From Bacteroidaceae bacterium (GTDB lineage: Bacteria; Bacteroidota; Bacteroidia; Bacteroidales; Barnesiellaceae_A), in assembly GCA_017555825.1 (NCBI GenBank), contig JAFZFQ010000021.1, positions 1 through 64,000 of the forward strand: a stretch of 64,000 nucleotides of DNA, written 5' to 3'. Shown here one piece after another: positions 1 to 64,000 of this stretch. Both the position numbers and the translations under genes were made by a program. The stretch's first letter is position 1, and each line of letters opens with the position of its first letter. The notes below the pieces were generated by a model that was not told the DNA's origin, did not search any database, and worked only from the letters and a program-made list of their open reading frames with translations.

Positions 1-858
1 ATCCGACTCAACACGCTCAACATGTTGCTCTTCTTTGGTAGCAAAAACTTCGCTCGTTACAAAACGATTGAGCTTGTTGTCAATAGCCATTACCATTGCC
101 ATGTATTCTGTAGCGGGCTTCAATCCTTTGTGCTCCACCGACTCAGCAGCCTCCTTACGAAGACCCACGTTCATAGCATAGTATGACATGAAAGCATTGT
201 CGTCTTCAAGACCGGCTAACATAGCCTCGGCCTTATCACGCTCGTCGAAATAGTACCAATACTCAGTAACACCACTTGAGGGTTGTACATCTACAACCAT
301 TGAATAAACATCGGCAGTAGCAGAGAGTTGTACACTTTCTGCCGATTCTTGCACAGCAAGAGTAGTAAAATCGCAAGTATATATCTCATTGTTTGATGTA
401 GCATCCCAATAGAATGCATAGATACAGAAGTCATACTCGGGACGATAACCGTCGGCGCTGACAAAGTCGAGCAAATCACCCTTTACGAGCATTTGAGCAA
501 GCTCTTCTTCTACAGTTGTACCATAAAAGCCGGCAGCTTTTTCGGCAGCCGCGTTTTTTTCCTTCTTAATAGTATTGATATCGACTTGCGAGATGCGAGC
601 TTTAGAAGTGATATTGAAATAGTACATCTTATTCTTATCAGAGGGAATAATATCAAATGCGACACTGTATGCCGAAAGTTTATCTTCCTTTACATCTATA
701 ATAAATAAAGGCTCGTCTTTTACTGCCGGAACTGTATCGGCAGGATTTTCTACAACAGGATCATTATTTACAGGCGGTTCGTCACCCTTAGGAGTTTCGC
801 AAGCAACTAATGTCATCAACGCCACAAGTGTACCGAGTGTCAAGAGAATTTTCTTCAT
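1..858 (-). CDS. Putative secreted lipoprotein, 3' end cut by window edge
   Basis: The reading frame is open from an ATG at 858 to the first base of the window, giving 286 residues with no stop, so the C-terminus lies outside. The N-terminus (MKKILLTLGTLVALMTLVAC) is a typical lipoprotein signal with the lipobox cysteine at residue 20. It is followed by a short acidic, proline-rich linker and then beta-rich sequence in which two similar modules seem to follow one another, resembling the fibronectin-III-like repeats found in many Bacteroidales surface lipoproteins. A -7 element (TACATTTG) lies at 900-907 on the minus strand. The first gene on the plus strand is divergent. I do not recognise a specific function; an envelope or surface-exposed lipoprotein is the safe reading. 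Confidence 0.75.
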   Translation of the reverse strand, partial: MKKILLTLGTLVALMTLVACETPKGDEPPVNNDPVVENPADTVPAVKDEPLFIIDVKEDKLSAYSVAFDIIPSDKNKMYYFNITSKARISQVDINTIKKEKNAAAEKAAGFYGTTVEEELAQMLVKGDLLDFVSADGYRPEYDFCIYAFYWDATSNNEIYTCDFTTLAVQESAESVQLSATADVYSMVVDVQPSSGVTEYWYYFDERDKAEAMLAGLEDDNAFMSYYAMNVGLRKEAAESVEHKGLKPATEYMAMVMAIDNKLNRFVTSEVFATKEEQHVERVESD

Positions 859-899
859 GTTTATATTGGTATTAAAAGGTTTTCGGGTTTGTTCGTATG

Positions 900-907
900 C
901 AAATGTA
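900..907 (-). promoter_or_regulatory. Bacteroidota -7 element upstream of the lipoprotein gene
   Basis: Read on the minus strand this is TACATTTG, matching TAnnTTTG, 42 bases before the lipoprotein start codon at 858. I see no good -33 TTG at the expected distance, so the assignment rests on the -7 element alone. Confidence 0.4.
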
Positions 908-974
908 GAAATCAAAATTGACGAGTGGATAAAAAATATCATTATTTTAGCATAACATTTCAAAAAATTATACT

Positions 975-982
975 TACATTTG
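975..982 (+). promoter_or_regulatory. Bacteroidota -7 element upstream of the TPR regulator
   Basis: TACATTTG matches TAnnTTTG and lies 30 bases before the ATG at 1013. No clear -33 element is visible. Confidence 0.4.
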
Positions 983-1012
983 TATAACATTTTATGCTAA
1001 CAATCTTATTAT

Positions 1013-2758
1013 ATGCGCATTACATATTACTACATTTTTTCCGGCATTCGATTGGCACTTTTTATACTTTTTGTAGCAATATCGTCTACAATTTTTATCG
1101 CCCACAGTCAACAGTTTTCTTCAAAAACGATGGCCGGCAACATGGAAAAATTCTTACAATACCGCACAACCGACCGCGACACAGCACTACACTATGCCCA
1201 AATTATACTTGCCGACCTCGACAGCACTGTTATAGGTGAAAATGTTGCCATGCTATATGATTTTATGGCACAATACAACGAGACCATCCTACACCACTAT
1301 ACCCAGTCGTTGCAATACCGACTACGATCGGAGTCGATATACACAGCCATGAATGACACCGCATGCATCACCCGCACGCACGCACTATTAGGTCGTATAT
1401 ACTTGCGCAACAGCGACTATCACAACGCATTCAGCTACAGCATAAAGGCTCTTGAAGGAGGTCGTCTGATTGGCGACTCGACCACTGTACGCGAGGCATA
1501 CTTGACAATGGAGCAGGTCAACTTTTTCTACAACAACAACGACCAGCTTGCCATGAAATACAACAACCTCGTAGCCGAGAGCTACAACAACCTTGAGGAA
1601 GCACATCAAACAGTACGTGCATTGAACAACCGATTTAACTACGGTCTCACCCCCGACGACACACACGATATACTCACCCGATGCGAAGAGATATGCGCCG
1701 AGTATGGATTTAACGACCTATTGCTCAACGTATATCTCAACGTTGCCATGCAAGAGTTTGTATTCGGCAACACCGATAAGACAGCATACTACCTTGACAA
1801 AGCCAAGGCTCTCATTACCAACTTCAAAGAGGAGGGTTACTACTACTCGGCATTGGGATTTTACCACCTCAACATGGGCAACAGCACGCAAGCCATCAGT
1901 GCACTGAAACGCTCTATCGAGCTACTCAACCAAGGCGACTTCGACACCAAAAACGTACACTCATACTTCCTGCTGCAAGACATATATTACAATCAAGGAC
2001 GCTTCCGCGAGGCATACAACGCACTTATGGCCTTTGCCGAGACCTACACACGCCAACACAACAAGCAGGGAGTTGTAGAGCTGTCGAAACTCATCACCAA
2101 CTTAGAGATAGAGCGCAACGAGCAAGAACACCTACACAAAGAAGAAGACTATCAACGACAACAAGAGTATAACCGACTCATTACTACACTATACATAGCA
2201 TCTATCATTGTCATTCTGATTGTTGTTTTCTTGATACTATCGCGCAACCGTCTCGAACGCAAAAACCGTGAGTTGCAACGCACACAAACCGAACAAGAGC
2301 TCAACCACAAAAACGAAATTATCAAGATACAAAAACTACAACAATATCAAGAACAAAACAATATAGACGAACTGACCGAAGAGCTAAGCAATATTGCCAA
2401 TCTGGGTAACAACCGCGAAATGCAAACTCAGCTACGTCGCATCATTCTCCAATTGCAAAACAACACCAAGACCGGTAATGGATGGGCCGAAGTGGAAATG
2501 ACCCTTGCGGGAGGCAACAACGTTTTCTATGAAAATCTACTACGCGACTTCCCCAATCTCACCAAGAACGAGCGCAAACTATGCCTCTTTATCCACATGA
2601 AGATGTCGACCAAAGAAATTTCGGATATTACACATCAAAGCCTCGGTAGCATCAATGTGGCTCGCTCACGCCTACGCCAGAAGTTAGGCCTCACAGGCGA
2701 CGACACTTCTTTGATAGCATTCCTCGACAAATACAATACACAGCCGGCAGCCAAGTAA
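1013..2758 (+). CDS. TPR-repeat sensor-type transcriptional regulator with C-terminal HTH
   Basis: A 581-residue protein. An N-terminal hydrophobic segment (about residues 8-27) probably acts as a signal or anchor; residues about 60-370 are helical and tetratricopeptide-like; a second hydrophobic segment lies near 390-412; then a long charged coiled coil leads to a C-terminal helix-turn-helix of the LuxR/GerE type (about 516-575, containing NERKLCLFIHMKMSTKEIS). This TPR-TM-coiled-coil-HTH layout is a known Bacteroidota regulator type that appears to sense in the periplasm and bind DNA from the membrane. No receiver or kinase domain is present. It is convergent with umuC with only 3 bases between the stops. 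Target genes are unknown; nothing nearby points to them. Confidence 0.8.
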   Translation: MRITYYYIFSGIRLALFILFVAISSTIFIAHSQQFSSKTMAGNMEKFLQYRTTDRDTALHYAQIILADLDSTVIGENVAMLYDFMAQYNETILHHYTQSLQYRLRSESIYTAMNDTACITRTHALLGRIYLRNSDYHNAFSYSIKALEGGRLIGDSTTVREAYLTMEQVNFFYNNNDQLAMKYNNLVAESYNNLEEAHQTVRALNNRFNYGLTPDDTHDILTRCEEICAEYGFNDLLLNVYLNVAMQEFVFGNTDKTAYYLDKAKALITNFKEEGYYYSALGFYHLNMGNSTQAISALKRSIELLNQGDFDTKNVHSYFLLQDIYYNQGRFREAYNALMAFAETYTRQHNKQGVVELSKLITNLEIERNEQEHLHKEEDYQRQQEYNRLITTLYIASIIVILIVVFLILSRNRLERKNRELQRTQTEQELNHKNEIIKIQKLQQYQEQNNIDELTEELSNIANLGNNREMQTQLRRIILQLQNNTKTGNGWAEVEMTLAGGNNVFYENLLRDFPNLTKNERKLCLFIHMKMSTKEISDITHQSLGSINVARSRLRQKLGLTGDDTSLIAFLDKYNTQPAAK

Positions 2759-2761
2759 GCC

Positions 2762-4030
2762 TCATTTTTCCTTGGCCTTGACAACCAAAATGTCGCGAAA
2801 CGATGTAGTGTAACAAGGCGACAGATGATCGTGGCGAGCTTGCCACGTTTTGTGCCCGCCCTCGGCCCCCAGGCGCAACACTTTGCTTCCTACCTGCTTG
2901 TTGACACTATCCATCACCTGCATGAGACGGTGATGTTTCTCGCGGTCGACCGTATCAAACAAGCTCAACTGCACATGGCCACGCGGAACAATGTGTCCCA
3001 ATATCACTCCGGCCTTTTTATACGCCTCGCCTCGGCGATAGGCTCCGGCAAGAGCCTTGCGAGCATATTGCAATAGCTCTATGGTGCTATCCGACGCCAC
3101 AGGCAAGGTATATTGCAATGCTCCCACATAACGACCGGGTCCACAGCCACGCCCTTTGACAAATACCATAATAGAGCCCGCAGCCGAGCCCTCTCGACGC
3201 AATCGTTCGGCTGCCGTAGAGGTAAAATTGGCTACCGCCTCATACACATCGTCAAATGCTGTGACCGCTTGTCCAAATGTGCGCGACACGGTAATCGACT
3301 GGCGTGCCGCGGGCGACTCATCGACATCATAACACACCTCTCCTCGCAGCTCACGCCACGTGCGCTCGCCTTCTATCGTATACATTCTACGCACCTGTTC
3401 TCGTGGCAAGCGGGTAAAATCCCATGCCGACAACACACCTTGCTCGATGAGCCGAGGAGCCAATCGTCTACCCACACCCCACACATCGCCAATAGGACAC
3501 TCCATCAACGCAATAGCATGCTGATCGGGAGTAACCAGATGACATACACCATCGTAGCGGGCTATTTTCTTGGCGCGATGCGAGGCTATCTTGGCCAGCG
3601 TCTTGGTACAGGCAATACCTATACTCACCGGTATACCCACACTGCGCATGACAGCTTGCGACATAGACCGAGCATAGGCCTCGACACCATAAGGCATGTG
3701 TATACCATCGAGCGAAAGAAAGGCCTCATCAATACTATACACCTCCAACTCGGGCGAGAACTGCGACAGTACCGACATGACACGCCGCGATATATCGCCA
3801 TAGAGTATATGATTGGAAGAGAAAATCGTTACATGCTCGCGCTCAAACAGTTCGCGCAGCTCAAATGCCGGCTGCCCCATACCTATGCCCAAAGCCTTTG
3901 CCTCATTGCTACGTGCTATCACACAGCCGTCGTTGCCACTCAGCACAACAACAGGCTTGCCATTGAGCGCCGGATTGAACAATCGCTCACACGAGGCAAA
4001 GAAGTTATTACAATCGACAAGGGCATACAT
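2762..4030 (-). CDS. umuC: DNA polymerase V catalytic subunit UmuC (Y family)
   Basis: At 422 residues this equals the usual UmuC length. It is an error-prone translesion polymerase that works with processed UmuD in the SOS response. The Y-family catalytic aspartate lies in the N-terminal ALVDCNNFFASCERLF motif and the second acidic pair in YSIDEAFLSLDG (about residue 100). The finger, thumb and little-finger regions follow, with the C-terminal extension typical of UmuC rather than DinB. The ATG at 4030 sits 10 bases after the umuD stop, so the two genes form one transcript. The frame is intact with no missing catalytic residue. Confidence 0.95.
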   Translation of the reverse strand: MYALVDCNNFFASCERLFNPALNGKPVVVLSGNDGCVIARSNEAKALGIGMGQPAFELRELFEREHVTIFSSNHILYGDISRRVMSVLSQFSPELEVYSIDEAFLSLDGIHMPYGVEAYARSMSQAVMRSVGIPVSIGIACTKTLAKIASHRAKKIARYDGVCHLVTPDQHAIALMECPIGDVWGVGRRLAPRLIEQGVLSAWDFTRLPREQVRRMYTIEGERTWRELRGEVCYDVDESPAARQSITVSRTFGQAVTAFDDVYEAVANFTSTAAERLRREGSAAGSIMVFVKGRGCGPGRYVGALQYTLPVASDSTIELLQYARKALAGAYRRGEAYKKAGVILGHIVPRGHVQLSLFDTVDREKHHRLMQVMDSVNKQVGSKVLRLGAEGGHKTWQARHDHLSPCYTTSFRDILVVKAKEK

Positions 4031-4040
4031 GGCAGTAATA

Positions 4041-4469
4041 CTACATACTTTTTACGACATACGACACAATACCCCACACTTGAAAGTTGCTACTTTCGGT
4101 AACATGCAAGGCCGGATATTGTGGATTGGCCGGCACAAGCCAAATGCCATCGGGGCGTATAGAAATGCGCTTGAGTGTAAACTCGCCATCGACAAAACAC
4201 ACGGCAATGCTACCCTCACGAGGTGTCAATGCCTTGTCTATAATGAGCAAGTCGCCATCGTCTATACCACAATCACGCATAGAGTCGCCCGCCACACGGG
4301 CACAAAAAGTCGATGCCGGATGACGAATCAACTCGCGATTGAGGTCTATACCCTCATCGACATGGTCTTGCGCCGGAGAGGGAAATCCCGCGGGGACCGA
4401 TTCACTCAGAGTCGATATCGAGAAAGCCTCTACCGGGCTGATGGGTTTTATATCTTTTACTTCCTTCAT
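4041..4469 (-). CDS. umuD: UmuD-type S24 autoprotease, SOS mutagenesis subunit
   Basis: A 142-residue LexA/UmuD-fold protein. RecA filaments stimulate its self-cleavage to UmuD', which activates UmuC. The cleavage site aligns as Ala27-Gly28 (PAGFPSPAQD, against Cys24-Gly25 in E. coli); the nucleophile is Ser63 in GDSM and the general base Lys100 in FTLKRI, both shifted by exactly three residues from E. coli. No DNA-binding domain is present, which separates it from LexA. It is the first gene of the umuDC pair. The 290-base upstream region is shared with the divergent response regulator and contains a -7 element at 4549-4556. Confidence 0.93.
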   Translation of the reverse strand: MKEVKDIKPISPVEAFSISTLSESVPAGFPSPAQDHVDEGIDLNRELIRHPASTFCARVAGDSMRDCGIDDGDLLIIDKALTPREGSIAVCFVDGEFTLKRISIRPDGIWLVPANPQYPALHVTESSNFQVWGIVSYVVKSM

Positions 4470-4548
4470 AATATATACTATTTACTAACGACCCAGAAAA
4501 GAAAAACTACGCTTGCATAGTTCGTTCCGAGTCGTATTCTATCTTTTA

Positions 4549-4556
4549 CAAAGATA
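4549..4556 (-). promoter_or_regulatory. -7 element of the umuDC promoter
   Basis: On the minus strand the sequence reads TATCTTTG (TAnnTTTG) 80 bases before the umuD ATG. A -33 TTG is not evident. I could not identify a convincing LexA box by eye, since the Bacteroidota SOS operator is poorly defined. Confidence 0.45.
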
Positions 4557-4758
4557 CAATCTCAGGTCGAAAACACCCACCTATAAGAGACAAAAAAATT
4601 GTCACAAAATACCAAGGAAGCTCTACTACACGACCATTATATTGCAACATACAGAGCCTCACACAGTAACAGAACAATATTCCTGTAATTTTCTTTTCGT
4701 TTGCAATGGAAATGTAATATATATTGTGCATTTTTGCAGTAGAAAAAAAGACATTAAC

Positions 4759-5445
4759 ATGAATCCATATCGAATATTAGTAACCGACGACGAGGAAGAT
4801 TTGTGCGAGATATTGAAATTTAATCTCGAAACCGAGGGCTACATCGTAGACACCGCCCACTCGGCCGAAGAGGCTCTTGCACTCAATCTCGAACTCTATG
4901 ACCTCATCTTGCTCGATGTAATGATGGGCGAAATAAGCGGTTTTACAATGGCATCTATCATACGCAAGAGCGACAATCTCAAGCATATACCTATAATATT
5001 CATCACAGCCCGCGATAGCGAGAACGACATGCTCACCGGATTTAACATCGGCGGTGACGACTATATATCGAAACCCTTCTCCATCCGCGAGGTTCAAGCC
5101 CGCATCAAGGCATTGTTGCGTCGCACCACACCTACTACCGACAAGCAACCCAAAGACGAGATACAATACGAAACACTGCGCCTCGACTTGCGTAGCAAGA
5201 AGTGCTACATAGGCAACGAGGAGAAAGCTCTCACCAAGCGGGAGTTTGAGATATTGCGTCTGCTACTTGAACACCGCAACCAAGTATTCTCTCGCGAAGA
5301 GATACTCACACAAGTGTGGAACGACGAGTCCTATGTACTCGACCGCACAATAGATGTCAACATCACCCGCCTACGCAAGAAGATTACTCCCTACGATAGC
5401 TGTATAGTCACTCGCTTGGGATACGGATATTGCTTCGAGGCCTAA
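4759..5445 (+). CDS. OmpR/PhoB-family response regulator
   Basis: A 228-residue two-component response regulator. The receiver domain (about 5-120) has the acidic pocket Asp10/Asp11, phosphoacceptor Asp53 in ILLDVMMGE, the Thr83 switch and Lys105 in SKPFS. A winged-helix DNA-binding domain follows (about 135-228; TKREFEILRLLLEHRNQVFS then the RTIDVNITRLRKKI recognition region). I chose the ATG at 4759 because the receiver fold starts directly there; an upstream extension to 4513 is open but has no domain and runs through the promoter region. The histidine kinase follows 14 bases later and is its obvious partner. The stimulus is unknown. Confidence 0.92.
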   Translation: MNPYRILVTDDEEDLCEILKFNLETEGYIVDTAHSAEEALALNLELYDLILLDVMMGEISGFTMASIIRKSDNLKHIPIIFITARDSENDMLTGFNIGGDDYISKPFSIREVQARIKALLRRTTPTTDKQPKDEIQYETLRLDLRSKKCYIGNEEKALTKREFEILRLLLEHRNQVFSREEILTQVWNDESYVLDRTIDVNITRLRKKITPYDSCIVTRLGYGYCFEA

Positions 5446-5459
5446 CACTCAACAGGTAT

Positions 5460-7238
5460 ATGACACGAAAGAAAATCTACATACCGTTTCACAAGGGGCT
5501 CTTTCTCTCGATAAGTGGCTTCTTCACCATTTTCGTGGTCATAACCATGTCTTTGCAATACTACCAAGAGAAAAGCATTCGTCAGAGCAACCTATACAAT
5601 CTCTTGCAAGAGTATAACCACCACGTAGCCAACACCCTCGACGAGTATCTCGACAACGACTCTACCAACACACTTTTTAGCGAGACCGAAAAGCTGCACA
5701 AAAAATACCCCTACCGTCTCACCATTATCGACATAACGAGCGGCAAGGTAATGCTCGACAACAGCGCCGTCGATGTCATAAATCAATCGCACATAGACCG
5801 ACCCGAGATTAAGAGCGCCCTGGCAGGTAAAAAGAAATGCTACTCCATACGCTACTCCGAAACACTCTGCGACACATACTTCTACGTTGCCTACCGGTAC
5901 GATGACTATATCATTCGCTCGTCTGTACCCTACGACGAGATTGTATACAACATACTGCACGTCGACCCACTGTTTCGCTACATACTCATGCTTGTAGCAG
6001 CCTTGTTTGTCATTGCACTATTTATCTACTGTCACCTGCTGGGCAAGTCTATCTCCAACTTGGAAGAACTCGCACAGAAAGCCAAGCTCAACCTACCCCT
6101 CGAAGATACGATGTACGACGACATCAGCACGCTGGGTCGCATCACACAAAATCTGCGCGAAAACTACGACGAGGTGCGCCGAGCTCGTGCAGCGCTGGCT
6201 CTGGAAGAGGAAAAACTCCTTGCCCACATACAACTCTCGCGCGAAGGTATTGCCATCTTTACCCACGAGCGCAAGATGATTGTATCGAACAACCTCTTTA
6301 TACAGTATGCCAATCACATTACCGATCGCACTCTGAGCGACAATCTCGAAGAAGTATTTACCGAGCCCACACTACATGAAATTGTAGAACATGTCACCCA
6401 CACACCAACTCCGAGCGACGACAACACGCATACAGCTATAAAACAGATACGTATAAAGAAAAACGGAGTACTTTTTGTAGTACAAGGTATACGCTTTCAC
6501 GACAATTCTTTTGAGATTTCTATTTTCGACAATACCGAGCGCGAGCGCGAAAACCTTGTCAAAAGACAACTCACACAAAATATTGCCCATGAGCTGAAGA
6601 CACCCGTGAGTAGCATCAGAGGCTACCTTGAAACATTGCTCAACACCCCCGAGATAAGCAGCGAGAAGCAACAACAATTTCTCGAAAGGAGTTATACACA
6701 ATCGCGACGCCTATCGGACTTACTCAACGACATTTCTACACTCAACCGTCTCGACGAAAGCAAGGAACTATATGATTGTATCGAAATAAATCTATCGGAC
6801 ATCATCCGCGATGCCATAAACGACACATCGTCAGCATTAGACGAGAAGTCGATGCACATCGACGTCATAGGTATAAATGCACACATGCCACTCGTAGGCA
6901 ACCACTCGTTGCTATACTCTATCTTCCGCAACCTCATTGACAACTCGATAGCCTATGCCGGCAACAATACCCGCATCACTATCAATTGCTACCACGACGA
7001 CAACCAATACTACTACATATCGGTAGCCGATAATGGTGTAGGCGTAGACGAAATACACCTCAATCGACTTTTCGAGCGATTCTATCGCGTCGACAAGGGT
7101 CGCTCACGCAAGTTGGGAGGCACAGGCCTTGGACTTGCCGTTGTCAAGAACGCTGTGATCTTCCATGGAGGAGAAATTATGGTCAAGAATGCCCAAGGCG
7201 GTGGCTTGGACATTCTCTTCACCCTGCGCAAGACATAA
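5460..7238 (+). CDS. PhoR-like membrane sensor histidine kinase
   Basis: A 592-residue kinase. Transmembrane helices near residues 13-35 and 170-192 flank a periplasmic sensor domain of about 135 residues. A HAMP-like linker and a PAS-like segment (about 265-355) precede the HisKA domain, with phosphoacceptor His377 in NIAHELKTPVSS. The HATPase domain shows the N box (RNLIDNSIAYAG), the DNGVGV G1 box, the FERFYRVDKGRS F box and the GGTGLGLAVVKN G2 box, so it should be catalytically active. The ATG at 5460 is preferred over an upstream in-frame start inside the response-regulator gene. It is cotranscribed with the regulator at 4759. Confidence 0.92.
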   Translation: MTRKKIYIPFHKGLFLSISGFFTIFVVITMSLQYYQEKSIRQSNLYNLLQEYNHHVANTLDEYLDNDSTNTLFSETEKLHKKYPYRLTIIDITSGKVMLDNSAVDVINQSHIDRPEIKSALAGKKKCYSIRYSETLCDTYFYVAYRYDDYIIRSSVPYDEIVYNILHVDPLFRYILMLVAALFVIALFIYCHLLGKSISNLEELAQKAKLNLPLEDTMYDDISTLGRITQNLRENYDEVRRARAALALEEEKLLAHIQLSREGIAIFTHERKMIVSNNLFIQYANHITDRTLSDNLEEVFTEPTLHEIVEHVTHTPTPSDDNTHTAIKQIRIKKNGVLFVVQGIRFHDNSFEISIFDNTERERENLVKRQLTQNIAHELKTPVSSIRGYLETLLNTPEISSEKQQQFLERSYTQSRRLSDLLNDISTLNRLDESKELYDCIEINLSDIIRDAINDTSSALDEKSMHIDVIGINAHMPLVGNHSLLYSIFRNLIDNSIAYAGNNTRITINCYHDDNQYYYISVADNGVGVDEIHLNRLFERFYRVDKGRSRKLGGTGLGLAVVKNAVIFHGGEIMVKNAQGGGLDILFTLRKT

Positions 7239-7311
7239 TTGCCCAACAACCTCACTCGCATTCGCAACTCAACACCTTAGTGGTGAGAATGTAAGAAAAT
7301 TACAAATAAAT

Positions 7312-7342
7312 TTTGTTATTCACATTGCATTCACTACTTTTG
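7312..7342 (+). promoter_or_regulatory. Bacteroidota promoter of the acyl-CoA synthetase gene
   Basis: TTTG at 7312-7315 and TACTTTTG at 7335-7342 are separated by 19 bases, an excellent match to the Bacteroidota -33/-7 consensus. The predicted leader is about 105 bases, AT-rich, with no obvious structure. Confidence 0.7.
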
Positions 7343-7452
7343 TTGCAAAATTTAACAATTTCTTATCGCAACTAATAAGCAATATCTATATTAATCTGAT
7401 ATACAGATAGATACAAACCATTGCGAGTTGCGATGAATACAAAAATAAAATT

Positions 7453-9099
7453 ATGACAGAATCATTAAATCAACTACTGAAAGCGAGCATCCACAAAAGC
7501 TGGGATCACAAAGCCTTGTGTGACGGAGGTAAAGAGCCTATAAGCTACCGCGAAATGGCCGAAAAAATTGCTCGCGTACACCTTTTCCTTCAAGAAGCCG
7601 GCATCAAACCCCAAGACAAAATAGCCTTGTGCGGTCGCAACTCGGCAAGCTGGTCAATCGCATTTTTGGGTGCTATGACCTATGGTGCTGTGCCTGTGCC
7701 CATTCTCAACGACTTCAAAGCCAAAAGCATTCACAATATAGTAAACCACTCAGACGCCCGCATACTCTGGGCCGACGACACCATCCTCAACAACGTAACA
7801 CTCAGCGAGATGGGAGCCTTGGAAGTCGTAGTCCAATTGGGCGACAACAAGGTGGTGTATAGCAAAGAGGAGAAATTGGTGGAATATCTTCAAAACATAG
7901 ACCAACACTTTGCTGCCAAATATCCCAATGGATTTGGCAAAGAGGATGTTGTGTTTATAGAAGACCAACCCGAAGAGATTGCTCTCATCAACTACACATC
8001 GGGCTCAACAGGCTTCTCTAAGGGTGTAGTGCTTCCCTACCGTGCATTGTGGTCGAACGTACGCTTTGCCATCGACAATATTTCATACCTCAAAGCCGAC
8101 GATGGTATGATAAACATGTTGCCCCTCGCGCACATGTATGGCTTGGCAATCGAAATGCTCTTCCCCTTGTGCAAAGGCTGTTATGTATACTTCTTGGGCA
8201 AGACACCCTCACCCAAAATCCTTATGGCAGCATTTGCCCAAGTTCAACCCAAGCTCATCATTGCCGTACCCCTCATTCTCGAAAAGATTATCCGCTCAAA
8301 GGTACTCCCCGCATTGCAAAAGCCTCTTCTCAAGGCACTCATGCACGTACCCGGTGTAAACAACCTCATACTTAGCAAAGTACGCAAGCAACTCATTGGC
8401 GCATTTGGCGGTAAGTTGGAGATGATTGTATTGGGTGGTGCAGCCCTCAACGGCGAGATAGAAGACCTCTTGCGTCGCATGAAATTCCCCTACACTGTAG
8501 GTTATGGTATGACCGAGTGTGCTCCTCTCATCGCCTATGCACCCTGGTACGAGATACGCAAAGCATCGTGCGGTAAGATTGTAGACCGCATGGAAGCACG
8601 CATCGTTCCCTTGCAAGAGAACGATGAAGTGGGCGAATTGTGGGTACGCGGTACAAACACCATGCTTGGCTACTACAAGAACCAAGAGGCAACCGACTCA
8701 ACCTTCAAAGATGGCTGGATGAACACCGGCGACCTCTGCGTCTTCGACAAAGCTGGCTTCCTCTACATCCGTGGTCGCAACAAGAACCTCATACTCGGCC
8801 CCTCGGGTCAAAACATCTACCCCGAAGAGATTGAGGACAAGATCAACAATATGCCCTACGTTGCCGAGTCACTCGTTGTAGACCGTGACGGACAATTGGT
8901 AGCCCTCATCTATCCCGACTTTGAGAAAGGCAAGCAAGATGGTCTTGATGCCGAGGCTGTGAAACAAATCGTTACCGACAACCGTACCGAACTCAACAAG
9001 CAATTGCCCGCCTACTCGCGCATTGTCAAGATAGAGCTTCGCGATGAAGAGTTCGAGAAAACCCCCAAACGCAGCATTCGCCGTTTTATGTACAAATAA
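7453..9099 (+). CDS. AMP-forming long-chain acyl-CoA synthetase
   Basis: A 548-residue ANL-superfamily adenylating enzyme that activates a fatty acid with ATP and CoA. The P-loop-like motif INYTSGSTGFSKG lies near residue 180, followed by GYGMTECAPLIAY, the ATP-binding Asp in NTGDLCVFDKAGFLYIRGR and a C-terminal lysine region (EKTPKRSIRRF). No membrane segments are evident. It is shorter than eukaryotic or FadD-type enzymes and closer to the compact synthetases found in many Bacteroidales, which are used for fatty-acid salvage. It is monocistronic: its own promoter lies at 7312 and a strong terminator follows at 9153. Chain-length preference cannot be read from the sequence. Confidence 0.9.
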   Translation: MTESLNQLLKASIHKSWDHKALCDGGKEPISYREMAEKIARVHLFLQEAGIKPQDKIALCGRNSASWSIAFLGAMTYGAVPVPILNDFKAKSIHNIVNHSDARILWADDTILNNVTLSEMGALEVVVQLGDNKVVYSKEEKLVEYLQNIDQHFAAKYPNGFGKEDVVFIEDQPEEIALINYTSGSTGFSKGVVLPYRALWSNVRFAIDNISYLKADDGMINMLPLAHMYGLAIEMLFPLCKGCYVYFLGKTPSPKILMAAFAQVQPKLIIAVPLILEKIIRSKVLPALQKPLLKALMHVPGVNNLILSKVRKQLIGAFGGKLEMIVLGGAALNGEIEDLLRRMKFPYTVGYGMTECAPLIAYAPWYEIRKASCGKIVDRMEARIVPLQENDEVGELWVRGTNTMLGYYKNQEATDSTFKDGWMNTGDLCVFDKAGFLYIRGRNKNLILGPSGQNIYPEEIEDKINNMPYVAESLVVDRDGQLVALIYPDFEKGKQDGLDAEAVKQIVTDNRTELNKQLPAYSRIVKIELRDEEFEKTPKRSIRRFMYK

Positions 9100-9152
9100 T
9101 ATATTGTATATCAAGGGAAAACAATATCTATAAGATATATTCTTCACACAAT

Positions 9153-9194
9153 GCACCCCGAAAGTCATACAAAAAGCTTTCGGGGTGCATTTTT
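9153..9194 (+). terminator. Rho-independent terminator after the acyl-CoA synthetase
   Basis: A 12-bp perfect stem (GCACCCCGAAAG at 9153-9164 pairing with 9177-9188) with a 12-base loop is followed by ATTTTTAT. Confidence 0.88.
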
Positions 9195-9220
9195 ATAACC
9201 GAGCGAAAGGAAATTTTTAC

Positions 9221-9228
9221 TAATTTTG
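9221..9228 (+). promoter_or_regulatory. -7 element of the xpt promoter
   Basis: TAATTTTG matches TAnnTTTG and lies 22 bases before the xpt ATG. A -33 element is not apparent. The 61 bases between the preceding terminator and the start are too short for a purine riboswitch. Confidence 0.4.
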
Positions 9229-9249
9229 CGCAATTAAACTTATAGCTCA

Positions 9250-9819
9250 ATGGAATTGCTCAAACAACGTATATTGCGCGATGGAAAATACCCATCGGAA
9301 GGGGTGTTGAAGGTAGATAGCTTTATCAACCATCAACTTGACGCACAGTTGATTATGTCTATCGGTATAGAGTTTGCACGTCGTTTTGCCTACGCACGTG
9401 CCACCAAGATACTCACCATAGAGGCAAGTGGTATAGCTCCTGCCGTGATGACCGGCTATTGCATGGGCGTGCCTGTTGTATTTGCAAAGAAGGCCAAACC
9501 CTGCACCATGGACAACCCTATTGAGAGCAAGGTACACTCGTTTACCAAAAACACCGACTATAGTATTATGGTAAACAGCGAATTTCTCAAACCCGGCGAC
9601 CGCGTATTGTGCATCGACGACTTCTTGGCACATGGTAGCGCTGCCAATGCCCTCATCGATATTATAGAACAATCGGGAGCAACACTCGTGGGTATGGGCT
9701 TTGTTATCGAGAAAGCCTTCCAGGCCGGTGGTAAGATACTCCGCGATAAAGGTATACACGTAGAGTCGCTGGCCCGCATTGAGGAGCTGAACAAGGATCA
9801 CATTAAATTTTGCGATTGA
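9250..9819 (+). CDS. xpt: Xanthine phosphoribosyltransferase
   Basis: A 189-residue, Xpt-length enzyme converting xanthine and PRPP to XMP for purine salvage. The PRPP-binding loop is [13 protein letters not shown] (about residues 117-130) and the N-terminal block [25 protein letters not shown] (first 20 shown in part here) matches the family start. The conserved [10 protein letters not shown] segment sits mid-protein. It stands alone, with its own -7 element and no permease beside it. Unlike in many Firmicutes, there is no upstream room for a guanine riboswitch. Confidence 0.93.
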
Positions 9820-9861
9820 AAACGATTATTAATAAAACACAAAATAGAGTATAACAAGAAG

Positions 9862-9889
9862 TTGGATAGCCACATTTATCCTACCTTTG
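9862..9889 (+). promoter_or_regulatory. Probable promoter of the porin-rnf run
   Basis: TACCTTTG at 9882-9889 matches the -7 consensus; TTG at 9862-9864 could be the -33 element although the spacer (17 bases) is slightly short. It sits 70 bases before the porin ATG and is the best promoter candidate for everything down to rnfA. Confidence 0.5.
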
Positions 9890-9959
9890 TGTACTTGGTA
9901 TATACCCTCTATAGGAGAGTATCTACTCGATATGAGCTATATACCACCTATGCAAGCCG

Positions 9960-11990
9960 ATGAAATGTAGAGTATTAGTCATATTAATGGTACTTGTGTG
10001 TCTGGTAGCACAGATGCAAGCACAACCTCCTGTCATGCCCACAAAGCCTACAGGAAAAGCATTGCCTGCACCTACCAAGAAAGACACCGTGCCACAACCC
10101 GAGCCTATAGCGTGGCGCGACATCTTGCCTTTGGGAGAACGATACCGCGTTCCTATCGACACGCTATTGCACGACTTCTACCGCACCGATTTGGCAACAG
10201 CCTACTCGCTTTCGTACGCCACTACCGGCAACTTGGGCTCGCCCAGCTACAATAACATCTACTTTGAGCGACCCGAAGAAGACCTATTCTTCTTTAAAGA
10301 GCCATTTCACCATTGGATGCGCGACCCAAAGAACTTCGAGTGGTACAACACTCGCTTGCCTTTGACTCAGATTTCATATCACACATCGGGTGTGGGAGAA
10401 ACAAGCCAAGATAACCTGGCAGCCACATTCTCGGCCAATGTCAACAAGCAAATACAAGTAGGCGGTGGTGTAAACTATGTGTTGGGAAAAGGCCAATACA
10501 ACCACCAAGCCGACCAAGAGTTTTCGTATAGATTCTTTACAAGTTACATAGGCGAACGATACCAAATACAAGCTGCATTCAACCACTACAACTATGTAGC
10601 AGCCGAGAATGGTGGTATTACCAATGACAACTTTATTCTCGACCCGGCATCGGTACAAGGTGGCGACACCAAAGTTGATGGACGCACCATACCTACCAAC
10701 CTGTCACAAGCATTCACACACCTCATAGGTCACGACTTGTATCTCACACACCGCTACAACCTGGGCTACTACAAGGATGTGAAAGAGAGTGAACAAGACA
10801 GCATGGCAATAGAAGAGTTTGTACCCGTGTCGAGCATTGTTCACACCCTTACCTACGAGGGAGCCTCACACCGCTTTGTCAACAAATCGGCACAAGAAGA
10901 TTTGAAATTCTTTGAGAACACCTATCTGTCGGCCAATGGTACCAATGAGCTATCGAGCTATTGGGCTGTAGCCAATACCGTGGGACTCACCATACACGAA
11001 GGATTGAGCAAATACTTCCCTATGGGATTGGGCGCATACGCTACATACGAAATACGTGGCTATGATCAAGTTATAGACACCATAGCACCAGGTACACAAG
11101 CTGCGACAAACTTGACACCGCACCCCGACTGTAACATTGCAGCACACACCACACAACACGCCTTGTGGGTGGGAGGACAATTGTGGAAAAGACAAGGAGC
11201 ATGGCTCACCTATGAGGCCGATGCCCGCGTGGGCCTTGTGGATGCCGTTCTGGGCGACCTCGACATCACCGGCAAGGTAGGTACCAAAATACCGGTATGG
11301 AACGACTCGTTGAGCATACAAGGAAATGTTTTGTTCAAAAACACAACCCCTTCGCTGCTATACAAGCAATATGTTTCCAATCACTTTATATGGGACAACG
11401 ACTTTGGCAAGATACGTCGCTTGCGCGTTGGCGGTGAAATTTCATTTCCCAAAACAGGCACTCACATCCAAGCCGGATTTGAGAATATACAGAACTACAT
11501 CTACTTTGGCAAGAACTGCTTGCCTCAACAAGAGAGTGGCAACATACAGGTCGTGAGCGCTACTATCAAGCAAAACTTCAAGGTGAGCATATTCCACCTT
11601 GACCTTGAAGGCACATACCAGCTCTCATCCAACCAACAAGTATTGCCCTTGCCCACATTCAGTGCATACGGCAACTTTTACCTGCTCTTCCCCATTGCCA
11701 AGGTACTACACCTGCAAATAGGTGTCGATTGCAATTGGTACTCGGCCTTCAAAGCCCCCGCCTACCAACCCGCACTCATATCACGATATAACCAAGATGA
11801 AATAGAAATAGGCAACTACCCGTATATGAATGCATACGTCAATGCCAAGCTCAAGAAAGCTCGCTTCTACGTCATGTATTCACACATGAACCAGGGATGG
11901 CTGGGTAATAACAACTATTTCTCTATACCGCACTACCCCCTCAACCCTGCCATGTTGCAGCTTGGCGTGTCGGTAGACTTTGCAAACTAA
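9960..11990 (+). CDS. Putative outer-membrane porin (beta-barrel)
   Basis: A 676-residue protein with a clear signal peptide (MKCRVLVILMVLVCLVAQMQ, cleaved near AQA), a proline-rich segment, then a conserved block (RDPKNFEWYNTRLPLTQISY) and alternating aromatic/polar strands to a C-terminal LQLGVSVDFAN barrel end. This matches the putative-porin family of Bacteroidota (the type annotated under PF14121). It has no TonB plug. Its stop is only 7 bases before the next gene, so it heads the run leading into rseC and rnf, an unexpected place for a porin. The substrate is unknown. Confidence 0.75.
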   Translation: MKCRVLVILMVLVCLVAQMQAQPPVMPTKPTGKALPAPTKKDTVPQPEPIAWRDILPLGERYRVPIDTLLHDFYRTDLATAYSLSYATTGNLGSPSYNNIYFERPEEDLFFFKEPFHHWMRDPKNFEWYNTRLPLTQISYHTSGVGETSQDNLAATFSANVNKQIQVGGGVNYVLGKGQYNHQADQEFSYRFFTSYIGERYQIQAAFNHYNYVAAENGGITNDNFILDPASVQGGDTKVDGRTIPTNLSQAFTHLIGHDLYLTHRYNLGYYKDVKESEQDSMAIEEFVPVSSIVHTLTYEGASHRFVNKSAQEDLKFFENTYLSANGTNELSSYWAVANTVGLTIHEGLSKYFPMGLGAYATYEIRGYDQVIDTIAPGTQAATNLTPHPDCNIAAHTTQHALWVGGQLWKRQGAWLTYEADARVGLVDAVLGDLDITGKVGTKIPVWNDSLSIQGNVLFKNTTPSLLYKQYVSNHFIWDNDFGKIRRLRVGGEISFPKTGTHIQAGFENIQNYIYFGKNCLPQQESGNIQVVSATIKQNFKVSIFHLDLEGTYQLSSNQQVLPLPTFSAYGNFYLLFPIAKVLHLQIGVDCNWYSAFKAPAYQPALISRYNQDEIEIGNYPYMNAYVNAKLKKARFYVMYSHMNQGWLGNNNYFSIPHYPLNPAMLQLGVSVDFAN

Positions 11991-11997
11991 ACGACTT

Positions 11998-12897
11998 ATG
12001 AAAAAAAGAGACAAGAAGTGGTTGACGCTCATTGCTATCCTATTGATTGTCATAGGCCTATCAATCACTATAACACAACAACACAACCGCCCATGCGACT
12101 ATCCCGAGATAGCCGCAAGAGGTGTATTGCATGTGAGTGTTATCCATTCGCCTCTATCATACAATACCAACAGCGATAGCATACACGGATATGACTACGA
12201 GTTGCTACAGCTATTGGGTAGCCAGTCGGGGTTGGAGATAGAAATAACCCCCGAGCCCCACTTTTCGCACTGTTTGCAACAACTCAACAAGCGTACTTGC
12301 GACATCGTAGCTCATCCGATAGCCATAACAAGCCAAAGCCAAGCAGAGTATATACACTCGTTGCCCACATCGCTCAACAAGCAAGTACTCATACAACGCA
12401 CCGACTCGACCGGTAGTGTAGCAATACGCAACCAACTCGACTTGCGCGGTTGCACCTTGCACATCATACAAGACTCGCCAACCCGCCTGCGCATAGAAAA
12501 CCTTGCTCATGAGATAGGCGACAATATATATATATGTGAAAAGCACAACTATAATGTAGAGCGCCTGGTCGAAGAGGTTGCCAAGGGCTCGATAGACTAT
12601 GCCGTGTGCGACGAAGCAAGTGCCCGCATTGTTGCAACAAAATATTGTAACATCGACTATAAGACCGACATCAGCTTTACGCAATTTATGGCATGGACCA
12701 TGCGCAACGAGAGCACAGAGCTATGTGACAGCATCAACAGTTGGCTGATGGCTATTGAAAAGACCGAGCAATTTCGCGAACTATACACCCGATACTTCGG
12801 CACAAAAAATTACGACAAACTACAGCGCATCAATCCACAGCTATACACCCCACAGCGTGATAGCATCATGACAAGTACAGAGGAGGTAAAGCTATGA
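11998..12897 (+). CDS. Solute-binding (SBP family 3/MltF N-domain-like) membrane-anchored protein
   Basis: A 299-residue protein from the ATG at 11998. An N-terminal hydrophobic anchor (about 8-25) is followed by a periplasmic binding fold: RGVLHVSVIHSPLSYN, the YDYELLQLLGSQSGLEIEI strand-helix pair, and the C-terminal YTRYFGTKN. This resembles extracellular solute-binding protein family 3 and the N-terminal domain of membrane lytic transglycosylase MltF, but the lytic (SLT) domain is missing. No transporter subunits are adjacent. The stop overlaps the RseC-like gene (ATGA at 12894), indicating translational coupling to the rnf group. A regulatory or assembly role is possible but unproven. 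Confidence 0.7.
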   Translation: MKKRDKKWLTLIAILLIVIGLSITITQQHNRPCDYPEIAARGVLHVSVIHSPLSYNTNSDSIHGYDYELLQLLGSQSGLEIEITPEPHFSHCLQQLNKRTCDIVAHPIAITSQSQAEYIHSLPTSLNKQVLIQRTDSTGSVAIRNQLDLRGCTLHIIQDSPTRLRIENLAHEIGDNIYICEKHNYNVERLVEEVAKGSIDYAVCDEASARIVATKYCNIDYKTDISFTQFMAWTMRNESTELCDSINSWLMAIEKTEQFRELYTRYFGTKNYDKLQRINPQLYTPQRDSIMTSTEEVKL

Positions 12898-13313
12898 GCA
12901 ACTATATAGAACACGAAGGAACTATCATTGAGCAGATAGCCGAGCAGAAGTATATGGTGAAGATTGTGCAACAGTCGGCCTGTGCCACATGCAAGGCAGC
13001 CGCACTGTGTACTGTAGCCGAGAGTAAAGAGAAGTGCATCGAAGCTATTGCCACCGACACAACGCTATCGGTAGGCGACCAAGTGGTGATATATGGTCGC
13101 ACCACGTTGGGTTACAAGGCTCTCGCATTGGCAGTAATAATACCCCTTGCCATTGCCATGACTACCCTACTGAGTGTGAGCCACTACACAAGCAACGAAG
13201 CCGTGGCCGGCATATCGACCCTTGCCATACTTGCACCCTACTATGCCCTGCTGTGGCTCTTGCGCAAGAAGATAAAACGAATATTTGTATTTTACATAAA
13301 ACACAAACTTTAA
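12894..13313 (+). CDS. RseC/MucC-family membrane protein
   Basis: A 139-residue protein of the SoxR-reducing/RseC family. It has an N-terminal soluble domain with a cysteine cluster (SACATCKAAALCTVAE plus a later Cys, arranged CxxC-x5-C-x8-C) that could bind a metal centre, then two transmembrane helices (about 78-97 and 104-122) and a basic tail. RseC-like genes are regularly found at the head of rnf operons, as here, and in E. coli RseC and Rsx act together in reducing SoxR. It overlaps the preceding gene by 4 bases and precedes rnfB by 22 bases. Confidence 0.82.
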   Translation: MSNYIEHEGTIIEQIAEQKYMVKIVQQSACATCKAAALCTVAESKEKCIEAIATDTTLSVGDQVVIYGRTTLGYKALALAVIIPLAIAMTTLLSVSHYTSNEAVAGISTLAILAPYYALLWLLRKKIKRIFVFYIKHKL

Positions 13314-13335
13314 CCCCGAATATCAAGAAAACGAC

Positions 13336-14211
13336 ATGAATATCATTACCATTTCTATCATTTCACTCGCCACGATAGGCGCTATTGCTGCATTGATACT
13401 CTATGTCATTGCACAGCGCTTCAAAGTTGACGAAGATCCCCGCATAGATGAAGTTGAAAAAGCACTTCCGGGAGCCAACTGTGGCGGTTGCGGTAAAGCA
13501 GGCTGTCGCAGCTTTGCCGAGTCGTGTGTTAAGGCCTCCTCGCTCGAAGGCATGCTATGTCCTGTAGGAGGCAACAAAGTAATGCAACAAATCGCTACCA
13601 TCCTGGGCAAAGAGGCTCACGAGGCCGAGTCGAGAGTGGCTGTAGTGCGATGCAACGGTTCGTGCCAACATCGCCCGCAAACCAACACCTATGAAGGAGC
13701 TCACAACTGCGCCATCACTCACAACCTCTATGCCGGCAATACCGGATGCGCCTATGGTTGCTTGGGCTGTGGCGACTGCGTATCGGTGTGTAGTCTGGGA
13801 GCCATAAGCATCGACCCTGAGACCCACCTACCCGTGGTAAATATAGATATATGCGGTGGCTGTGGTGCTTGCTCGCGTGTGTGTCCTCGCAACATTATCG
13901 AGATACGCAAGAAAGGTCCCAAAGGTCGCGGTGTGTATGTTGCCTGTATGAACAAAGAGAAGGGCGGCGTGGCTCGCAAGGCATGCGAAGTAGCATGTAT
14001 AGGTTGTAGCAAGTGTGCCAAGGAGTGTAAATTTGAGGCTATCACCATTGCCAACAACCTCTCGTACATCGATAGCGACAAGTGCAAGATGTGTCGCAAG
14101 TGTGTCGATGCATGCCCCACCGGCGCTATCCTCGCTGTAAACTTCCCTCCGCGCAAGGTCGTAGAACCCGCAACCCCAAGTACAGAGACAACCCCGTCGG
14201 ACAACAAATAA
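13336..14211 (+). CDS. rnfB: Rnf complex subunit B, ferredoxin-interacting Fe-S protein
   Basis: A 291-residue electron-input subunit of the Rnf ion-translocating ferredoxin:NAD+ oxidoreductase. An N-terminal membrane helix (about 5-27) is followed by the GANCGGCGKAGCRSFAESC cluster motif and then four CxxCxxCxxxC(P)-type clusters (CLGCGDCVSVC, CGGCGACSRVCP, CIGCSKCAKEC, CKMCRKCVDACP). The extra clusters match the longer RnfB forms of anaerobes, not the short enteric RsxB. A proline/threonine-rich tail ends the protein. It is the first of six contiguous rnf genes. Confidence 0.95.
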   Translation: MNIITISIISLATIGAIAALILYVIAQRFKVDEDPRIDEVEKALPGANCGGCGKAGCRSFAESCVKASSLEGMLCPVGGNKVMQQIATILGKEAHEAESRVAVVRCNGSCQHRPQTNTYEGAHNCAITHNLYAGNTGCAYGCLGCGDCVSVCSLGAISIDPETHLPVVNIDICGGCGACSRVCPRNIIEIRKKGPKGRGVYVACMNKEKGGVARKACEVACIGCSKCAKECKFEAITIANNLSYIDSDKCKMCRKCVDACPTGAILAVNFPPRKVVEPATPSTETTPSDNK

Positions 14212-14225
14212 GTCATAAATCGAGT

Positions 14226-15563
14226 ATGAAAACGTTTAAGATAGGCGGAGTTCATCCCCGCGAAAATAAAATAACAGCCGGACAACCTATTACCGTTGCA
14301 CCGCTACCTCAACAGGCAGTGATATTGCTATCGCAACACATTGGCGCCCCGGCACAATGTATTGTTGAGAAAGGCGATAGCGTAAAAGTGGGTACTCTCT
14401 TGGCCAAAGCCAATGGCTTTGTATCGGCCAACATCCACTCGCCTGTGTCGGGCACGATAGCCAAGATAGACACCGTAGCCGATGGCTCGGGCTACCAAAA
14501 GCCTGCCATATATATAAATGTAGAAGGCGATGAGTGGAACGAAAGCATAGATCGTAGCGAGGAACTCATCAAAGAGTGCAACCTCGACGCACAAGCTATC
14601 ATAGATAAGATAGACCAAATGGGTATCGTAGGTATCGGTGGTGCTACATTCCCCACCAAGGTAAAGCTCATGCCTCCCCCCAACATGAAGCCCGAGGTGC
14701 TTATCATCAATGCCGTTGAGTGCGAGCCTTATCTCACCAACGACCACGCCTTGATGATGGCCAAGGCCGACCAAATAATCGTGGGTATAGAGATACTTAT
14801 GAAGGCTGTACGAGTAGAGCGCACCTTTATAGGTATAGAAGCCAACAAGCCCGATGCAATAGAATTATTCAAGCAAAAAACACAAAACCGCAAAGATATA
14901 GAGGTTGTGAGCTTGCAATGTCGCTACCCACAAGGCGGCGAGAAACAACTCATAGACGCTGTGATAGGTCGCCAAGTGGCAAGTGGCGCACTCCCCGTCT
15001 CAACAGGCGCTATCGTGCAAAACGTAGCCACTGCGCACGCCGTGTATGAGGCCGTACAGAAAAACAAGCCCCTCATTGAGCGTGTCGTAACAGTAACCGG
15101 CAAGTCGCTCGCCCGTCCCGGCAACTACCTGGCACGCATGGGTATGCCCATATCGCAACTGATAGAGGTAGCCGGCGGAATGCCCCAAGATACAGGCAAG
15201 ATTGTACTCGGAGGCCCCATGATGGGTAGAGCTACAGCCAATATCGACACCCCCACCGGCAAGGGTACATCGGGCATACTTGTCATACCCGAGAGCGAGG
15301 CACACCGCCATGAGCCCTCACCCTGCATCCGTTGCGCCAAGTGCGTGTCGGCGTGCCCTATGGGTCTTGAGCCCTATCTCCTATCTAAAGCAGTAGCCAT
15401 AGGCAACCTGGAGATAGCCGAAGAGAGAAATATATATGACTGCATCGAATGTGGTTGTTGCTCATATTCATGCCCGGCACATCGCCCCTTGCTCGACTAC
15501 ATACGTCAAGGCAAAGGCAAGGTAATGGCCATCATGCGTAGCCGTGCAGCCGAGAAAAAATAA
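14226..15563 (+). CDS. rnfC: Rnf complex subunit C, NADH/flavin- and Fe-S-binding
   Basis: A 445-residue protein that carries the NAD(H) and FMN site of the Rnf complex. The conserved N-terminus (MKTFKIGGVHPRENKI), the SLBB-type region and the GIGGATFPTKVKL nucleotide-binding loop are present; the C-terminus holds two 4Fe-4S motifs (CIRCAKCVSACPMGLEP and CIECGCCSYSCPAHRPL). I chose the ATG at 14226, 14 bases after rnfB; a longer open frame overlaps rnfB but adds no family sequence. It lacks the long alanine-rich C-terminal tail found in proteobacterial RnfC. Confidence 0.95.
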   Translation: MKTFKIGGVHPRENKITAGQPITVAPLPQQAVILLSQHIGAPAQCIVEKGDSVKVGTLLAKANGFVSANIHSPVSGTIAKIDTVADGSGYQKPAIYINVEGDEWNESIDRSEELIKECNLDAQAIIDKIDQMGIVGIGGATFPTKVKLMPPPNMKPEVLIINAVECEPYLTNDHALMMAKADQIIVGIEILMKAVRVERTFIGIEANKPDAIELFKQKTQNRKDIEVVSLQCRYPQGGEKQLIDAVIGRQVASGALPVSTGAIVQNVATAHAVYEAVQKNKPLIERVVTVTGKSLARPGNYLARMGMPISQLIEVAGGMPQDTGKIVLGGPMMGRATANIDTPTGKGTSGILVIPESEAHRHEPSPCIRCAKCVSACPMGLEPYLLSKAVAIGNLEIAEERNIYDCIECGCCSYSCPAHRPLLDYIRQGKGKVMAIMRSRAAEKK

Positions 15564-15598
15564 ACTATACACACAATACTATACAACATAGAGAGAAC

Positions 15599-16579
15599 AT
15601 GAACAAACTGATCGTTTCGCCCTCACCGCACACACACAGCGGGCTATCTACGGCTCAATGTATGTATGGAGTACTCATAGCACTCATACCTACATTTCTC
15701 ATATCGATATACTTCTTTGGCATCGATGCTCTGTTGGTAACTACCACTGCTGTGATAGCATGTCTATTGTTTGAGTTTTTAATACAGAAATATCTGCTCA
15801 AGAAAGCACCCACCCTTGGCGATGGCACAGCCATCCTCACCGGCGTATTGCTGGCATTCAACCTACCCGCCAGCATACCCTTGTGGATAGTAGTAATAGG
15901 AGCACTCTTTGCCATCGGTGTAGGCAAGATGGCCTTCGGAGGCTTGGGCAACAATATCTTCAACCCCGCCTTGGCAGGTCGTATATTCCTGCTCATATCG
16001 TTCCCGCAACAGATGACCACATGGCCCACACCCGCACCCTGGGGTGCGAGTGTCGATGCCGTTACAGGCCCTACAACCCTCAATATCCTCAAACGAGGTA
16101 ATATCGAAGAGATAGCCAATATCGACGTTATAAACACCCTCATCGGTAATAGCGGAGGAAGCTTTGGCGAGGTAGGTGCGATAGCCCTCATCATAGGTTT
16201 TGTCTACCTGCTATGGCGCAAAATCATCACTTGGCACATCCCGGTATCTATCATCCTCACCGTATTCTTGTTCTCGTTTGCAGTCACTATCAAAGAGGGG
16301 CTCGAATATGCCATCATCTTTGCCGAGTTGCAAATCTTCTCGGGAGGTCTTTTGCTGGGTGCTATCTTCATGGCCACCGACTATGTAACATCGCCCATGA
16401 CACGTGGCGGTATGATACTATACGGTATACTCATCGGTATCATTACTGTGGTAATACGCCTATGGGGAGCCTATCCCGAGGGTATGTCGTTTGCCATCTT
16501 TATCATGAACGGTGCTACACCGCTCATCAACAAGTATATGAAACCTAAACGATTTGGGGAGGTAGTGAAACATGGCTAA
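15599..16579 (+). CDS. rnfD: Rnf complex subunit D, membrane flavoprotein
   Basis: A 326-residue polytopic membrane subunit with about nine to ten hydrophobic helices. The covalent FMN site corresponds to DAVTGPTTL (about residues 152-160), where a threonine takes the flavin through a phosphoester bond; the usual SGAT-like spacing is kept. The conserved AFGGLGNNIFNPALAGR loop and C-terminal GATPLINKYMKPKRFGE are clear. Attachment of FMN requires an ApbE flavin transferase, which is not encoded in this window. Its last 8 bases overlap rnfG. Confidence 0.95.
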   Translation: MNKLIVSPSPHTHSGLSTAQCMYGVLIALIPTFLISIYFFGIDALLVTTTAVIACLLFEFLIQKYLLKKAPTLGDGTAILTGVLLAFNLPASIPLWIVVIGALFAIGVGKMAFGGLGNNIFNPALAGRIFLLISFPQQMTTWPTPAPWGASVDAVTGPTTLNILKRGNIEEIANIDVINTLIGNSGGSFGEVGAIALIIGFVYLLWRKIITWHIPVSIILTVFLFSFAVTIKEGLEYAIIFAELQIFSGGLLLGAIFMATDYVTSPMTRGGMILYGILIGIITVVIRLWGAYPEGMSFAIFIMNGATPLINKYMKPKRFGEVVKHG

Positions 16580-17279
16580 GATGCAATCAAACATACTCAA
16601 CATGGTTGTAGTACTCACAACCATTACAGCCACCGTAGGCGCTATATTGGGTGGCGTATATAAACTCACCGAAGAACCCATCGCCCAATCCTCGGCACGC
16701 GCCCAAGAAGAGGCTATACGCGTGGTTGCTCCCGACTTCGACAACAACCCCATCGCCGAGAGCAATACCATAGAGAACAACGGACAGTTCTTTGTGGTAT
16801 ATCCGGCCATGAAAGAGGGACAGCACGTAGGTGCAGCCGTTAAGGCATCGAGTCGCAATGGATTTAATGGCGAGATAGTTATCATCGTAGGTTTTGAGCA
16901 TGATGGCACCATACGCCAATATCGCGTATTGAGCCACGGCGAGACTCCAGGCTTGGGAGCCAAAATGGACGAATGGTTCCGCACCGACAAGAACAACCAG
17001 AGCATCTTGGGCAAGCACCCCGAGCACACCAATCTCACCGTATCGAAAGATGGTGGCGACATCGACGCCATTACCGCATCGACCATTACATCGCGTGCCT
17101 TTCTCGAAGCCGTGAGCAATGCCTATAATGCCTATATGAACCAACCCATAGACGTACTATCGGGCAGTACCACCCACACCGCCGACGACAAGATGGTAGA
17201 TGCCCTGTCGGGTAGCACCACAAGCTGTGGCGATGAGACAAAATCACAACCCCATAACGAAGAGGAGGCAACACTATGA
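16572..17279 (+). CDS. rnfG: Rnf complex subunit G, periplasmic flavoprotein
   Basis: A 235-residue subunit with one N-terminal membrane helix (about 10-30) and a periplasmic FMN-binding domain. The covalent flavin motif is DAITASTITS (about 168-177), matching the D-x-x-(S/T)-(G/A)-A/S-T consensus. The GETPGLGAKM segment is also conserved. After the domain comes an acidic/serine-threonine tail with a duplicated LSGSTT motif (about 196 and 213), longer than needed for the family. It overlaps rnfD by 8 bases and rnfE by 4. Confidence 0.93.
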   Translation: MAKMQSNILNMVVVLTTITATVGAILGGVYKLTEEPIAQSSARAQEEAIRVVAPDFDNNPIAESNTIENNGQFFVVYPAMKEGQHVGAAVKASSRNGFNGEIVIIVGFEHDGTIRQYRVLSHGETPGLGAKMDEWFRTDKNNQSILGKHPEHTNLTVSKDGGDIDAITASTITSRAFLEAVSNAYNAYMNQPIDVLSGSTTHTADDKMVDALSGSTTSCGDETKSQPHNEEEATL

Positions 17280-17860
17280 ACAAACTCAAAATAATACTCA
17301 ACGGTATCGTCACCGAGAACCCCACCTTTGTACTTCTGCTGGGTATGTGTCCCACGCTGGGTACAACCTCATCGGCCATAAACGGCATGAGCATGGGTCT
17401 GGCCACAATGTTTGTACTCATGTGCAGCAACGTTGTTATCTCGTGCGTCAAAGATTTCATACCCGACAAGGTGCGCATACCAGCCTTTGTCGTTATCATT
17501 GCCGCCTTTGTAACAGTGCTACAACTCTGCATGCAAGCCTACTTGCCCGCGCTGTATCAGAGCCTGGGTCTTTTCATCCCCCTTATTGTAGTAAACTGCA
17601 TCATCCTTGGACGCGCTGAGGCATTTGCAGCCAAGAACAACCCCTTCGACTCATTGCTCGACGGTATAGGTATCGGTCTCGGCTTCACACTCGCCCTCAC
17701 ACTGCTCGGCGCATGTCGCGAGTTGTTGGGCACAGGTCGCATTTTTGGCCTCACCATCTTCCCCGAAGAATTTGGAGCATTGGCCTTTGTGTTAGCCCCC
17801 GGAGCATTCATAGCGTTAGGTCTGCTCATAGCATTAGTCAACAAACTTAAAACCCGATAA
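17276..17860 (+). CDS. rnfE: Rnf complex subunit E, integral membrane protein
   Basis: A 194-residue subunit with six predicted membrane helices, homologous to RnfA/NqrD. The conserved NPTFVLLLGMCPTLG loop and the mid-membrane LGRAEAFAAKNNP and ACRELLGTGRIFG motifs are present. RnfA and RnfE are inserted in opposite orientation and share a membrane Fe centre; the CPTLG cysteine is the expected ligand. The start overlaps the rnfG stop (ATGA). Confidence 0.95.
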   Translation: MNKLKIILNGIVTENPTFVLLLGMCPTLGTTSSAINGMSMGLATMFVLMCSNVVISCVKDFIPDKVRIPAFVVIIAAFVTVLQLCMQAYLPALYQSLGLFIPLIVVNCIILGRAEAFAAKNNPFDSLLDGIGIGLGFTLALTLLGACRELLGTGRIFGLTIFPEEFGALAFVLAPGAFIALGLLIALVNKLKTR

Positions 17861-17862
17861 TC

Positions 17863-18444
17863 ATGCTCACCTACATATCAATCTTTATTACAGCGGTATT
17901 TGTCAACAATATCATACTATCGCAATTCTTGGGTATATGCCCCTTCTTGGGCGTGTCGAAGAAAATAGACTCGGCAGTAGGCATGGGAGCAGCCGTAACC
18001 TTCGTGATGTTGCTATCTACCATTGTCACCTATCTGTTGCAAGCCTATCTACTCACACCATTTGGACTGAGCTACATGCAGACAATAGTCTTCATTCTCG
18101 TTATAGCCGCCTTGGTGCAAATGCTCGAAATCATACTCAAGAAGGTATCGCCCGCACTCTATCAAGCCCTCGGCGTATTCCTACCCCTCATCACCACCAA
18201 CTGCGCCATACTCGGAGTAGCCATCTTGGTGATACAAAAAGAGTATACCCTTGTAGAGTCGGTAGTATATGCTGTATCGACCGCGATAGGCTTCACACTC
18301 TCGCTCACACTCTTTGCAGGTATACGCGAGCAGTTACAACTCAACGACACCCCCAAAGCCATGCAAGGAATACCCATCGCACTTATCACCGCCGGACTCT
18401 TAGCATTGGCTTTTATGGGCTTCTCGGGCGTTAAAATCTGTTAA
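17863..18444 (+). CDS. rnfA: Rnf complex subunit A, integral membrane protein
   Basis: A 193-residue, six-helix subunit paired with RnfE. Conserved features are NNIILSQFLGICPFLGVSKK with the Cys of CPFLG as an expected Fe ligand, the TTNCAILGVA loop holding the second Cys, and the AGIREQLQL segment. It is the last gene of the rnfBCDGEA run, 2 bases after rnfE, followed by 194 bases without a gene before the ferredoxin oxidoreductase. Confidence 0.95.
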   Translation: MLTYISIFITAVFVNNIILSQFLGICPFLGVSKKIDSAVGMGAAVTFVMLLSTIVTYLLQAYLLTPFGLSYMQTIVFILVIAALVQMLEIILKKVSPALYQALGVFLPLITTNCAILGVAILVIQKEYTLVESVVYAVSTAIGFTLSLTLFAGIREQLQLNDTPKAMQGIPIALITAGLLALAFMGFSGVKIC

Positions 18445-18456
18445 TTAACACAAATG

Positions 18457-18489
18457 AAAGATATAGATAAAAAACTTTTCATATCTTTA
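18457..18489 (+). promoter_or_regulatory. Inverted repeat overlapping a -7-like element upstream of kor
   Basis: AAAGATAT at 18457-18464 is repeated in inverted form as ATATCTTT at 18481-18488; the right arm overlaps TATCTTTA (18482-18489), a near match to TAnnTTTG. No T-run follows, so it is less likely to be the rnfA terminator than an operator or promoter for korDABC, which starts 150 bases downstream. A second short hairpin (TGCCC/GGGCA) is at 18501-18515 in the leader. Confidence 0.35.
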
Positions 18490-18638
18490 CGTCGAAATAT
18501 TGCCCGCATAGGGCACTATGATAAAACACTGAAAACAAGACAATTAAAACAAGAACAAACACACACAATTACAATACCTTAATCTTCAGGCACTTGTAGT
18601 TGTAACGTTATAAGTTTACAATTATTAAAACCTAAGCT

Positions 18639-18866
18639 ATGGCAAAAATCAAAGGAGCTATTACCGTGAACGCTGAACGTTGCAAAGGCTGCAACTTGTG
18701 CGTCGTAGCCTGCCCGTCAGACGTGCTTGCGCTACAACCTCAAAAAGTAAACCAAAAAGGCTATAACTACGCCTATATGGCTAACCCCGACAACTGCATC
18801 GGTTGTGCAAGTTGTGGTATCGTATGTCCCGACGGATGTATCGAGGTTTATAAAGTGAAACTTTAA
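18639..18866 (+). CDS. korD: 2-oxoacid:ferredoxin oxidoreductase delta subunit (2x4Fe-4S)
   Basis: A 75-residue ferredoxin-like protein with two cluster motifs, CKGCNLCVVACP and CIGCASCGIVCPDGC. It passes electrons from the thiamine-bound substrate to free ferredoxin. Gene order (delta, alpha, beta, gamma) and short spacing show it belongs to the four-subunit oxidoreductase. It starts with ATG at 18639. The codons in this and the next three genes are strongly biased to a few choices, as expected for abundant proteins. Confidence 0.92.
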   Translation: MAKIKGAITVNAERCKGCNLCVVACPSDVLALQPQKVNQKGYNYAYMANPDNCIGCASCGIVCPDGCIEVYKVKL

Positions 18867-18925
18867 CACTATCTGCCCACAAAGCAAATAGAGAGTAACG
18901 AACAAATAAAGAAAAACACATACTC

Positions 18926-20005
18926 ATGAGTGAAGAAGTAAAATTGATGAAAGGTAACGAAGCTATCGCTCACGCAGCTATTCGTAGCGGTGCCGACGGA
19001 TACTTTGGTTACCCTATCACACCTCAATCTGAGGTAATGGAGACATTGATGGCTGAAAAGCCTTGGGAAACAACCGGTATGGTAGTATTGCAAGCCGAGA
19101 GTGAGTTGGCAGCTATCAACATGGTATATGGTGGCGCATGCTGCGGTAAAGCCGTTATGACATCATCATCAAGCCCCGGTATCAGTCTCAAACAAGAAGG
19201 TATTTCATATTGCGCAGGTGCCGAGCTTCCCTGTCTTATTCTCAACGTAATGCGTGGTGGTCCCGGTCTTGGTACTATCCAACCCAGCCAAGCCGACTAC
19301 TATCAAACATGTAAAGGTGGTGGTCACGGTGACTATCGTCTTATCGTGTTGGCTCCCGCATCGGTACAAGAGATGGCCGACTTCGTAAACCTCGGTTTCG
19401 ACCTCGCCTTCAAATATCACAACCCCGCAATGATTCTCTCTGACGGTGTTATCGGTCAAATGATGGAGAAAGTTGTATTGCCTCCCTTCCGTCCTCGTCG
19501 TACAGAGGCCGAAGTACGCGCACAAGAGCCTTGGGCAGCCCAAGGTCGCACACCCGACCGCGCACGCAACGTGATCACATCACTTGAGATGGACCCCGTT
19601 GTTATGGAGCAACGCAACATCAAATTGCAAGCTAAATATGCCGAAATCGAAGCAAACGAAGTACGTTACGAGACTATCAACTGCGAAGACGCCGACTACC
19701 TCATGGTAGCATTTGGTTCAATGGCTCGTATTGCACAAAAAGCTATCGACTTGGCAAAAGAAGAGGGCATCAAACTTGGTTTGTTGCGTCCTATCACTTT
19801 GTGGCCCTTCCCCACAAAAGCTATCGCCGAGGCAGCTAAGGGCAAGAAAGGTGTATTGGTAGCCGAGATCAACGCCGGTCAAATGATTGACGACGTTAAA
19901 CTCGCCGTAAACTGCAGCCTCCCCGTTGAGCACTTTGGTCGCTTGGGTGGTATTGTTCCCAGCCCCGAAGAAGTTGTTGCAGCTATCAAAGAGAAACTCA
20001 TGTAA
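18926..20005 (+). CDS. korA: 2-oxoacid:ferredoxin oxidoreductase alpha subunit (VorB/KorA type)
   Basis: A 359-residue pyrimidine-binding domain subunit of a thiamine-diphosphate 2-oxoacid:ferredoxin oxidoreductase, which decarboxylates a 2-oxoacid to its acyl-CoA while reducing ferredoxin. Conserved blocks are FGYPITPQSEVMETL, the catalytic Glu region QAESELAAINMVYGGA, TSSSSPGISLKQEGISY and the C-terminal ERFGRLGG-like HFGRLGGIVPSPEE. The family is annotated both as 3-methyl-2-oxobutanoate (branched-chain) and 2-oxoglutarate specific; sequence alone does not settle the substrate. It lies 59 bases after the delta gene. Confidence 0.9.
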   Translation: MSEEVKLMKGNEAIAHAAIRSGADGYFGYPITPQSEVMETLMAEKPWETTGMVVLQAESELAAINMVYGGACCGKAVMTSSSSPGISLKQEGISYCAGAELPCLILNVMRGGPGLGTIQPSQADYYQTCKGGGHGDYRLIVLAPASVQEMADFVNLGFDLAFKYHNPAMILSDGVIGQMMEKVVLPPFRPRRTEAEVRAQEPWAAQGRTPDRARNVITSLEMDPVVMEQRNIKLQAKYAEIEANEVRYETINCEDADYLMVAFGSMARIAQKAIDLAKEEGIKLGLLRPITLWPFPTKAIAEAAKGKKGVLVAEINAGQMIDDVKLAVNCSLPVEHFGRLGGIVPSPEEVVAAIKEKLM

Positions 20006-20034
20006 TCAGTGATTACCTTTAAAACCGTAAGAAA

Positions 20035-20796
20035 ATGGACGTAAACGAAATAATTAAACCCGAAAACCTTGTCTATCGCAAGCCTACCTTGCTCAATGAC
20101 AATACCATGCACTACTGCCCCGGATGTAGCCACGGTGTAGCGCACAAACTCGTTGCCGAGATTATCGAAGAAATGGGTATGATGGAAAACACCATCGCAG
20201 TATCGCCCGTAGGTTGTGCAGTATTTGCATACAACTATATAGATGTAGACTGGATTCAAGCAGCTCACGGTCGTGCACCAGCAGTTGCTACAGCCGCCAA
20301 GCGTCTCAACCCCCACAAGCTCGTCTTCACTTACCAAGGTGACGGTGACCTCGCCGCTATCGGTACTGCCGAGACAATCCACGCTTGTAACCGTGGTGAG
20401 AACATCACTATCATCTTCATCAACAACGGTATCTACGGTATGACCGGTGGTCAAATGGCTCCTACTACTCTTGAGGGTATGGTAACTGTAACTTGCCCCT
20501 TCGGTCGTAAGCCCGAGTTGAACGGTTATCCCTTGCACATTGGTGAGCTCCTCGCCAAGCTCAAAGGTACTTGCTACGTAACTCGTCAAAGTGTTCACAC
20601 TCCTGCCGCTATCCGCAAGACCAAAAAAGCTATCATGAAAGGCTTTGAGAACTCAATGAACAAGAAGGGTACTTCGGTAATCGAAATCGTATCTACATGT
20701 AACACAGGTTGGAAGATGTCACCCGACAAAGCCAACGTATGGATGGAAGAGAATATGTTCGCCGAGTATCCCATGGGCGATTTGAAAAATGAATAA
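20035..20796 (+). CDS. korB: 2-oxoacid:ferredoxin oxidoreductase beta subunit (TPP-binding)
   Basis: A 253-residue subunit carrying the thiamine-diphosphate pyrophosphate site. The Fe-S/TPP N-terminal motif is YCPGCSHGVAHKL, and the Mg-TPP motif is GDGDLAAIG followed by NNGIYGMTGGQMAPTT. The AHGRAPAVATAAKRLNP segment is family-typical. It is 29 bases after the alpha subunit. It lacks a fused Fe-S domain, so electrons must leave through the separate delta subunit. Confidence 0.92.
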   Translation: MDVNEIIKPENLVYRKPTLLNDNTMHYCPGCSHGVAHKLVAEIIEEMGMMENTIAVSPVGCAVFAYNYIDVDWIQAAHGRAPAVATAAKRLNPHKLVFTYQGDGDLAAIGTAETIHACNRGENITIIFINNGIYGMTGGQMAPTTLEGMVTVTCPFGRKPELNGYPLHIGELLAKLKGTCYVTRQSVHTPAAIRKTKKAIMKGFENSMNKKGTSVIEIVSTCNTGWKMSPDKANVWMEENMFAEYPMGDLKNE

Positions 20797-20813
20797 CCGA
20801 TAAAAATACTATT

Positions 20814-21365
20814 ATGACACACGAAATAATCATTGCCGGATTTGGTGGACAAGGCGTCCTCTCAATGGGTAAAATTTTGGCTTATTCGGGTATTATGGAT
20901 GGCAAAGAGGTAACTTGGATGCCTGCCTATGGTCCCGAGCAACGCGGTGGTACTGCCAACGTAACCGTAATCTTGAGCGACGAGCGCATTTCTTCGCCCG
21001 TTCTCAACGCTTACGACGTGGCTATCGTACTCAACCAACCCTCACTCGACAAGTTTGAGAGCAAAGTGAAACCCGGTGGTATCCTCATCTACGATAGCTA
21101 CGGTATCACTACTCCTCCTACTCGTACCGACATCGAATGCTACTGCATCAACGCTACCGAGATCTCTAACGAGATGAACAACTCTAAGGCGTTCAACATG
21201 ATCGTTATGGGTGGCTTGCTCAAATTGCGTCCCATGGTTACTATGGATAGCGTAGTGATGGGCTTGAAGAAATCACTCCCCGAGCGTCACCACAAACTCA
21301 TCCCTGCCAACGAGGCAGCTATCAAGGTGGGTATGGAGCGCATCGAGAAGGTAGAGGTTAAATAA
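20814..21365 (+). CDS. korC: 2-oxoacid:ferredoxin oxidoreductase gamma subunit
   Basis: A 183-residue gamma subunit, which closes over the CoA-binding face of the complex. The start IIIAGFGGQGVLSMGKILAY and the PAYGPEQRGGTANVTVILSD motif are diagnostic. It ends the korDABC group, with 17 bases to the beta subunit and a clear terminator 20 bases downstream. Confidence 0.92.
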   Translation: MTHEIIIAGFGGQGVLSMGKILAYSGIMDGKEVTWMPAYGPEQRGGTANVTVILSDERISSPVLNAYDVAIVLNQPSLDKFESKVKPGGILIYDSYGITTPPTRTDIECYCINATEISNEMNNSKAFNMIVMGGLLKLRPMVTMDSVVMGLKKSLPERHHKLIPANEAAIKVGMERIEKVEVK

Positions 21366-21383
21366 TCATATCTATCTAAAATA

Positions 21384-21427
21384 AATAATGCTGTGCCCCT
21401 CGCGGGTACAGCATTATTTATTTTTAG
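21384..21427 (+). terminator. Rho-independent terminator after korC
   Basis: AATAATGCTGT is paired with ACAGCATTATT across a GC-rich apical stem (GCCC/GGGT), followed by TATTTTT. It isolates kor from the nhaD genes. Confidence 0.85.
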
Positions 21428-21472
21428 GTGTGTGTAAATGACGATGATAGACAATAAGCAGCCACATAAATT

Positions 21473-21505
21473 AATTTATTACAAATTTATTACAAATTTA
21501 TTACA
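21473..21505 (+). repeat. Three phased 11-bp direct repeats upstream of the first nhaD
   Basis: AATTTATTACA occurs three times head to tail without any gap or mismatch (21473-21483, 21484-21494, 21495-21505). The 11-base period is one helical turn, so all three would face the same side of the DNA. The block ends about 30 bases before a -7 element at 21537, directly next to where a -33 element should be. Confidence 0.85.
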
Positions 21506-21536
21506 GGAATAATAAGCATATATAAATATATTATAG

Positions 21537-21544
21537 TAATTTTG
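21537..21544 (+). promoter_or_regulatory. -7 element of the first nhaD promoter
   Basis: TAATTTTG fits TAnnTTTG, 39 bases before the ATG at 21583. There is no TTG at -33, which suits a promoter that depends on an activator bound at the adjacent repeats. Confidence 0.5.
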
Positions 21545-21582
21545 CAGTCATTAATTTAAAAACAACTAAAAACAACTATTTT

Positions 21583-22986
21583 ATGTATGCAGCTCTCGTA
21601 GTGGTGTTCATCATTGGCTATCTTCTCATAGCGCTCGAACATCCCATCAAAATCGACAAATCGGCAACAGCCCTTCTTTTGGGTATGGTTATGTGGGTAC
21701 TCTTTATCCTCGGTGCCGATGCACTCCCTTTTGTAGTTGAAAAAGCAGCCGAGCATGGCCACGCAGGCCACCTCAGTGACTTTGTCAACGCCGAAATTCT
21801 TCACCATATGGGTGAAATTGCTACTACTCTTTTCTTCCTCATCGGTGCTATGACCATCGTTGAGTTGGTTGACGTTCACGGAGGTTTCTCTATCATTACC
21901 GACCGTATCACATCACGCGACAAGAAGAAACTCTTGTGGATTCTCTCTTTCGTAACATTCTTCATGTCGGCTATTCTCGATAACCTCACTACCGCAATTG
22001 TAATGGTATTGTTGTTGCGCAAGTTGGTGAGCGACCCCAAAGAGCGTTGGTTGTATGCCAGCATGATTATCATTGCCGCTAATGCCGGTGGTGCTTGGTC
22101 ACCTATTGGCGATATCACAACTATCATGTTGTGGGTGAAGGGCAATGTATCTACCGTATCGGTAATTGCTTACATCATCCTCCCCAGCCTCGTGGCTATG
22201 GTTCTTCCCTTGCTCCTCGTTTCGGGCAAGCTCAAAGGCCAATTGGAGAAGGTTGAAGCCAAAACTAACGCACAAGAAAATCACGTTACCAAGAAGGAGC
22301 GCAACATGTTGTTCTACCTTGGTGTAGGTGGTCTTATCTTCGTTCCCATCTTCAAGACTATTACTCACTTGCCTCCCTTCATCGGCATGTTGTTCTCATT
22401 GAGTATCTTGTGGATTGTTACTGAGTTGATGTACAACAAAAAGGCCTTGGATCCTCAACGTCAACACCGTTTGCCCCGCATCTTGCAACGTATCGATACT
22501 CCCACTATCCTCTTCTTCTTGGGTATCCTCATGGCTGTTGCCGTATTGCAATCAACAGGTATCCTTGGCGACATGGCCAACTTGTTGGCTGAGAAGGTAG
22601 GTAATGTAAACGTTATCAACATTGTACTCGGCTTCCTTTCATCTATCGTCGACAACGTACCCCTTGTTGCTGCTGCGCAAGGTATGTATGAAATCATTCC
22701 TATTGAGTATGCTCAAACACTTGCTCCCGGCCACTGGGATCTCAACTTCATCCAAGACGGTGCATTCTGGTTGCTCCTTACTTACTGTGCCGGTGTAGGT
22801 GGTTCTATGCTCATTATCGGTTCCGCTGCCGGTGTGGTTGTTATGGGACTTGAGAAAATCAACTTCGGCTGGTACTTGAAGAACATCACTATCATTGCCG
22901 CTCTCGGTTATCTTGCCGGTGCTGCTGTTCTCATTGGTGAGTTGATGTTGTTTGACCCCGCTAAAGTTCTCCATGGTATAGGATAA
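21583..22986 (+). CDS. nhaD: NhaD-type Na+/H+ antiporter, copy 1
   Basis: A 467-residue polytopic membrane protein of the ion-transporter superfamily, NhaD family, with about 12-13 hydrophobic helices. Typical features are FMSAILDNLTTAIVM (ligand Asp/Asn), IAANAGGAWSPIGDITTIMLW and the SSIVDNVPLVAAAQGMY helix break. It exchanges Na+ for H+ across the inner membrane. A close paralog follows directly at 23151; both have 467 residues and the same N-terminal MYAALVVVFIIGYL. Divergence is concentrated in a hydrophilic loop near residues 195-240. It has its own terminator and the 11-bp repeats upstream, which the second copy lacks. Confidence 0.92.
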   Translation: MYAALVVVFIIGYLLIALEHPIKIDKSATALLLGMVMWVLFILGADALPFVVEKAAEHGHAGHLSDFVNAEILHHMGEIATTLFFLIGAMTIVELVDVHGGFSIITDRITSRDKKKLLWILSFVTFFMSAILDNLTTAIVMVLLLRKLVSDPKERWLYASMIIIAANAGGAWSPIGDITTIMLWVKGNVSTVSVIAYIILPSLVAMVLPLLLVSGKLKGQLEKVEAKTNAQENHVTKKERNMLFYLGVGGLIFVPIFKTITHLPPFIGMLFSLSILWIVTELMYNKKALDPQRQHRLPRILQRIDTPTILFFLGILMAVAVLQSTGILGDMANLLAEKVGNVNVINIVLGFLSSIVDNVPLVAAAQGMYEIIPIEYAQTLAPGHWDLNFIQDGAFWLLLTYCAGVGGSMLIIGSAAGVVVMGLEKINFGWYLKNITIIAALGYLAGAAVLIGELMLFDPAKVLHGIG

Positions 22987-23009
22987 TAGACCAACCATAT
23001 AAGACTCTT

Positions 23010-23047
23010 CAACCGCAGTGCCTTCCCGGCATTGCGGTTGCTGTTTT
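23010..23047 (+). terminator. Rho-independent terminator after nhaD copy 1
   Basis: CAACCGCAGTGCC pairs with GGCATTGCGGTTG with one wobble/mismatch, followed by CTGTTTT. The same hairpin sequence occurs after copy 2, so the terminator was duplicated with the gene. Confidence 0.78.
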
Positions 23048-23105
23048 ATGACAAAACGTAACTTGATTGTAACAACATTGTCACGCCAAAGAAATTATCG
23101 AGGGC

Positions 23106-23113
23106 TACTTTTG
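23106..23113 (+). promoter_or_regulatory. -7 element of the second nhaD promoter
   Basis: TACTTTTG matches TAnnTTTG and lies 37 bases before the ATG at 23151. A TTG is found at 23078 but the 25-base spacer is too long. None of the AATTTATTACA repeats of copy 1 is present here. Confidence 0.4.
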
Positions 23114-23150
23114 CTGCCATTTACTAAAAACCCCTAAAATCTATTATTTT

Positions 23151-24554
23151 ATGTATGCAGCACTTGTAGTGGTGTTCATCATTGGCTACCTTTTCATAGC
23201 CCTCGAACACCCGGTTAAAATTGACAAATCGGCAACTGCCCTCCTCTTGGGTATGGTTATGTGGGTACTCTTTATCCTCGGTGCCGATGCGCTTCCCTTC
23301 GTAGTTGAAAAAGCAGCCGAGCATGGTTACGCAGGCCACCTCAGCGACTTTGTCAACGCCGAAATCCTTCACCACATGGGTGAAATTGCCACCACACTTT
23401 TCTTCCTCATTGGTGCGATGACCATCGTTGAGCTTGTCGATGTACATGGAGGTTTTGCTATCATTACCGACCGCATCACTTCGCGCAGCAAGAAGAAACT
23501 CTTATGGATACTTGGTTTCGTAACATTTTTCTTGTCGGCTATTCTCGACAACCTCACAACCGCTATCGTGATGGTAATGTTGTTGCGCAAGTTGGTTAAC
23601 GATCCCAAAGAACGCTGGCTCTATGCCAGTATGATTATTATTGCCGCTAATGCCGGAGGTGCTTGGTCGCCCATCGGAGACATTACTACCATTATGTTGT
23701 GGGTGAAAGGCAATATCTCAACAGGAGCTGTTATGATGTATGTATTGCTCCCCAGCCTTGCAGCTTTGATTGTTCCCCTACTCTTCGTTACCGGCCGATT
23801 GAATGGCAAGCTCGACAAAATTGAGAACGAAGCAAAAGAAGAGAATAATCACGTCAGCACCAAAGAGCGCAACTTACTCTTCTTTATGGGCGTGGGCGGT
23901 CTTATCTTCGTACCCATCTTCAAGACCATTACTCACTTGCCACCTTTCATTGGTATGTTGTTCTCGTTGAGTATCTTGTGGATTGTCACCGAGATGATTT
24001 ACAATGGCAAGGCATTGGATCCCCAACGTCAACATCGCTTGCCCCGTATCTTGCAACGCATCGATACACCCACCATTCTTTTCTTCTTGGGTATCCTCAT
24101 GGCTGTTGCCGTATTGCAATCGACCGGCATCCTGGGCGATATGGCCAATATGTTGGCTGAGAAGGTTGGTGATGTAAACGTTATCAACATTGTACTCGGC
24201 TTCCTCTCGTCTATAGTCGACAATGTACCCCTCGTTGCAGCCGCACAAGGTATGTACCAAATCATTCCCGTAGAACAAGCTCAAGCACTTGCAGCCGGTC
24301 ATTGGGATATCAACTTCATCCAAGATGGCGCATTCTGGTTGCTCCTTACCTACTGTGCCGGTGTGGGTGGTTCTATGCTCATTATCGGTTCGGCTGCCGG
24401 TGTGGTGGTAATGGGCCTTGAGAAAATCAACTTCGGTTGGTATTTAAAGAACATCTCACTCATCGCTATGCTCGGATACCTTGCAGGTGCAGCCATCCTC
24501 ATTGGCGAGTTGATGCTCTTCCCTCCGGCCAAAGTTCTCTACGGTATAGGATAA
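23151..24554 (+). CDS. nhaD: NhaD-type Na+/H+ antiporter, copy 2
   Basis: A tandem paralog of the gene at 21583, also 467 residues, same family and same key motifs (FLSAILDNLTTAIVM, IAANAGGAWSPIGDITT, SSIVDNVPLVAAAQGMY). Most differences in the first 190 codons are synonymous, while the loop near 195-240 differs in many residues and the charged segment there is rearranged (LDKIENEAKEENNHVS). This pattern suggests duplication followed by purifying selection, perhaps with gene conversion of the ends. It has a separate -7 element and terminator, so the two copies can be expressed independently. Confidence 0.92.
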   Translation: MYAALVVVFIIGYLFIALEHPVKIDKSATALLLGMVMWVLFILGADALPFVVEKAAEHGYAGHLSDFVNAEILHHMGEIATTLFFLIGAMTIVELVDVHGGFAIITDRITSRSKKKLLWILGFVTFFLSAILDNLTTAIVMVMLLRKLVNDPKERWLYASMIIIAANAGGAWSPIGDITTIMLWVKGNISTGAVMMYVLLPSLAALIVPLLFVTGRLNGKLDKIENEAKEENNHVSTKERNLLFFMGVGGLIFVPIFKTITHLPPFIGMLFSLSILWIVTEMIYNGKALDPQRQHRLPRILQRIDTPTILFFLGILMAVAVLQSTGILGDMANMLAEKVGDVNVINIVLGFLSSIVDNVPLVAAAQGMYQIIPVEQAQALAAGHWDINFIQDGAFWLLLTYCAGVGGSMLIIGSAAGVVVMGLEKINFGWYLKNISLIAMLGYLAGAAILIGELMLFPPAKVLYGIG

Positions 24555-24578
24555 ACCGTTTCTATTATACAAACGCAT

Positions 24579-24615
24579 CAACCGCAGTGCCCACACAGCA
24601 TTGCGGTTGTTGTTT
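24579..24615 (+). terminator. Rho-independent terminator after nhaD copy 2
   Basis: CAACCGCAGTGC at 24579-24590 pairs with GCATTGCGGTTG at 24598-24609, then TTGTTTA. It is nearly identical to the hairpin after copy 1. Confidence 0.75.
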
Positions 24616-24631
24616 ATGGAGATAGGCATAA

Positions 24632-24672
24632 TAAAAAACGAGGTTGTGCCATATGTTACCGACACAACCTCG
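24632..24672 (-). terminator. Rho-independent terminator of the TonB-barrel operon
   Basis: Read on the minus strand, CGAGGTTGTG (24672-24663) pairs with CACAACCTCG (24648-24639) and is followed by TTTTTTAT, 56 bases after the stop of the barrel gene. Confidence 0.82.
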
Positions 24673-24692
24673 AGCTGAAACAGCTTTTTTTA
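24673..24692 (+). terminator. Short plus-strand terminator hairpin
   Basis: AGCTG-AAA-CAGCT followed by seven T residues. It directly abuts the minus-strand terminator, so the convergent ends of nhaD copy 2 and the barrel operon are insulated in both directions. Confidence 0.55.
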
Positions 24693-24727
24693 ATCTAATC
24701 TTATCTAATGTATATCAATGTTTTCTG

Positions 24728-27211
24728 CTACATACCACCACCGGCAGTACCCATACCTTCGCTACTACCGCCCACAATATCATCATTGATAATAGAGCGA
24801 TTGGCCTTTTTCACTTGGCTCTTGAGCTCACCAAACGAGTATGTAACACTCAGTTGTAGGCGTTGCGAACGATGGCCGCCATTGGTTATGTTCTCAAATC
24901 CGTCGCCATACGAGTGTATACGATAGTAGTTGTACTTGTTGAACATATTGTTGGCCGAGAGAGTAAGTTTGAGCTTATCGTCGAAGAAGCGTTGCGACAC
25001 GCTCAATCCGTAGTAATACCACATCAACTCGCTCTCCATCTGCATGTCGCCATCGGGTAGTCCACCACCACCATTCACGCTCACAGTACCACCCTTCCAT
25101 GCCATCCAGTTACAACCGGCAAAGAGCTGTCCACCAAAGCGCTCATCGGCTATATTCATATTGGGTGCACTGAAGGTCTTGAAGGCGGGTTGGAAGTTGA
25201 TATAGTAGTTGAATTTGGGCGAAGGTTGGCCTGAGATATAGGCCGAAAATCCATAGACCGACTCGTTGGCAATATTGTCGTGCGTAGTGCGTATAACACC
25301 GCTCTCGGGTTCTACCCTCACCACATTTGAGATGGCATTGTTTGAAATGCGGGCAAAACACTCGAAATTGAGGTTGAATACACCCTTGAAGATAGAGTAA
25401 CCTGCCGAGAACGAATGCGACACCTCGGGCAAAAGGTCGGGATTACCCACCTCAACCGAATAGGGCGTAGTCCACTTCTCATAGGGCGACAAATAGTTGA
25501 TACCGGGACGATTGATACGCTGGGTGTATGAAAAACGCAACGACTCCATAGGCGAAATGTTGTAGTTGAGCGACAAGTAAGGCACAAAGTTGCCATAGGG
25601 CTTACCATAGTCGACTCGAGTGCCGGCTTGCAGGTTGGTGGCATTGATAAAGGTGTGCTCATAGCGACCACCCACGCGCAAGCCCCAAGTAGTGCGGGTA
25701 AAGGCATATCCGGCATAGAGCGAGGCTACTTGTTGGGTATAGTCAAATGTGCGACCTTGACCTGCCGAGTGCCACATACCACTCAGCAATGCCAGATAGT
25801 CGTCGTCACTATGATTGAGACGCGCTATATACTTGGCACCGGCCTCTACCGAGTGCATTTCGTTGATGGGGTTGTTATAGTCGAGCTGCACGGTGTGCTC
25901 GTGAGCATAGGCATTGTTTTCGTTTTTCTGGCCCTCCATTGGGGCATTGAGCGTCTCGCTATCGAAAATAATCGAATCGCTATAGGCCGAGCCCTGCGGA
26001 TTATACTCATAGCGATATGAGGCTGTAAGTGTATGTTGCGGACGGTCGAAGGTGTGCTGATAGTCGAAGTTGGCCGATACGCCACCCCACATGCCACCTT
26101 GCATGATATTATCTATATAGTTGACCATGAGGCGACCATCTTGCGCATGGGTACGATTGAGCGCAAGTCCATTGGCCACATAGTTACCCAGGTTGGCCGA
26201 CGCGCCGAGAGTAAAGAGGTTGAGCAAATCCAACTCATAGCTACTCTCGAACGAAAGGAAGTGATACTGGCCATCGACCTTCATATCTCCAAATGCACTT
26301 GTAGAGACAAGCGTGTGATACATATCGGGGTTGTTGTAGTTGTATGAGTTGGCATCGGTATATTGGTTGCTTGCAAAGCTACCACCACTATAATTGAGCG
26401 ATGCTGTAAACTTCTTGTACTGTCCTGTAAGGAATACATTGCCACCATAAGAGCCTTGCAACACATCGCCATAGGCTGTGAGCGAACCTGTTACACCGGC
26501 CACATCGTCACTTTTGTTGCCACCGGCATGAGCCGTAATGATGTTGATGACACCACCCACACCCTCGGCATCATAGCGTGTAGAGGGGTTGGTAATGACC
26601 TGTATATCTTGTACACTTGCAGCAGGCATGGCCTTGAGTACCTCTTTGAGGTTGTTCTTGACCATTGCCGACTCCTTGCCATTGATGAGCACCTTGAAGT
26701 TGCCCGAGCCATTGAGTTGCACATTATCCTCGGCATCTACAGTTACCATAGGCACTTTGCGCATCATATCGAGCAGAGTTTTACCATCCGACTCAGGGTC
26801 GGCACTCACGTCATAGATTATCTTCTCGGCATCGCTTTTGATAATGGGTTTTTGCGATACAACAACAACCTCATCAAGTTCGGTAGATGATTGTAGCACG
26901 ATATTACCCATATCAAGGTTGGCCGCAGCCGGAACCTCTACGGTCTGACGGTGAGACTTATAACCCACCGACGAAACCTCCATCTCGTAAGTCTGACCTT
27001 GCTTGAGGGTTATGGTAAATGCGCCGTCGGTATTGGCAGCCAAGACGGCTACACTCTTCTTACCCTTGTAAGCACCTACGGTAGCATAGGGCAGTGTCTC
27101 GCCTGTTGCATCTACCACTACACCTTGCACTCGGCAGTCGTTTTGTGCATAGACTGTGATAGTACACAGCATCATTATAACAATGATTAGTTTTGAAATA
27201 TGCGTTTTCAT
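24728..27211 (-). CDS. TonB-family outer-membrane beta-barrel receptor
   Basis: An 827-residue outer-membrane protein. A signal peptide (MKTHISKLIIVIMMLCTITV, cut after YAQ) leads into a carboxypeptidase-regulatory-like beta-sandwich (about 28-110: VQGVVVDATGETLPYATV, VSSVGYKSHRQTV), then a plug domain (about 120-225, with VLINGKESAMV and the GVGGVINIIT end) and a large barrel to a C-terminal strand rich in Gly and aromatic residues. The type is the outer-membrane-protein beta-barrel family (OMP_b-brl_3-like), not SusC: no SusD partner is adjacent. The last residues (GGSSEGMGTAGGGM) form an unusual glycine-rich tail after the barrel. It is the last gene of the ABC-GntR run, 55 bases after the repeat protein. 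Confidence 0.85.
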   Translation of the reverse strand: MKTHISKLIIVIMMLCTITVYAQNDCRVQGVVVDATGETLPYATVGAYKGKKSVAVLAANTDGAFTITLKQGQTYEMEVSSVGYKSHRQTVEVPAAANLDMGNIVLQSSTELDEVVVVSQKPIIKSDAEKIIYDVSADPESDGKTLLDMMRKVPMVTVDAEDNVQLNGSGNFKVLINGKESAMVKNNLKEVLKAMPAASVQDIQVITNPSTRYDAEGVGGVINIITAHAGGNKSDDVAGVTGSLTAYGDVLQGSYGGNVFLTGQYKKFTASLNYSGGSFASNQYTDANSYNYNNPDMYHTLVSTSAFGDMKVDGQYHFLSFESSYELDLLNLFTLGASANLGNYVANGLALNRTHAQDGRLMVNYIDNIMQGGMWGGVSANFDYQHTFDRPQHTLTASYRYEYNPQGSAYSDSIIFDSETLNAPMEGQKNENNAYAHEHTVQLDYNNPINEMHSVEAGAKYIARLNHSDDDYLALLSGMWHSAGQGRTFDYTQQVASLYAGYAFTRTTWGLRVGGRYEHTFINATNLQAGTRVDYGKPYGNFVPYLSLNYNISPMESLRFSYTQRINRPGINYLSPYEKWTTPYSVEVGNPDLLPEVSHSFSAGYSIFKGVFNLNFECFARISNNAISNVVRVEPESGVIRTTHDNIANESVYGFSAYISGQPSPKFNYYINFQPAFKTFSAPNMNIADERFGGQLFAGCNWMAWKGGTVSVNGGGGLPDGDMQMESELMWYYYGLSVSQRFFDDKLKLTLSANNMFNKYNYYRIHSYGDGFENITNGGHRSQRLQLSVTYSFGELKSQVKKANRSIINDDIVGGSSEGMGTAGGGM

Positions 27212-27266
27212 AATATTGTTGATTATTGTGTTTCTAAATCGTGATATTGGGGGAGCTATGAGCCGT

Positions 27267-28265
27267 TTATTTCACTGTAACGCCACCGGCACTTACCTTT
27301 ACGACTTCCTTGCCATTCTCTTTCACCACTACACCGGTAGGAGTTACCTGTACAGAGGTCTCGCCATCTTCTACATACACACCAGAGGGCGAAATGTCTA
27401 CTTTTTCGCCATCGGCACCATCTACACGCACACTATTGAGCGAGATGTCTACTTTTTCGCCATCCTCGCCTACTATGCTCATAGAGGTCAAAGCGTCATC
27501 GGCCTCAGCGACATCCTCTTTGAGCTTCACTTGCATTACACAGTCGTTGGCAACGGCCTTGTCATTACACTCTTTGTTCCACGACACCACTCCCATGTTC
27601 GAGTCGCTCAGCTCGATAGAGTCGCAAGTGCCATCAACCGATAGAGCACCGATGTTGCTATCTACCACAACAAGGGCAGTAGCATTACCTGCGATCTTGG
27701 CAGCGCCTATACTTGAGTCGTGTATAGCCACACCCTTGCGACTATCGTTTCGTTTTGTCATCATTGCCCCCACACTACAATCTTCTATAAGCAATGCGCC
27801 ATGAGTAGAGGCATGCACAGCTCCCATCTCGGCATGGTTGAAGCGCAACTCTACAGAGTCGAAAGGATTGTCTATCTTCAGCGTACTATTGTCGGGCAAC
27901 TCAACTGTGAGAATGAGGCCATCGCCCTCGGGCTTCTTGAGATCATCGAGATTGAGAACGATAGAGTCGCCTATAAGCTCGGCACGTACACCCTCTACAG
28001 GAGCAACGAAGTTGACCGAATGGAGCGAATCGACAGTACCACGGTAGGTTGTAACATACATATAACAATGGGGAACAGGCTGTGACGATACGACCGACAT
28101 CTTGTATTCATACATACTGCCTCTATCGGTATCGACCGATTCGACAACTTCGGCAATCCACTCTTTGAACGAGGGCATCTTATTTATCACAGTAACAATG
28201 TATATAATGGGCGCTACGATAACGAGGAGGAGTAGCGCAACGAGTAATATAGTGGAACGTTTCAT
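27267..28265 (-). CDS. Membrane-anchored repeat protein, probable beta-solenoid
   Basis: A 332-residue protein from the ATG at 28265, chosen because the hydrophobic anchor (MKRSTILLVALLLLVIVAPI) starts there; a longer frame would overlap the GntR gene. The middle (about 155-235) repeats a DSN/S-(I/M)-GA-x-x-x-x-G unit every 20-21 residues (HDSSIGAAKIAG, VDSNIGALSVDG, SDSNMGVVSW), as in right-handed beta-helix or DUF2807/DUF4097-like adhesin-head domains. The last 68 residues are four copies of a 16-17-residue repeat ending in GV-x-V. It has an extracytoplasmic location by topology. Function is not known to me; the context suggests a part of an envelope-stress or exporter module. Confidence 0.7.
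   Translation of the reverse strand: MKRSTILLVALLLLVIVAPIIYIVTVINKMPSFKEWIAEVVESVDTDRGSMYEYKMSVVSSQPVPHCYMYVTTYRGTVDSLHSVNFVAPVEGVRAELIGDSIVLNLDDLKKPEGDGLILTVELPDNSTLKIDNPFDSVELRFNHAEMGAVHASTHGALLIEDCSVGAMMTKRNDSRKGVAIHDSSIGAAKIAGNATALVVVDSNIGALSVDGTCDSIELSDSNMGVVSWNKECNDKAVANDCVMQVKLKEDVAEADDALTSMSIVGEDGEKVDISLNSVRVDGADGEKVDISPSGVYVEDGETSVQVTPTGVVVKENGKEVVKVSAGGVTVK
27270..27473 (-). repeat. Four 16-17-residue tandem protein repeats at a C-terminus
   Basis: Coding repeats within the protein at 27267-28265. Units are of the form (D/N)G-E/K-x-V-x-(I/V)-(S/T)-x-x-(G/S)V-x-V, e.g. DGEKVDISLNSVRVD, DGEKVDISPSGVYVE, DGETSVQVTPTGVVVK, NGKEVVKVSAGGVTVK. The first two are nearly identical in DNA as well (CATCGGCACCATCT region and the CTACTTTTTCGCCATC segment appearing twice near 27400 and 27455). 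Confidence 0.75.
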
Positions 28266-28284
28266 AAAAATTGTTTTTATAGGT

Positions 28285-28659
28285 TTATTTGTTAGACTGT
28301 TGTGAGAGGTACTCGGTATAGTGGGCATCTATCTCTGCTACCGAGATACCCAGCGTCGATAGTCGATTGAAAAAGAGGGGCAACTCGTCGCTAAAGAAAC
28401 GCTTGCGACGTATCTCCTTGATGCGGTATTTACCCTCGGGCGATACATAGTAGCCTATACCACGCTTGTTGAAGATGATTTCTTGTTGCTGCAACCACTC
28501 GTATGAGCGCACAACAGTATTGGCATTGACCTCAACGAGCGCAGCATATTCGCGTATAGAGGGTATGCGCTCGCCGGGCGGAAACTTATTGTCGAGTATC
28601 TCATCGCAAATGCGCTCGGCTATTTGCAGATAGATAGAAAGATTATCGCGAAATATCAT
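28285..28659 (-). CDS. GntR-family transcriptional regulator, YtrA type
   Basis: A 124-residue regulator: an N-terminal winged helix (about 8-72, with IYLQIAERICDEILDNKF and PSIREYAALVEVNANTVVRS) and only a short C-terminal tail, which is the YtrA subfamily layout used to regulate ABC transporter operons. It lies between the membrane subunit (7 bases upstream) and the repeat protein (19 bases downstream), so it is probably autoregulated with the whole run. In Firmicutes the YtrA regulator usually opens such operons; here it is third. Confidence 0.9.
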   Translation of the reverse strand: MIFRDNLSIYLQIAERICDEILDNKFPPGERIPSIREYAALVEVNANTVVRSYEWLQQQEIIFNKRGIGYYVSPEGKYRIKEIRRKRFFSDELPLFFNRLSTLGISVAEIDAHYTEYLSQQSNK

Positions 28660-28666
28660 AAGGCGC

Positions 28667-29419
28667 TTACTTTTTGGTTTCGTTTACCTCCATCTCCGAT
28701 ATGCGCAAGTAGGCCACACCAAGATAGAGAATAGTTACTATAACAGACATGACAATAACGAAGTTACCTCCTGCATCATTTACTGTATTAAAGTTCTCGA
28801 AGTTGGTAAACGCACCTACCGAGAAGGCATGCATACCTATAGCCACCGACATGAGTCCACCGAAAACGAAGCTAAGAACCAAAGCCAAGGCGGTGGTTTT
28901 GAGGAATGTATGGCGAGTAAAGATTGTTGCACCCATCAGGTAGAAAGCCGAAGAGCCCATATATGACAATGCATATAAGCCAAGATACGAGGCATCAACT
29001 TCGATACCGGCATAGGGCCATTGGAAATGAGGCCATGAGAGTGTAAAGAGGGCGGTAATGAACATAGCTGCATACTGGGCAACGAATAGCGATACTACAA
29101 ACATGAGCGGAACCACTACATAAAGATGAAATACCATTGCCAAGAGTTTTTCGAGTGTCGATACAGGTGTGAGCAAGAACTTAATCTTATTGGCACGAAG
29201 CGAAAACATGCTGCTCATGCGCGACGCAGATACGAGGGCAAAGATGAACATAGCAGGAGTGATAACTCCATAGAACGATATTACACCTCCAGTTAGACAC
29301 ATAATGGCAGTGAAGATACCTGTAAGGACAAAGAATTGCAACTGCAAACTGCGATACTCCGAGAAATACTTACCGATATATGAGCCGAAACGCTTGAGTG
29401 AGAATATTTGATTTTCCAT
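28667..29419 (-). CDS. ABC-transporter-type membrane subunit
   Basis: A 250-residue integral membrane protein with about six hydrophobic helices (near 32-55, 60-80, 105-135, 150-172, 178-200, 222-242). It has no recognised permease signature, but it lies 20 bases after an ABC ATPase and before a YtrA-type regulator, which is the normal setting for an ABC-2-like membrane partner in Bacteroidota. The EKLLAMVFHLYVVVPL segment resembles the coupling region of ABC-2 permeases. It is probably a half-transporter forming a complex with the ATPase. Confidence 0.72.
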   Translation of the reverse strand: MENQIFSLKRFGSYIGKYFSEYRSLQLQFFVLTGIFTAIMCLTGGVISFYGVITPAMFIFALVSASRMSSMFSLRANKIKFLLTPVSTLEKLLAMVFHLYVVVPLMFVVSLFVAQYAAMFITALFTLSWPHFQWPYAGIEVDASYLGLYALSYMGSSAFYLMGATIFTRHTFLKTTALALVLSFVFGGLMSVAIGMHAFSVGAFTNFENFNTVNDAGGNFVIVMSVIVTILYLGVAYLRISEMEVNETKK

Positions 29420-29439
29420 AACAATAGTGCGATAAAAGG

Positions 29440-30273
29440 TTAGACAAAAAGTTGCTTGATGGCTTGCGGATTGGCAACAACGCTATTGAAGAGAGTCTCC
29501 AAATCAACGGCTGTATCGACATCGTCGAGATTGGGACGCACACCCACAAAACCCTCGGGGGTAAATGTCGAGTAAATGCAACCTTGCAAGTCATCCTTTG
29601 AAGTGGTGCGTATAAACTCCAACTTACGAGCTATATCGACAACACTCTCGTTGAGTATCATTGTATTGTCGTGCAAGAGCAAGACGCGATCTATCATACT
29701 CTCCAAGTCGCGTACCTGGTGGGTCGAGATAATGATACTGCGCTCGTCGCTCATGCCCAGAGCTATGACCTTGCGGAATTGGCTCTTTGAGGGTATGTCC
29801 ATGCCATTGGTAGGCTCGTCCATAAAGAGCAAAGGCACATTGGTAGCAAGGGCGAAGCTGACAATAAATTTTTTCTTCTGTCCCATTGAATATTGCGAGA
29901 GTTTCTTGACAGCAGGCAGCTCAAATATTTGCATATAGTTGTCGAACTGCTCACGGCTGAAGCGAGGGTAGAACATTGCATTGTTCTTTACATATACATC
30001 GATCGACACCTCGGGCAAATCGAACTCCTCGGGCAAGAGGTATATATTGCTCAACAACTCGGGAGTGCGCTTGCGCGAAGGAATACCCTCTATGGTAACG
30101 GAACCTATTTGGGGATACATAAGACCGGTCATCAAGTAGAGCAAGGTAGACTTGCCACTGCCATTCTTACCCAATAGACCATATACACCACCGGGAGTAA
30201 TTTCAAAATTGACCTTGTGGAGCAAATACTCGTTGCGTCGATACGAGAATGCCATATTTTCTACTTTCAGCAT
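29440..30273 (-). CDS. ABC transporter ATP-binding protein
   Basis: A 277-residue ATPase. Walker A is LLGKNGSGKSTLLYLMTG (about residues 34-51), the signature is SQYSMGQKKKF in a slightly degenerate form (SMGQK for LSGGQ), Walker B is LLFMDEPTNGMD and the switch His lies in IIISTHQVRDLE. This is the YtrB/CcmA-like single-domain type working with an ABC-2 membrane protein. It is the first gene of the five-gene minus-strand run and is preceded by a good promoter at 30373-30403. Confidence 0.92.
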   Translation of the reverse strand: MLKVENMAFSYRRNEYLLHKVNFEITPGGVYGLLGKNGSGKSTLLYLMTGLMYPQIGSVTIEGIPSRKRTPELLSNIYLLPEEFDLPEVSIDVYVKNNAMFYPRFSREQFDNYMQIFELPAVKKLSQYSMGQKKKFIVSFALATNVPLLFMDEPTNGMDIPSKSQFRKVIALGMSDERSIIISTHQVRDLESMIDRVLLLHDNTMILNESVVDIARKLEFIRTTSKDDLQGCIYSTFTPEGFVGVRPNLDDVDTAVDLETLFNSVVANPQAIKQLFV

Positions 30274-30372
30274 ATTACGTTTTATTTATGGGTTAATACT
30301 CTTCTATTTTTCTATTGCAACAACACTCGACCGAAGCGATGTGTTTGGGTGTATTAGTTTAATAGTACACTG

Positions 30373-30403
30373 CAAATGTATATAATTTTGTGATACGCTC
30401 AAA
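30373..30403 (-). promoter_or_regulatory. Promoter of the ABC-GntR-barrel operon
   Basis: On the minus strand TTTG (30403-30400) and TACATTTG (30380-30373) are 19 bases apart, an excellent Bacteroidota promoter. It predicts a leader of about 90 bases before the ATPase ATG at 30273. The GntR regulator of the operon would be expected to bind near here, but no clear palindrome is seen. Confidence 0.7.
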
Positions 30404-30519
30404 AAAAAATCGCAAAAATTTTCGACTTTTTTGCTTTTTTCTTCAACATGTAGTAATTTTACCCTGGAATAAAAGAGATATAATCTCCACACACATTATT
30501 AAATATAAAACATACGATT

Positions 30520-30846
30520 ATGAGCCAAGACAACGATTTCTTTTCATTCGACGACGACAAAGCAGTAGAATTTATCCGTCCTCGCCTACCCCAAGAGATA
30601 CAAGATAAGTATAGCGACAATGAGATTATCTACATTGGCGATATTGTGTATGACTACTACGAGACCAAAGGTTTCTTTGATGAGAGCAACAACGACGACA
30701 TAGACCTCGACGTAGACGACTTGATAGATTTTGTGCGCAAGTGCCTCAAGAAAGATACAGAAGCCGAGTATGCCGATGAGGATATCGAATTCCTCGTTCG
30801 TGGCGAGCTTGACTATGAAGAGCACTTAGGCATGTGGGAGGCGTAA
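30520..30846 (+). CDS. Small acidic protein of unknown function
   Basis: A 108-residue, strongly acidic cytoplasmic protein with no signal peptide or membrane segment. It is rich in Asp/Glu and Tyr, with an SFDDDKAVEFIRPRLP start, a central DESNNDDIDLDVDDL stretch and a C-terminal EEHLGMWEA. I recognise no domain. It lies 7 bases before the OmpA-like gene, so is probably cotranscribed. Similar short acidic proteins are widespread in Bacteroidales, but I know of no assigned function. The length, regular codon use and clean spacing support a real gene. Confidence 0.75.
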   Translation: MSQDNDFFSFDDDKAVEFIRPRLPQEIQDKYSDNEIIYIGDIVYDYYETKGFFDESNNDDIDLDVDDLIDFVRKCLKKDTEAEYADEDIEFLVRGELDYEEHLGMWEA

Positions 30847-30853
30847 TATAGGA

Positions 30854-31513
30854 ATGAAGAAAAGCAATATTATTATAGCCCTACTGGCAGGTATATCGTT
30901 TACTTGCATGCCCCTCGTGGCTACAGCCCAGAGCAATTGGATAGAAAAACTGTTTGGACGCAAAGATACCACCCAGGTAGCCGAGGCACAACACCCCAAC
31001 CTATCGGAGCTTACTGTAGACGAGAACCTGCTCATTCCCGAAATAGGCAAGAGACAGAAAGAAAAGGTGTGCAAGTTGCAAGCCACCGAAGCCAAGAGAC
31101 TGAGCGCAGTAGAGGGCATAGAAATAGAATTGACACGCGACGATGAGGTAATACACATCACCATTGCTGCATCGCGACTCTTTGCACCCAACGAAACCAC
31201 TCTGCTTGACTCGTCGGATGCACTATTACGCTCGCTGCTGCCATGCTTGCGCACACCCGATTACTACCATGTGCTGCTGGTAATGCACAGCGACAACACG
31301 GGTAACGAAAGCTACAACTATGCCCTCACCACCGACCGCGTATCGGCCATATACGACTGGATGGAGCAGAACGGTGGCTGTGTAGAATATGTAGTACCCT
31401 ATGCCGCCGGCAGTTACGAGCCCAAGACGTCCAACAATACTATTGCCGGCCGCGCCAAGAATCGTCGCTTGGAAATATACCTTATACCCGCCGAAGCGAT
31501 GTTAAAGAAATAA
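30854..31513 (+). CDS. OmpA-like peptidoglycan-binding envelope protein
   Basis: A 219-residue protein with a signal peptide (MKKSNIIIALLAGISFTCMP, cleaved after TAQ) and a C-terminal OmpA-type domain (about 95-215). The domain shows the pattern LFAPNETTLLDSSDALLRSL, HSDNTGNESYNYALTTDRVSA and AGRAKNRRLEIYLIP, where the Asp and the conserved Arg residues form the diaminopimelate-binding pocket. No beta-barrel precedes it, only a linker of about 65 residues, so it is probably periplasmic. It ends 2 bases before the next gene. Confidence 0.82.
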   Translation: MKKSNIIIALLAGISFTCMPLVATAQSNWIEKLFGRKDTTQVAEAQHPNLSELTVDENLLIPEIGKRQKEKVCKLQATEAKRLSAVEGIEIELTRDDEVIHITIAASRLFAPNETTLLDSSDALLRSLLPCLRTPDYYHVLLVMHSDNTGNESYNYALTTDRVSAIYDWMEQNGGCVEYVVPYAAGSYEPKTSNNTIAGRAKNRRLEIYLIPAEAMLKK

Positions 31514-31515
31514 AA

Positions 31516-33426
31516 ATGAATAACAAAAAGAGAGCTTATACATCCCGTACAATCAGCATTTTACTCTTATCTTTTTTGATTGGAGTAAATGCTTGTGTTG
31601 CCAAAGCACAAGAGACACTACAGGTTATAACCGACTATGCACCCTTTGCACTTTTTAATAAAGTAAACACCTCGAAATCGGGCTATCAGACACCCGAGGA
31701 GCTAAAAAAAGAGTGGCACATCTACGCTGTACGACGAGGCACTGAGGTGGTTGCTTTAGGATATGACAGCAATGAAGCATTGTTGAGGGTAAAATTGCCC
31801 GATGGCAGTATAGGCTACATGCCCACCGTGTCGTTTGCTTTGGGTAGTACGTTCATTAACACAAAGGAGTTTGGCAATTATCCTACCGGCCAATACACAC
31901 TCATTGGTGTGGGTGCTATGGAGTACATGAAAACGGCAGATCAAACTCCCCCTGTACAGCCCGACAATTATTACATTCAACACGAAAGTGGTACCAAGTA
32001 CACTATCCCCACTAATAGCCTAATAAAAATCGAGGGACAACTTCGATTTGTCAACTGGGATGGAGCATCAATATTTGAAGGCTTTTACAATCAACATCCC
32101 CAAATTCACGAAATACCCGACAGAAATGATAAATCAGTGAATTTCAAGCTAAAGGATGGAGAACTTCCTATTGCTTATTTGGGTTGTTCTCGCTCATATA
32201 TCGAATCGGTATTGGGCGAGCCATACAGCTACGCCGGGCCTGCTATAAGTCAATATAGGGGTTATACCTTCTCGTGTCACAACAATGTTGCATGGGATAC
32301 ATCGGTAAGCAAGGGCAACGACGCAGCAGGTCTTATCATCTACTACGACGAGAACCTACGTGCTGTCTACATGGAGAAGAAGCCTATCGCTTGGTATTAC
32401 GACGACATCTTTACCAAACTGTTTGTACCCGGCCATCCCGTTGACACGATTCAACCCGACATTGCCGAGAAGATAGCACAATCGGAAGATGTTAGAGGCT
32501 ACTATTACAACTACAATGCACAACCCGTGCAAGAGATTTATACTGCGCCTAGCACACTCGACCGCCTATATATAGGCGCGATGTATTTTGTAGAAAACAC
32601 ATTGGGTATAAGAAACATGTGGCTCATAGCACTCGTTATGGTCGTGTTGGAATACATCTTGATGATACCCGCCTACTTAGCCAAAAGAGCCAAAGACAAG
32701 ATACCGGGTTGGATACTGAGAATATTGGCACTCTTGCTTACCATTCCGTTTACAATATATCCCGTTGCGTATGTTTTACGATTTCACTTTATCCTAGCGG
32801 CATTGGCCTTACTCTTTATAATCGGACCTCCATTAATGATTTTATTGGATATATTTGCAAGCACTCAGAAGTTCCGATGCAAGAAGTGCAATACATGGCA
32901 CAAAAAGTTCAATTTATTGCATTTCGAGGAGTTGGATCGCTACTTTACCGCGCCCGAAATTAGATTTGACACCCAAAGGCAGGTATTCAGCAAGCGCAAC
33001 GGTGGCTATTCGGGTAGCACATGGGTGTCGACAAGCGACCGAGGTTACAACTATAAAACGACGGTTGACTTAGTGAAAATAATGCGATTCAGATACCAAT
33101 GCCCCAACTGCCACCATGAGTGGGAAACGAACGGAGAAAGTCCAAGGACTCTTCCCGGACCTATATGCTTCACCGGCCATGTAACCACCAAACATGAGTG
33201 GAAAGAGACCGAGGTGAAGAAAACCCGCTACAAACTGGATGGCACCGTAATACACGAAGAAGAAGAGTCAAGAGATGTTACTCGTAGCAGTAGCGGTAGC
33301 AGCAGTTCGAGAAGATTTGATACAGAACGATACAACCAATATGTGCGCCGTTTCCAAAGAGAGAACGACATCAATATTTTATATAAATATGAGTCGGAAT
33401 TCTACGGTAACTATTTTGGTGAATGA
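31516..33426 (+). CDS. Unrecognised secreted/membrane protein with split CxxC zinc ribbon
   Basis: A 636-residue protein of unknown function. It begins with a signal peptide or anchor (about 12-30, ending AKA-QE), then a long extracytoplasmic region (about 30-360; the part near 65-115 resembles an SH3-like fold, with the block LPDGSIGYMPTVSFALG). Three membrane helices follow (about 368-390, 398-420, 424-450). The C-terminal part is soluble and cytoplasmic by topology, with CKKCNTWHKKF and CPNCHHEW spaced about 80 residues apart, which could make one treble-clef or rubredoxin-like zinc site; the tail has a serine-rich stretch (SSSGSSSSRRFDTERYN). Codon use is less biased than in neighbours. 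It sits 2 bases after the OmpA-like gene. Confidence 0.65.
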   Translation: MNNKKRAYTSRTISILLLSFLIGVNACVAKAQETLQVITDYAPFALFNKVNTSKSGYQTPEELKKEWHIYAVRRGTEVVALGYDSNEALLRVKLPDGSIGYMPTVSFALGSTFINTKEFGNYPTGQYTLIGVGAMEYMKTADQTPPVQPDNYYIQHESGTKYTIPTNSLIKIEGQLRFVNWDGASIFEGFYNQHPQIHEIPDRNDKSVNFKLKDGELPIAYLGCSRSYIESVLGEPYSYAGPAISQYRGYTFSCHNNVAWDTSVSKGNDAAGLIIYYDENLRAVYMEKKPIAWYYDDIFTKLFVPGHPVDTIQPDIAEKIAQSEDVRGYYYNYNAQPVQEIYTAPSTLDRLYIGAMYFVENTLGIRNMWLIALVMVVLEYILMIPAYLAKRAKDKIPGWILRILALLLTIPFTIYPVAYVLRFHFILAALALLFIIGPPLMILLDIFASTQKFRCKKCNTWHKKFNLLHFEELDRYFTAPEIRFDTQRQVFSKRNGGYSGSTWVSTSDRGYNYKTTVDLVKIMRFRYQCPNCHHEWETNGESPRTLPGPICFTGHVTTKHEWKETEVKKTRYKLDGTVIHEEEESRDVTRSSSGSSSSRRFDTERYNQYVRRFQRENDINILYKYESEFYGNYFGE

Positions 33427-33469
33427 CGACTTAACAACAATGATTTATAAACATCTAAAATAATTACAA

Positions 33470-35248
33470 ATGAAAAAGTTTTTTAAAACCACCTTTGCGT
33501 GCGTGTTAGGAACACTCATCGCAGGACTTATCTTAATGATAATATTCATCGTAATGATGATAGGAACTGCCGCAAGCACCATATCAAGCGAAAAGCCCTA
33601 TATCAGTCAAGAGAACACTGTGTTGCACCTCGACCTCACCACAGTGCAAGAGCGATATGAAGAAGATGTAAACTTCGATCCTATGTCATTGCTCAACAAA
33701 GGAGACGATGACACATCGGTAGGTCTCGACCAAATACGCAAAGCGTTGGAAATTGCTGCCAACGACAACAACATTGTGGGTATATACATCGACGCTAAAG
33801 GCATATCGGCTATGCCGGCCTCTATAGAACAAATACGCAGCTTGTTGGTAGAGTTCAAGGAGAAAAGCGGAAAATGGATATACTCATACGCCGACAACTA
33901 CACTCAAGGCGACTATATCCTTGCATCGGTAGCCGACACCGTTATACTCAACCCCATTGGTAGTGTCGATATTCATGGCTTGGGTGGTACACAAATGTTC
34001 TTCCCCCTCGCGTTAAAGAAATTGGGCGTTGAAATGAAGATTTTCCGTGTGGGCACATACAAATCGGCTGTTGAACCTTACATGTGCGAGAAGATGAGCG
34101 ATGCCAATCGTGAACAAACACTTGCCTACCTCAACACTATTTGGGACACCTACACCACTGCTGTTACCGCCTCTCGTGGATTTAGCGCCGAGCATTTCAA
34201 CAACATTGCCAACTCTATTACTTCATATCTCCCCACCGAAGAGATACTCGCAATGAACCTCGTCGATACGCTCATGTACCGTCCCCAATTCAACGAATGG
34301 CTCAAAGCCAAGGTAGGTATTGCCGATGATAAAGAGATAAACTTTGCCAGCGCTGCCGAACTTGCATCGACAGTAGTAGACACCAACAAATCGAAAAATA
34401 CCATTGCTGTGGTATACGCTGTAGGCGACATTATGGAGAGTGGTGGTGGCATCAATAGCGACGACCTCGTTCCCGAATTGACCAAGCTACGCAAAGACGA
34501 GAATATCAAGGCCATTGTATTGCGCGTGAATTCTCCCGGTGGTAGCGCATACGCATCGGAGCAAATATGGGCCGAACTCGAAGCAATAAAAGCTGCCGGC
34601 AAGAAACTTGTTGTATCTATGAGCGACATGGCGGCATCGGGTGGTTACTACATATCGTCCGGCGCCGACTACATCTTTGCCGAGAATACAACTCTCACCG
34701 GCTCGATAGGTGTATTTGGAACAATGCCCGTTGCCAAAGAGTTGGCACAAGACAAATTGGGATTGCGATTTGATGGCGCTTTCACTCACAATGGCAGCAA
34801 TCCTCTCAACGGCGAATTCCTCTACTGCGGAATTAAGGATAACGAAGCTATGGCTATACAACGCTCTGTTGAATCGACATACGACCTCTTCACTCGCCGT
34901 TGCGCCGAGGGTCGTGGCATGAGCCAAGACGACATTAAGAAAATTGCCGAAGGTCGTGTGTGGGTTGGTAAAACCGCTGTTGAAATAGGTCTTGTAGACG
35001 AAATTGGTAGCATCGAGGAAGCCATTGCATACGCTGCAAAAATAAGCGAACTCGAAGACTATAAAGTTGCAAACTATCCTGCAACAAAGAGCAAATTTGA
35101 GAAACTCATGGAGAGCTTTGGCAACATGACACGTGCCAACATTGCTTCTTGGGTGCTTGGTGAGGATTTTGAATACCTCAACGTTCTCAAAGAGATAGAG
35201 AATGTAACCGGCGTACAAGCCCGCATGGATAACATCGTTATTAGATAA
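33470..35248 (+). CDS. sppA: Signal peptide peptidase SppA, long (two-domain) form
   Basis: A 592-residue membrane-bound serine protease with a single N-terminal helix (about 8-32) and tandem S49 domains. The catalytic lysine is Lys198 in VGTYKSAVEPY and the nucleophile Ser390 in MAASGGYYIS, the Ser/Lys dyad of the E. coli-like 67-kDa form. It degrades cleaved signal peptides and other membrane peptides at the periplasmic face. The stop overlaps the lpxK start (TAATG), coupling the two genes, an arrangement common in Bacteroidales. Confidence 0.95.
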   Translation: MKKFFKTTFACVLGTLIAGLILMIIFIVMMIGTAASTISSEKPYISQENTVLHLDLTTVQERYEEDVNFDPMSLLNKGDDDTSVGLDQIRKALEIAANDNNIVGIYIDAKGISAMPASIEQIRSLLVEFKEKSGKWIYSYADNYTQGDYILASVADTVILNPIGSVDIHGLGGTQMFFPLALKKLGVEMKIFRVGTYKSAVEPYMCEKMSDANREQTLAYLNTIWDTYTTAVTASRGFSAEHFNNIANSITSYLPTEEILAMNLVDTLMYRPQFNEWLKAKVGIADDKEINFASAAELASTVVDTNKSKNTIAVVYAVGDIMESGGGINSDDLVPELTKLRKDENIKAIVLRVNSPGGSAYASEQIWAELEAIKAAGKKLVVSMSDMAASGGYYISSGADYIFAENTTLTGSIGVFGTMPVAKELAQDKLGLRFDGAFTHNGSNPLNGEFLYCGIKDNEAMAIQRSVESTYDLFTRRCAEGRGMSQDDIKKIAEGRVWVGKTAVEIGLVDEIGSIEEAIAYAAKISELEDYKVANYPATKSKFEKLMESFGNMTRANIASWVLGEDFEYLNVLKEIENVTGVQARMDNIVIR

Positions 35249-36315
35249 TGTCCTATCGCAAAGAAATACCACATACCTATAAGCCACTGCTACCCTTGGC
35301 TTGGCTATATAGTGCAGGTGTGTGGATGAGAAACAAACTCTTCGACCGAGGAATACTCCCGGTCGAGGAGTTTTCTATTCCCGTCATATCGGTGGGCAAC
35401 CTCACCGTAGGCGGTACGGGTAAGACTCCCATTATAGAATACATTATAGAACTGCTATCGCCACACAAGCGCATAGCCGTACTGAGCAGAGGCTACCGCC
35501 GCAAGAGTAAGGGCTATGTAGAGGCCACTGATGCTTGTACAGTAGCAGATATAGGCGACGAGCCGTTGCAAATATACCGCAAGTACCCCCATATTGTTGT
35601 GGCCGTAGACGGCAACCGTCGACGCGGCATAAGCAACATATTGCAACGCCACCCTGATACAGAAGTAATTCTACTCGACGATGCACATCAACATCGTTAT
35701 GTGCGTCCCTCACTCGCCATTGTATTGTGCGACTACAATCGCCCCATCTATGCCGACTATCCCCTGCCGGCAGGCCGACTGCGCGAGCCTATGAGTGGCT
35801 TGCAACGCGCAGATGCGGTGGTTATTACCAAATGTCCGCATCAACTCTCACATGAAGAATTGGCACACGAGGCCAAGATGTTACACTTCGACAACCAAAA
35901 GCTCTATACGTCTCACATCGCATACGATGCGCCGTACAACATTAAGACAAAAGAGTGCAGTGATATTGCAACAATCACAGCGCAACACAACATCATCATT
36001 CTTACGGGTATTGCCAACCCTGCTCCCATGCAGGAGTACATATCGCACTATACTCGTCGCGTAACGTTGATGCCCTACCCCGATCACCACAACTTCAGCA
36101 AACAGGAGATAGAGAAACTACAGCGCGAAGCTGTTGAGAAAGAAGCCATCATTATCACCACCGAGAAAGATGCCGCACGACTCTACAGCATGAACATAGC
36201 CGACAAGATTGCAGAGCGTTGCTATGTATTACCTGTAAAACACCACCTCCAACACACATCGGAGCAAGTTGATTTTGACAAGCTCATACTACAAGCTGCG
36301 GGTGCGCGCCGATAG
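35248..36315 (+). CDS. lpxK: Tetraacyldisaccharide 4'-kinase LpxK (lipid A)
   Basis: A 355-residue enzyme phosphorylating the 4' position of the lipid A disaccharide at the inner-membrane face. It has the N-terminal amphipathic/membrane segment (about 15-30), the atypical P-loop VGGTGKTP (from Val54), the conserved SRGYRRKSKG motif, and DGNRRRG and DDAHQHRYV blocks. The DDAHQHR motif is slightly different from the usual DDGFQHR. It overlaps sppA by one base. The start at 35248 is fixed by this overlap and the family N-terminus. Confidence 0.93.
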   Translation: MSYRKEIPHTYKPLLPLAWLYSAGVWMRNKLFDRGILPVEEFSIPVISVGNLTVGGTGKTPIIEYIIELLSPHKRIAVLSRGYRRKSKGYVEATDACTVADIGDEPLQIYRKYPHIVVAVDGNRRRGISNILQRHPDTEVILLDDAHQHRYVRPSLAIVLCDYNRPIYADYPLPAGRLREPMSGLQRADAVVITKCPHQLSHEELAHEAKMLHFDNQKLYTSHIAYDAPYNIKTKECSDIATITAQHNIIILTGIANPAPMQEYISHYTRRVTLMPYPDHHNFSKQEIEKLQREAVEKEAIIITTEKDAARLYSMNIADKIAERCYVLPVKHHLQHTSEQVDFDKLILQAAGARR

Positions 36316-36349
36316 CCACTTCATACAACACTCAATACGATGACCACTA

Positions 36350-36367
36350 ATGCTTCACAAGAAGCAT
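36350..36367. terminator. Hairpin between convergent lpxK and XRE regulator genes
   Basis: ATGCTTC-ACAA-GAAGCAT is a perfect 7-bp hairpin with a 4-base loop between two convergent genes. It lacks a T-run on either strand, so it could be a weak or factor-aided bidirectional terminator; the call is tentative. Confidence 0.35.
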
Positions 36368-36404
36368 CAGCGAGGATTTGGTAATATTCTTAAATAGCCA
36401 GGTA

Positions 36405-36884
36405 CTACTTTTCGTCATCGGGGTTCTTAGCAGCTTTCAACTCGTCGAGTATCTTGTAACTATTATTCAACTTTTCGGAAAGTTCCGTTACAAGCAACTG
36501 CATCTGCTCCAATTCACGAGAAAAATCTTCTACTTGAGAATCGGATTTTTTAGATTTTTTATAAATCAGATCGGGTTCGGCGCTTATCGAAGTTGCAGAG
36601 AGCTCGTCTTCCGAACTAAAATAATGGTCCGTAACACTATCACTATTATCAAGATCTACTTGTTCAAAAAAGTCGTATATACTGAGACCATAGGTGTTAC
36701 ATATACGCAAGATAATATCGATATTTAAGTTACCACCTCTCACAGCTTTACCAACTGTATTCTTATCGATACCGAGCTCCTCGGCTGCATCCTTATACGA
36801 GAGGTCGCTACGCTGCAAATAATTCTTGAGTTTCACGCCTGTGTATACCCAATGTTCTGTATTGCATTTTATTGTATTATCCAT
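36405..36884 (-). CDS. XRE-family HTH transcriptional regulator with coiled-coil tail
   Basis: A 159-residue protein: a helix-turn-helix of the Cro/CI type (about 14-65; LKNYLQRSDLSYKDAAEELG then IDKNTVGKAVRGGNLNI) followed by a serine/acid-rich linker and a C-terminal coiled coil (about 115-155). It is divergent from the etfBA-acd genes with 375 bases between, and an 8-bp inverted repeat lies 29-48 bases upstream of its start. Autoregulation is likely, and control of the etf genes is possible. It has no enzymatic or toxin partner in the neighbourhood. Confidence 0.8.
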   Translation of the reverse strand: MDNTIKCNTEHWVYTGVKLKNYLQRSDLSYKDAAEELGIDKNTVGKAVRGGNLNIDIILRICNTYGLSIYDFFEQVDLDNSDSVTDHYFSSEDELSATSISAEPDLIYKKSKKSDSQVEDFSRELEQMQLLVTELSEKLNNSYKILDELKAAKNPDDEK

Positions 36885-36912
36885 TGCTATTTGCTAAACT
36901 ATTATAATGGTT

Positions 36913-36932
36913 TCGCTATACCAATATAGCGA
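36913..36932. promoter_or_regulatory. Perfect 8-bp inverted repeat, candidate operator
   Basis: TCGCTATA-CCAA-TATAGCGA is a perfect palindrome with a 4-base spacer, 29 bases upstream of the XRE regulator ATG. Its size suits a homodimeric HTH protein. A TTTTATT follows on the plus strand, but no gene ends upstream, so termination is less likely than operator function. Confidence 0.5.
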
Positions 36933-37158
36933 TTTTATTAATAATCTCAAAATCAAGTTATAGAGATGTTAACAAAGATTGGGCTACAGTGATTATTTAC
37001 GATAATCGAATAGCGTAGCTACATACTTGTCAAATGCAACCTCGCAACGAAATATATAGACACGTAATCGCTGAACGACAAAGCACCCAACAAGCACAAT
37101 AACGCTATAAATGTGCACAAATCACACTTTTTTATGCATTGCGCCACACAAAAATTAG

Positions 37159-37188
37159 TTGTAAAATTCAATTGTTTTTGTATCTTTG
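37159..37188 (+). promoter_or_regulatory. Promoter of the etfB-etfA-acd operon
   Basis: TTG at 37159-37161 and TATCTTTG at 37181-37188 are 19 bases apart, a textbook Bacteroidota promoter 72 bases before the etfB ATG. Confidence 0.72.
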
Positions 37189-37259
37189 CCAAATGTTGTT
37201 TTGAATGCAACACTGTGCTATACAGAAAACAAGATTTATAATTTCAAATATAAACAATT

Positions 37260-38126
37260 ATGAGTTTGAAAATCGTAGTATTGGCCAAACAAGTGCCTGA
37301 TACCCGCAACGTGGGCAAAGATGCGATGAAAGAGGACGGTACAATAAACCGTGCAGCACTGCCTGCCATCTTCAACCCCGAAGACTTGAATGCATTGGAA
37401 CAAGCATTGCGCCTGAAAGAAGAACATCCCGGCTCTACAGTAACGCTACTGACAATGGGTCCTCCCCGTGCAGCCGAAATAATACGTGAAGGCATGTTTC
37501 GTGGTGCCGACGGTGGTATTGTACTCACCGACCGCGCCTTTGCCGGTGCCGATACATTGGCAACATCGTATGCATTGTCGTGCGCTGTAAATAAAATTGG
37601 AGAATACGACATCATCATCGGTGGTCGTCAAGCTATCGACGGAGATACAGCTCAAGTAGGCCCTCAAATTGCCGAGAAATTGGGATTGCCCCAAGTTACA
37701 TATGCCGAGGAGATTATCTCTGTAGTAGATGGCAAGGCCACAATCAAGCGTCGCCTTGAACGTGGTGTAGAGACTGTAACTTGCCCCCTTCCCTTGGTAG
37801 TAACAGTAAACGGTAGCGCCGACGAGTGCCGTCCCCGCAATGCGCGCCTCATACAAAAATATAAATATGCCAAGTCGCCCAGCGAAAAGGCCGAGTGCCA
37901 ATGTACACGCCTATACGACGAGCGCCAATACCTCAATATTGCCGAGTGGAGTGTAAACGATGTTGATGCCGACCTCAACCAAGTAGGTATGGCCGGCTCG
38001 CCCACAAAGGTTAAAACTGTGGAGAACGTAGTGTTCCAAGCCAAGGAGAGCAAGCGTCTTGAAGGCACCGATGCTGAGATTGACGAGTTGATACAAGAAC
38101 TCATTGCCAACCACACCATAGGCTAA
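37260..38126 (+). CDS. etfB: Electron transfer flavoprotein beta subunit
   Basis: A 288-residue ETF subunit that binds AMP or, in bifurcating forms, an extra FAD. The N-terminal IVVLAKQVPDTRNVGKDAM and the signature region for VEB (CPLPLVVTVNGSADECRPRN) are clear, as are GGRQAIDGDTAQVGP and LRLKEEHPGSTVTLLTMGP. The protein is somewhat longer than the human/Paracoccus type and resembles ETFs of strict anaerobes that pair with butyryl-CoA-type dehydrogenases. It is the first gene of etfBA-acd. Confidence 0.93.
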   Translation: MSLKIVVLAKQVPDTRNVGKDAMKEDGTINRAALPAIFNPEDLNALEQALRLKEEHPGSTVTLLTMGPPRAAEIIREGMFRGADGGIVLTDRAFAGADTLATSYALSCAVNKIGEYDIIIGGRQAIDGDTAQVGPQIAEKLGLPQVTYAEEIISVVDGKATIKRRLERGVETVTCPLPLVVTVNGSADECRPRNARLIQKYKYAKSPSEKAECQCTRLYDERQYLNIAEWSVNDVDADLNQVGMAGSPTKVKTVENVVFQAKESKRLEGTDAEIDELIQELIANHTIG

Positions 38127-38168
38127 GCAACGATGCTACTATATATAAATAAGTAATACCAATAGAAT

Positions 38169-39188
38169 ATGAACAACCTCATTGTATATTGCGAAATAGA
38201 AGATGGCATCATTGCCGATGTCAGCCTCGAACTCCTCACCAAAGGTCGTGCCCTTGCCGACAAGCTCAATTGCCAACTTGAGGCACTTGTGATAGGCAAC
38301 CAATTGGATGGCGTAGAAAAACAACTCTATCCCTATGGTGTAGATACAGTATATACAGCCGACGACAGCCGTCTGTACCCCTATACATCATTGCCCCACA
38401 CTGCTATTGTGTGTGGTTTGTTCCGTGAGATTACCCCCCAAGTGTGCTTGATGGGTGCTACCAGCATAGGTCGCGACTTGGGCCCCCGTGTGTCGTCTAC
38501 ATTGCACAGTGGCCTCACTGCCGACTGTACTTCGCTCGAAATAGGCCCTCACGAAGACAAAAAAGCCGGCAAGACATACGAGAACCTTCTCTACCAAATA
38601 CGTCCCGCCTTTGGTGGTAATATCGTAGCTACAATTGTCAACCCCGACTGTCGCCCCCAAATGGCTACCGTGCGCGAGGGTGTGATGAAAAAAGAGATTT
38701 ACAACGAAGCACATCAAGGCCAAGTTGTCAAGCTCGACATCAATAAATATGTGCAAGACACCGACTTCGTAGTTGAAATAATCGACCGCCAAATGGAGAA
38801 GTCAAAAGCCAATATCAAGGGTGCTCCCATTGTAGTAGCCGGCGGCTACGGTATGGGCTCGAAAGAGAACTTCGATATGCTCTTTGACTTGGCAGCCGTA
38901 TTGGGTGGCGAGGTAGGTGCCAGCCGCGCTGCTGTAGATGCAGGTTACTGCGAGCATGAGCGTCAAATCGGTCAGACAGGTGTAACCGTTCGCCCCAAAC
39001 TCTATATCGCATGCGGTATATCGGGTCAGATACAACACATTGCCGGTATGCAAGAGAGCTCGATTATCATATCTATCAACAACGACGCCAATGCGCCCAT
39101 CAATACAATAGCCGACTATGTAATTACAGGCAATGCTGAGGATGTGATACCCAAGCTCATCAAATACTACAAGAAGAACTCGAAATAA
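38169..39188 (+). CDS. etfA: Electron transfer flavoprotein alpha subunit
   Basis: A 339-residue ETF subunit. The N-terminal half (about 1-195) is the adenine-nucleotide-like domain; the C-terminal FAD domain starts near 215 with VVAGGYGMGSKENFDMLFDL and includes GASRAAVDAGYCEHERQIGQ, RPKLYIACGISGQIQH and ISINNDANAPI, where the FAD is bound. No N-terminal ferredoxin domain is fused. It is 42 bases after etfB and 26 before acd. Confidence 0.94.
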   Translation: MNNLIVYCEIEDGIIADVSLELLTKGRALADKLNCQLEALVIGNQLDGVEKQLYPYGVDTVYTADDSRLYPYTSLPHTAIVCGLFREITPQVCLMGATSIGRDLGPRVSSTLHSGLTADCTSLEIGPHEDKKAGKTYENLLYQIRPAFGGNIVATIVNPDCRPQMATVREGVMKKEIYNEAHQGQVVKLDINKYVQDTDFVVEIIDRQMEKSKANIKGAPIVVAGGYGMGSKENFDMLFDLAAVLGGEVGASRAAVDAGYCEHERQIGQTGVTVRPKLYIACGISGQIQHIAGMQESSIIISINNDANAPINTIADYVITGNAEDVIPKLIKYYKKNSK

Positions 39189-39214
39189 TAACAGACTACG
39201 ATAAAACAAAGAAT

Positions 39215-40918
39215 ATGTCAAATTTCTATTTAGACAACAGTGATTTAAGACATCACTTGACTCACCCGCTTATGCAAAAGCTGGTGACAATGAGAGAGCG
39301 CAACTATGCCGATGCCGAGAAATATGACTATGCCCCCTTCAACTTTGAAGATGCAATGGATAGCTATGAAAAGGTATTGGAGATAGCCGGTGAAATATCG
39401 GGCGAAATCGTAGCTGCCAACGCCGAGAGTGTAGACCACGAAGGCCCTCACGTAGTAGATGGTCGTGTGGTGTATGCACAAGGTACACAAAAGAACCTCG
39501 ACGCACTTATCAAAGCCGGCCTGATGGGTATCTCTATCCCCCGTCGCTACAACGGCTTAAACTTCTCGCTCGTGCCCTATATTATGGCTGCCGACATGGT
39601 GAGCCGTGCCGATGCAGGATTTGTAAACATCTGGGGCTTGCAAGACTGCGCCGAGACTATATATGAATTTGCCAACGAAGAGCAAAAAGCCAAATATCTG
39701 CCCCGCGTATGCGCCGGCGAGACCATGGCAATGGACCTCACCGAGCCCGATGCAGGTAGCGACTTGCAAGCCGTTATGCTCAAGGCTACTTACAGCGAGG
39801 AGGATGGTTGCTGGTACTTGAATGGTGTGAAGCGCTTCATTACCAACGGTGATGGCGACATAGCACTCGTGTTGGCTCGCTCGGAAGAGGGTACCAAAGA
39901 TGGTCGCGGTCTCTCAATGTTTATCTACGACAAGAACGACGGTGGCGTGACAGTACGTCGCATCGAGAATAAAATGGGTATCAAAGGCTCGCCCACTTGC
40001 GAGTTGGTATTCAAGAACGCTCGCGCCGAGTTGTGCGGTAGCCGCAAGATGGGTCTCATCAAGTACGTTATGGCGTTGATGAACGGAGCTCGCTTGGGTA
40101 TTGCAGCACAATCGGTGGGTGTGTCAGAGGCAGCTTACCGCGAGGCACTCGCCTATGCCAAGGATCGCAAGCAATTTGGCAAAGCCATCATCGAGTTCCC
40201 CGCCGTATACGAAATGATTGCGGTAATGAAGGCCAAGCTCGATGCTTCTCGCTCGTTGTTGTACGAAACAACACGTTTTGTCGACCTCTATAAGAGTTGG
40301 GAAGATATCGCCAAAGAGCGTCTCTTGGAAGATGAAGAGCGTGCCGAAATGAAAGCATTCCAAAAACTTGCCGATGCCTTTACACCCCTTGCCAAAGGTA
40401 TGTCGAGCGAGTATTGTAACCAAAATGCCTACGACTGCGTGCAAGTACACGGTGGATCGGGTTTTATGAAAGACTATGCTTGCGAACGCATCTATCGCGA
40501 TGCTCGCATCACATCGATCTATGAGGGTACAACTCAATTGCAAGTAGTAGCAGCAATACGCCACGTCACAACAGGCTCATACCTCAACAAAATCAAGGAG
40601 TATGAGACAGCCGAAATCAATGCCGACCTCTTGCCCTTGCGTCAACGCCTCGTGGCAATGCGCGAAAAATACGAAGCAGCCGTTGAGAAGATTACAGCTA
40701 CTAAGAATAATGAGTTGATAGACTTCATGGCACGTCGCTTGGTAGAAATGGCGGGTAACATCATCATGGGCCACTTGCTCTTGCTCGACACTACTCGCAA
40801 CGAGAAGTTTGCCACATCGGCTCGTGTATATATCAACATGGGAGAAGCCGAGGTTGCCAAGCATGCTGCATATATCGACAGCTATACAGCCGAGCAACTA
40901 TCCGACTACCGTCAATAA
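39215..40918 (+). CDS. Acyl-CoA dehydrogenase with C-terminal extension
   Basis: A 567-residue flavoprotein, clearly longer than the usual ~380 residues of short-chain acyl-CoA dehydrogenases. The core (about 70-450) has the FAD/substrate motifs MAMDLTEPDAGSDLQAVMLK and VHGGSGFMKDYACERIYRD, and the catalytic Glu in the IYEGTTQLQ motif. The extra C-terminal ~120 residues are helical (RLVAMREKYEAAVEKITATK) and typical of a long ACAD group seen in Bacteroidota. It shares an operon with etfBA, its electron acceptor. No crotonase, thiolase or acyl-CoA transferase gene lies beside it, so the substrate is uncertain. Confidence 0.88.
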   Translation: MSNFYLDNSDLRHHLTHPLMQKLVTMRERNYADAEKYDYAPFNFEDAMDSYEKVLEIAGEISGEIVAANAESVDHEGPHVVDGRVVYAQGTQKNLDALIKAGLMGISIPRRYNGLNFSLVPYIMAADMVSRADAGFVNIWGLQDCAETIYEFANEEQKAKYLPRVCAGETMAMDLTEPDAGSDLQAVMLKATYSEEDGCWYLNGVKRFITNGDGDIALVLARSEEGTKDGRGLSMFIYDKNDGGVTVRRIENKMGIKGSPTCELVFKNARAELCGSRKMGLIKYVMALMNGARLGIAAQSVGVSEAAYREALAYAKDRKQFGKAIIEFPAVYEMIAVMKAKLDASRSLLYETTRFVDLYKSWEDIAKERLLEDEERAEMKAFQKLADAFTPLAKGMSSEYCNQNAYDCVQVHGGSGFMKDYACERIYRDARITSIYEGTTQLQVVAAIRHVTTGSYLNKIKEYETAEINADLLPLRQRLVAMREKYEAAVEKITATKNNELIDFMARRLVEMAGNIIMGHLLLLDTTRNEKFATSARVYINMGEAEVAKHAAYIDSYTAEQLSDYRQ

Positions 40919-40942
40919 TTCTCTGAAGATCACGCAATACTA

Positions 40943-40980
40943 CGCGGCGCATTGGAATAACTCCGATGCACCGCGTTTTC
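40943..40980 (+). terminator. Rho-independent terminator after acd
   Basis: CGCGGCGCAT (40943-40952) pairs with ATGCACCGCG (40966-40975) with one internal mismatch, followed by TTTTCTT. Confidence 0.75.
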
Positions 40981-41013
40981 TTATATACACGCCTATGAAT
41001 ACAAGGAGACGCC

Positions 41014-41052
41014 ATAAAACGACTGCACCCGGCTCATAAGAGTCGGGTGCAG
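41014..41052 (-). terminator. Rho-independent terminator after proS
   Basis: On the minus strand CTGCACCCG (41052-41044) pairs with CGGGTGCAG (41031-41023), followed by TCGTTTTAT, 30 bases after the proS stop. Confidence 0.78.
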
Positions 41053-41081
41053 CACTATGTAACTTGTATTGTATATCAATA

Positions 41082-42563
41082 TTAGTATGAACGAGCGAAG
41101 AGTACGCGACGTGCCGAGGGTTTACCTGTCACCATACATACACCGGGAGTCATATCGCCATCGAGGGGCAGACAACGGATAGTTGCTTTGGTCTCCTCTT
41201 TGATGCGAGCCTCGGTCTCGGGAGTGCCATCCCAGTGAGCAAGGATGAAACCACCCTCTTCGATGCGCTCTTTGAACTCCTCGTAGGTATCCACCTCAAC
41301 AGTACGGCTTTGACGGTAGTCCATAGCCTTCTTGAGCATATTGCTTTGGATATCGTCGAGCAAGTTGCGTACAACATCCTCGATACCGTCGAGAGCCATA
41401 GTCTCTTTCTCAAGTGTATCGCGACGCATTACCTCGATAGTGCCGTTCTCCAAGTCACGACCACCCAATACCAAACGAACGGGAACGCCCTTCAACTCAT
41501 ACTCGGCAAACTTGAAGCCGGGACGACGCTTATCGTCGTTGTCGTACTTAACAGAGATACCCATTGCCTTGAGGTTGGCAACGATGCTTGCTACGCGCTC
41601 GTCGATAGCAGCAAGTTGCTCGGGGCCCTTGTAGATGGGCACGATAACAACTTGAATGGGAGCCAAACGGGGAGGCAACACAAGACCATTATCGTCGCTG
41701 TGTGTCATGATAAGAGCACCCATCAAGCGTGTAGATACACCCCATGAAGTAGCCCATACATATTCGAGCTCGTTGTTTTTGTTTACAAATTGCACATCGA
41801 AAGCCTTGGCAAAGTTTTGACCCAAGAAGTGCGATGTACCGGCTTGAAGAGCCTTACCGTCTTGCATCATAGCCTCGATAGTGTATGTGTCAAGTGCACC
41901 GGCAAAACGCTCGCTTGCACTCTTCACACCCTTAACAACGGGCATCGCCATGTGTTGCTCGGCAAATGTACCGTATACATCGAGCATGCGACGTGTCTCC
42001 TCCTCAGCTTCCTCGCGAGTAGCGTGAGCAGTGTGACCCTCTTGCCACAAGAACTCGGCTGTGCGGAGGAACAAGCGTGTACGCATCTCCCAGCGCATTA
42101 CGTTGGCCCATTGGTTTACGAGCAAGGGAAGGTCACGGTATGATTGAATCCAGTTTTTGTATGTATTCCAGATGATAGTCTCTGAAGTAGGACGAATGAT
42201 GAGCTCTTCCTCCAATTTGGCAGCGGGGTCTACAATTACGCCCGAGCCATTGGGGTCGTTTTTGAGACGGTGGTGTGTCACAACGGCACACTCCTTGGCA
42301 AAGCCCTCAACGTGCTCAGCCTCGCGCGAAAGGAAAGACTTGGGGATGAGCAACGGGAAATAGGCATTTACGTGACCTGTCTCTTTGAACATATCGTCGA
42401 GAGTACGTTGCATCTTTTCCCAAATGGCATAACCATAGGGCTTAATCACCATACAGCCACGCACAGCCGATTGCTCGGCGAGGTCGGCCTTCATAACCAA
42501 GTCGTTGTACCATTGCGAATAGTTGTCGGCACGCTTGGTCATCTCTTTCAATTCTTTAGCCAT
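41082..42563 (-). CDS. proS: Prolyl-tRNA synthetase, archaeal/eukaryal type
   Basis: A 493-residue class II aminoacyl-tRNA synthetase. The catalytic domain has motif 2 ([23 protein letters not shown]) and motif 3-like sequence near [19 protein letters not shown]; the anticodon-binding domain (about 295-400) and a C-terminal zinc-binding-like domain follow, ending in Arg-Ser-Tyr with the conserved C-terminal tyrosine of the archaeal-type (ProS3) enzyme. There is no YbaK editing insertion, so it is not the bacterial ProS. This type is common in Bacteroidota. It has its own -7 element and terminator. Confidence 0.95.
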
Positions 42564-42612
42564 AGCTATTGTATATTTTTTAGTGTGTTAATATCTTTAT
42601 TTTTTGAGCCTA

Positions 42613-42620
42613 CAAAGGTA
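42613..42620 (-). promoter_or_regulatory. -7 element of the proS promoter
   Basis: TACCTTTG on the minus strand, 50 bases before the proS ATG. The nearest TTTG upstream (42640-42636 region) gives a 15-base spacer, shorter than usual, so only the -7 is assigned with some confidence. Confidence 0.45.
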
Positions 42621-42639
42621 ATACTTTTATATGAACAAA

Positions 42640-42680
42640 GGAAGTGATGTCGTGAAAAAACATCACTTCCTTTATTCTTT
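42640..42680. terminator. Terminator-like hairpin between the MORN-like gene and proS
   Basis: GGAAGTGATG (42640-42649) pairs with CATCACTTCC (42661-42670). On the minus strand it follows the MORN-like gene and is followed by TTTGTTCAT; on the plus strand by TTTATTCTTTT. It also overlaps the area just upstream of the proS -7 element. Confidence 0.6.
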
Positions 42681-42705
42681 TGAAACAGAGGTTAAAGAAT
42701 GGCTT

Positions 42706-44010
42706 TTATTCTTTATCCCAATAGAGATTGAGAGAATATTTCAAATCGTATGTCAATTCATTCTTAAGACACATCGAGCCACCCGGGCGTAGAGGTTCGC
42801 ATACAGTGAATACGATTTGTGATGCCGATACTTCGAGCAATCGAATATATTCAAAGCCATCGAAAGGACACTTCATACCTACGCCACCTATTTCTACTGT
42901 TCCGGTTCTTATATCGTATTCTCCTTCTAATACGCGCGTCCACTCGTAGCGCAAGGTTACATGAGTAGCACTTACCGACAGGCCGTTCTTCCACTCACAC
43001 TCTTGTGTAGTATTCTTTTCATGGTCGGTAAAGACGACACGACCATGACAACAGCCACGCTCAAATGCACCTTCGTAGGTAAAACGCCAAGTATCGCACA
43101 TCTTGCCATCTATATAGGCTTGCGATCTCACATCCTTGAATATACCTTGTCCATAAGGCATATCATCCACCACATCACCATCATACATCATTTCGCTCCG
43201 ATAACCATACTCAATGTGATTGCCCCACACGCGAGCTGTTATCTTTTCTTCGGGATTGATGGGATTGGGAATAGATTTCTCAACGGCACATGCGGGATTC
43301 CATTTTTCGCGCTCGACACGCTCCAGCTCATATTCTTTATAATATTCGTCGCGCATCTTGCCATTGGCCTGGTATCTTGTACCTACTCCATCATAGGGTT
43401 GAAGGTTGCGTACATTGTAGTTGATACTCTCATATATCTCGCCATTGGTATAGGTTATTCTACCCAACAGATAGTTTTCATAAATGAGTTCGTCATATTT
43501 ATTTTTGTCAAGGCGACCACCTACCATTGTGATAGACAAGCCATCGGCAAGCTCTACCACCAGCTCACGGCGGTCTTCATCGATGGCATTGAGAGTATAG
43601 TTGGCTACGGCATAACGCTTTTGTTCTTCGCCCTTGTACCACTCGACAGCCTCCACTGCAGGTGATACAACAATCTCTATACCATGACGTTGGTTGTAAC
43701 AGAACGAAGTGATAGATGCCAATGAGCCATCGGCATTGCGCACCTCAAACACTCCTTTCAGGCCAAACATTGTCAAGTCTGATGAGGTGTTGATCCACGC
43801 ATTCTCGATATATTTTCCATCGGCAAAGGTGTACTTACCTTGTGCCACATAGCAAGGACCTTGTATTCTCGCAAAATGCAGGTAGAAATAGCCCTCGAAA
43901 CTATCGCCATTGGGGAACTCGACGCGACCTTCGCCGGTAGGTCCTTCCAACTTTTCAAGAATGACACTCTTACTTTGCCACTCACCTATGTATTTTACAG
44001 CTTCATCCAT
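42706..44010 (-). CDS. MORN-repeat-like cytoplasmic protein
   Basis: A 434-residue protein with no signal peptide or membrane helix. At least four segments fit the MORN pattern (Y/F-G-x-F-x-x-G): EGRVEFPNGDSFEGYFYLHF, the YVAQGKYTFADGKYIENA segment, YTNGEIYESINYNVR, and MMYDGDVVDDMPYGQGIFKD with a following FTYEGAFERGCCHGRVVFTD. MORN motifs usually mediate membrane-lipid or protein contacts. Most copies are degenerate. It is a single gene with -7 element TATATTTG at 44037-44044. I do not know its role. Confidence 0.68.
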   Translation of the reverse strand: MDEAVKYIGEWQSKSVILEKLEGPTGEGRVEFPNGDSFEGYFYLHFARIQGPCYVAQGKYTFADGKYIENAWINTSSDLTMFGLKGVFEVRNADGSLASITSFCYNQRHGIEIVVSPAVEAVEWYKGEEQKRYAVANYTLNAIDEDRRELVVELADGLSITMVGGRLDKNKYDELIYENYLLGRITYTNGEIYESINYNVRNLQPYDGVGTRYQANGKMRDEYYKEYELERVEREKWNPACAVEKSIPNPINPEEKITARVWGNHIEYGYRSEMMYDGDVVDDMPYGQGIFKDVRSQAYIDGKMCDTWRFTYEGAFERGCCHGRVVFTDHEKNTTQECEWKNGLSVSATHVTLRYEWTRVLEGEYDIRTGTVEIGGVGMKCPFDGFEYIRLLEVSASQIVFTVCEPLRPGGSMCLKNELTYDLKYSLNLYWDKE

Positions 44011-44036
44011 GATAGTAGATTTTAAAGTTTTGTCCT

Positions 44037-44044
44037 ACAAATAT
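44037..44044 (-). promoter_or_regulatory. -7 element of the MORN-like gene
   Basis: TATATTTG on the minus strand, 27 bases before the ATG at 44010. The upstream terminator of the preceding gene overlaps its -33 region. Confidence 0.45.
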
Positions 44045-44049
44045 AAGAA

Positions 44050-44078
44050 ACGCCTTTATATTTTACAACATAAAGGCG
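44050..44078 (-). terminator. Terminator of the Omp28-like gene
   Basis: On the minus strand CGCCTTTAT (44078-44070) pairs with ATAAAGGCG (44059-44051), then TTTCTTATATTT. It lies 18 bases after the stop of the secreted protein gene at 44096. Confidence 0.7.
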
Positions 44079-44095
44079 CTTATTCTTTCTATTTA

Positions 44096-45934
44096 TCACT
44101 TCACACACTTGGCAACAACCCTATGTTGTGTAGTAGATGCTTTTACTACAACAATGCCATGGCTACTGTCAAGCATTACGGTGTGAGTATTGCTATGAGG
44201 TTGTGCCATATACAGCAACTGACCATTGACACTCCACACCTCGACACTTTGCAAGTCCTCAGCAGCAACGATTTCTATACCATTTGCTGTGGTCTTCACA
44301 ACAATATTGTCATCGTCGGTTACATTGTCTACAGCTTGAGGCCATGAAGGAATAACTTGGCACACATTGACAATCTCACCGCTTTCTATATTTGTTACTG
44401 CAGCTATCACCTTCACCATGTCGTATCGTTGCACCTCGGGCATATCTATGGTATAGGCCACTGTCATAGGTGTGTGTCGGGGAGTTCCGGCAGTAAAGGC
44501 CTCGGCATCGCCCGCAAATGACGGATAGAGCATGCGACCCACGTTGGCAAAGAAGCACTCGCCGGCAGGTATGGGGTCGGGCAAATTCTCATAGCCACCC
44601 ATCTGCTGTGCGCCGCCGCTATAGGCATTGGCTTGGTCGTAGCCTGTGACGCTATCTTCTACAATGATATAAAGCAAGCCAAACTCGCCTTCGCCAATAG
44701 TCTTGCCAAACTCTACCGTAGCTTCAACCATGAGTTGATTGTTGGCATTGAATTGTGCTGTAGTTGCAATCTTGGCAATAGAACCACGGTTCATAGCCTT
44801 GGTCATGAGCGAGTCGCCATCGTAGTAGGCATCGCCAATGAGGTCGAAACTACGGTCGAACACTGCATTGGGAAAACTACCTTGGAAATAGGGATATGAG
44901 CCCACATAATAGGGCACACACATCATGGGGTCGCTACCATGTACTGCCACATCGACCAGTCGACCGGGATATTTCTCATGCAAGAGTTCTACTCCGTAGG
45001 CTCCACGAGGACACCACATACACCAGGTACCTGTACCCTCCTCCAACAACACGAGACGTTGGAAACAAGTGATACTGCCCTCAAGTGTCACATAATCGCT
45101 ACCGTCGAGGGTGCTGATGCGCAAAGTATAGTCGCGAGTATCGTCGAGAGGCACTTCTATGGGCACATCAAAGGCAAATGTAGCTACACTGTCGGCAAGC
45201 ACAATATCGGCACTGCGGTCGATGATTGTAGTCACTCCGTTGTAGGTAAGCTCTACAACATATCCCTCTACAGGCATAAATCCCGAAGAGGTAATCTCGC
45301 CCGATACATATACAGCACCGGGGGTTGATATAGCTTCGGGAGTAGTATTGGTAAAAGTAAAGCTATGCTCGTAGGCAAAAACATTGATGTCGTCGATAGC
45401 CAGAATATTGCAGTTGGTGCTATTGTTGACAAACGCCACATATATCTCCTTACCCACCCAATCGGCCAACGACAAGGCATATTGTTGCCATTGATTGCTT
45501 TCGCCGTTGACAGTAAGGATAGGTGCATTAGTAAAGTGCGAGGGTGTATTACCTTCGGTAGCAATGTATACGGCATAACCATCGGGGTGGGCGGCATCGA
45601 GCGCACATGCACGCCACGACAAGATGTCGCGACTATCTTCAACCTTGATAGCAGGAGTTATCATCCAGTCATTTGAAGTACCGGGGGTTTTATACCACGA
45701 GCCACTATAGGCAGCCGTGTTATTTTGAGTCTCGTCGGTAAAAGCAGCCCATGCCACACCATCTACAAGTCCATAACTCCTCATACTACGCGAGGGCTCA
45801 TTACCATCGAGGTCGTATGTAGCAAAGGTCGAGGGCATACCCTCCTCAAAGTCGCATGAGAATTTTACAGTTTGCGCTTGCGAGGCAATAGAGACTACGA
45901 GAAGTAGTATTGCCAATATATTTATCTTTTTCAT
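44096..45934 (-). CDS. Secreted protein: choice-of-anchor J, Omp28-like domain, T9SS-type tail
   Basis: A 612-residue secreted protein (ATG at 45934; a GTG at 45946 is possible but lacks a reason). The signal peptide MKKINILAILLLVVSIASQA is clear. Residues about 22-180 resemble a cleaved-adhesin/choice-of-anchor J lectin-like domain (FSCDFEEGMPSTFATYDLDG, NDWMITPAI). After a beta-sandwich linker comes a thioredoxin-like Omp28-type segment with a CxxC (TGTWCMWCPRGAYG). The C-terminus (about 540-612; VEVWSVNGQLLYMAQ to VVAKCVK) has the shape of a type A T9SS sorting domain. It lies 16 bases after the 1175-residue secreted protein, so both are probably one transcript. Confidence 0.8.
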   Translation of the reverse strand: MKKINILAILLLVVSIASQAQTVKFSCDFEEGMPSTFATYDLDGNEPSRSMRSYGLVDGVAWAAFTDETQNNTAAYSGSWYKTPGTSNDWMITPAIKVEDSRDILSWRACALDAAHPDGYAVYIATEGNTPSHFTNAPILTVNGESNQWQQYALSLADWVGKEIYVAFVNNSTNCNILAIDDINVFAYEHSFTFTNTTPEAISTPGAVYVSGEITSSGFMPVEGYVVELTYNGVTTIIDRSADIVLADSVATFAFDVPIEVPLDDTRDYTLRISTLDGSDYVTLEGSITCFQRLVLLEEGTGTWCMWCPRGAYGVELLHEKYPGRLVDVAVHGSDPMMCVPYYVGSYPYFQGSFPNAVFDRSFDLIGDAYYDGDSLMTKAMNRGSIAKIATTAQFNANNQLMVEATVEFGKTIGEGEFGLLYIIVEDSVTGYDQANAYSGGAQQMGGYENLPDPIPAGECFFANVGRMLYPSFAGDAEAFTAGTPRHTPMTVAYTIDMPEVQRYDMVKVIAAVTNIESGEIVNVCQVIPSWPQAVDNVTDDDNIVVKTTANGIEIVAAEDLQSVEVWSVNGQLLYMAQPHSNTHTVMLDSSHGIVVVKASTTQHRVVAKCVK

Positions 45935-45950
45935 ATCTATATACACTATA

Positions 45951-48900
45951 TTACTTGATGATTACTTTTTCGACATACGACACAGCTCCTACACGAGCAC
46001 GCACCATATACATGCCGGCAGGCTGGTTTGCCACCGAAATGGCTCGGGCGTGGGCAAGTTGCGCTACCAATACACCATCGGCAGTATAGAGCATTGCCTC
46101 ATCCACCTCAGTATTGAACTGCAACTGATTGCCATCGGCCGAGAGTGCAACAGCAAATGCCTCGGCTGTGATACCCTCTACGGCTGTCTTATCGAGTGTA
46201 ACTGCACTTGTATAGGTGCGAGCCGACTCTTTATTGTTGGCATACACAGCGGTAACGGCATAGGTATAATCGCCCTCGGGCAGGGTGAGCCAAGCATCGT
46301 CGGTGCAGAGTTGCGAAGGCACATTATTCAACACCACCTCGCTCATGGCCGACTCATTTTCGCGATACACATTATAGGTCACTACGGGAGCTTCATCGCC
46401 GGCAAGTGCGATACCTTGATAACCGAGGAAGAAGTTCTCGCAATACTCATCGCCAAGCACCTCTACATACTCCATCTTGGCCTCTACGAGATAGTCCTCG
46501 ATAAAGGCATTAAAATGAGGCACAAAAGGTTTCTCGGGAGTATTCACGGCAGTTACAATATCGAGAAAGCCCTCATCGGCGCTCAAACCAATGAAACATC
46601 CATGAGGGGCATATACCTCATAATTGAAAGTATAGTCGGTGGGATTGAACTGCACATTGGGGGCATCAGCATCTACATATAGCTCCTCGCCTGTTACATT
46701 GCCATTCTCATCAAGCGCCAATACTACAACATTGATAGTCTCGTCGGACGAAAGCAAGAACCAATTGATACTTTGCAATATTATAGGTTTGTGACATACG
46801 ACACCTATGAGCGTACCAAAAGTTCCATCGGCGGCACCAAATGTATATGAAATCTGGTCGCTGTAGGCTGCTACAGCTTCATCGACACCGGTGCGAGACC
46901 ACTCAACATGCATCTTGTAGTCGACCTCGTTATAGCCGGCATAGGCTACAACAGGTTGGAGAATGGCGTCTTGCAATGTAGCATCTATCTCAAGATTCGA
47001 CTCAATACTTCTTATTTCCTTGTTTACTGCAACATAGAAATCTTTCGATATAATAAGACTGTAGGCACTCTCAGCCTCATACACATTGGCTATACTGTAG
47101 CTACCATCGGCAGCAGTATAGGTCGAATAGTTGTTGTAACCCTCTATTCTCACCAAGGCATTGGCAAGGGGTTCGCCATACTCATTGCATACCTTACCCG
47201 ATACGGTATAGGCCTTGCGCTTGATAACGTCGAGCTCCACATTTACGTCTTTCAGAGCCTCAACAGTGACAACCTGTGAAATGCTCTTATAACCCATTTT
47301 TATACTGTTTAAGGTATAGTTGCCACTCGGCACATTGGGTATCTCGAAGAAACCACGCGCATCGGTATAGGCTCCATATTCTGTGCCGTCGAGGCTCACA
47401 TATACATCGGCAACAGGGCGTGAACTATCATCCCACACATCACCACGTATATTGCCATCGCCATTGATAGCCATTTCTATACTATATATAGCCAAGTAGT
47501 TGCTTGTAACACCATTGGATGTACAGCGCACACACACCGAATATACACCGGCCGGCACACTATCTATATCGACACGATACATATCATATTGCGACACATC
47601 GAATGTCTCGCCTACCTTGATTGCTGTAGAGAGATTATAATCTTGTATAAGATAGATACTGAATTGCTCGGGTTGCGTAGCATTGGCAGGTGCAGCCTCA
47701 ACAACTACCTTATAGGGAGTATTGCCTTCGAAATTCACAGGAGGCGATATGAGCCAATCGTTGGCTTGTTGCATTGTAAAGGTTTGGTAATAGTAGGCTC
47801 CAAAACGATAGTTGTCGTCATAGTTCCAGAAGAATGAAATACCATCGCCGTTGGCATCACCAACCGACCACAAATCGGCCTCAGTAGGATCATTGACATC
47901 AAAGTTTGAGTAAATAGGCATTGAACGAGCAGGACCGTTAACGATATATCCGCTGGTAGTCACGCCACCCACGCCATCGGCATTATACGACTCGATAGCA
48001 TAGCGATATGTACCCAGCTCCACAATGCTATTATCTACAATAGTAGTTTCGGCAAGATCTTCGGCCAATATCTTGTTGTCGGAAATACGAGTTACTTTAT
48101 ATCGCATCGAAGCCGTATCGACATATCCGCCATTGACACCGCGTGTCACAGCCTCCCACGACAAGGTAATAGAATTGGGAGTAGTGCGCTCAAGGTGCAA
48201 GCGGCTCACTGCAGCAGGCAGGTCGCGACCAACGTAGGCCGATACGGTGCGTAGCTCACCTACACCTGCTTCATTGACAAGTTGTACCATATAGGTATAG
48301 ATACCGGCCTCATCGACAGTATCACTCCATGTCATTGTGGCTCCGGGAGTAGCACCGGTGAGGGTTGCCACCAAAACTCCATTACGCGAAATTTCAACTG
48401 CATCTATTGTAGACAGCTCTGTGCCATCGATACGAGTGGTAGGACAAGTCCAACTCAACTCCACACTCAACTCTCCTGCTGCATGGGGTGTCATATTCAA
48501 ACCTGTAACAAAAGAGGGAGCCAGGGGTGTATACAATGAATAGGGAACGTGCAAGCCCACCACTTGTTGCTCCTCACGACCACCAATGGCGCCCAGCATC
48601 TCTACTGTTCCGGTGGTAACATCGAGAGTATAGAGTACACCTTTGCGTTTTGTATCGCTATAGGCCCAATAGGCAATACCGGTTTCACGGTCGAAGTCCA
48701 TTGACTGACGATAGAAAGGCGTGAGCGTTGTTTTTGCCACATCGGTAGTCTCGCCGGTGGTAAGGTTTATCTTACACAACATGCCATAGCCGTCCACACC
48801 ATACATTTCGCCTTGGGCATTGATAGCCATAGCATATATGTGACGACCCATGTTTCTGTTTACATAAGTTTGTTCGCCGGTAGTGAGGTCAACAGTGAGC

Positions 48901-49478
48901 AATGCCGAATTGTACATTTCGGGGTCGTAGGGCGATGTAGCCAACATATACATTTGTCTACCTATCACATCGTAGCTCATCTCAAAGGCTTGCAAGGCAT
49001 AGTCACCCTCCAACGAACATACTGTGAGAAGTGTTATCTCACCGGTTTCAAGGTCGACGGTATAGAGCGTAGGGTTGAAGGCATTGTCGTAGGCCATAAC
49101 ATAATAATTCTCACGAGCATAAGCTCCTGCTGTAGCCCATGTATCGAGCAACTTCATTCGAGTTACCTGAGCAGGTGTAGAACTATTGAACTTGATGAGA
49201 CCTTTATTTGACTCTACGGTAAAGTTATTCTCGACATATCCGTATATCTCAACACTCTCCACCTCATCGGCCTTACGCTGTACGGCCTTATTATCTGTTA
49301 CAGGAAGAGTTTTGATAGCCGTTGCTTTGCTCAGATTGGACTGTTGAGTAGCAACAGTCTTAGCAAAACTGCCCGTTTCGATAAGCGTATGAGAGAACCC
49401 ATCGGACAACTGAGCAAGAGCAATAATAGTTGCACATAGGGCACACATTATTGCAATAGATAATCTTTTTGTTTTCAT
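45951..49478 (-). CDS. Large secreted multidomain protein with Fn3, carboxypeptidase-like and T9SS-type tail
   Basis: A 1175-residue protein. A signal peptide (MKTKRLSIAIMCALCATIIA) is followed by a propeller-like region (about 95-325, repeated 'D..TGE.T/V' motifs such as DLETGEITLLT and DLTTGEQTYV), two fibronectin-III-like domains (about 330-520), a jelly-roll adhesin-type segment (about 520-700), two carboxypeptidase-regulatory domains (about 695-865; GYTDARGFF-like AYTDARGFFEIPNVPSGNYT and TYTAADGSYSIANVYE), further beta domains, and a C-terminal T9SS-type tail ending EKVIIK. No catalytic motif is evident, so it is probably a surface or cell-contact protein. It has a good promoter at 49517-49547. 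Confidence 0.8.
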   Translation of the reverse strand: MKTKRLSIAIMCALCATIIALAQLSDGFSHTLIETGSFAKTVATQQSNLSKATAIKTLPVTDNKAVQRKADEVESVEIYGYVENNFTVESNKGLIKFNSSTPAQVTRMKLLDTWATAGAYARENYYVMAYDNAFNPTLYTVDLETGEITLLTVCSLEGDYALQAFEMSYDVIGRQMYMLATSPYDPEMYNSALLTVDLTTGEQTYVNRNMGRHIYAMAINAQGEMYGVDGYGMLCKINLTTGETTDVAKTTLTPFYRQSMDFDRETGIAYWAYSDTKRKGVLYTLDVTTGTVEMLGAIGGREEQQVVGLHVPYSLYTPLAPSFVTGLNMTPHAAGELSVELSWTCPTTRIDGTELSTIDAVEISRNGVLVATLTGATPGATMTWSDTVDEAGIYTYMVQLVNEAGVGELRTVSAYVGRDLPAAVSRLHLERTTPNSITLSWEAVTRGVNGGYVDTASMRYKVTRISDNKILAEDLAETTIVDNSIVELGTYRYAIESYNADGVGGVTTSGYIVNGPARSMPIYSNFDVNDPTEADLWSVGDANGDGISFFWNYDDNYRFGAYYYQTFTMQQANDWLISPPVNFEGNTPYKVVVEAAPANATQPEQFSIYLIQDYNLSTAIKVGETFDVSQYDMYRVDIDSVPAGVYSVCVRCTSNGVTSNYLAIYSIEMAINGDGNIRGDVWDDSSRPVADVYVSLDGTEYGAYTDARGFFEIPNVPSGNYTLNSIKMGYKSISQVVTVEALKDVNVELDVIKRKAYTVSGKVCNEYGEPLANALVRIEGYNNYSTYTAADGSYSIANVYEAESAYSLIISKDFYVAVNKEIRSIESNLEIDATLQDAILQPVVAYAGYNEVDYKMHVEWSRTGVDEAVAAYSDQISYTFGAADGTFGTLIGVVCHKPIILQSINWFLLSSDETINVVVLALDENGNVTGEELYVDADAPNVQFNPTDYTFNYEVYAPHGCFIGLSADEGFLDIVTAVNTPEKPFVPHFNAFIEDYLVEAKMEYVEVLGDEYCENFFLGYQGIALAGDEAPVVTYNVYRENESAMSEVVLNNVPSQLCTDDAWLTLPEGDYTYAVTAVYANNKESARTYTSAVTLDKTAVEGITAEAFAVALSADGNQLQFNTEVDEAMLYTADGVLVAQLAHARAISVANQPAGMYMVRARVGAVSYVEKVIIK

Positions 49479-49516
49479 GACATTATAGTGTTCTACATTA
49501 AATACAATCTATCTTA

Positions 49517-49547
49517 CAAAGATATGTAAATTTATTTATTTACACAA
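49517..49547 (-). promoter_or_regulatory. Promoter of the secreted-protein pair
   Basis: On the minus strand TTG (49547-49545) and TATCTTTG (49524-49517) are 20 bases apart; the ATG is 38 bases downstream. Confidence 0.65.
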
Positions 49548-49559
49548 TAAAACAAATTT

Positions 49560-49601
49560 ATAAAAAACCGACATCCATGCATAAACGCACAGATGTCGGT
49601 T
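49560..49601 (-). terminator. Terminator of the rubredoxin gene
   Basis: On the minus strand AACCGACATC (49601-49592) pairs with GATGTCGGTT (49575-49566), followed by TTTTTAT. It ends the short rubredoxin transcript, 26 bases after its stop. Confidence 0.85.
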
Positions 49602-49626
49602 ATTATCATTGCTAAAATTATGAATG

Positions 49627-49791
49627 TTACTCTTCAACAGGCGAGAAGTCCTCTTTGCCTACGCCACACAAAGGGCATACCCAATCATCGGGGAGATCTT
49701 CAAAAGCTACACCGGGAGCTATATCGCCATCATTGTCACCAATTGCGGGGTCATAAATCCAACCACACACATCACACATATATTTTTTCAT
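49627..49791 (-). CDS. Rubredoxin
   Basis: A 54-residue protein, the normal rubredoxin length. It has the two iron-binding CxxC knuckles ([14 protein letters not shown] and [11 protein letters not shown]), with the family Trp and Asp/Pro residues around them ([14 protein letters not shown]). It carries single electrons to partners such as rubrerythrin or peroxide reductases in oxidative-stress defence, or serves ETF-linked redox chains. None of those partners is adjacent. It has its own promoter inside the end of the following minus-strand gene and its own terminator, so it is a monocistronic unit. Confidence 0.95.
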
Positions 49792-49829
49792 ACTATCTTT
49801 ATATTTAGGGGTTAATTATTATTGTAGAG

Positions 49830-49860
49830 CAAATATATAAACAATATCTTTACGCTACAA
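49830..49860 (-). promoter_or_regulatory. Promoter of the rubredoxin gene
   Basis: On the minus strand TTG (49860-49858) and TATATTTG (49837-49830) have a 20-base spacer; the -33 part lies within the last codons of the endonuclease gene at 49850. The leader is about 38 bases. Confidence 0.65.
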
Positions 49861-52702
49861 CTTTCAACACCAAAACATTCTTTTTGTTAAGAATTTTTAC
49901 GATATAAAGACCATTATTATCAACATCTATACTCACCGTGGCATTTTGGCAAACATCATCATACAGTAAAATACCCTGCATATCATAGACCGACACACGA
50001 GCACCCACCGGTACATTATGCAATATGATTGCTCGATTGCTTGTAGTGCATTGCACAGGAAGCGCATCGGCCGACGAAAGCGATGTGGGATAAGGCCCTG
50101 TAGCGACCTCAACAGGCTCACTCCATTGTGACTTGAATTCGCCCAGGAGAGCTCGCACTGTGATATTGTATGTTGTATTGCCATGCAAGCCGGTCAATAG
50201 ATCAGAAGGATTGGTCACTCTCTTTTCTTTTATGGCATATACTGTTTCGAGCGAGCCATATGTTACCTCAACATCATCTATCGCCATGTTACCTTGACCC
50301 TTGTTATAGGTAAAACGGAAAGCTCGCACATTGTCCGACACGTCAAACGCATAATTAAGCACCTTCTTGGATGTAGAGCCTGCATACTCGATGGTTTGCA
50401 ACAATTGCCAACTGCCGTTTTTCTTGTACTCCACATTGAGCGACGAACCGGGCGACGCCGATGCAAAACGATACATAAACGACATAGCAGTAACCGAAGC
50501 GGGATACTCGGGAGTCTCAATATACTCGGCTGTATTCTTCAAAGACACCGACGGCGCCGACTTGCCCGAGCTCGCATCGGATGTGTAACTTCCCGAGGCA
50601 TTACCTTGCCAGCCTTCGGGCAATGGCTTACCATTGCTACCTACGCAGTCAAATCCTTCGCTTGTAGTGATAGGAGTTGTGCCTTGCTGTGTGGTGCAGT
50701 TTATCTCATAAGCCTCTGCCGCAACAACCTCACTCCAGCTACACTCTATCATATCGTACGATACAGAGTCTATTCTCAAGTCTACGGGTACGGCCAGCAT
50801 GTCGGTTGTAAAAGCACAAGCATATATAGCCTCTTGCTCGCTACCATTGAGCAACGCCTGTACTCGATAGGTATAGACTGTAGAGGGCAATAGATTCTCT
50901 ACTCTGAAATGAGTGTCGGCAATCTCCTCTTCATGCACCTGGTTAGGCGTAGCTGTAACACCCTCCATAGTGAATGAGCGCAATTGTGAGAAGTCATCCT
51001 TAGGAGCTTCTATCCATTGCGAAGCATTATACTCGATTGTGGGGCCGAGAGTTGAAGGCGAGCGATAGAGAGTTATATCTTTGCCCCAATTCTCTACACT
51101 GCCCACTCTACCCACTACATCTATCAAGATACGATTGTGATAGAGAGCCACAGCATCGTTGCCGTTGAAATTGAGCGGAGAAGTCTCTAACGAAGGTATA
51201 TAAGCGTCGGCATATCCTCGCAATTCTGAGGTCTCGTCGCACGAACTGCTTACTATAACAAATGTCTCGCCACTGCCTACACTTGATGCCGGCAACTGCC
51301 AATAATTGACAAATGCCCCTTCGCCATTGCGTTGGATACCCAAAGCATAGTCGACTGTATTGATAGTATGCTTTGTACCATTGTAGAGGGCTATCGCTTT
51401 GTTGTAACCCGACCCCTCGACATAGGCCGATATAAAGAGGTCGGTAGCCTCTGAAGCACCTTCATAGAGTTTTACTCGATAGGCCTGAGCTTGTGGCATA
51501 GCTACCCAACGCAATGTTGCCTCGGTAGCCGACACGTCGATAGGCGTGAGAGGTATGAATGACGATGTTCCTTGTATAGCCACAGGGAGCACTACGTCTC
51601 TCAACAATCCACCGCCCGATATAATAAGCGTATCGCGTAAGTCTCCTACAAAGTCGTTGTTGGTGTAACGAAAAAGAACCTCTGTACCCTCCATGGCTCT
51701 TTGCTTAGCAATTGCAACATCACTCAGTTCGATACCCACATTTTGCTTCCAAGACAAAGAGAGGTCGGATGTGAGATTCTTGCCTTCGATAGCAAGATTG
51801 TAGGTAGCCGACGCACCGGTCATGAGTGTACCCATATCTATTTTTTCGCCCGATACAGGTGTAACGAGATAGGGAGTCTCGACGGTCTGTAGCACAAAAG
51901 CACAGTCTATGCTATCGCCCCACAGATACTCAGCCAGCAAAGGGAAGTCAATAAAGGGGTTTCTATTGTCTTGTGCTTCATACACCGCTTCATTGCGATT
52001 TATCTCTTTGGCACTCACAGGGTCTTGTCGGTGCCAAGTCATGAGTAACTCACGGCCATAATTATTGAGAGTAGGATATGGCTCGTTGTTAAACATGTTA
52101 AGACCATTCGACTGCCATGTATAGTCTTGATAGCATGTAACAACATACATATACATGCGGGCAAAGTCGCCTTTATAGTCGTCGTGCGGCTCGAAGACCG
52201 AATGCACCACGCCATCGATCATAGCCTTACCACTCTTTGACACCCCGTTGTCGAGTGTGGGCTTGTCTATAGACTCGTCTACAACGCCCAGGATACGGTT
52301 ACTCTTGGACATATTGGCCGAGGCATCCGACGGCACAAGGTGATGCAAGTCGAACGATGCATCATACACAAAGGTGCTCTCCTCACCCCACCAGCTTTTG
52401 GGAACAGAGTGCTCAATGTGCATTTCGGGATGCGAACCAGTCTCGGGGAAATAACGCACTACATTGGAATACATATCCCATATAGAACCATCGGCACGCA
52501 CGTCGCTCACGCGAAAGACCTGCCATGTACCTCCCGAGCCATACTCTATGCGTGTATGAGACCTGATAATCTCGTGCATAGCAGTTTTGAGTTCGGCATT
52601 TGTCTTACCCTCGGCTTTATTATAATATCCGGCAGGTATATTGGCACTCGCATAGCATACAGCAATGAATACCAATAATATAGAGAAGCATCGCAATTTC
52701 AT
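49850..52702 (-). CDS. Secreted endonuclease I with lamin-tail, Fn3 and T9SS-type domains
   Basis: A 950-residue protein: signal peptide (MKLRCFSILLVFIAVCYASA), endonuclease I domain (about 25-260; catalytic region EHSVPKSWWGEES, HHLVPSDASANMSKSN and DFARMYMYVVTCYQDY), a lamin-tail-like domain (about 410-600; VEGSGYNKAIALYNGTKHTI, NFNGNDAVALYHNRILIDVVG), an Fn3-like segment, a jelly-roll domain (about 690-840) and a C-terminal sorting-type tail (VSVYDMQGILLYDDV to VLKVVA). It is presumably exported and displayed at the surface to degrade extracellular DNA. It is 18 bases after the second endonuclease gene. Confidence 0.85.
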   Translation of the reverse strand: MKLRCFSILLVFIAVCYASANIPAGYYNKAEGKTNAELKTAMHEIIRSHTRIEYGSGGTWQVFRVSDVRADGSIWDMYSNVVRYFPETGSHPEMHIEHSVPKSWWGEESTFVYDASFDLHHLVPSDASANMSKSNRILGVVDESIDKPTLDNGVSKSGKAMIDGVVHSVFEPHDDYKGDFARMYMYVVTCYQDYTWQSNGLNMFNNEPYPTLNNYGRELLMTWHRQDPVSAKEINRNEAVYEAQDNRNPFIDFPLLAEYLWGDSIDCAFVLQTVETPYLVTPVSGEKIDMGTLMTGASATYNLAIEGKNLTSDLSLSWKQNVGIELSDVAIAKQRAMEGTEVLFRYTNNDFVGDLRDTLIISGGGLLRDVVLPVAIQGTSSFIPLTPIDVSATEATLRWVAMPQAQAYRVKLYEGASEATDLFISAYVEGSGYNKAIALYNGTKHTINTVDYALGIQRNGEGAFVNYWQLPASSVGSGETFVIVSSSCDETSELRGYADAYIPSLETSPLNFNGNDAVALYHNRILIDVVGRVGSVENWGKDITLYRSPSTLGPTIEYNASQWIEAPKDDFSQLRSFTMEGVTATPNQVHEEEIADTHFRVENLLPSTVYTYRVQALLNGSEQEAIYACAFTTDMLAVPVDLRIDSVSYDMIECSWSEVVAAEAYEINCTTQQGTTPITTSEGFDCVGSNGKPLPEGWQGNASGSYTSDASSGKSAPSVSLKNTAEYIETPEYPASVTAMSFMYRFASASPGSSLNVEYKKNGSWQLLQTIEYAGSTSKKVLNYAFDVSDNVRAFRFTYNKGQGNMAIDDVEVTYGSLETVYAIKEKRVTNPSDLLTGLHGNTTYNITVRALLGEFKSQWSEPVEVATGPYPTSLSSADALPVQCTTSNRAIILHNVPVGARVSVYDMQGILLYDDVCQNATVSIDVDNNGLYIVKILNKKNVLVLKVVA

Positions 52703-52720
52703 AACAGCTACATCAAATGA

Positions 52721-54763
52721 TTAATATACCGCTACACGTGTAGCATAACAACCTTGTTCGCACACAATCTGCACTACATATATACCGGGACGTTGTATGC
52801 GCAAAGTCTCGCGAGTGGCATGAATAGTGCGAGTATCGCACAAGCGACCATCGAGCGAGTAGCAGTAGACTTGTGCATTGGCAGGGGCATCATCGATATA
52901 TATATCACTACTGTAGGAATATACATACATACCTTGAGGCACTTGGGTCAAGACTGCATTTAAGTTTGAGGCAACCGATACAAAGACTGTGTTTGACTCC
53001 TCCAATTTTGTAGTACCATTGTAGGCCGTAACATTGTAGTAGTAGTCATAATCACTATCGAGGCCTTGTACCAAATAGTTCAACACATTGCCTACACGAC
53101 GAGGATAGCCATCGACCATTACTTGCTCTGCCCCACCGGTGGCAAGGGTTGCCGATTGAAGATATACGCGGTGAGACTTGCTTGCCTTGAACGATATGGT
53201 AGACAATGAAGTTGCAGCGTCAAGTGCAAGTTCTTCAGTCACCTCGCCGTCGGCACAGTCTATTTGAGCTACTTTCTTGCCATCGACAAGAATATATAAT
53301 ACCGAGTTGTCGGATGTTTTGTAGGGCTTGCACTTTACAGTAAGAATCGATGCCGAAGATAAATCGATAGCAGGTGTTATAACAATACCATCATTATTTC
53401 CCGAGGCCAATCGCACAGCACCGCTCTCCTTGGCAGTATAGCCTGTTGTAGACCAACCCGACGGCACTCCATCAGCAAAATCGACATCAAAAAGAGTTTG
53501 CATCTGACCCGAACCGCCTTCGAAATACCACACTGCCAACTCATACTCGGTAGCATGCGTGTGACGCGACCAATTGGCCTGAAAATAATCGCTACCTATA
53601 TTAGAGGCATTTACAGCCGCAAAACTCTCGGTAGCATAGCCCGACAAGGCCACCGAAACCGACTTAGAGATACCTCCACCGGCAATTGTAAGGGTAGCCG
53701 TGTGCGAGCCACTCTTATCGGGAGTGTAGGTTATCACAACATTCTTGCCATTGTTGGCATCGTTGGCATTAATTGTTGCTGTATTAACCTGGAAGCAGGT
53801 CGAACCTGTAATAGAGAGTGTAAGCGCCTCGGTTATGTTGCGACCTTTGATGCTGATAGTCTTGCTTGTGTAAGCCTGACTGTCGGCACCCATCGAAACA
53901 ACACTCATATCAATAGCCTCGCCGGCAACAGGCGACTCCAACACAGGTGTTTGAGGTGCATCACCGGGATTAAAAGCTGTAGTTGTACTGCTACCAAAGA
54001 TAAGTTCTACCAACTCGGGATAATCGACAAACGGATTTCTATTGCCTTGTCGCGAAGCATATACCGCATCGTTGCGCTCTATCTCTTTTTCGCTCACGGG
54101 GTCGAGTTCGTGCCAACGGAGCATCATTACGCGCACCCACTCGTCGAGATAGGGAAATGTGCCACTAAAGCCATCACCACTCCAACTGCCGCACTCAGAA
54201 TAATAGCGTGTTGCGGCATAAAAATAGATGCGCGCAAAGTCACCTTTATATTCATCATTGGGTTCAAACACTGTGCCCGAATATCCCGATGTCTTGCATG
54301 TACCCAATTTTGAGAAACTATTGTCCGATACATAGCTCGACGATCCTACCTCACCAAAGGGGTAGTTGCTGCGACGATTGTTGACGTAACCATCGGTAGG
54401 CACAACAATGTGCGCATCGGAGTACTTCGAACCACCACGCCAACTCTTAGGGATAGAGTGCTCGCGGTTGTAGCAGTCGCCCTCTCCACTATAGTTACCA
54501 CATTGGTCGCTACCAAATTTGAACTTAGAGGTATTGGAATACATATCCCACACCGTTCCATCGGGTCTACGGTCGGTAGTCTCGTATATATTCCACAGAT
54601 TGTCATATCCGGGATCACTGTGTTTTATTATTTTCGACAAAGTTGTTTGCAAAGTCTTACCACTTTTACCTACCGCTTCGTCATAATAACCTTGAGGAAT
54701 CTCTGCGACACCATTAAGCGCAATAACCAACACGCATAACACCGATAATAGTTTCTCTTTCAT
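52721..54763 (-). CDS. Secreted endonuclease I with T9SS-type tail
   Basis: A 680-residue paralog of the preceding gene: signal peptide (MKEKLLSVLCVLVIALNGVA), endonuclease I domain (about 24-255; REHSIPKSWRGGSKYS, HIVVPTDGYVNNRRSNYPFG, DFARIYFYAATRYYS), an immunoglobulin-like domain (about 270-380), an adhesin-like jelly roll (about 410-560) and a C-terminal sorting-type tail (VYCYSLDGRLCDT to YATRVAVY). It keeps the His and Asn of the non-specific nuclease site. The two endonucleases share the RNDAVY/RNEAVY motif but diverge after the catalytic domain. A -7 element lies at 54793-54800. Confidence 0.86.
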   Translation of the reverse strand: MKEKLLSVLCVLVIALNGVAEIPQGYYDEAVGKSGKTLQTTLSKIIKHSDPGYDNLWNIYETTDRRPDGTVWDMYSNTSKFKFGSDQCGNYSGEGDCYNREHSIPKSWRGGSKYSDAHIVVPTDGYVNNRRSNYPFGEVGSSSYVSDNSFSKLGTCKTSGYSGTVFEPNDEYKGDFARIYFYAATRYYSECGSWSGDGFSGTFPYLDEWVRVMMLRWHELDPVSEKEIERNDAVYASRQGNRNPFVDYPELVELIFGSSTTTAFNPGDAPQTPVLESPVAGEAIDMSVVSMGADSQAYTSKTISIKGRNITEALTLSITGSTCFQVNTATINANDANNGKNVVITYTPDKSGSHTATLTIAGGGISKSVSVALSGYATESFAAVNASNIGSDYFQANWSRHTHATEYELAVWYFEGGSGQMQTLFDVDFADGVPSGWSTTGYTAKESGAVRLASGNNDGIVITPAIDLSSASILTVKCKPYKTSDNSVLYILVDGKKVAQIDCADGEVTEELALDAATSLSTISFKASKSHRVYLQSATLATGGAEQVMVDGYPRRVGNVLNYLVQGLDSDYDYYYNVTAYNGTTKLEESNTVFVSVASNLNAVLTQVPQGMYVYSYSSDIYIDDAPANAQVYCYSLDGRLCDTRTIHATRETLRIQRPGIYVVQIVCEQGCYATRVAVY

Positions 54764-54792
54764 CTTTGATACATCTTTTATATTATAGCTTA

Positions 54793-54800
54793 CAAAGATA
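54793..54800 (-). promoter_or_regulatory. -7 element of the endonuclease gene pair
   Basis: TATCTTTG on the minus strand, 30 bases before the ATG at 54763. The nearest upstream TTTG gives a spacer of about 25 bases, too long for the usual -33. Confidence 0.5.
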
Positions 54801-54846
54801 CAACCTTATCTTGAAGAGATAGGTCCAAAGCAATAGAAATTTATCT

Positions 54847-56019
54847 CTATTTTTTACTCTCATATCGCATGGTGATGTAGGCAGTTGCCGCATAGATGAG
54901 AGTGAGTATCCACAAGCACACATAGGCATGAGAGGCTTGTGCAAGAGTGGCTCCCATGGTATTCATTTGCACAAAGCATTCTATACCCCATGTCGAAGGT
55001 ATCATATAACTCAAGTACCGCCACACCTCAGGCATGGCATATCGAGGCCACGCTATACCCGACAAGAAAATAAATACGACCGATGTAAAGACAAATAGCA
55101 AGTAGACATACTCACGTTCTCGCACCCACACCGACAGGGTTGTGGCCATGAAAATCGAAGACAAAGTCATGGGTAAAGCCCACAAAAATATCTCTATCGC
55201 ACTACCCAACTGTTCATAACCAAATACCCACGGCACAAAATGAAACAGATAGACTATATTGAAAATATATATAGAGACATAGCACAATGTGCGCGCACAC
55301 AACTGCGCCCAAATACGATGTGGAGCATACCACCCTCTACCCTTTTCGTGCCACACTGCAGCAAGCATACCTATACCCAATATAAGGCTCTGCTGTAATA
55401 TCAACACCAACACAGCCGGTATGAGAAACGAAGCCACGCCCGAGGTGGGATTGAACATCACCACCGAAGCATAAGGAACGGGTTGCTGTGCTATATTCAT
55501 AATAGAATTCGACACCCCTATAGGCAATGCCTGTTGTCGCAATGTCACATCCATATCCAAGGTCACTTCGGTAAGTGCCATATAGAGCGACTTGTAATTG
55601 AGCAATAAGCTCATATCGGTATAAAACACAAGCGTAGCTTGCTCTCCACGCGCGATCGCATCGGTTATATCGGCCGATATTACAAGAATGGCGTAGCAGT
55701 CGCGCTGCATCATCAACAAGCGAGCCTCGTCGAGATTGGCACAATGGCTCACAATACGTGCTGCCGGGGTAGCATCAAAGTTACGCACAATCTCGCGGCT
55801 CAATACAGTACGACTCTCGTCGACTACAGCTACCGGCACATCCACTACTACCTCGGGGTTGTATATCAGAGCATAAAGTATTGGATAGGCAGTGGGGAGT
55901 AACAGAAAAAACACCAATACCTCGGCATCGCGAAATATCCTTGTATACTCGTCCCGCCAATAATACAACAGAGCTATCATCGCTCTATAAATCGACTTCA
56001 CCACACCCTTACCTGCCAT
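54847..56019 (-). CDS. ABC-2-type permease, second of the export operon
   Basis: A 390-residue membrane protein with an N-terminal helix (about 30-50), a large extracytoplasmic domain (about 55-185) and five C-terminal helices, the YhhJ/YbhS-type layout. The VPVAVVDESRTVLSREIVRNFDATPAARIV segment is typical of the family. I start it at the ATG 56019, giving an 11-base overlap with the preceding permease; the open frame extends to 56073 but has no family sequence. It forms a pair with the permease upstream. Confidence 0.83.
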   Translation of the reverse strand: MAGKGVVKSIYRAMIALLYYWRDEYTRIFRDAEVLVFFLLLPTAYPILYALIYNPEVVVDVPVAVVDESRTVLSREIVRNFDATPAARIVSHCANLDEARLLMMQRDCYAILVISADITDAIARGEQATLVFYTDMSLLLNYKSLYMALTEVTLDMDVTLRQQALPIGVSNSIMNIAQQPVPYASVVMFNPTSGVASFLIPAVLVLILQQSLILGIGMLAAVWHEKGRGWYAPHRIWAQLCARTLCYVSIYIFNIVYLFHFVPWVFGYEQLGSAIEIFLWALPMTLSSIFMATTLSVWVREREYVYLLFVFTSVVFIFLSGIAWPRYAMPEVWRYLSYMIPSTWGIECFVQMNTMGATLAQASHAYVCLWILTLIYAATAYITMRYESKK

Positions 56020-57169
56020 AACGCCACACCACACTATAGAGACGCGGTAGCAACAACAATGCCACCAGCACAAACAACAACAAGGCTATATATTCGCCCC
56101 GGCAATAATAGAGCGGATAGCCGTTGAGCGCATTATTGACATAGATAAGAAAATAATGACGCACAGGCAACAGATTGGTAAGCACCCTGAAGGGAACATA
56201 CATCTCGGGAACAGGAAACGAAAAGCCTCCCAACGAAAACGAAACAACTCCTATCACACTCACTACACTATATGCTATAGAGAGTATAGGCACTATCGAC
56301 AGCACAATGAGCACTATAGATTGCGTTGCCACCACCATCAACGCCATAGCACACACCATGCGCCACATGGGCGCGTGGTGTGGATATTGCATATAACCAT
56401 AAAGTAGCGACTGCAACAACACCCCCTCAATAATAAACACAAAGGCATAGACCAAGAGTTTCCCCACAAGAGCCACCGGCATAGAGCCACGCGCAGCGAG
56501 TAGCCATGCATCTGTGCGACGATGTTTTATTTCTCTTGCTATAGCATACATCGTTACCAAGAGCACCATCAACTGCAAGATGGTGGGCAGAAACGAATTG
56601 CTCAGATACACCGAATAGTTAAGCCAAGGATTGCCCAAGGGTTGCGAGTCTATGGCAAGCGGTTGCAAAAGCGACAAGATGCGTCGTTCTGGTAGGCCCA
56701 ACGACTGCAAGACCTCTTGCACAACACCGGCCGATACCAACATGGACTGCGTTGTATAACACTCATATAGCAACGAGCCGGGTATGAGATAGGCATCGTT
56801 GGTATAGAACGATATAGCGGGTTGCTTGGCGTCGGCAAGCATCGCAGCAAAGCGATGTGGAATGAGTATAAAACCATAAATATCATTGCGTTGCATTGCA
56901 TCGCGAGCTTCGCTGTAACTATTACATTGCATCACAACGTCGATAGCTTGTTGCGCTTGCAAGTTACGCACAAAACCTCGTGAGAGAGCACTATTATCCA
57001 AGTCTACAACCGCAGTAGGCACATGCTCGGGCAATCCGTTACTCAGCATTGTGAGAAAGAATAGCATGCCAAACAACGGCATACCTATCATACACAGCGG
57101 AAGTAGAGGTTGGGCAACAATACATCTCCACTCGCGTACTATCACTCGCCACACACCACTACACATCAT
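56009..57169 (-). CDS. ABC-2-type permease, first of the export operon
   Basis: A 386-residue paralog with the same layout: one N-terminal helix (about 22-42), a periplasmic loop (about 45-180, VPTAVVDLDNSALSRGFVRN) and five C-terminal helices. It overlaps the HlyD-type gene by 4 bases (ATGA) and the next permease by 11. The conserved motif VDLDNSALSRGFVRNL mirrors VVDESRTVLSREIVRN in the second copy. There is no ATPase gene in the operon, so energy coupling must come from elsewhere or the pair works with an unlinked ATPase. Confidence 0.83.
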   Translation of the reverse strand: MMCSGVWRVIVREWRCIVAQPLLPLCMIGMPLFGMLFFLTMLSNGLPEHVPTAVVDLDNSALSRGFVRNLQAQQAIDVVMQCNSYSEARDAMQRNDIYGFILIPHRFAAMLADAKQPAISFYTNDAYLIPGSLLYECYTTQSMLVSAGVVQEVLQSLGLPERRILSLLQPLAIDSQPLGNPWLNYSVYLSNSFLPTILQLMVLLVTMYAIAREIKHRRTDAWLLAARGSMPVALVGKLLVYAFVFIIEGVLLQSLLYGYMQYPHHAPMWRMVCAMALMVVATQSIVLIVLSIVPILSIAYSVVSVIGVVSFSLGGFSFPVPEMYVPFRVLTNLLPVRHYFLIYVNNALNGYPLYYCRGEYIALLLFVLVALLLLPRLYSVVWRYGR

Positions 57170-58161
57170 CTACTGCGAATTTTATCCTTCAGCAATACCG
57201 ACATACCGGGCAATAGCCCTACAACCTCGCTCAACGGTCGCAACCGCACATTGAAGGTCTTTGCATCATACTCTCCCATCGTACGCGTCGCATGCCACAC
57301 GGCATAGTTGCCCATATCTTTTATATAATAGACTTCGAGCAACACTGTTCTATTGCCCAACGCCGGTATAGTAGCTTCGTGTTGCGAGTGAAGCGCGAAA
57401 TGCTGTAGCAACTCCTCTCGCACATTGAGCGACACCCACATGCGGTCTATCATAAGAATATTCATAACAGGAGCACCCAAGCTCACCAGCTCGCCCTCCA
57501 TTGGAAAAATTTCGCTTACCACACCATCGCGAGGCGATGTAAGCACAGCATCTTCGAGCAAAGCCCCTACCTCGGCAACACCCCCTTCGGCCACCTGCAA
57601 CATTGCCTGTGAAGCACGTCGCTCCTCACGACGAGCACCTTGCAAAGTCATTGTATACTGCGAGCGAGCCACATTCTCGGCTGCTCGCGCCATCTCGTAT
57701 GCAGCCAATGCCTCATCATAACGTTGCGCCGACACAACACCTTTTTGATAGAGCGATTGCACACGAGTGTAACTCTTCTCGGCCACAACGAGTGCTGCTT
57801 GTGCCTGCAACAACACATCATGCGCAGCCTGTATTACCTCGCGTCGAGCACCGGCATCGACCAGGTCTGTCTCGGCCTGCGCAGCATCACGCATCGCGGC
57901 AGCCGAGGAGTGTTGTGCCTCGACCAACGATGAGTGTATACACACCAATGTATCGCCCGCCTCTACATAGTCGCCCTCGGCAACCAACAACCTACTCACC
58001 CTACCGGCCAATATGCCCGATATGCGTATCTGCTCGGCTTCAACTTCACCCTGCAACAACTCAGGTGCCGGACGCAAAAGCAATAAGCCTACCACAGCTA
58101 CCACAAGCACTATCGTCACAAGTGCAAGCAAGAGCGTCGATAAAAATGTTCTTCTTTTCAT
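57166..58161 (-). CDS. HlyD-family membrane-fusion (periplasmic adaptor) protein
   Basis: A 331-residue adaptor linking the inner-membrane permeases to the TolC-type outer channel. It has one N-terminal helix (about 6-28), a lipoyl-like domain split around a coiled coil (about 95-200; VEAGDTLVCIHSSL and VVSEIFPMEGELVSLGAP) and a beta-barrel domain (EVYYIKDMGNYAVWHATRT). I prefer the ATG at 58161; a TTG at 58179 would overlap the tolC stop by 4 bases and cannot be ruled out. It overlaps the first permease by 4 bases. Confidence 0.87.
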   Translation of the reverse strand: MKRRTFLSTLLLALVTIVLVVAVVGLLLLRPAPELLQGEVEAEQIRISGILAGRVSRLLVAEGDYVEAGDTLVCIHSSLVEAQHSSAAAMRDAAQAETDLVDAGARREVIQAAHDVLLQAQAALVVAEKSYTRVQSLYQKGVVSAQRYDEALAAYEMARAAENVARSQYTMTLQGARREERRASQAMLQVAEGGVAEVGALLEDAVLTSPRDGVVSEIFPMEGELVSLGAPVMNILMIDRMWVSLNVREELLQHFALHSQHEATIPALGNRTVLLEVYYIKDMGNYAVWHATRTMGEYDAKTFNVRLRPLSEVVGLLPGMSVLLKDKIRSR

Positions 58162-58175
58162 CTTCCACAACAATT

Positions 58176-59555
58176 TCAATAAAGAGGCAAACCCACAGCC
58201 CGGGCATACCCATCGTAGGCCACCGACACAGCAATGCGGGCATCTATCAATTCTGAATGAGCCTGTCGCCAGGCAGTCTGCGCAGCCATCAACTGTGTAT
58301 AGGTAAAGACACCCTCATCGAAGGCATACTCGGCATTGCGCAAGTTCAACTCGGCCTGCTCACTGTTTTTCATACACAATCGATACACATTGCCCGCTTC
58401 GTTATAGCGATATCGAGCCTCACTCACCTGCAGGGCTATACGTTCTTTTACATTTTCCATCTCTATATGTGCTATTGTTACCCCGGCACGAGCTGCCTTG
58501 TAACGATAGAAGTCGGCCCCCCAATGAAATATAGGTATCTGCAACACTACCCCCACACTAAACATGCCATCGAGCGTGGTTTTAAATCCATCATAAAAAT
58601 TGGGGAGTGCCATGCTGTACATTCCCACCAATGCCAACGAGGGCAACATCGACGAGAGTGCCAAATGCTGTTGAGCATGCGCCATACGCGACAATAAGCG
58701 CATGCTACGCAACTCTTCGCGACGCTCATACACGCCACTCAAGGCATAGGGTACGAGCATGGCCGGCTCGAATGGCATGGCCGACACGTCTTGTAGCTCC
58801 ATAACCGTATCGAGAGGCAACCCACAAAGCTGCGCCAACAGCATACGAGCCAACACCAATCCATTCTCGGCCTTGGTAAGCATCACATCGGCCTCGTTCT
58901 TAGCTACTGCTACAGCAAGTCCATCGCTCGACGTGGCAACCCCCGCACCTATCAGCGCCTCTGTATCATTGTACAACCTTTCGACAAGTGCCATATAGCT
59001 ACAAGCCAATTGCTGTTTATACTCCAGCGACACCACCATCCAATAAGCATCATCAACAACAGAGATTACCTCCGTTTCGGTTAAGTTTCTCTGCGATATG
59101 GCCAACTGCTCGACACACTCGGCCATATCGTTAAGTGCCAATATCTTACCACCCATAAACAGAGGCTGTACAACTGTCACTGCACCCAAGGCTACATTGT
59201 GAGTATCGAGTTGGAGAAAATCATCGGGAAGGAGCTGCGATACCCACGACGCCGACACTCCAAGCCCCGAAACAAAAGCACGCAAATTGTCGACATCGAC
59301 CAGGTGAATAGACTTTTGATTATAGAAATATGTTCCTGCAAAGTCTATTGCCGGGAGATATGCACCACGGGCTGCACGGCACAAATAGGAACTCTGTAGC
59401 ACCCTCACGTCGGCAATGCGCAGTGATTTGTTGTATCGCAAGGCCCACGCACGACACGAGTCAAGAGAAACAGGCTGTGACAAGCCGTGCGTGTACCACA
59501 CAAATAGGCTCGACAACATAACAAGCAACAACATAAGAGCTCGACGTTTACTCAT
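58176..59555 (-). CDS. TolC-family outer-membrane efflux protein
   Basis: A 459-residue trimeric outer-membrane channel protein. After a signal peptide (MSKRRALMLLLVMLSSLFVW, cleaved around GLSQP) come two repeated halves of long helices and short strands (about 25-235 and 250-459), with family motifs AARGAYLPAIDFAGTYFYNQ and ANMLPSLALVG-like SSMLPSLALVGMYS. The ATG at 59555 is chosen because the signal starts there. It opens the four-gene export operon. The following coiled-coil gene is separated by a terminator. Confidence 0.87.
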   Translation of the reverse strand: MSKRRALMLLLVMLSSLFVWYTHGLSQPVSLDSCRAWALRYNKSLRIADVRVLQSSYLCRAARGAYLPAIDFAGTYFYNQKSIHLVDVDNLRAFVSGLGVSASWVSQLLPDDFLQLDTHNVALGAVTVVQPLFMGGKILALNDMAECVEQLAISQRNLTETEVISVVDDAYWMVVSLEYKQQLACSYMALVERLYNDTEALIGAGVATSSDGLAVAVAKNEADVMLTKAENGLVLARMLLAQLCGLPLDTVMELQDVSAMPFEPAMLVPYALSGVYERREELRSMRLLSRMAHAQQHLALSSMLPSLALVGMYSMALPNFYDGFKTTLDGMFSVGVVLQIPIFHWGADFYRYKAARAGVTIAHIEMENVKERIALQVSEARYRYNEAGNVYRLCMKNSEQAELNLRNAEYAFDEGVFTYTQLMAAQTAWRQAHSELIDARIAVSVAYDGYARAVGLPLY

Positions 59556-59585
59556 ATTTTCTATAGGTATTAGAGGTATATGCAA

Positions 59586-59622
59586 AGAAAAAGCAGCCCT
59601 CCCGACGGGGAGAACTGCTTTA
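59586..59622 (-). terminator. Terminator of the coiled-coil protein gene
   Basis: On the minus strand AAAGCAG (59621-59615) and CTGCTTT (59596-59590) flank an inner CTCCCC/GGGGAG-like stem, followed by TTCTTT. It separates the coiled-coil gene from the tolC operon. Confidence 0.8.
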
Positions 59623-59672
59623 TAAACATTCGAGCCTACAGAGTGGCTTTATCTTTAACTTCTTTTACAAGA

Positions 59673-60566
59673 TTACTTCTTCAATGAGAAAGTACCATCG
59701 CCAATTTTATAGTTGTCGGCAAAAATATCTATCTCATAAGTACCGGGATAGAGGTACTCATCTACATCCCAATACATTGTTACCTCGCTTATCTCTTCGC
59801 CGGAAAACTCTATCATCTTGGCACAAGAATAGGGTATCTGGCTACCTTCAAAGGGGAAGAGATTATCATCGCTCTTTATCATAATATCGCCATCGGGCTT
59901 GCGCAAGCGAGCATATATCATCTTCTCGCCTGTAGAGGCTGTCACATTCTTGGCAATAGAAAAAGAAATCTCCAACTTGTCTATTTGCTTTATGGCCTTT
60001 GCCACTTTACCATTTGAGCGCAAGGGAGTTACTTGCACATTAACAGCATCGAGTTTCGATGCAATGGTAACCTTGGCAGTGAGCGAATCGCGCTCATTGA
60101 GCAACAACTCGGCTTTGGCCGAAATATCTTCATACTTCTTGCGCACCTTGCGGTTTTCGGCACGCAGATTCTTGTTCTCTTGGTTGAGCGAGTCTATTTG
60201 AGCCACATACACACGCATGATACCACGCAATGTTTCCAACTCCTTGCGCAACTCGGCAATGCGCTTGGCATTTGTAGCCTTCTCCGACTTCAACTCCTCA
60301 TAGAGGCGTTGTACTTTGATTTGTTCGGCCTCAAGACGCTCTATCAGAGAGTCATTTTTGAGCACCATCTTTTGACCCTCATACAGTGCATATTGCTCGG
60401 CGAGGTCGGCATATTCGTGCTCAAGTTCCATGCGCTCCTTCTCCACCTCAAGCTGTTCAATTTGTTTCGACTGCTTGGTGCTTTGCACAATAAAAGCTAT
60501 AAGGAGAGCTATCAATGCAACCGACAATCCGGCTACAATTCCCAATATCAGTTTGTTATTCTTCAT
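59673..60566 (-). CDS. Membrane-anchored coiled-coil protein of unknown function
   Basis: A 297-residue protein: one N-terminal helix (about 6-28), a long charged coiled coil (about 30-165, heptads such as IEQLEVEKERMELEHEYADL and EELKSEKATNAKRIAELRKE), then a compact beta-rich C-terminal domain (about 175-297; GEKMIYARLRKPDGDIMIKS, ISEVTMYWDVDEYLYPGTYE). The C-terminal domain contains no motif I recognise; it may bind a ligand or a partner outside the coiled coil. Topology puts coil and domain in the periplasm. It has a good promoter at 60610-60640. Confidence 0.72.
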   Translation of the reverse strand: MKNNKLILGIVAGLSVALIALLIAFIVQSTKQSKQIEQLEVEKERMELEHEYADLAEQYALYEGQKMVLKNDSLIERLEAEQIKVQRLYEELKSEKATNAKRIAELRKELETLRGIMRVYVAQIDSLNQENKNLRAENRKVRKKYEDISAKAELLLNERDSLTAKVTIASKLDAVNVQVTPLRSNGKVAKAIKQIDKLEISFSIAKNVTASTGEKMIYARLRKPDGDIMIKSDDNLFPFEGSQIPYSCAKMIEFSGEEISEVTMYWDVDEYLYPGTYEIDIFADNYKIGDGTFSLKK

Positions 60567-60609
60567 CTTCTCGGTATATATTATTTACTTTACAGAAACA
60601 TTTTGAGTG

Positions 60610-60640
60610 CAAAGTTAACGCTTTCACAGCAATCGAACAA
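60610..60640 (-). promoter_or_regulatory. Promoter of the coiled-coil gene
   Basis: On the minus strand TTG (60640-60638) and TAACTTTG (60617-60610) are 20 bases apart, 44 bases before the ATG. Confidence 0.6.
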
Positions 60641-60732
60641 CATTTGTTAGATTTTTTAAGTATAATATGTTAAACGTGACACTTGGCACCTATTACCACA
60701 TGTGTTGCACCATAAAAAATAGGCCAACTTAT

Positions 60733-60763
60733 TTTGTTCTCTATCCGTTTATGCGTATCTTTG
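60733..60763 (+). promoter_or_regulatory. Promoter of the PASTA-rluD genes
   Basis: TTTG at 60733-60736 and TATCTTTG at 60756-60763 have a 19-base spacer; the ATG of the PASTA gene is 23 bases downstream. This position also argues for the start at 60787 and against the upstream in-frame starts from 60667. Confidence 0.72.
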
Positions 60764-60786
60764 TAACTATAATATATTGGATAATT

Positions 60787-61398
60787 ATGGACAAAATTTT
60801 ACAGTTTTTGAAAAATCATCGCATCATCTCTACACTATTGGTGATGCTTGCCATATTGATAGTAATCTTTATCGCGCTCAACATGTGGCTCAGGTCATAC
60901 ACTCGCCACGACGACCTCACCCTCTTACCCTCGGTCAAGTATCTATCGGTTGAAGAGGCTGCAGAGATATTCGAGCGCCACAACCTCAAGTATGAAATTA
61001 TCGATTCAGTATTTAACGACCGTGCCACACCGGGCATGATTGTTGAGCAAGTGCCCGCAGCCGATACCAAGGTAAAAGAGGAGCGCACTATCTACCTCAC
61101 CATCAACGCCTACTCTCCCAAGTCGGCTAAGGTTCCCGCCATTATCAACACCTCTATACGACAAGCCGAAGCACAGCTCAAGAGCGTAGGCTTCAAGAAC
61201 ATCGATATACGACTTGAGCCATCACCCTACAAGGGTCTTGTATTGGACGTAAAGTGCAACGGCAAGTCACTCTCGGAAAACGAAAAACTGCCTACATCGA
61301 GTCGCATTACCCTCATCGTGGGACAAGGCGAGGATGAGGCTGCAAACGACTCTATTGCCGAGGTCGAGAGCGATGAGTTTATATTCATTACTGAGTAA
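60787..61398 (+). CDS. PASTA-domain membrane protein
   Basis: A 203-residue protein with one N-terminal helix (about 16-36) and two PASTA domains in the periplasm (about 46-108, with LTLLPSVKYLSVEEAAEIFE and GMIVEQVPAADTKVKEERTI; and about 115-180, with VPAIINTSIRQAEAQLKSVG and LPTSSRITLIVGQG). PASTA domains bind muropeptides or lipid II, usually as parts of Ser/Thr kinases or class B PBPs; here they stand alone with only a membrane anchor and an acidic tail. It is 23 bases before the pseudouridine synthase gene; this pairing is familiar in Bacteroidota. Confidence 0.83.
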   Translation: MDKILQFLKNHRIISTLLVMLAILIVIFIALNMWLRSYTRHDDLTLLPSVKYLSVEEAAEIFERHNLKYEIIDSVFNDRATPGMIVEQVPAADTKVKEERTIYLTINAYSPKSAKVPAIINTSIRQAEAQLKSVGFKNIDIRLEPSPYKGLVLDVKCNGKSLSENEKLPTSSRITLIVGQGEDEAANDSIAEVESDEFIFITE

Positions 61399-61421
61399 TA
61401 ACACCACAAGACAACTCCCTC

Positions 61422-62489
61422 ATGAGTGAAGATATATATACCGGCGAAGATACCATTTTTACCGACGATAACGAAAGAGAACTGTATGAACACTTTCGCT
61501 TTGTAGCCGACAAGGGACAAGCTCTGTTGCGAGTAGATAAATTTCTTGTCGTACGCATGGAGAACGCCTCGCGCAACCGCATACAACAAGCTGCCGAGGC
61601 GGGCTGTATACTTGTAAACGGCAAGCCTGTCAAGTCCAACTACCGCGTAAAGCCTCTTGATGTAGTATCGATCGTGATGGATAGACCTCGCTATGAGTGC
61701 GAAATCATCGCGCAAGATATACCCCTCAACATCGTATATGAAGATAGCGACGTATTGGTAGTAAACAAGCCGGCCGGACTTGTGGTGCACCCTGGTCACG
61801 GCAACTATAGTGGCACGCTGGTCAACGCCTTGGCCTGGCACTTTCGCGACAATCCGGAGTACGATGTGAGCGACCCGCGATTGGGTCTTGTACACCGCAT
61901 CGACAAGGATACATCGGGCCTACTTGTAATAGCCAAAACACCCGATGCTAAGACACACCTGGGTATACAATTCTTCAACAAGACCACCAAGCGCAAGTAC
62001 GTAGCCCTCGTATGGGGTGCTATGGAAAACGACGAGGGTCGCATTGAAGGTCACATAGGTCGTAGCACAAAAGACCGCTTGCAAATGACAGTATACCCCA
62101 ACGGCGAGTGTGGCAAGAGTGCTGTTACGCACTATCGCACTATCGAACGCTTGGGATATGTATCGCTGGTAGAGTGTGTATTGGAGACCGGTCGCACACA
62201 CCAAATCAGGGTTCACATGAAGCATATCGGTCACACCTTGTTCAACGACGAACGTTATGGTGGCGACCAAATATTGCGAGGAACGACCTTTGCCAAGTAC
62301 CGCCAATTTGTACAAAATTGCTTTGATATATGCCCCCGACAAGCACTCCATGCCAAGACATTGGGTTTTGTACATCCCCGCACCGGTGAAGAGATGTTTT
62401 TTGACACCGAGGTACCTGCCGACATGACCAACCTCGTAGAGCGCTGGCGACAATACATCTCGTCGCGCGACATAAACGAGGAGGAATAA
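61422..62489 (+). CDS. rluD: 23S rRNA/tRNA pseudouridine synthase, RluD type
   Basis: A 355-residue enzyme with an N-terminal S4 RNA-binding domain (about 30-90; LRVDKFLVVRMENASRNRIQ) and a RsuA/RluD catalytic domain. The catalytic aspartate is Asp161 in HRIDKDTSGLLVIAKT, and ETGRTHQIRVHMKHIGHT is conserved. It forms pseudouridines in large-subunit rRNA, as far as family assignment goes. An acidic N-terminal extension (about 1-28) is longer than in E. coli RluD. It follows the PASTA gene. Confidence 0.93.
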   Translation: MSEDIYTGEDTIFTDDNERELYEHFRFVADKGQALLRVDKFLVVRMENASRNRIQQAAEAGCILVNGKPVKSNYRVKPLDVVSIVMDRPRYECEIIAQDIPLNIVYEDSDVLVVNKPAGLVVHPGHGNYSGTLVNALAWHFRDNPEYDVSDPRLGLVHRIDKDTSGLLVIAKTPDAKTHLGIQFFNKTTKRKYVALVWGAMENDEGRIEGHIGRSTKDRLQMTVYPNGECGKSAVTHYRTIERLGYVSLVECVLETGRTHQIRVHMKHIGHTLFNDERYGGDQILRGTTFAKYRQFVQNCFDICPRQALHAKTLGFVHPRTGEEMFFDTEVPADMTNLVERWRQYISSRDINEEE

Positions 62490-62531
62490 AACAAAAAGCG
62501 AACTATTGAAAAAAACTAATGCCTTCAAGAT

Positions 62532-63692
62532 ATGACACAAACAGCACATTTTGACGAAATTCGCCCATTCAACGACAACGAATATAGTGAGAAGATAGCC
62601 TCTTTGATACAAGAACCAGCCTTCAAGCAGGTTATAGCTACCGTAATGCCCGAGGTTGATTTTGAACTCTTCTGCAAAAAGCTACTCAGCATCAACACAA
62701 TAGAGGAGTTTCAAAAACAGGTTATCGTTCCGTTCTTATACAAATTGATAGAGCATACCTCCGACGGATTGAGTAACAATGGCATAGAAAGCCTCACACA
62801 CGACAAGAACTATCTGTTCATGTCGAACCACCGTGACATCGTATTGGATGCAGCCTTCTTGTGCGTAGCATTGTTGCAAAATGGCTATGACACATGCGAA
62901 ATTGCCATTGGTAGCAACCTGCTCATTTATCAATGGATTGAAGACCTTGTGCGCATCAACAAGAGCTTTATCGTAAAGCGTGGTGTGGGTGTGCGACAAG
63001 CATTGGAGGCTGCCATACAACTCTCGGCCTACATACACTATGCTATCAATCAAAAGCACCAATCGGCGTGGATAGCTCAACGCGAAGGACGCGCCAAAGA
63101 CTCTAACGACCGCACACAAGAGGCCCTTATCAAGATGCTCACTCTGGGCAAGAAAGGTAATATACTCGACAACATTCGCGAGTTGAACATTGCCCCCATC
63201 GCTATTTCATACGAGTATGACCCTTGCGACAGCCTCAAAGCACTGGAATTCTTGCAAAAGAGCAAAAATCCCGATTTCAAAAAGAGTCAACGCGACGACC
63301 TCGTAAATATGCAGACCGGTATAATGGGTTATAAAGGCCTTATACATTATAGTTTCACTCCCTGCATCAACGACGAGTTGGCTCACCTTGAGGGCGAAAG
63401 CGATAGAACAACAATATTGCAGGCTGCTTGCCAAGTAATAGACCGACACATCCACCTCAACTATCGCATATATCCAGGCAACTATGTTGCTTACGATATG
63501 TTGTATAAGTGCAACCGATTTGCCGAGCAATATACTGCCGAACAAAAGGAGAACTTCGAGAAGTACATACAAGGACAGATTGCAAAGATGGGAGAATTCT
63601 CTATTGAAGACTACCAATTTATGCACGAGAAGATGTTGCTCATGTACTCCAACCCGCTCAAAAACAAATTGGAAGCCGAAGGTAAGGCCTAA
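62532..63692 (+). CDS. PlsC-like acyltransferase
   Basis: A 386-residue protein with a glycerophosphate acyltransferase-like domain. The HX4D motif is NHRDIVLDAAFL (about residues 99-110) and the substrate-contact block WIAQREGRAKDSND (about 178-190, the EGxR motif) is clear. The N-terminal 90 and C-terminal 150 residues are unusual in length for PlsC and lack membrane segments; this long form is seen in Bacteroidota as a 1-acyl-glycerol-3-phosphate or ornithine-lipid-type acyltransferase. The exact acceptor cannot be told from the sequence. Confidence 0.82.
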   Translation: MTQTAHFDEIRPFNDNEYSEKIASLIQEPAFKQVIATVMPEVDFELFCKKLLSINTIEEFQKQVIVPFLYKLIEHTSDGLSNNGIESLTHDKNYLFMSNHRDIVLDAAFLCVALLQNGYDTCEIAIGSNLLIYQWIEDLVRINKSFIVKRGVGVRQALEAAIQLSAYIHYAINQKHQSAWIAQREGRAKDSNDRTQEALIKMLTLGKKGNILDNIRELNIAPIAISYEYDPCDSLKALEFLQKSKNPDFKKSQRDDLVNMQTGIMGYKGLIHYSFTPCINDELAHLEGESDRTTILQAACQVIDRHIHLNYRIYPGNYVAYDMLYKCNRFAEQYTAEQKENFEKYIQGQIAKMGEFSIEDYQFMHEKMLLMYSNPLKNKLEAEGKA

Positions 63693-63707
63693 TCGATACT
63701 ACCCTAT

Positions 63708-64000
63708 ATGCAATTACTCTTCCACCTCACCGGCATTACACTTTTACTACTGATTGCTATACTGTGCAATATTTATGTAGTGCATCGCATCGTCAAGCCT
63801 CGCTATGGCAAGCGCGGTGCTATTATCTACATGCTTGCGCACACTGTTGCAATTGTGATACTTGCTACGATAGGTTGCATAGCCTCGCTCGGTGGCATGG
63901 AAGATAGCATCCCTACCCTTGTGTGGGTAATGTATGGCTTCATGCTACTCTATATACCCAAGTTGTGCTATACAATCATATCGAGCCTCGACTACTTGAA
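63708..64000 (+). CDS. N-terminal part of a polytopic membrane protein, cut by window edge
   Basis: Open from the ATG at 63708 to the end of the window, giving 97 residues with no stop. There are three hydrophobic helices (about 3-22, 40-62 and 74-93) and a basic loop (VKPRYGKRGA). This arrangement at the start is seen in Bacteroidota membrane metallophosphoesterases, but the catalytic part would lie outside the window, so I leave the function open. It starts 15 bases after the acyltransferase stop. Confidence 0.65.
   Translation, partial: MQLLFHLTGITLLLLIAILCNIYVVHRIVKPRYGKRGAIIYMLAHTVAIVILATIGCIASLGGMEDSIPTLVWVMYGFMLLYIPKLCYTIISSLDYL

Follow-up and report, generated by a model that had tools for sequence, protein, structure and literature searches.

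A conserved two-gene envelope unit of Bacteroidales and a lineage-restricted membrane protein gene placed beside it

Do three genes that almost touch one another in a single genome form a single functional module? The question arises from a locus in the window (the whole stretch of 64 000 nucleotides that was analysed), in which a gene for a small acidic protein is followed after 7 bases by an OmpA-family gene and this, after 2 bases, by a gene for a 636-residue membrane protein. The initial annotation had placed the three open reading frames in exactly this way, and their coordinates proved accurate. The window belongs to a 2.09 Mb draft genome (G000, 91.6% complete) of a family made up of one genus, from which nine genomes were compared. 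The features of the locus are:

30274–30519, no strand: divergent intergenic region, probably the promoter region of the operon, on consensus matches only
30520–30846, + strand: small acidic all-helical protein, 108 residues, a conserved Bacteroidales family for which no Pfam or NCBIfam model was found
30854–31513, + strand: OmpA-family exported protein, 219 residues, conserved partner of the acidic gene
31516–33426, + strand: lineage-restricted, predicted inner-membrane protein, 636 residues, placed between ompA and sppA
32143–32394, + strand: top-conserved segment of the 636-residue protein (residues 210–293), weakly BamE-like
33470–35248, + strand: sppA (signal peptide peptidase, S49), which normally follows ompA in this genus
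35248–36315, + strand: lpxK (tetraacyldisaccharide 4'-kinase)

The run of same-strand genes extends past position 33426 into sppA and lpxK, and the block upstream is divergent (an ABC transporter, a GntR regulator and a 353-residue protein). Both strands of the putative promoter region carry a TAnnTTTG element resembling the Bacteroidetes −7 box (30383–30390 on the + strand, 30373–30380 on the − strand). PADLOC detected no defence family. The assignment of the locus to the cell envelope held: the 219-residue protein matches the Pfam OmpA family PF00691 over residues 109–204 (E 8e-9; 36.2 bits versus a gathering cut-off of 27.2), even if it stays under every NCBIfam equivalog cut-off, and sppA and lpxK do lie downstream.

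The first two genes are widely associated. In a single-sequence search, relatives of the acidic protein were retrieved from 33 of 198 genomes of the order and from eight of the nine genomes of the genus. At 21 of 30 order-wide loci, distributed over 12 families, an OmpA-family gene follows the acidic gene on the same strand after 6–235 bases, and the two are adjacent in all eight genus genomes that hold the locus. The ninth genome (G003, an 88% complete assembly) contains neither the acidic gene nor sppA; as sppA is absent there too, the locus is probably missing from the assembly. The OmpA partner is of the glycine-zipper type in some families and of the window type in others. The other neighbours of the pair vary across the order (clpB-, topA-, recQ-, recA- and proS-like genes, named by eye), and the pair is therefore the conserved unit. 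The acidic protein itself contains 34 D+E versus 10 K+R, lacks a signal peptide and is modelled as a confident helical bundle (pLDDT 84); against the PDB, Foldseek gave no match at E ≤ 0.001, and the best match (VIA, Z 5.8) is usual for helical bundles. Searching the literature, we found nothing on the acidic–OmpA pair. Taken together, the two genes are a conserved, uncharacterised two-gene envelope unit.

In another Bacteroidales genome the pair is followed by a gene for a 110-residue lipoprotein (L051:6974–7306) that looks BamE-like by eye; this candidate was set aside, having neither a Pfam hit nor a profile match.

The third gene has a far narrower distribution. Genes of the 636-residue type occur in three of the nine genus genomes: the window's own, G006 (79% identity) and G001 (38%). 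Among 393 genomes of the order, matches came only from the own genome and G001; none was found outside the genus in these or in 395 genomes of the phylum, nor in the plasmids, phages and viral contigs searched. A profile search of the 395 phylum genomes added one match, in G416, which is a desaturase-like protein retrieved by chance and not a homologue. A weak match on contig C18 of the own genome, which lay over the helices, was likewise rejected; by eye, this is a membrane protein of CHASE2-like type encoded next to a CHAT-type protease. On that contig (L002, 661–3533) a CHAT-type protease, a CHASE2-like membrane protein and a FecR-like protein, again named by eye, stand in a row unrelated to the locus studied here.

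Placement also differs between the three carriers. In G006, a start codon lies immediately behind ompA on contig C90, which breaks off within 25 codons of it, and contig C305 opens at residue 40 of a 636-type protein and runs on to sppA; across these two contig ends, the arrangement would be the same as in the window. In G001, the homologue (C31:110214–112115) lies 73 kb from the acidic gene (C31:37354), among ubiE/purC-like genes and a glycosyl hydrolase-like gene, and ompA leads directly to sppA with no 636-type gene at the site. The same direct succession is seen in four of the five congeners that have the pair without a 636-type gene (G007, G002, G004 and G008); in the fifth, G005, the contig ends after ompA. 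In G001 and these four congeners the ompA–sppA gap measures about 30–270 bases.

These distributions bear on the proposal of the initial annotation that the three genes could encode an envelope-sensing module, with the acidic protein as candidate adaptor. Spelled out, OmpA would hold the peptidoglycan, the 636-residue protein would carry a signal through the inner membrane, and the acidic protein would be the cytosolic adaptor of the CxxC domain. The near-overlapping spacing of the genes in the window and G006, the matching predicted compartments and the charge of the partners (31 K+R versus 26 D+E in the mildly basic tail, facing a strongly acidic 108-residue protein) speak for it. However, acidic and OmpA genes remain linked across Bacteroidales without the 636-type gene in nearly all relatives, the G001 homologue is unlinked, and only G006 resembles the window, across a contig break. 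Missing linkage in relatives, which the initial annotation had itself named as a refutation, is largely what the comparison shows. Close relatives either lack the 636-type gene or have it at another site, so that the trio is not a conserved module, and a fixed three-protein sensor is improbable. Genes that nearly overlap in a single genome are not for that reason a module: two of these make up the conserved unit, and the third is specific to the lineage. With only 2 bases between it and ompA, a real functional link may nevertheless exist in this lineage.

How, then, did the third gene come to stand where it does? Between G000 and G006, its dN of 0.13 and dS of 1.26 give a dN/dS of about 0.1, and it is therefore under purifying selection rather than a chance open reading frame. 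One history is that the gene was ancestral in the genus and lost in most species, the G001 copy standing either where the gene first was or where it later moved. The full-length architecture common to the G001 and G000/G006 copies would fit such a descent. Against this, no remnant of the gene is recognisable by eye in the ompA–sppA gaps of five congeners, and no homologue is found in the closest family that keeps the synteny (nine genomes); we give this history perhaps a minor but real chance. The preferred reading is that the gene was inserted between ompA and sppA in a lineage-specific event (in G000 and, across the contig break, in G006), although insertion and loss elsewhere are not fully separable, because only three copies are known.

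The ompA–sppA gap of G002, G004 and G008 contains a conserved block, TTATCGAAAAAC-ATATT-TTTATTG ... TTATCTTTG, with one base changed in G008. This block looks like a promoter of sppA's own, and one that was lost where sppA joined the acidic–ompA operon. Neither the window nor its genome as a whole contains it, and sppA in G000, G001, G006 and G007 is therefore probably driven from the acidic–OmpA promoter. Four congeners conserve the signal upstream of sppA: at L046:6433–6704, L048:6218–6457 and L049:5554–5746 as a palindromic TATCGAAAAACGATA with a T-rich stretch and TTATCTTTG behind it (one base changed in G008), and in G005 (L070:589–603) as the palindrome, the part compared there. In addition, gene-by-gene identities of positions 27267–36315 with loci L042, L041 and L045 conflict: SppA is nearest to G006, and OmpA and LpxK are nearest to G007; SppA groups G000 with G006, and the permease groups G006 with G007. 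Such discordance suggests recombination around the 636-type gene, but no transfer is claimed, because synonymous sites are near saturation.

As for what this gene encodes, the initial annotation had described a protein of no known family, and profile searches among genomes, Pfam and the PDB indeed returned none, the PDB searches yielding no significant match. Its proposed anatomy was upheld in part. A signal-like N terminus (about residues 1–31) precedes roughly 330 extracytoplasmic residues (about 32–365), three hydrophobic segments (about 363–390, 396–422 and 422–450, i.e. three transmembrane helices over about 366–450) and the CxxC tail. Positively charged loops follow the first helix (AKRAKDK) and the third (KFRCKKC), and would therefore place the tail in the cytoplasm. 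The SH3-like part, on the other hand, lacks profile support: no SH3 or SH3b family matched at E ≤ 1 in Pfam, either with the whole protein or with residues 28–111, nor did PDB profiles support it, and a low-confidence model has five strands at 69–109. This AlphaFold model of the 636-residue protein, built with three sequences, reached a mean pLDDT of 42 and was kept out of fold searching. Conservation is highest at residues 210–293 (columns averaging 87% identity, with 68% against G001). This block matches BamE weakly in two of the three homologues (best E 0.013) and not in the window member; the BamE-like part is a weak lead.

The tail carries CxxC pairs at 455 (CKKC) and 529 (CPNC), i.e. C455/C458 and C529/C532. 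Two pairs that could bind zinc or respond to redox had been announced, and both are present and conserved, separated by 70 rather than about 80 residues. All four cysteines are kept in the 79% and 38% homologues, with identical spacing in G001 (456/459/530/533); only C254 among the remaining cysteines is common to all three. Preservation of this spacing in the 38% homologue favours one split zinc ribbon, the simplest reading of the tail. Run in isolation against Pfam, the tail gave zinc ribbons as its best matches, with E values of 0.008–0.02, all under cut-off (the top one at E 0.0076, 16.7 versus 34.4 bits); as the cut-off was missed, we file it as zinc-ribbon-like only. The two CxxC motifs could instead constitute a thiol–disulfide redox switch, and the top PDB profile match is a thioredoxin chain (E 0.078). 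This match is not significant, however, and both the sub-threshold zinc-ribbon matches and the CKKC/CPNC/CPHC motifs, at the same inter-pair spacing in the 38% homologue, fit a four-cysteine metal site better, which makes the switch unlikely.

A YNY...CPNC/CPHC stretch is shared with zinc proteins encoded next to hydrogenases (L067:907–1761, L069:1387–2256); in a single comparison, L067 showed 33% identity with the tail over 42 residues beside one CxxC (E 4e-7). These proteins, from G193, G281 and G255, were rejected as homologues and are possible fold analogues only.

Overall, we consider it probable that the locus is a two-gene envelope unit running into sppA–lpxK, with an extra accessory gene gained between ompA and sppA. 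This gene would be expressed from the acidic–ompA–sppA–lpxK transcript, and its product would be an inner-membrane protein. Its extracytoplasmic part may bind a protein or ligand of the envelope, and one structural zinc, bound by C455, C458, C529 and C532, may hold its cytoplasmic tail together. The 636-residue protein would thus be an optional, lineage-specific envelope accessory rather than an obligate partner of the acidic–OmpA pair. A bolder version, in which a new transmembrane zinc-ribbon family can plug into an undescribed Bacteroidales-wide envelope unit and couples the cytosol to the condition of the periplasm, seems to us unlikely. The part most worth laboratory time is the acidic–OmpA pair, which is compact, testable and present in at least 12 Bacteroidales families.

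Compared with known systems, the downstream sppA–lpxK envelope genes follow directly on the same strand and accompany the pair within the genus, without being relatives of the 636-residue protein. The 219-residue protein resembles the YiaD/YfiB/Pal-like members of PF00691 in its HSDNTG...YN..L..DR and GR..NRR.EI pattern; its sequence includes the D and R usual for the motif, and peptidoglycan binding is predicted. It differs from them in having neither a glycine zipper nor a clear lipobox. The tail of the 636-residue protein recalls zinc ribbons of the Zn_ribbon_4/8 type by its two CxxC pairs, but with 70 residues between the knuckles. Its conserved extracytoplasmic block recalls BamE (SmpA/OmlA, PF04355) in a GxSRSYIESVLGEP stretch followed by strands ending in GLIIYYDxNxxAVYMEK, but is sub-threshold and without a PDB profile hit; moreover, BamE is an outer-membrane lipoprotein, whereas the 636-residue protein would be anchored by helices.
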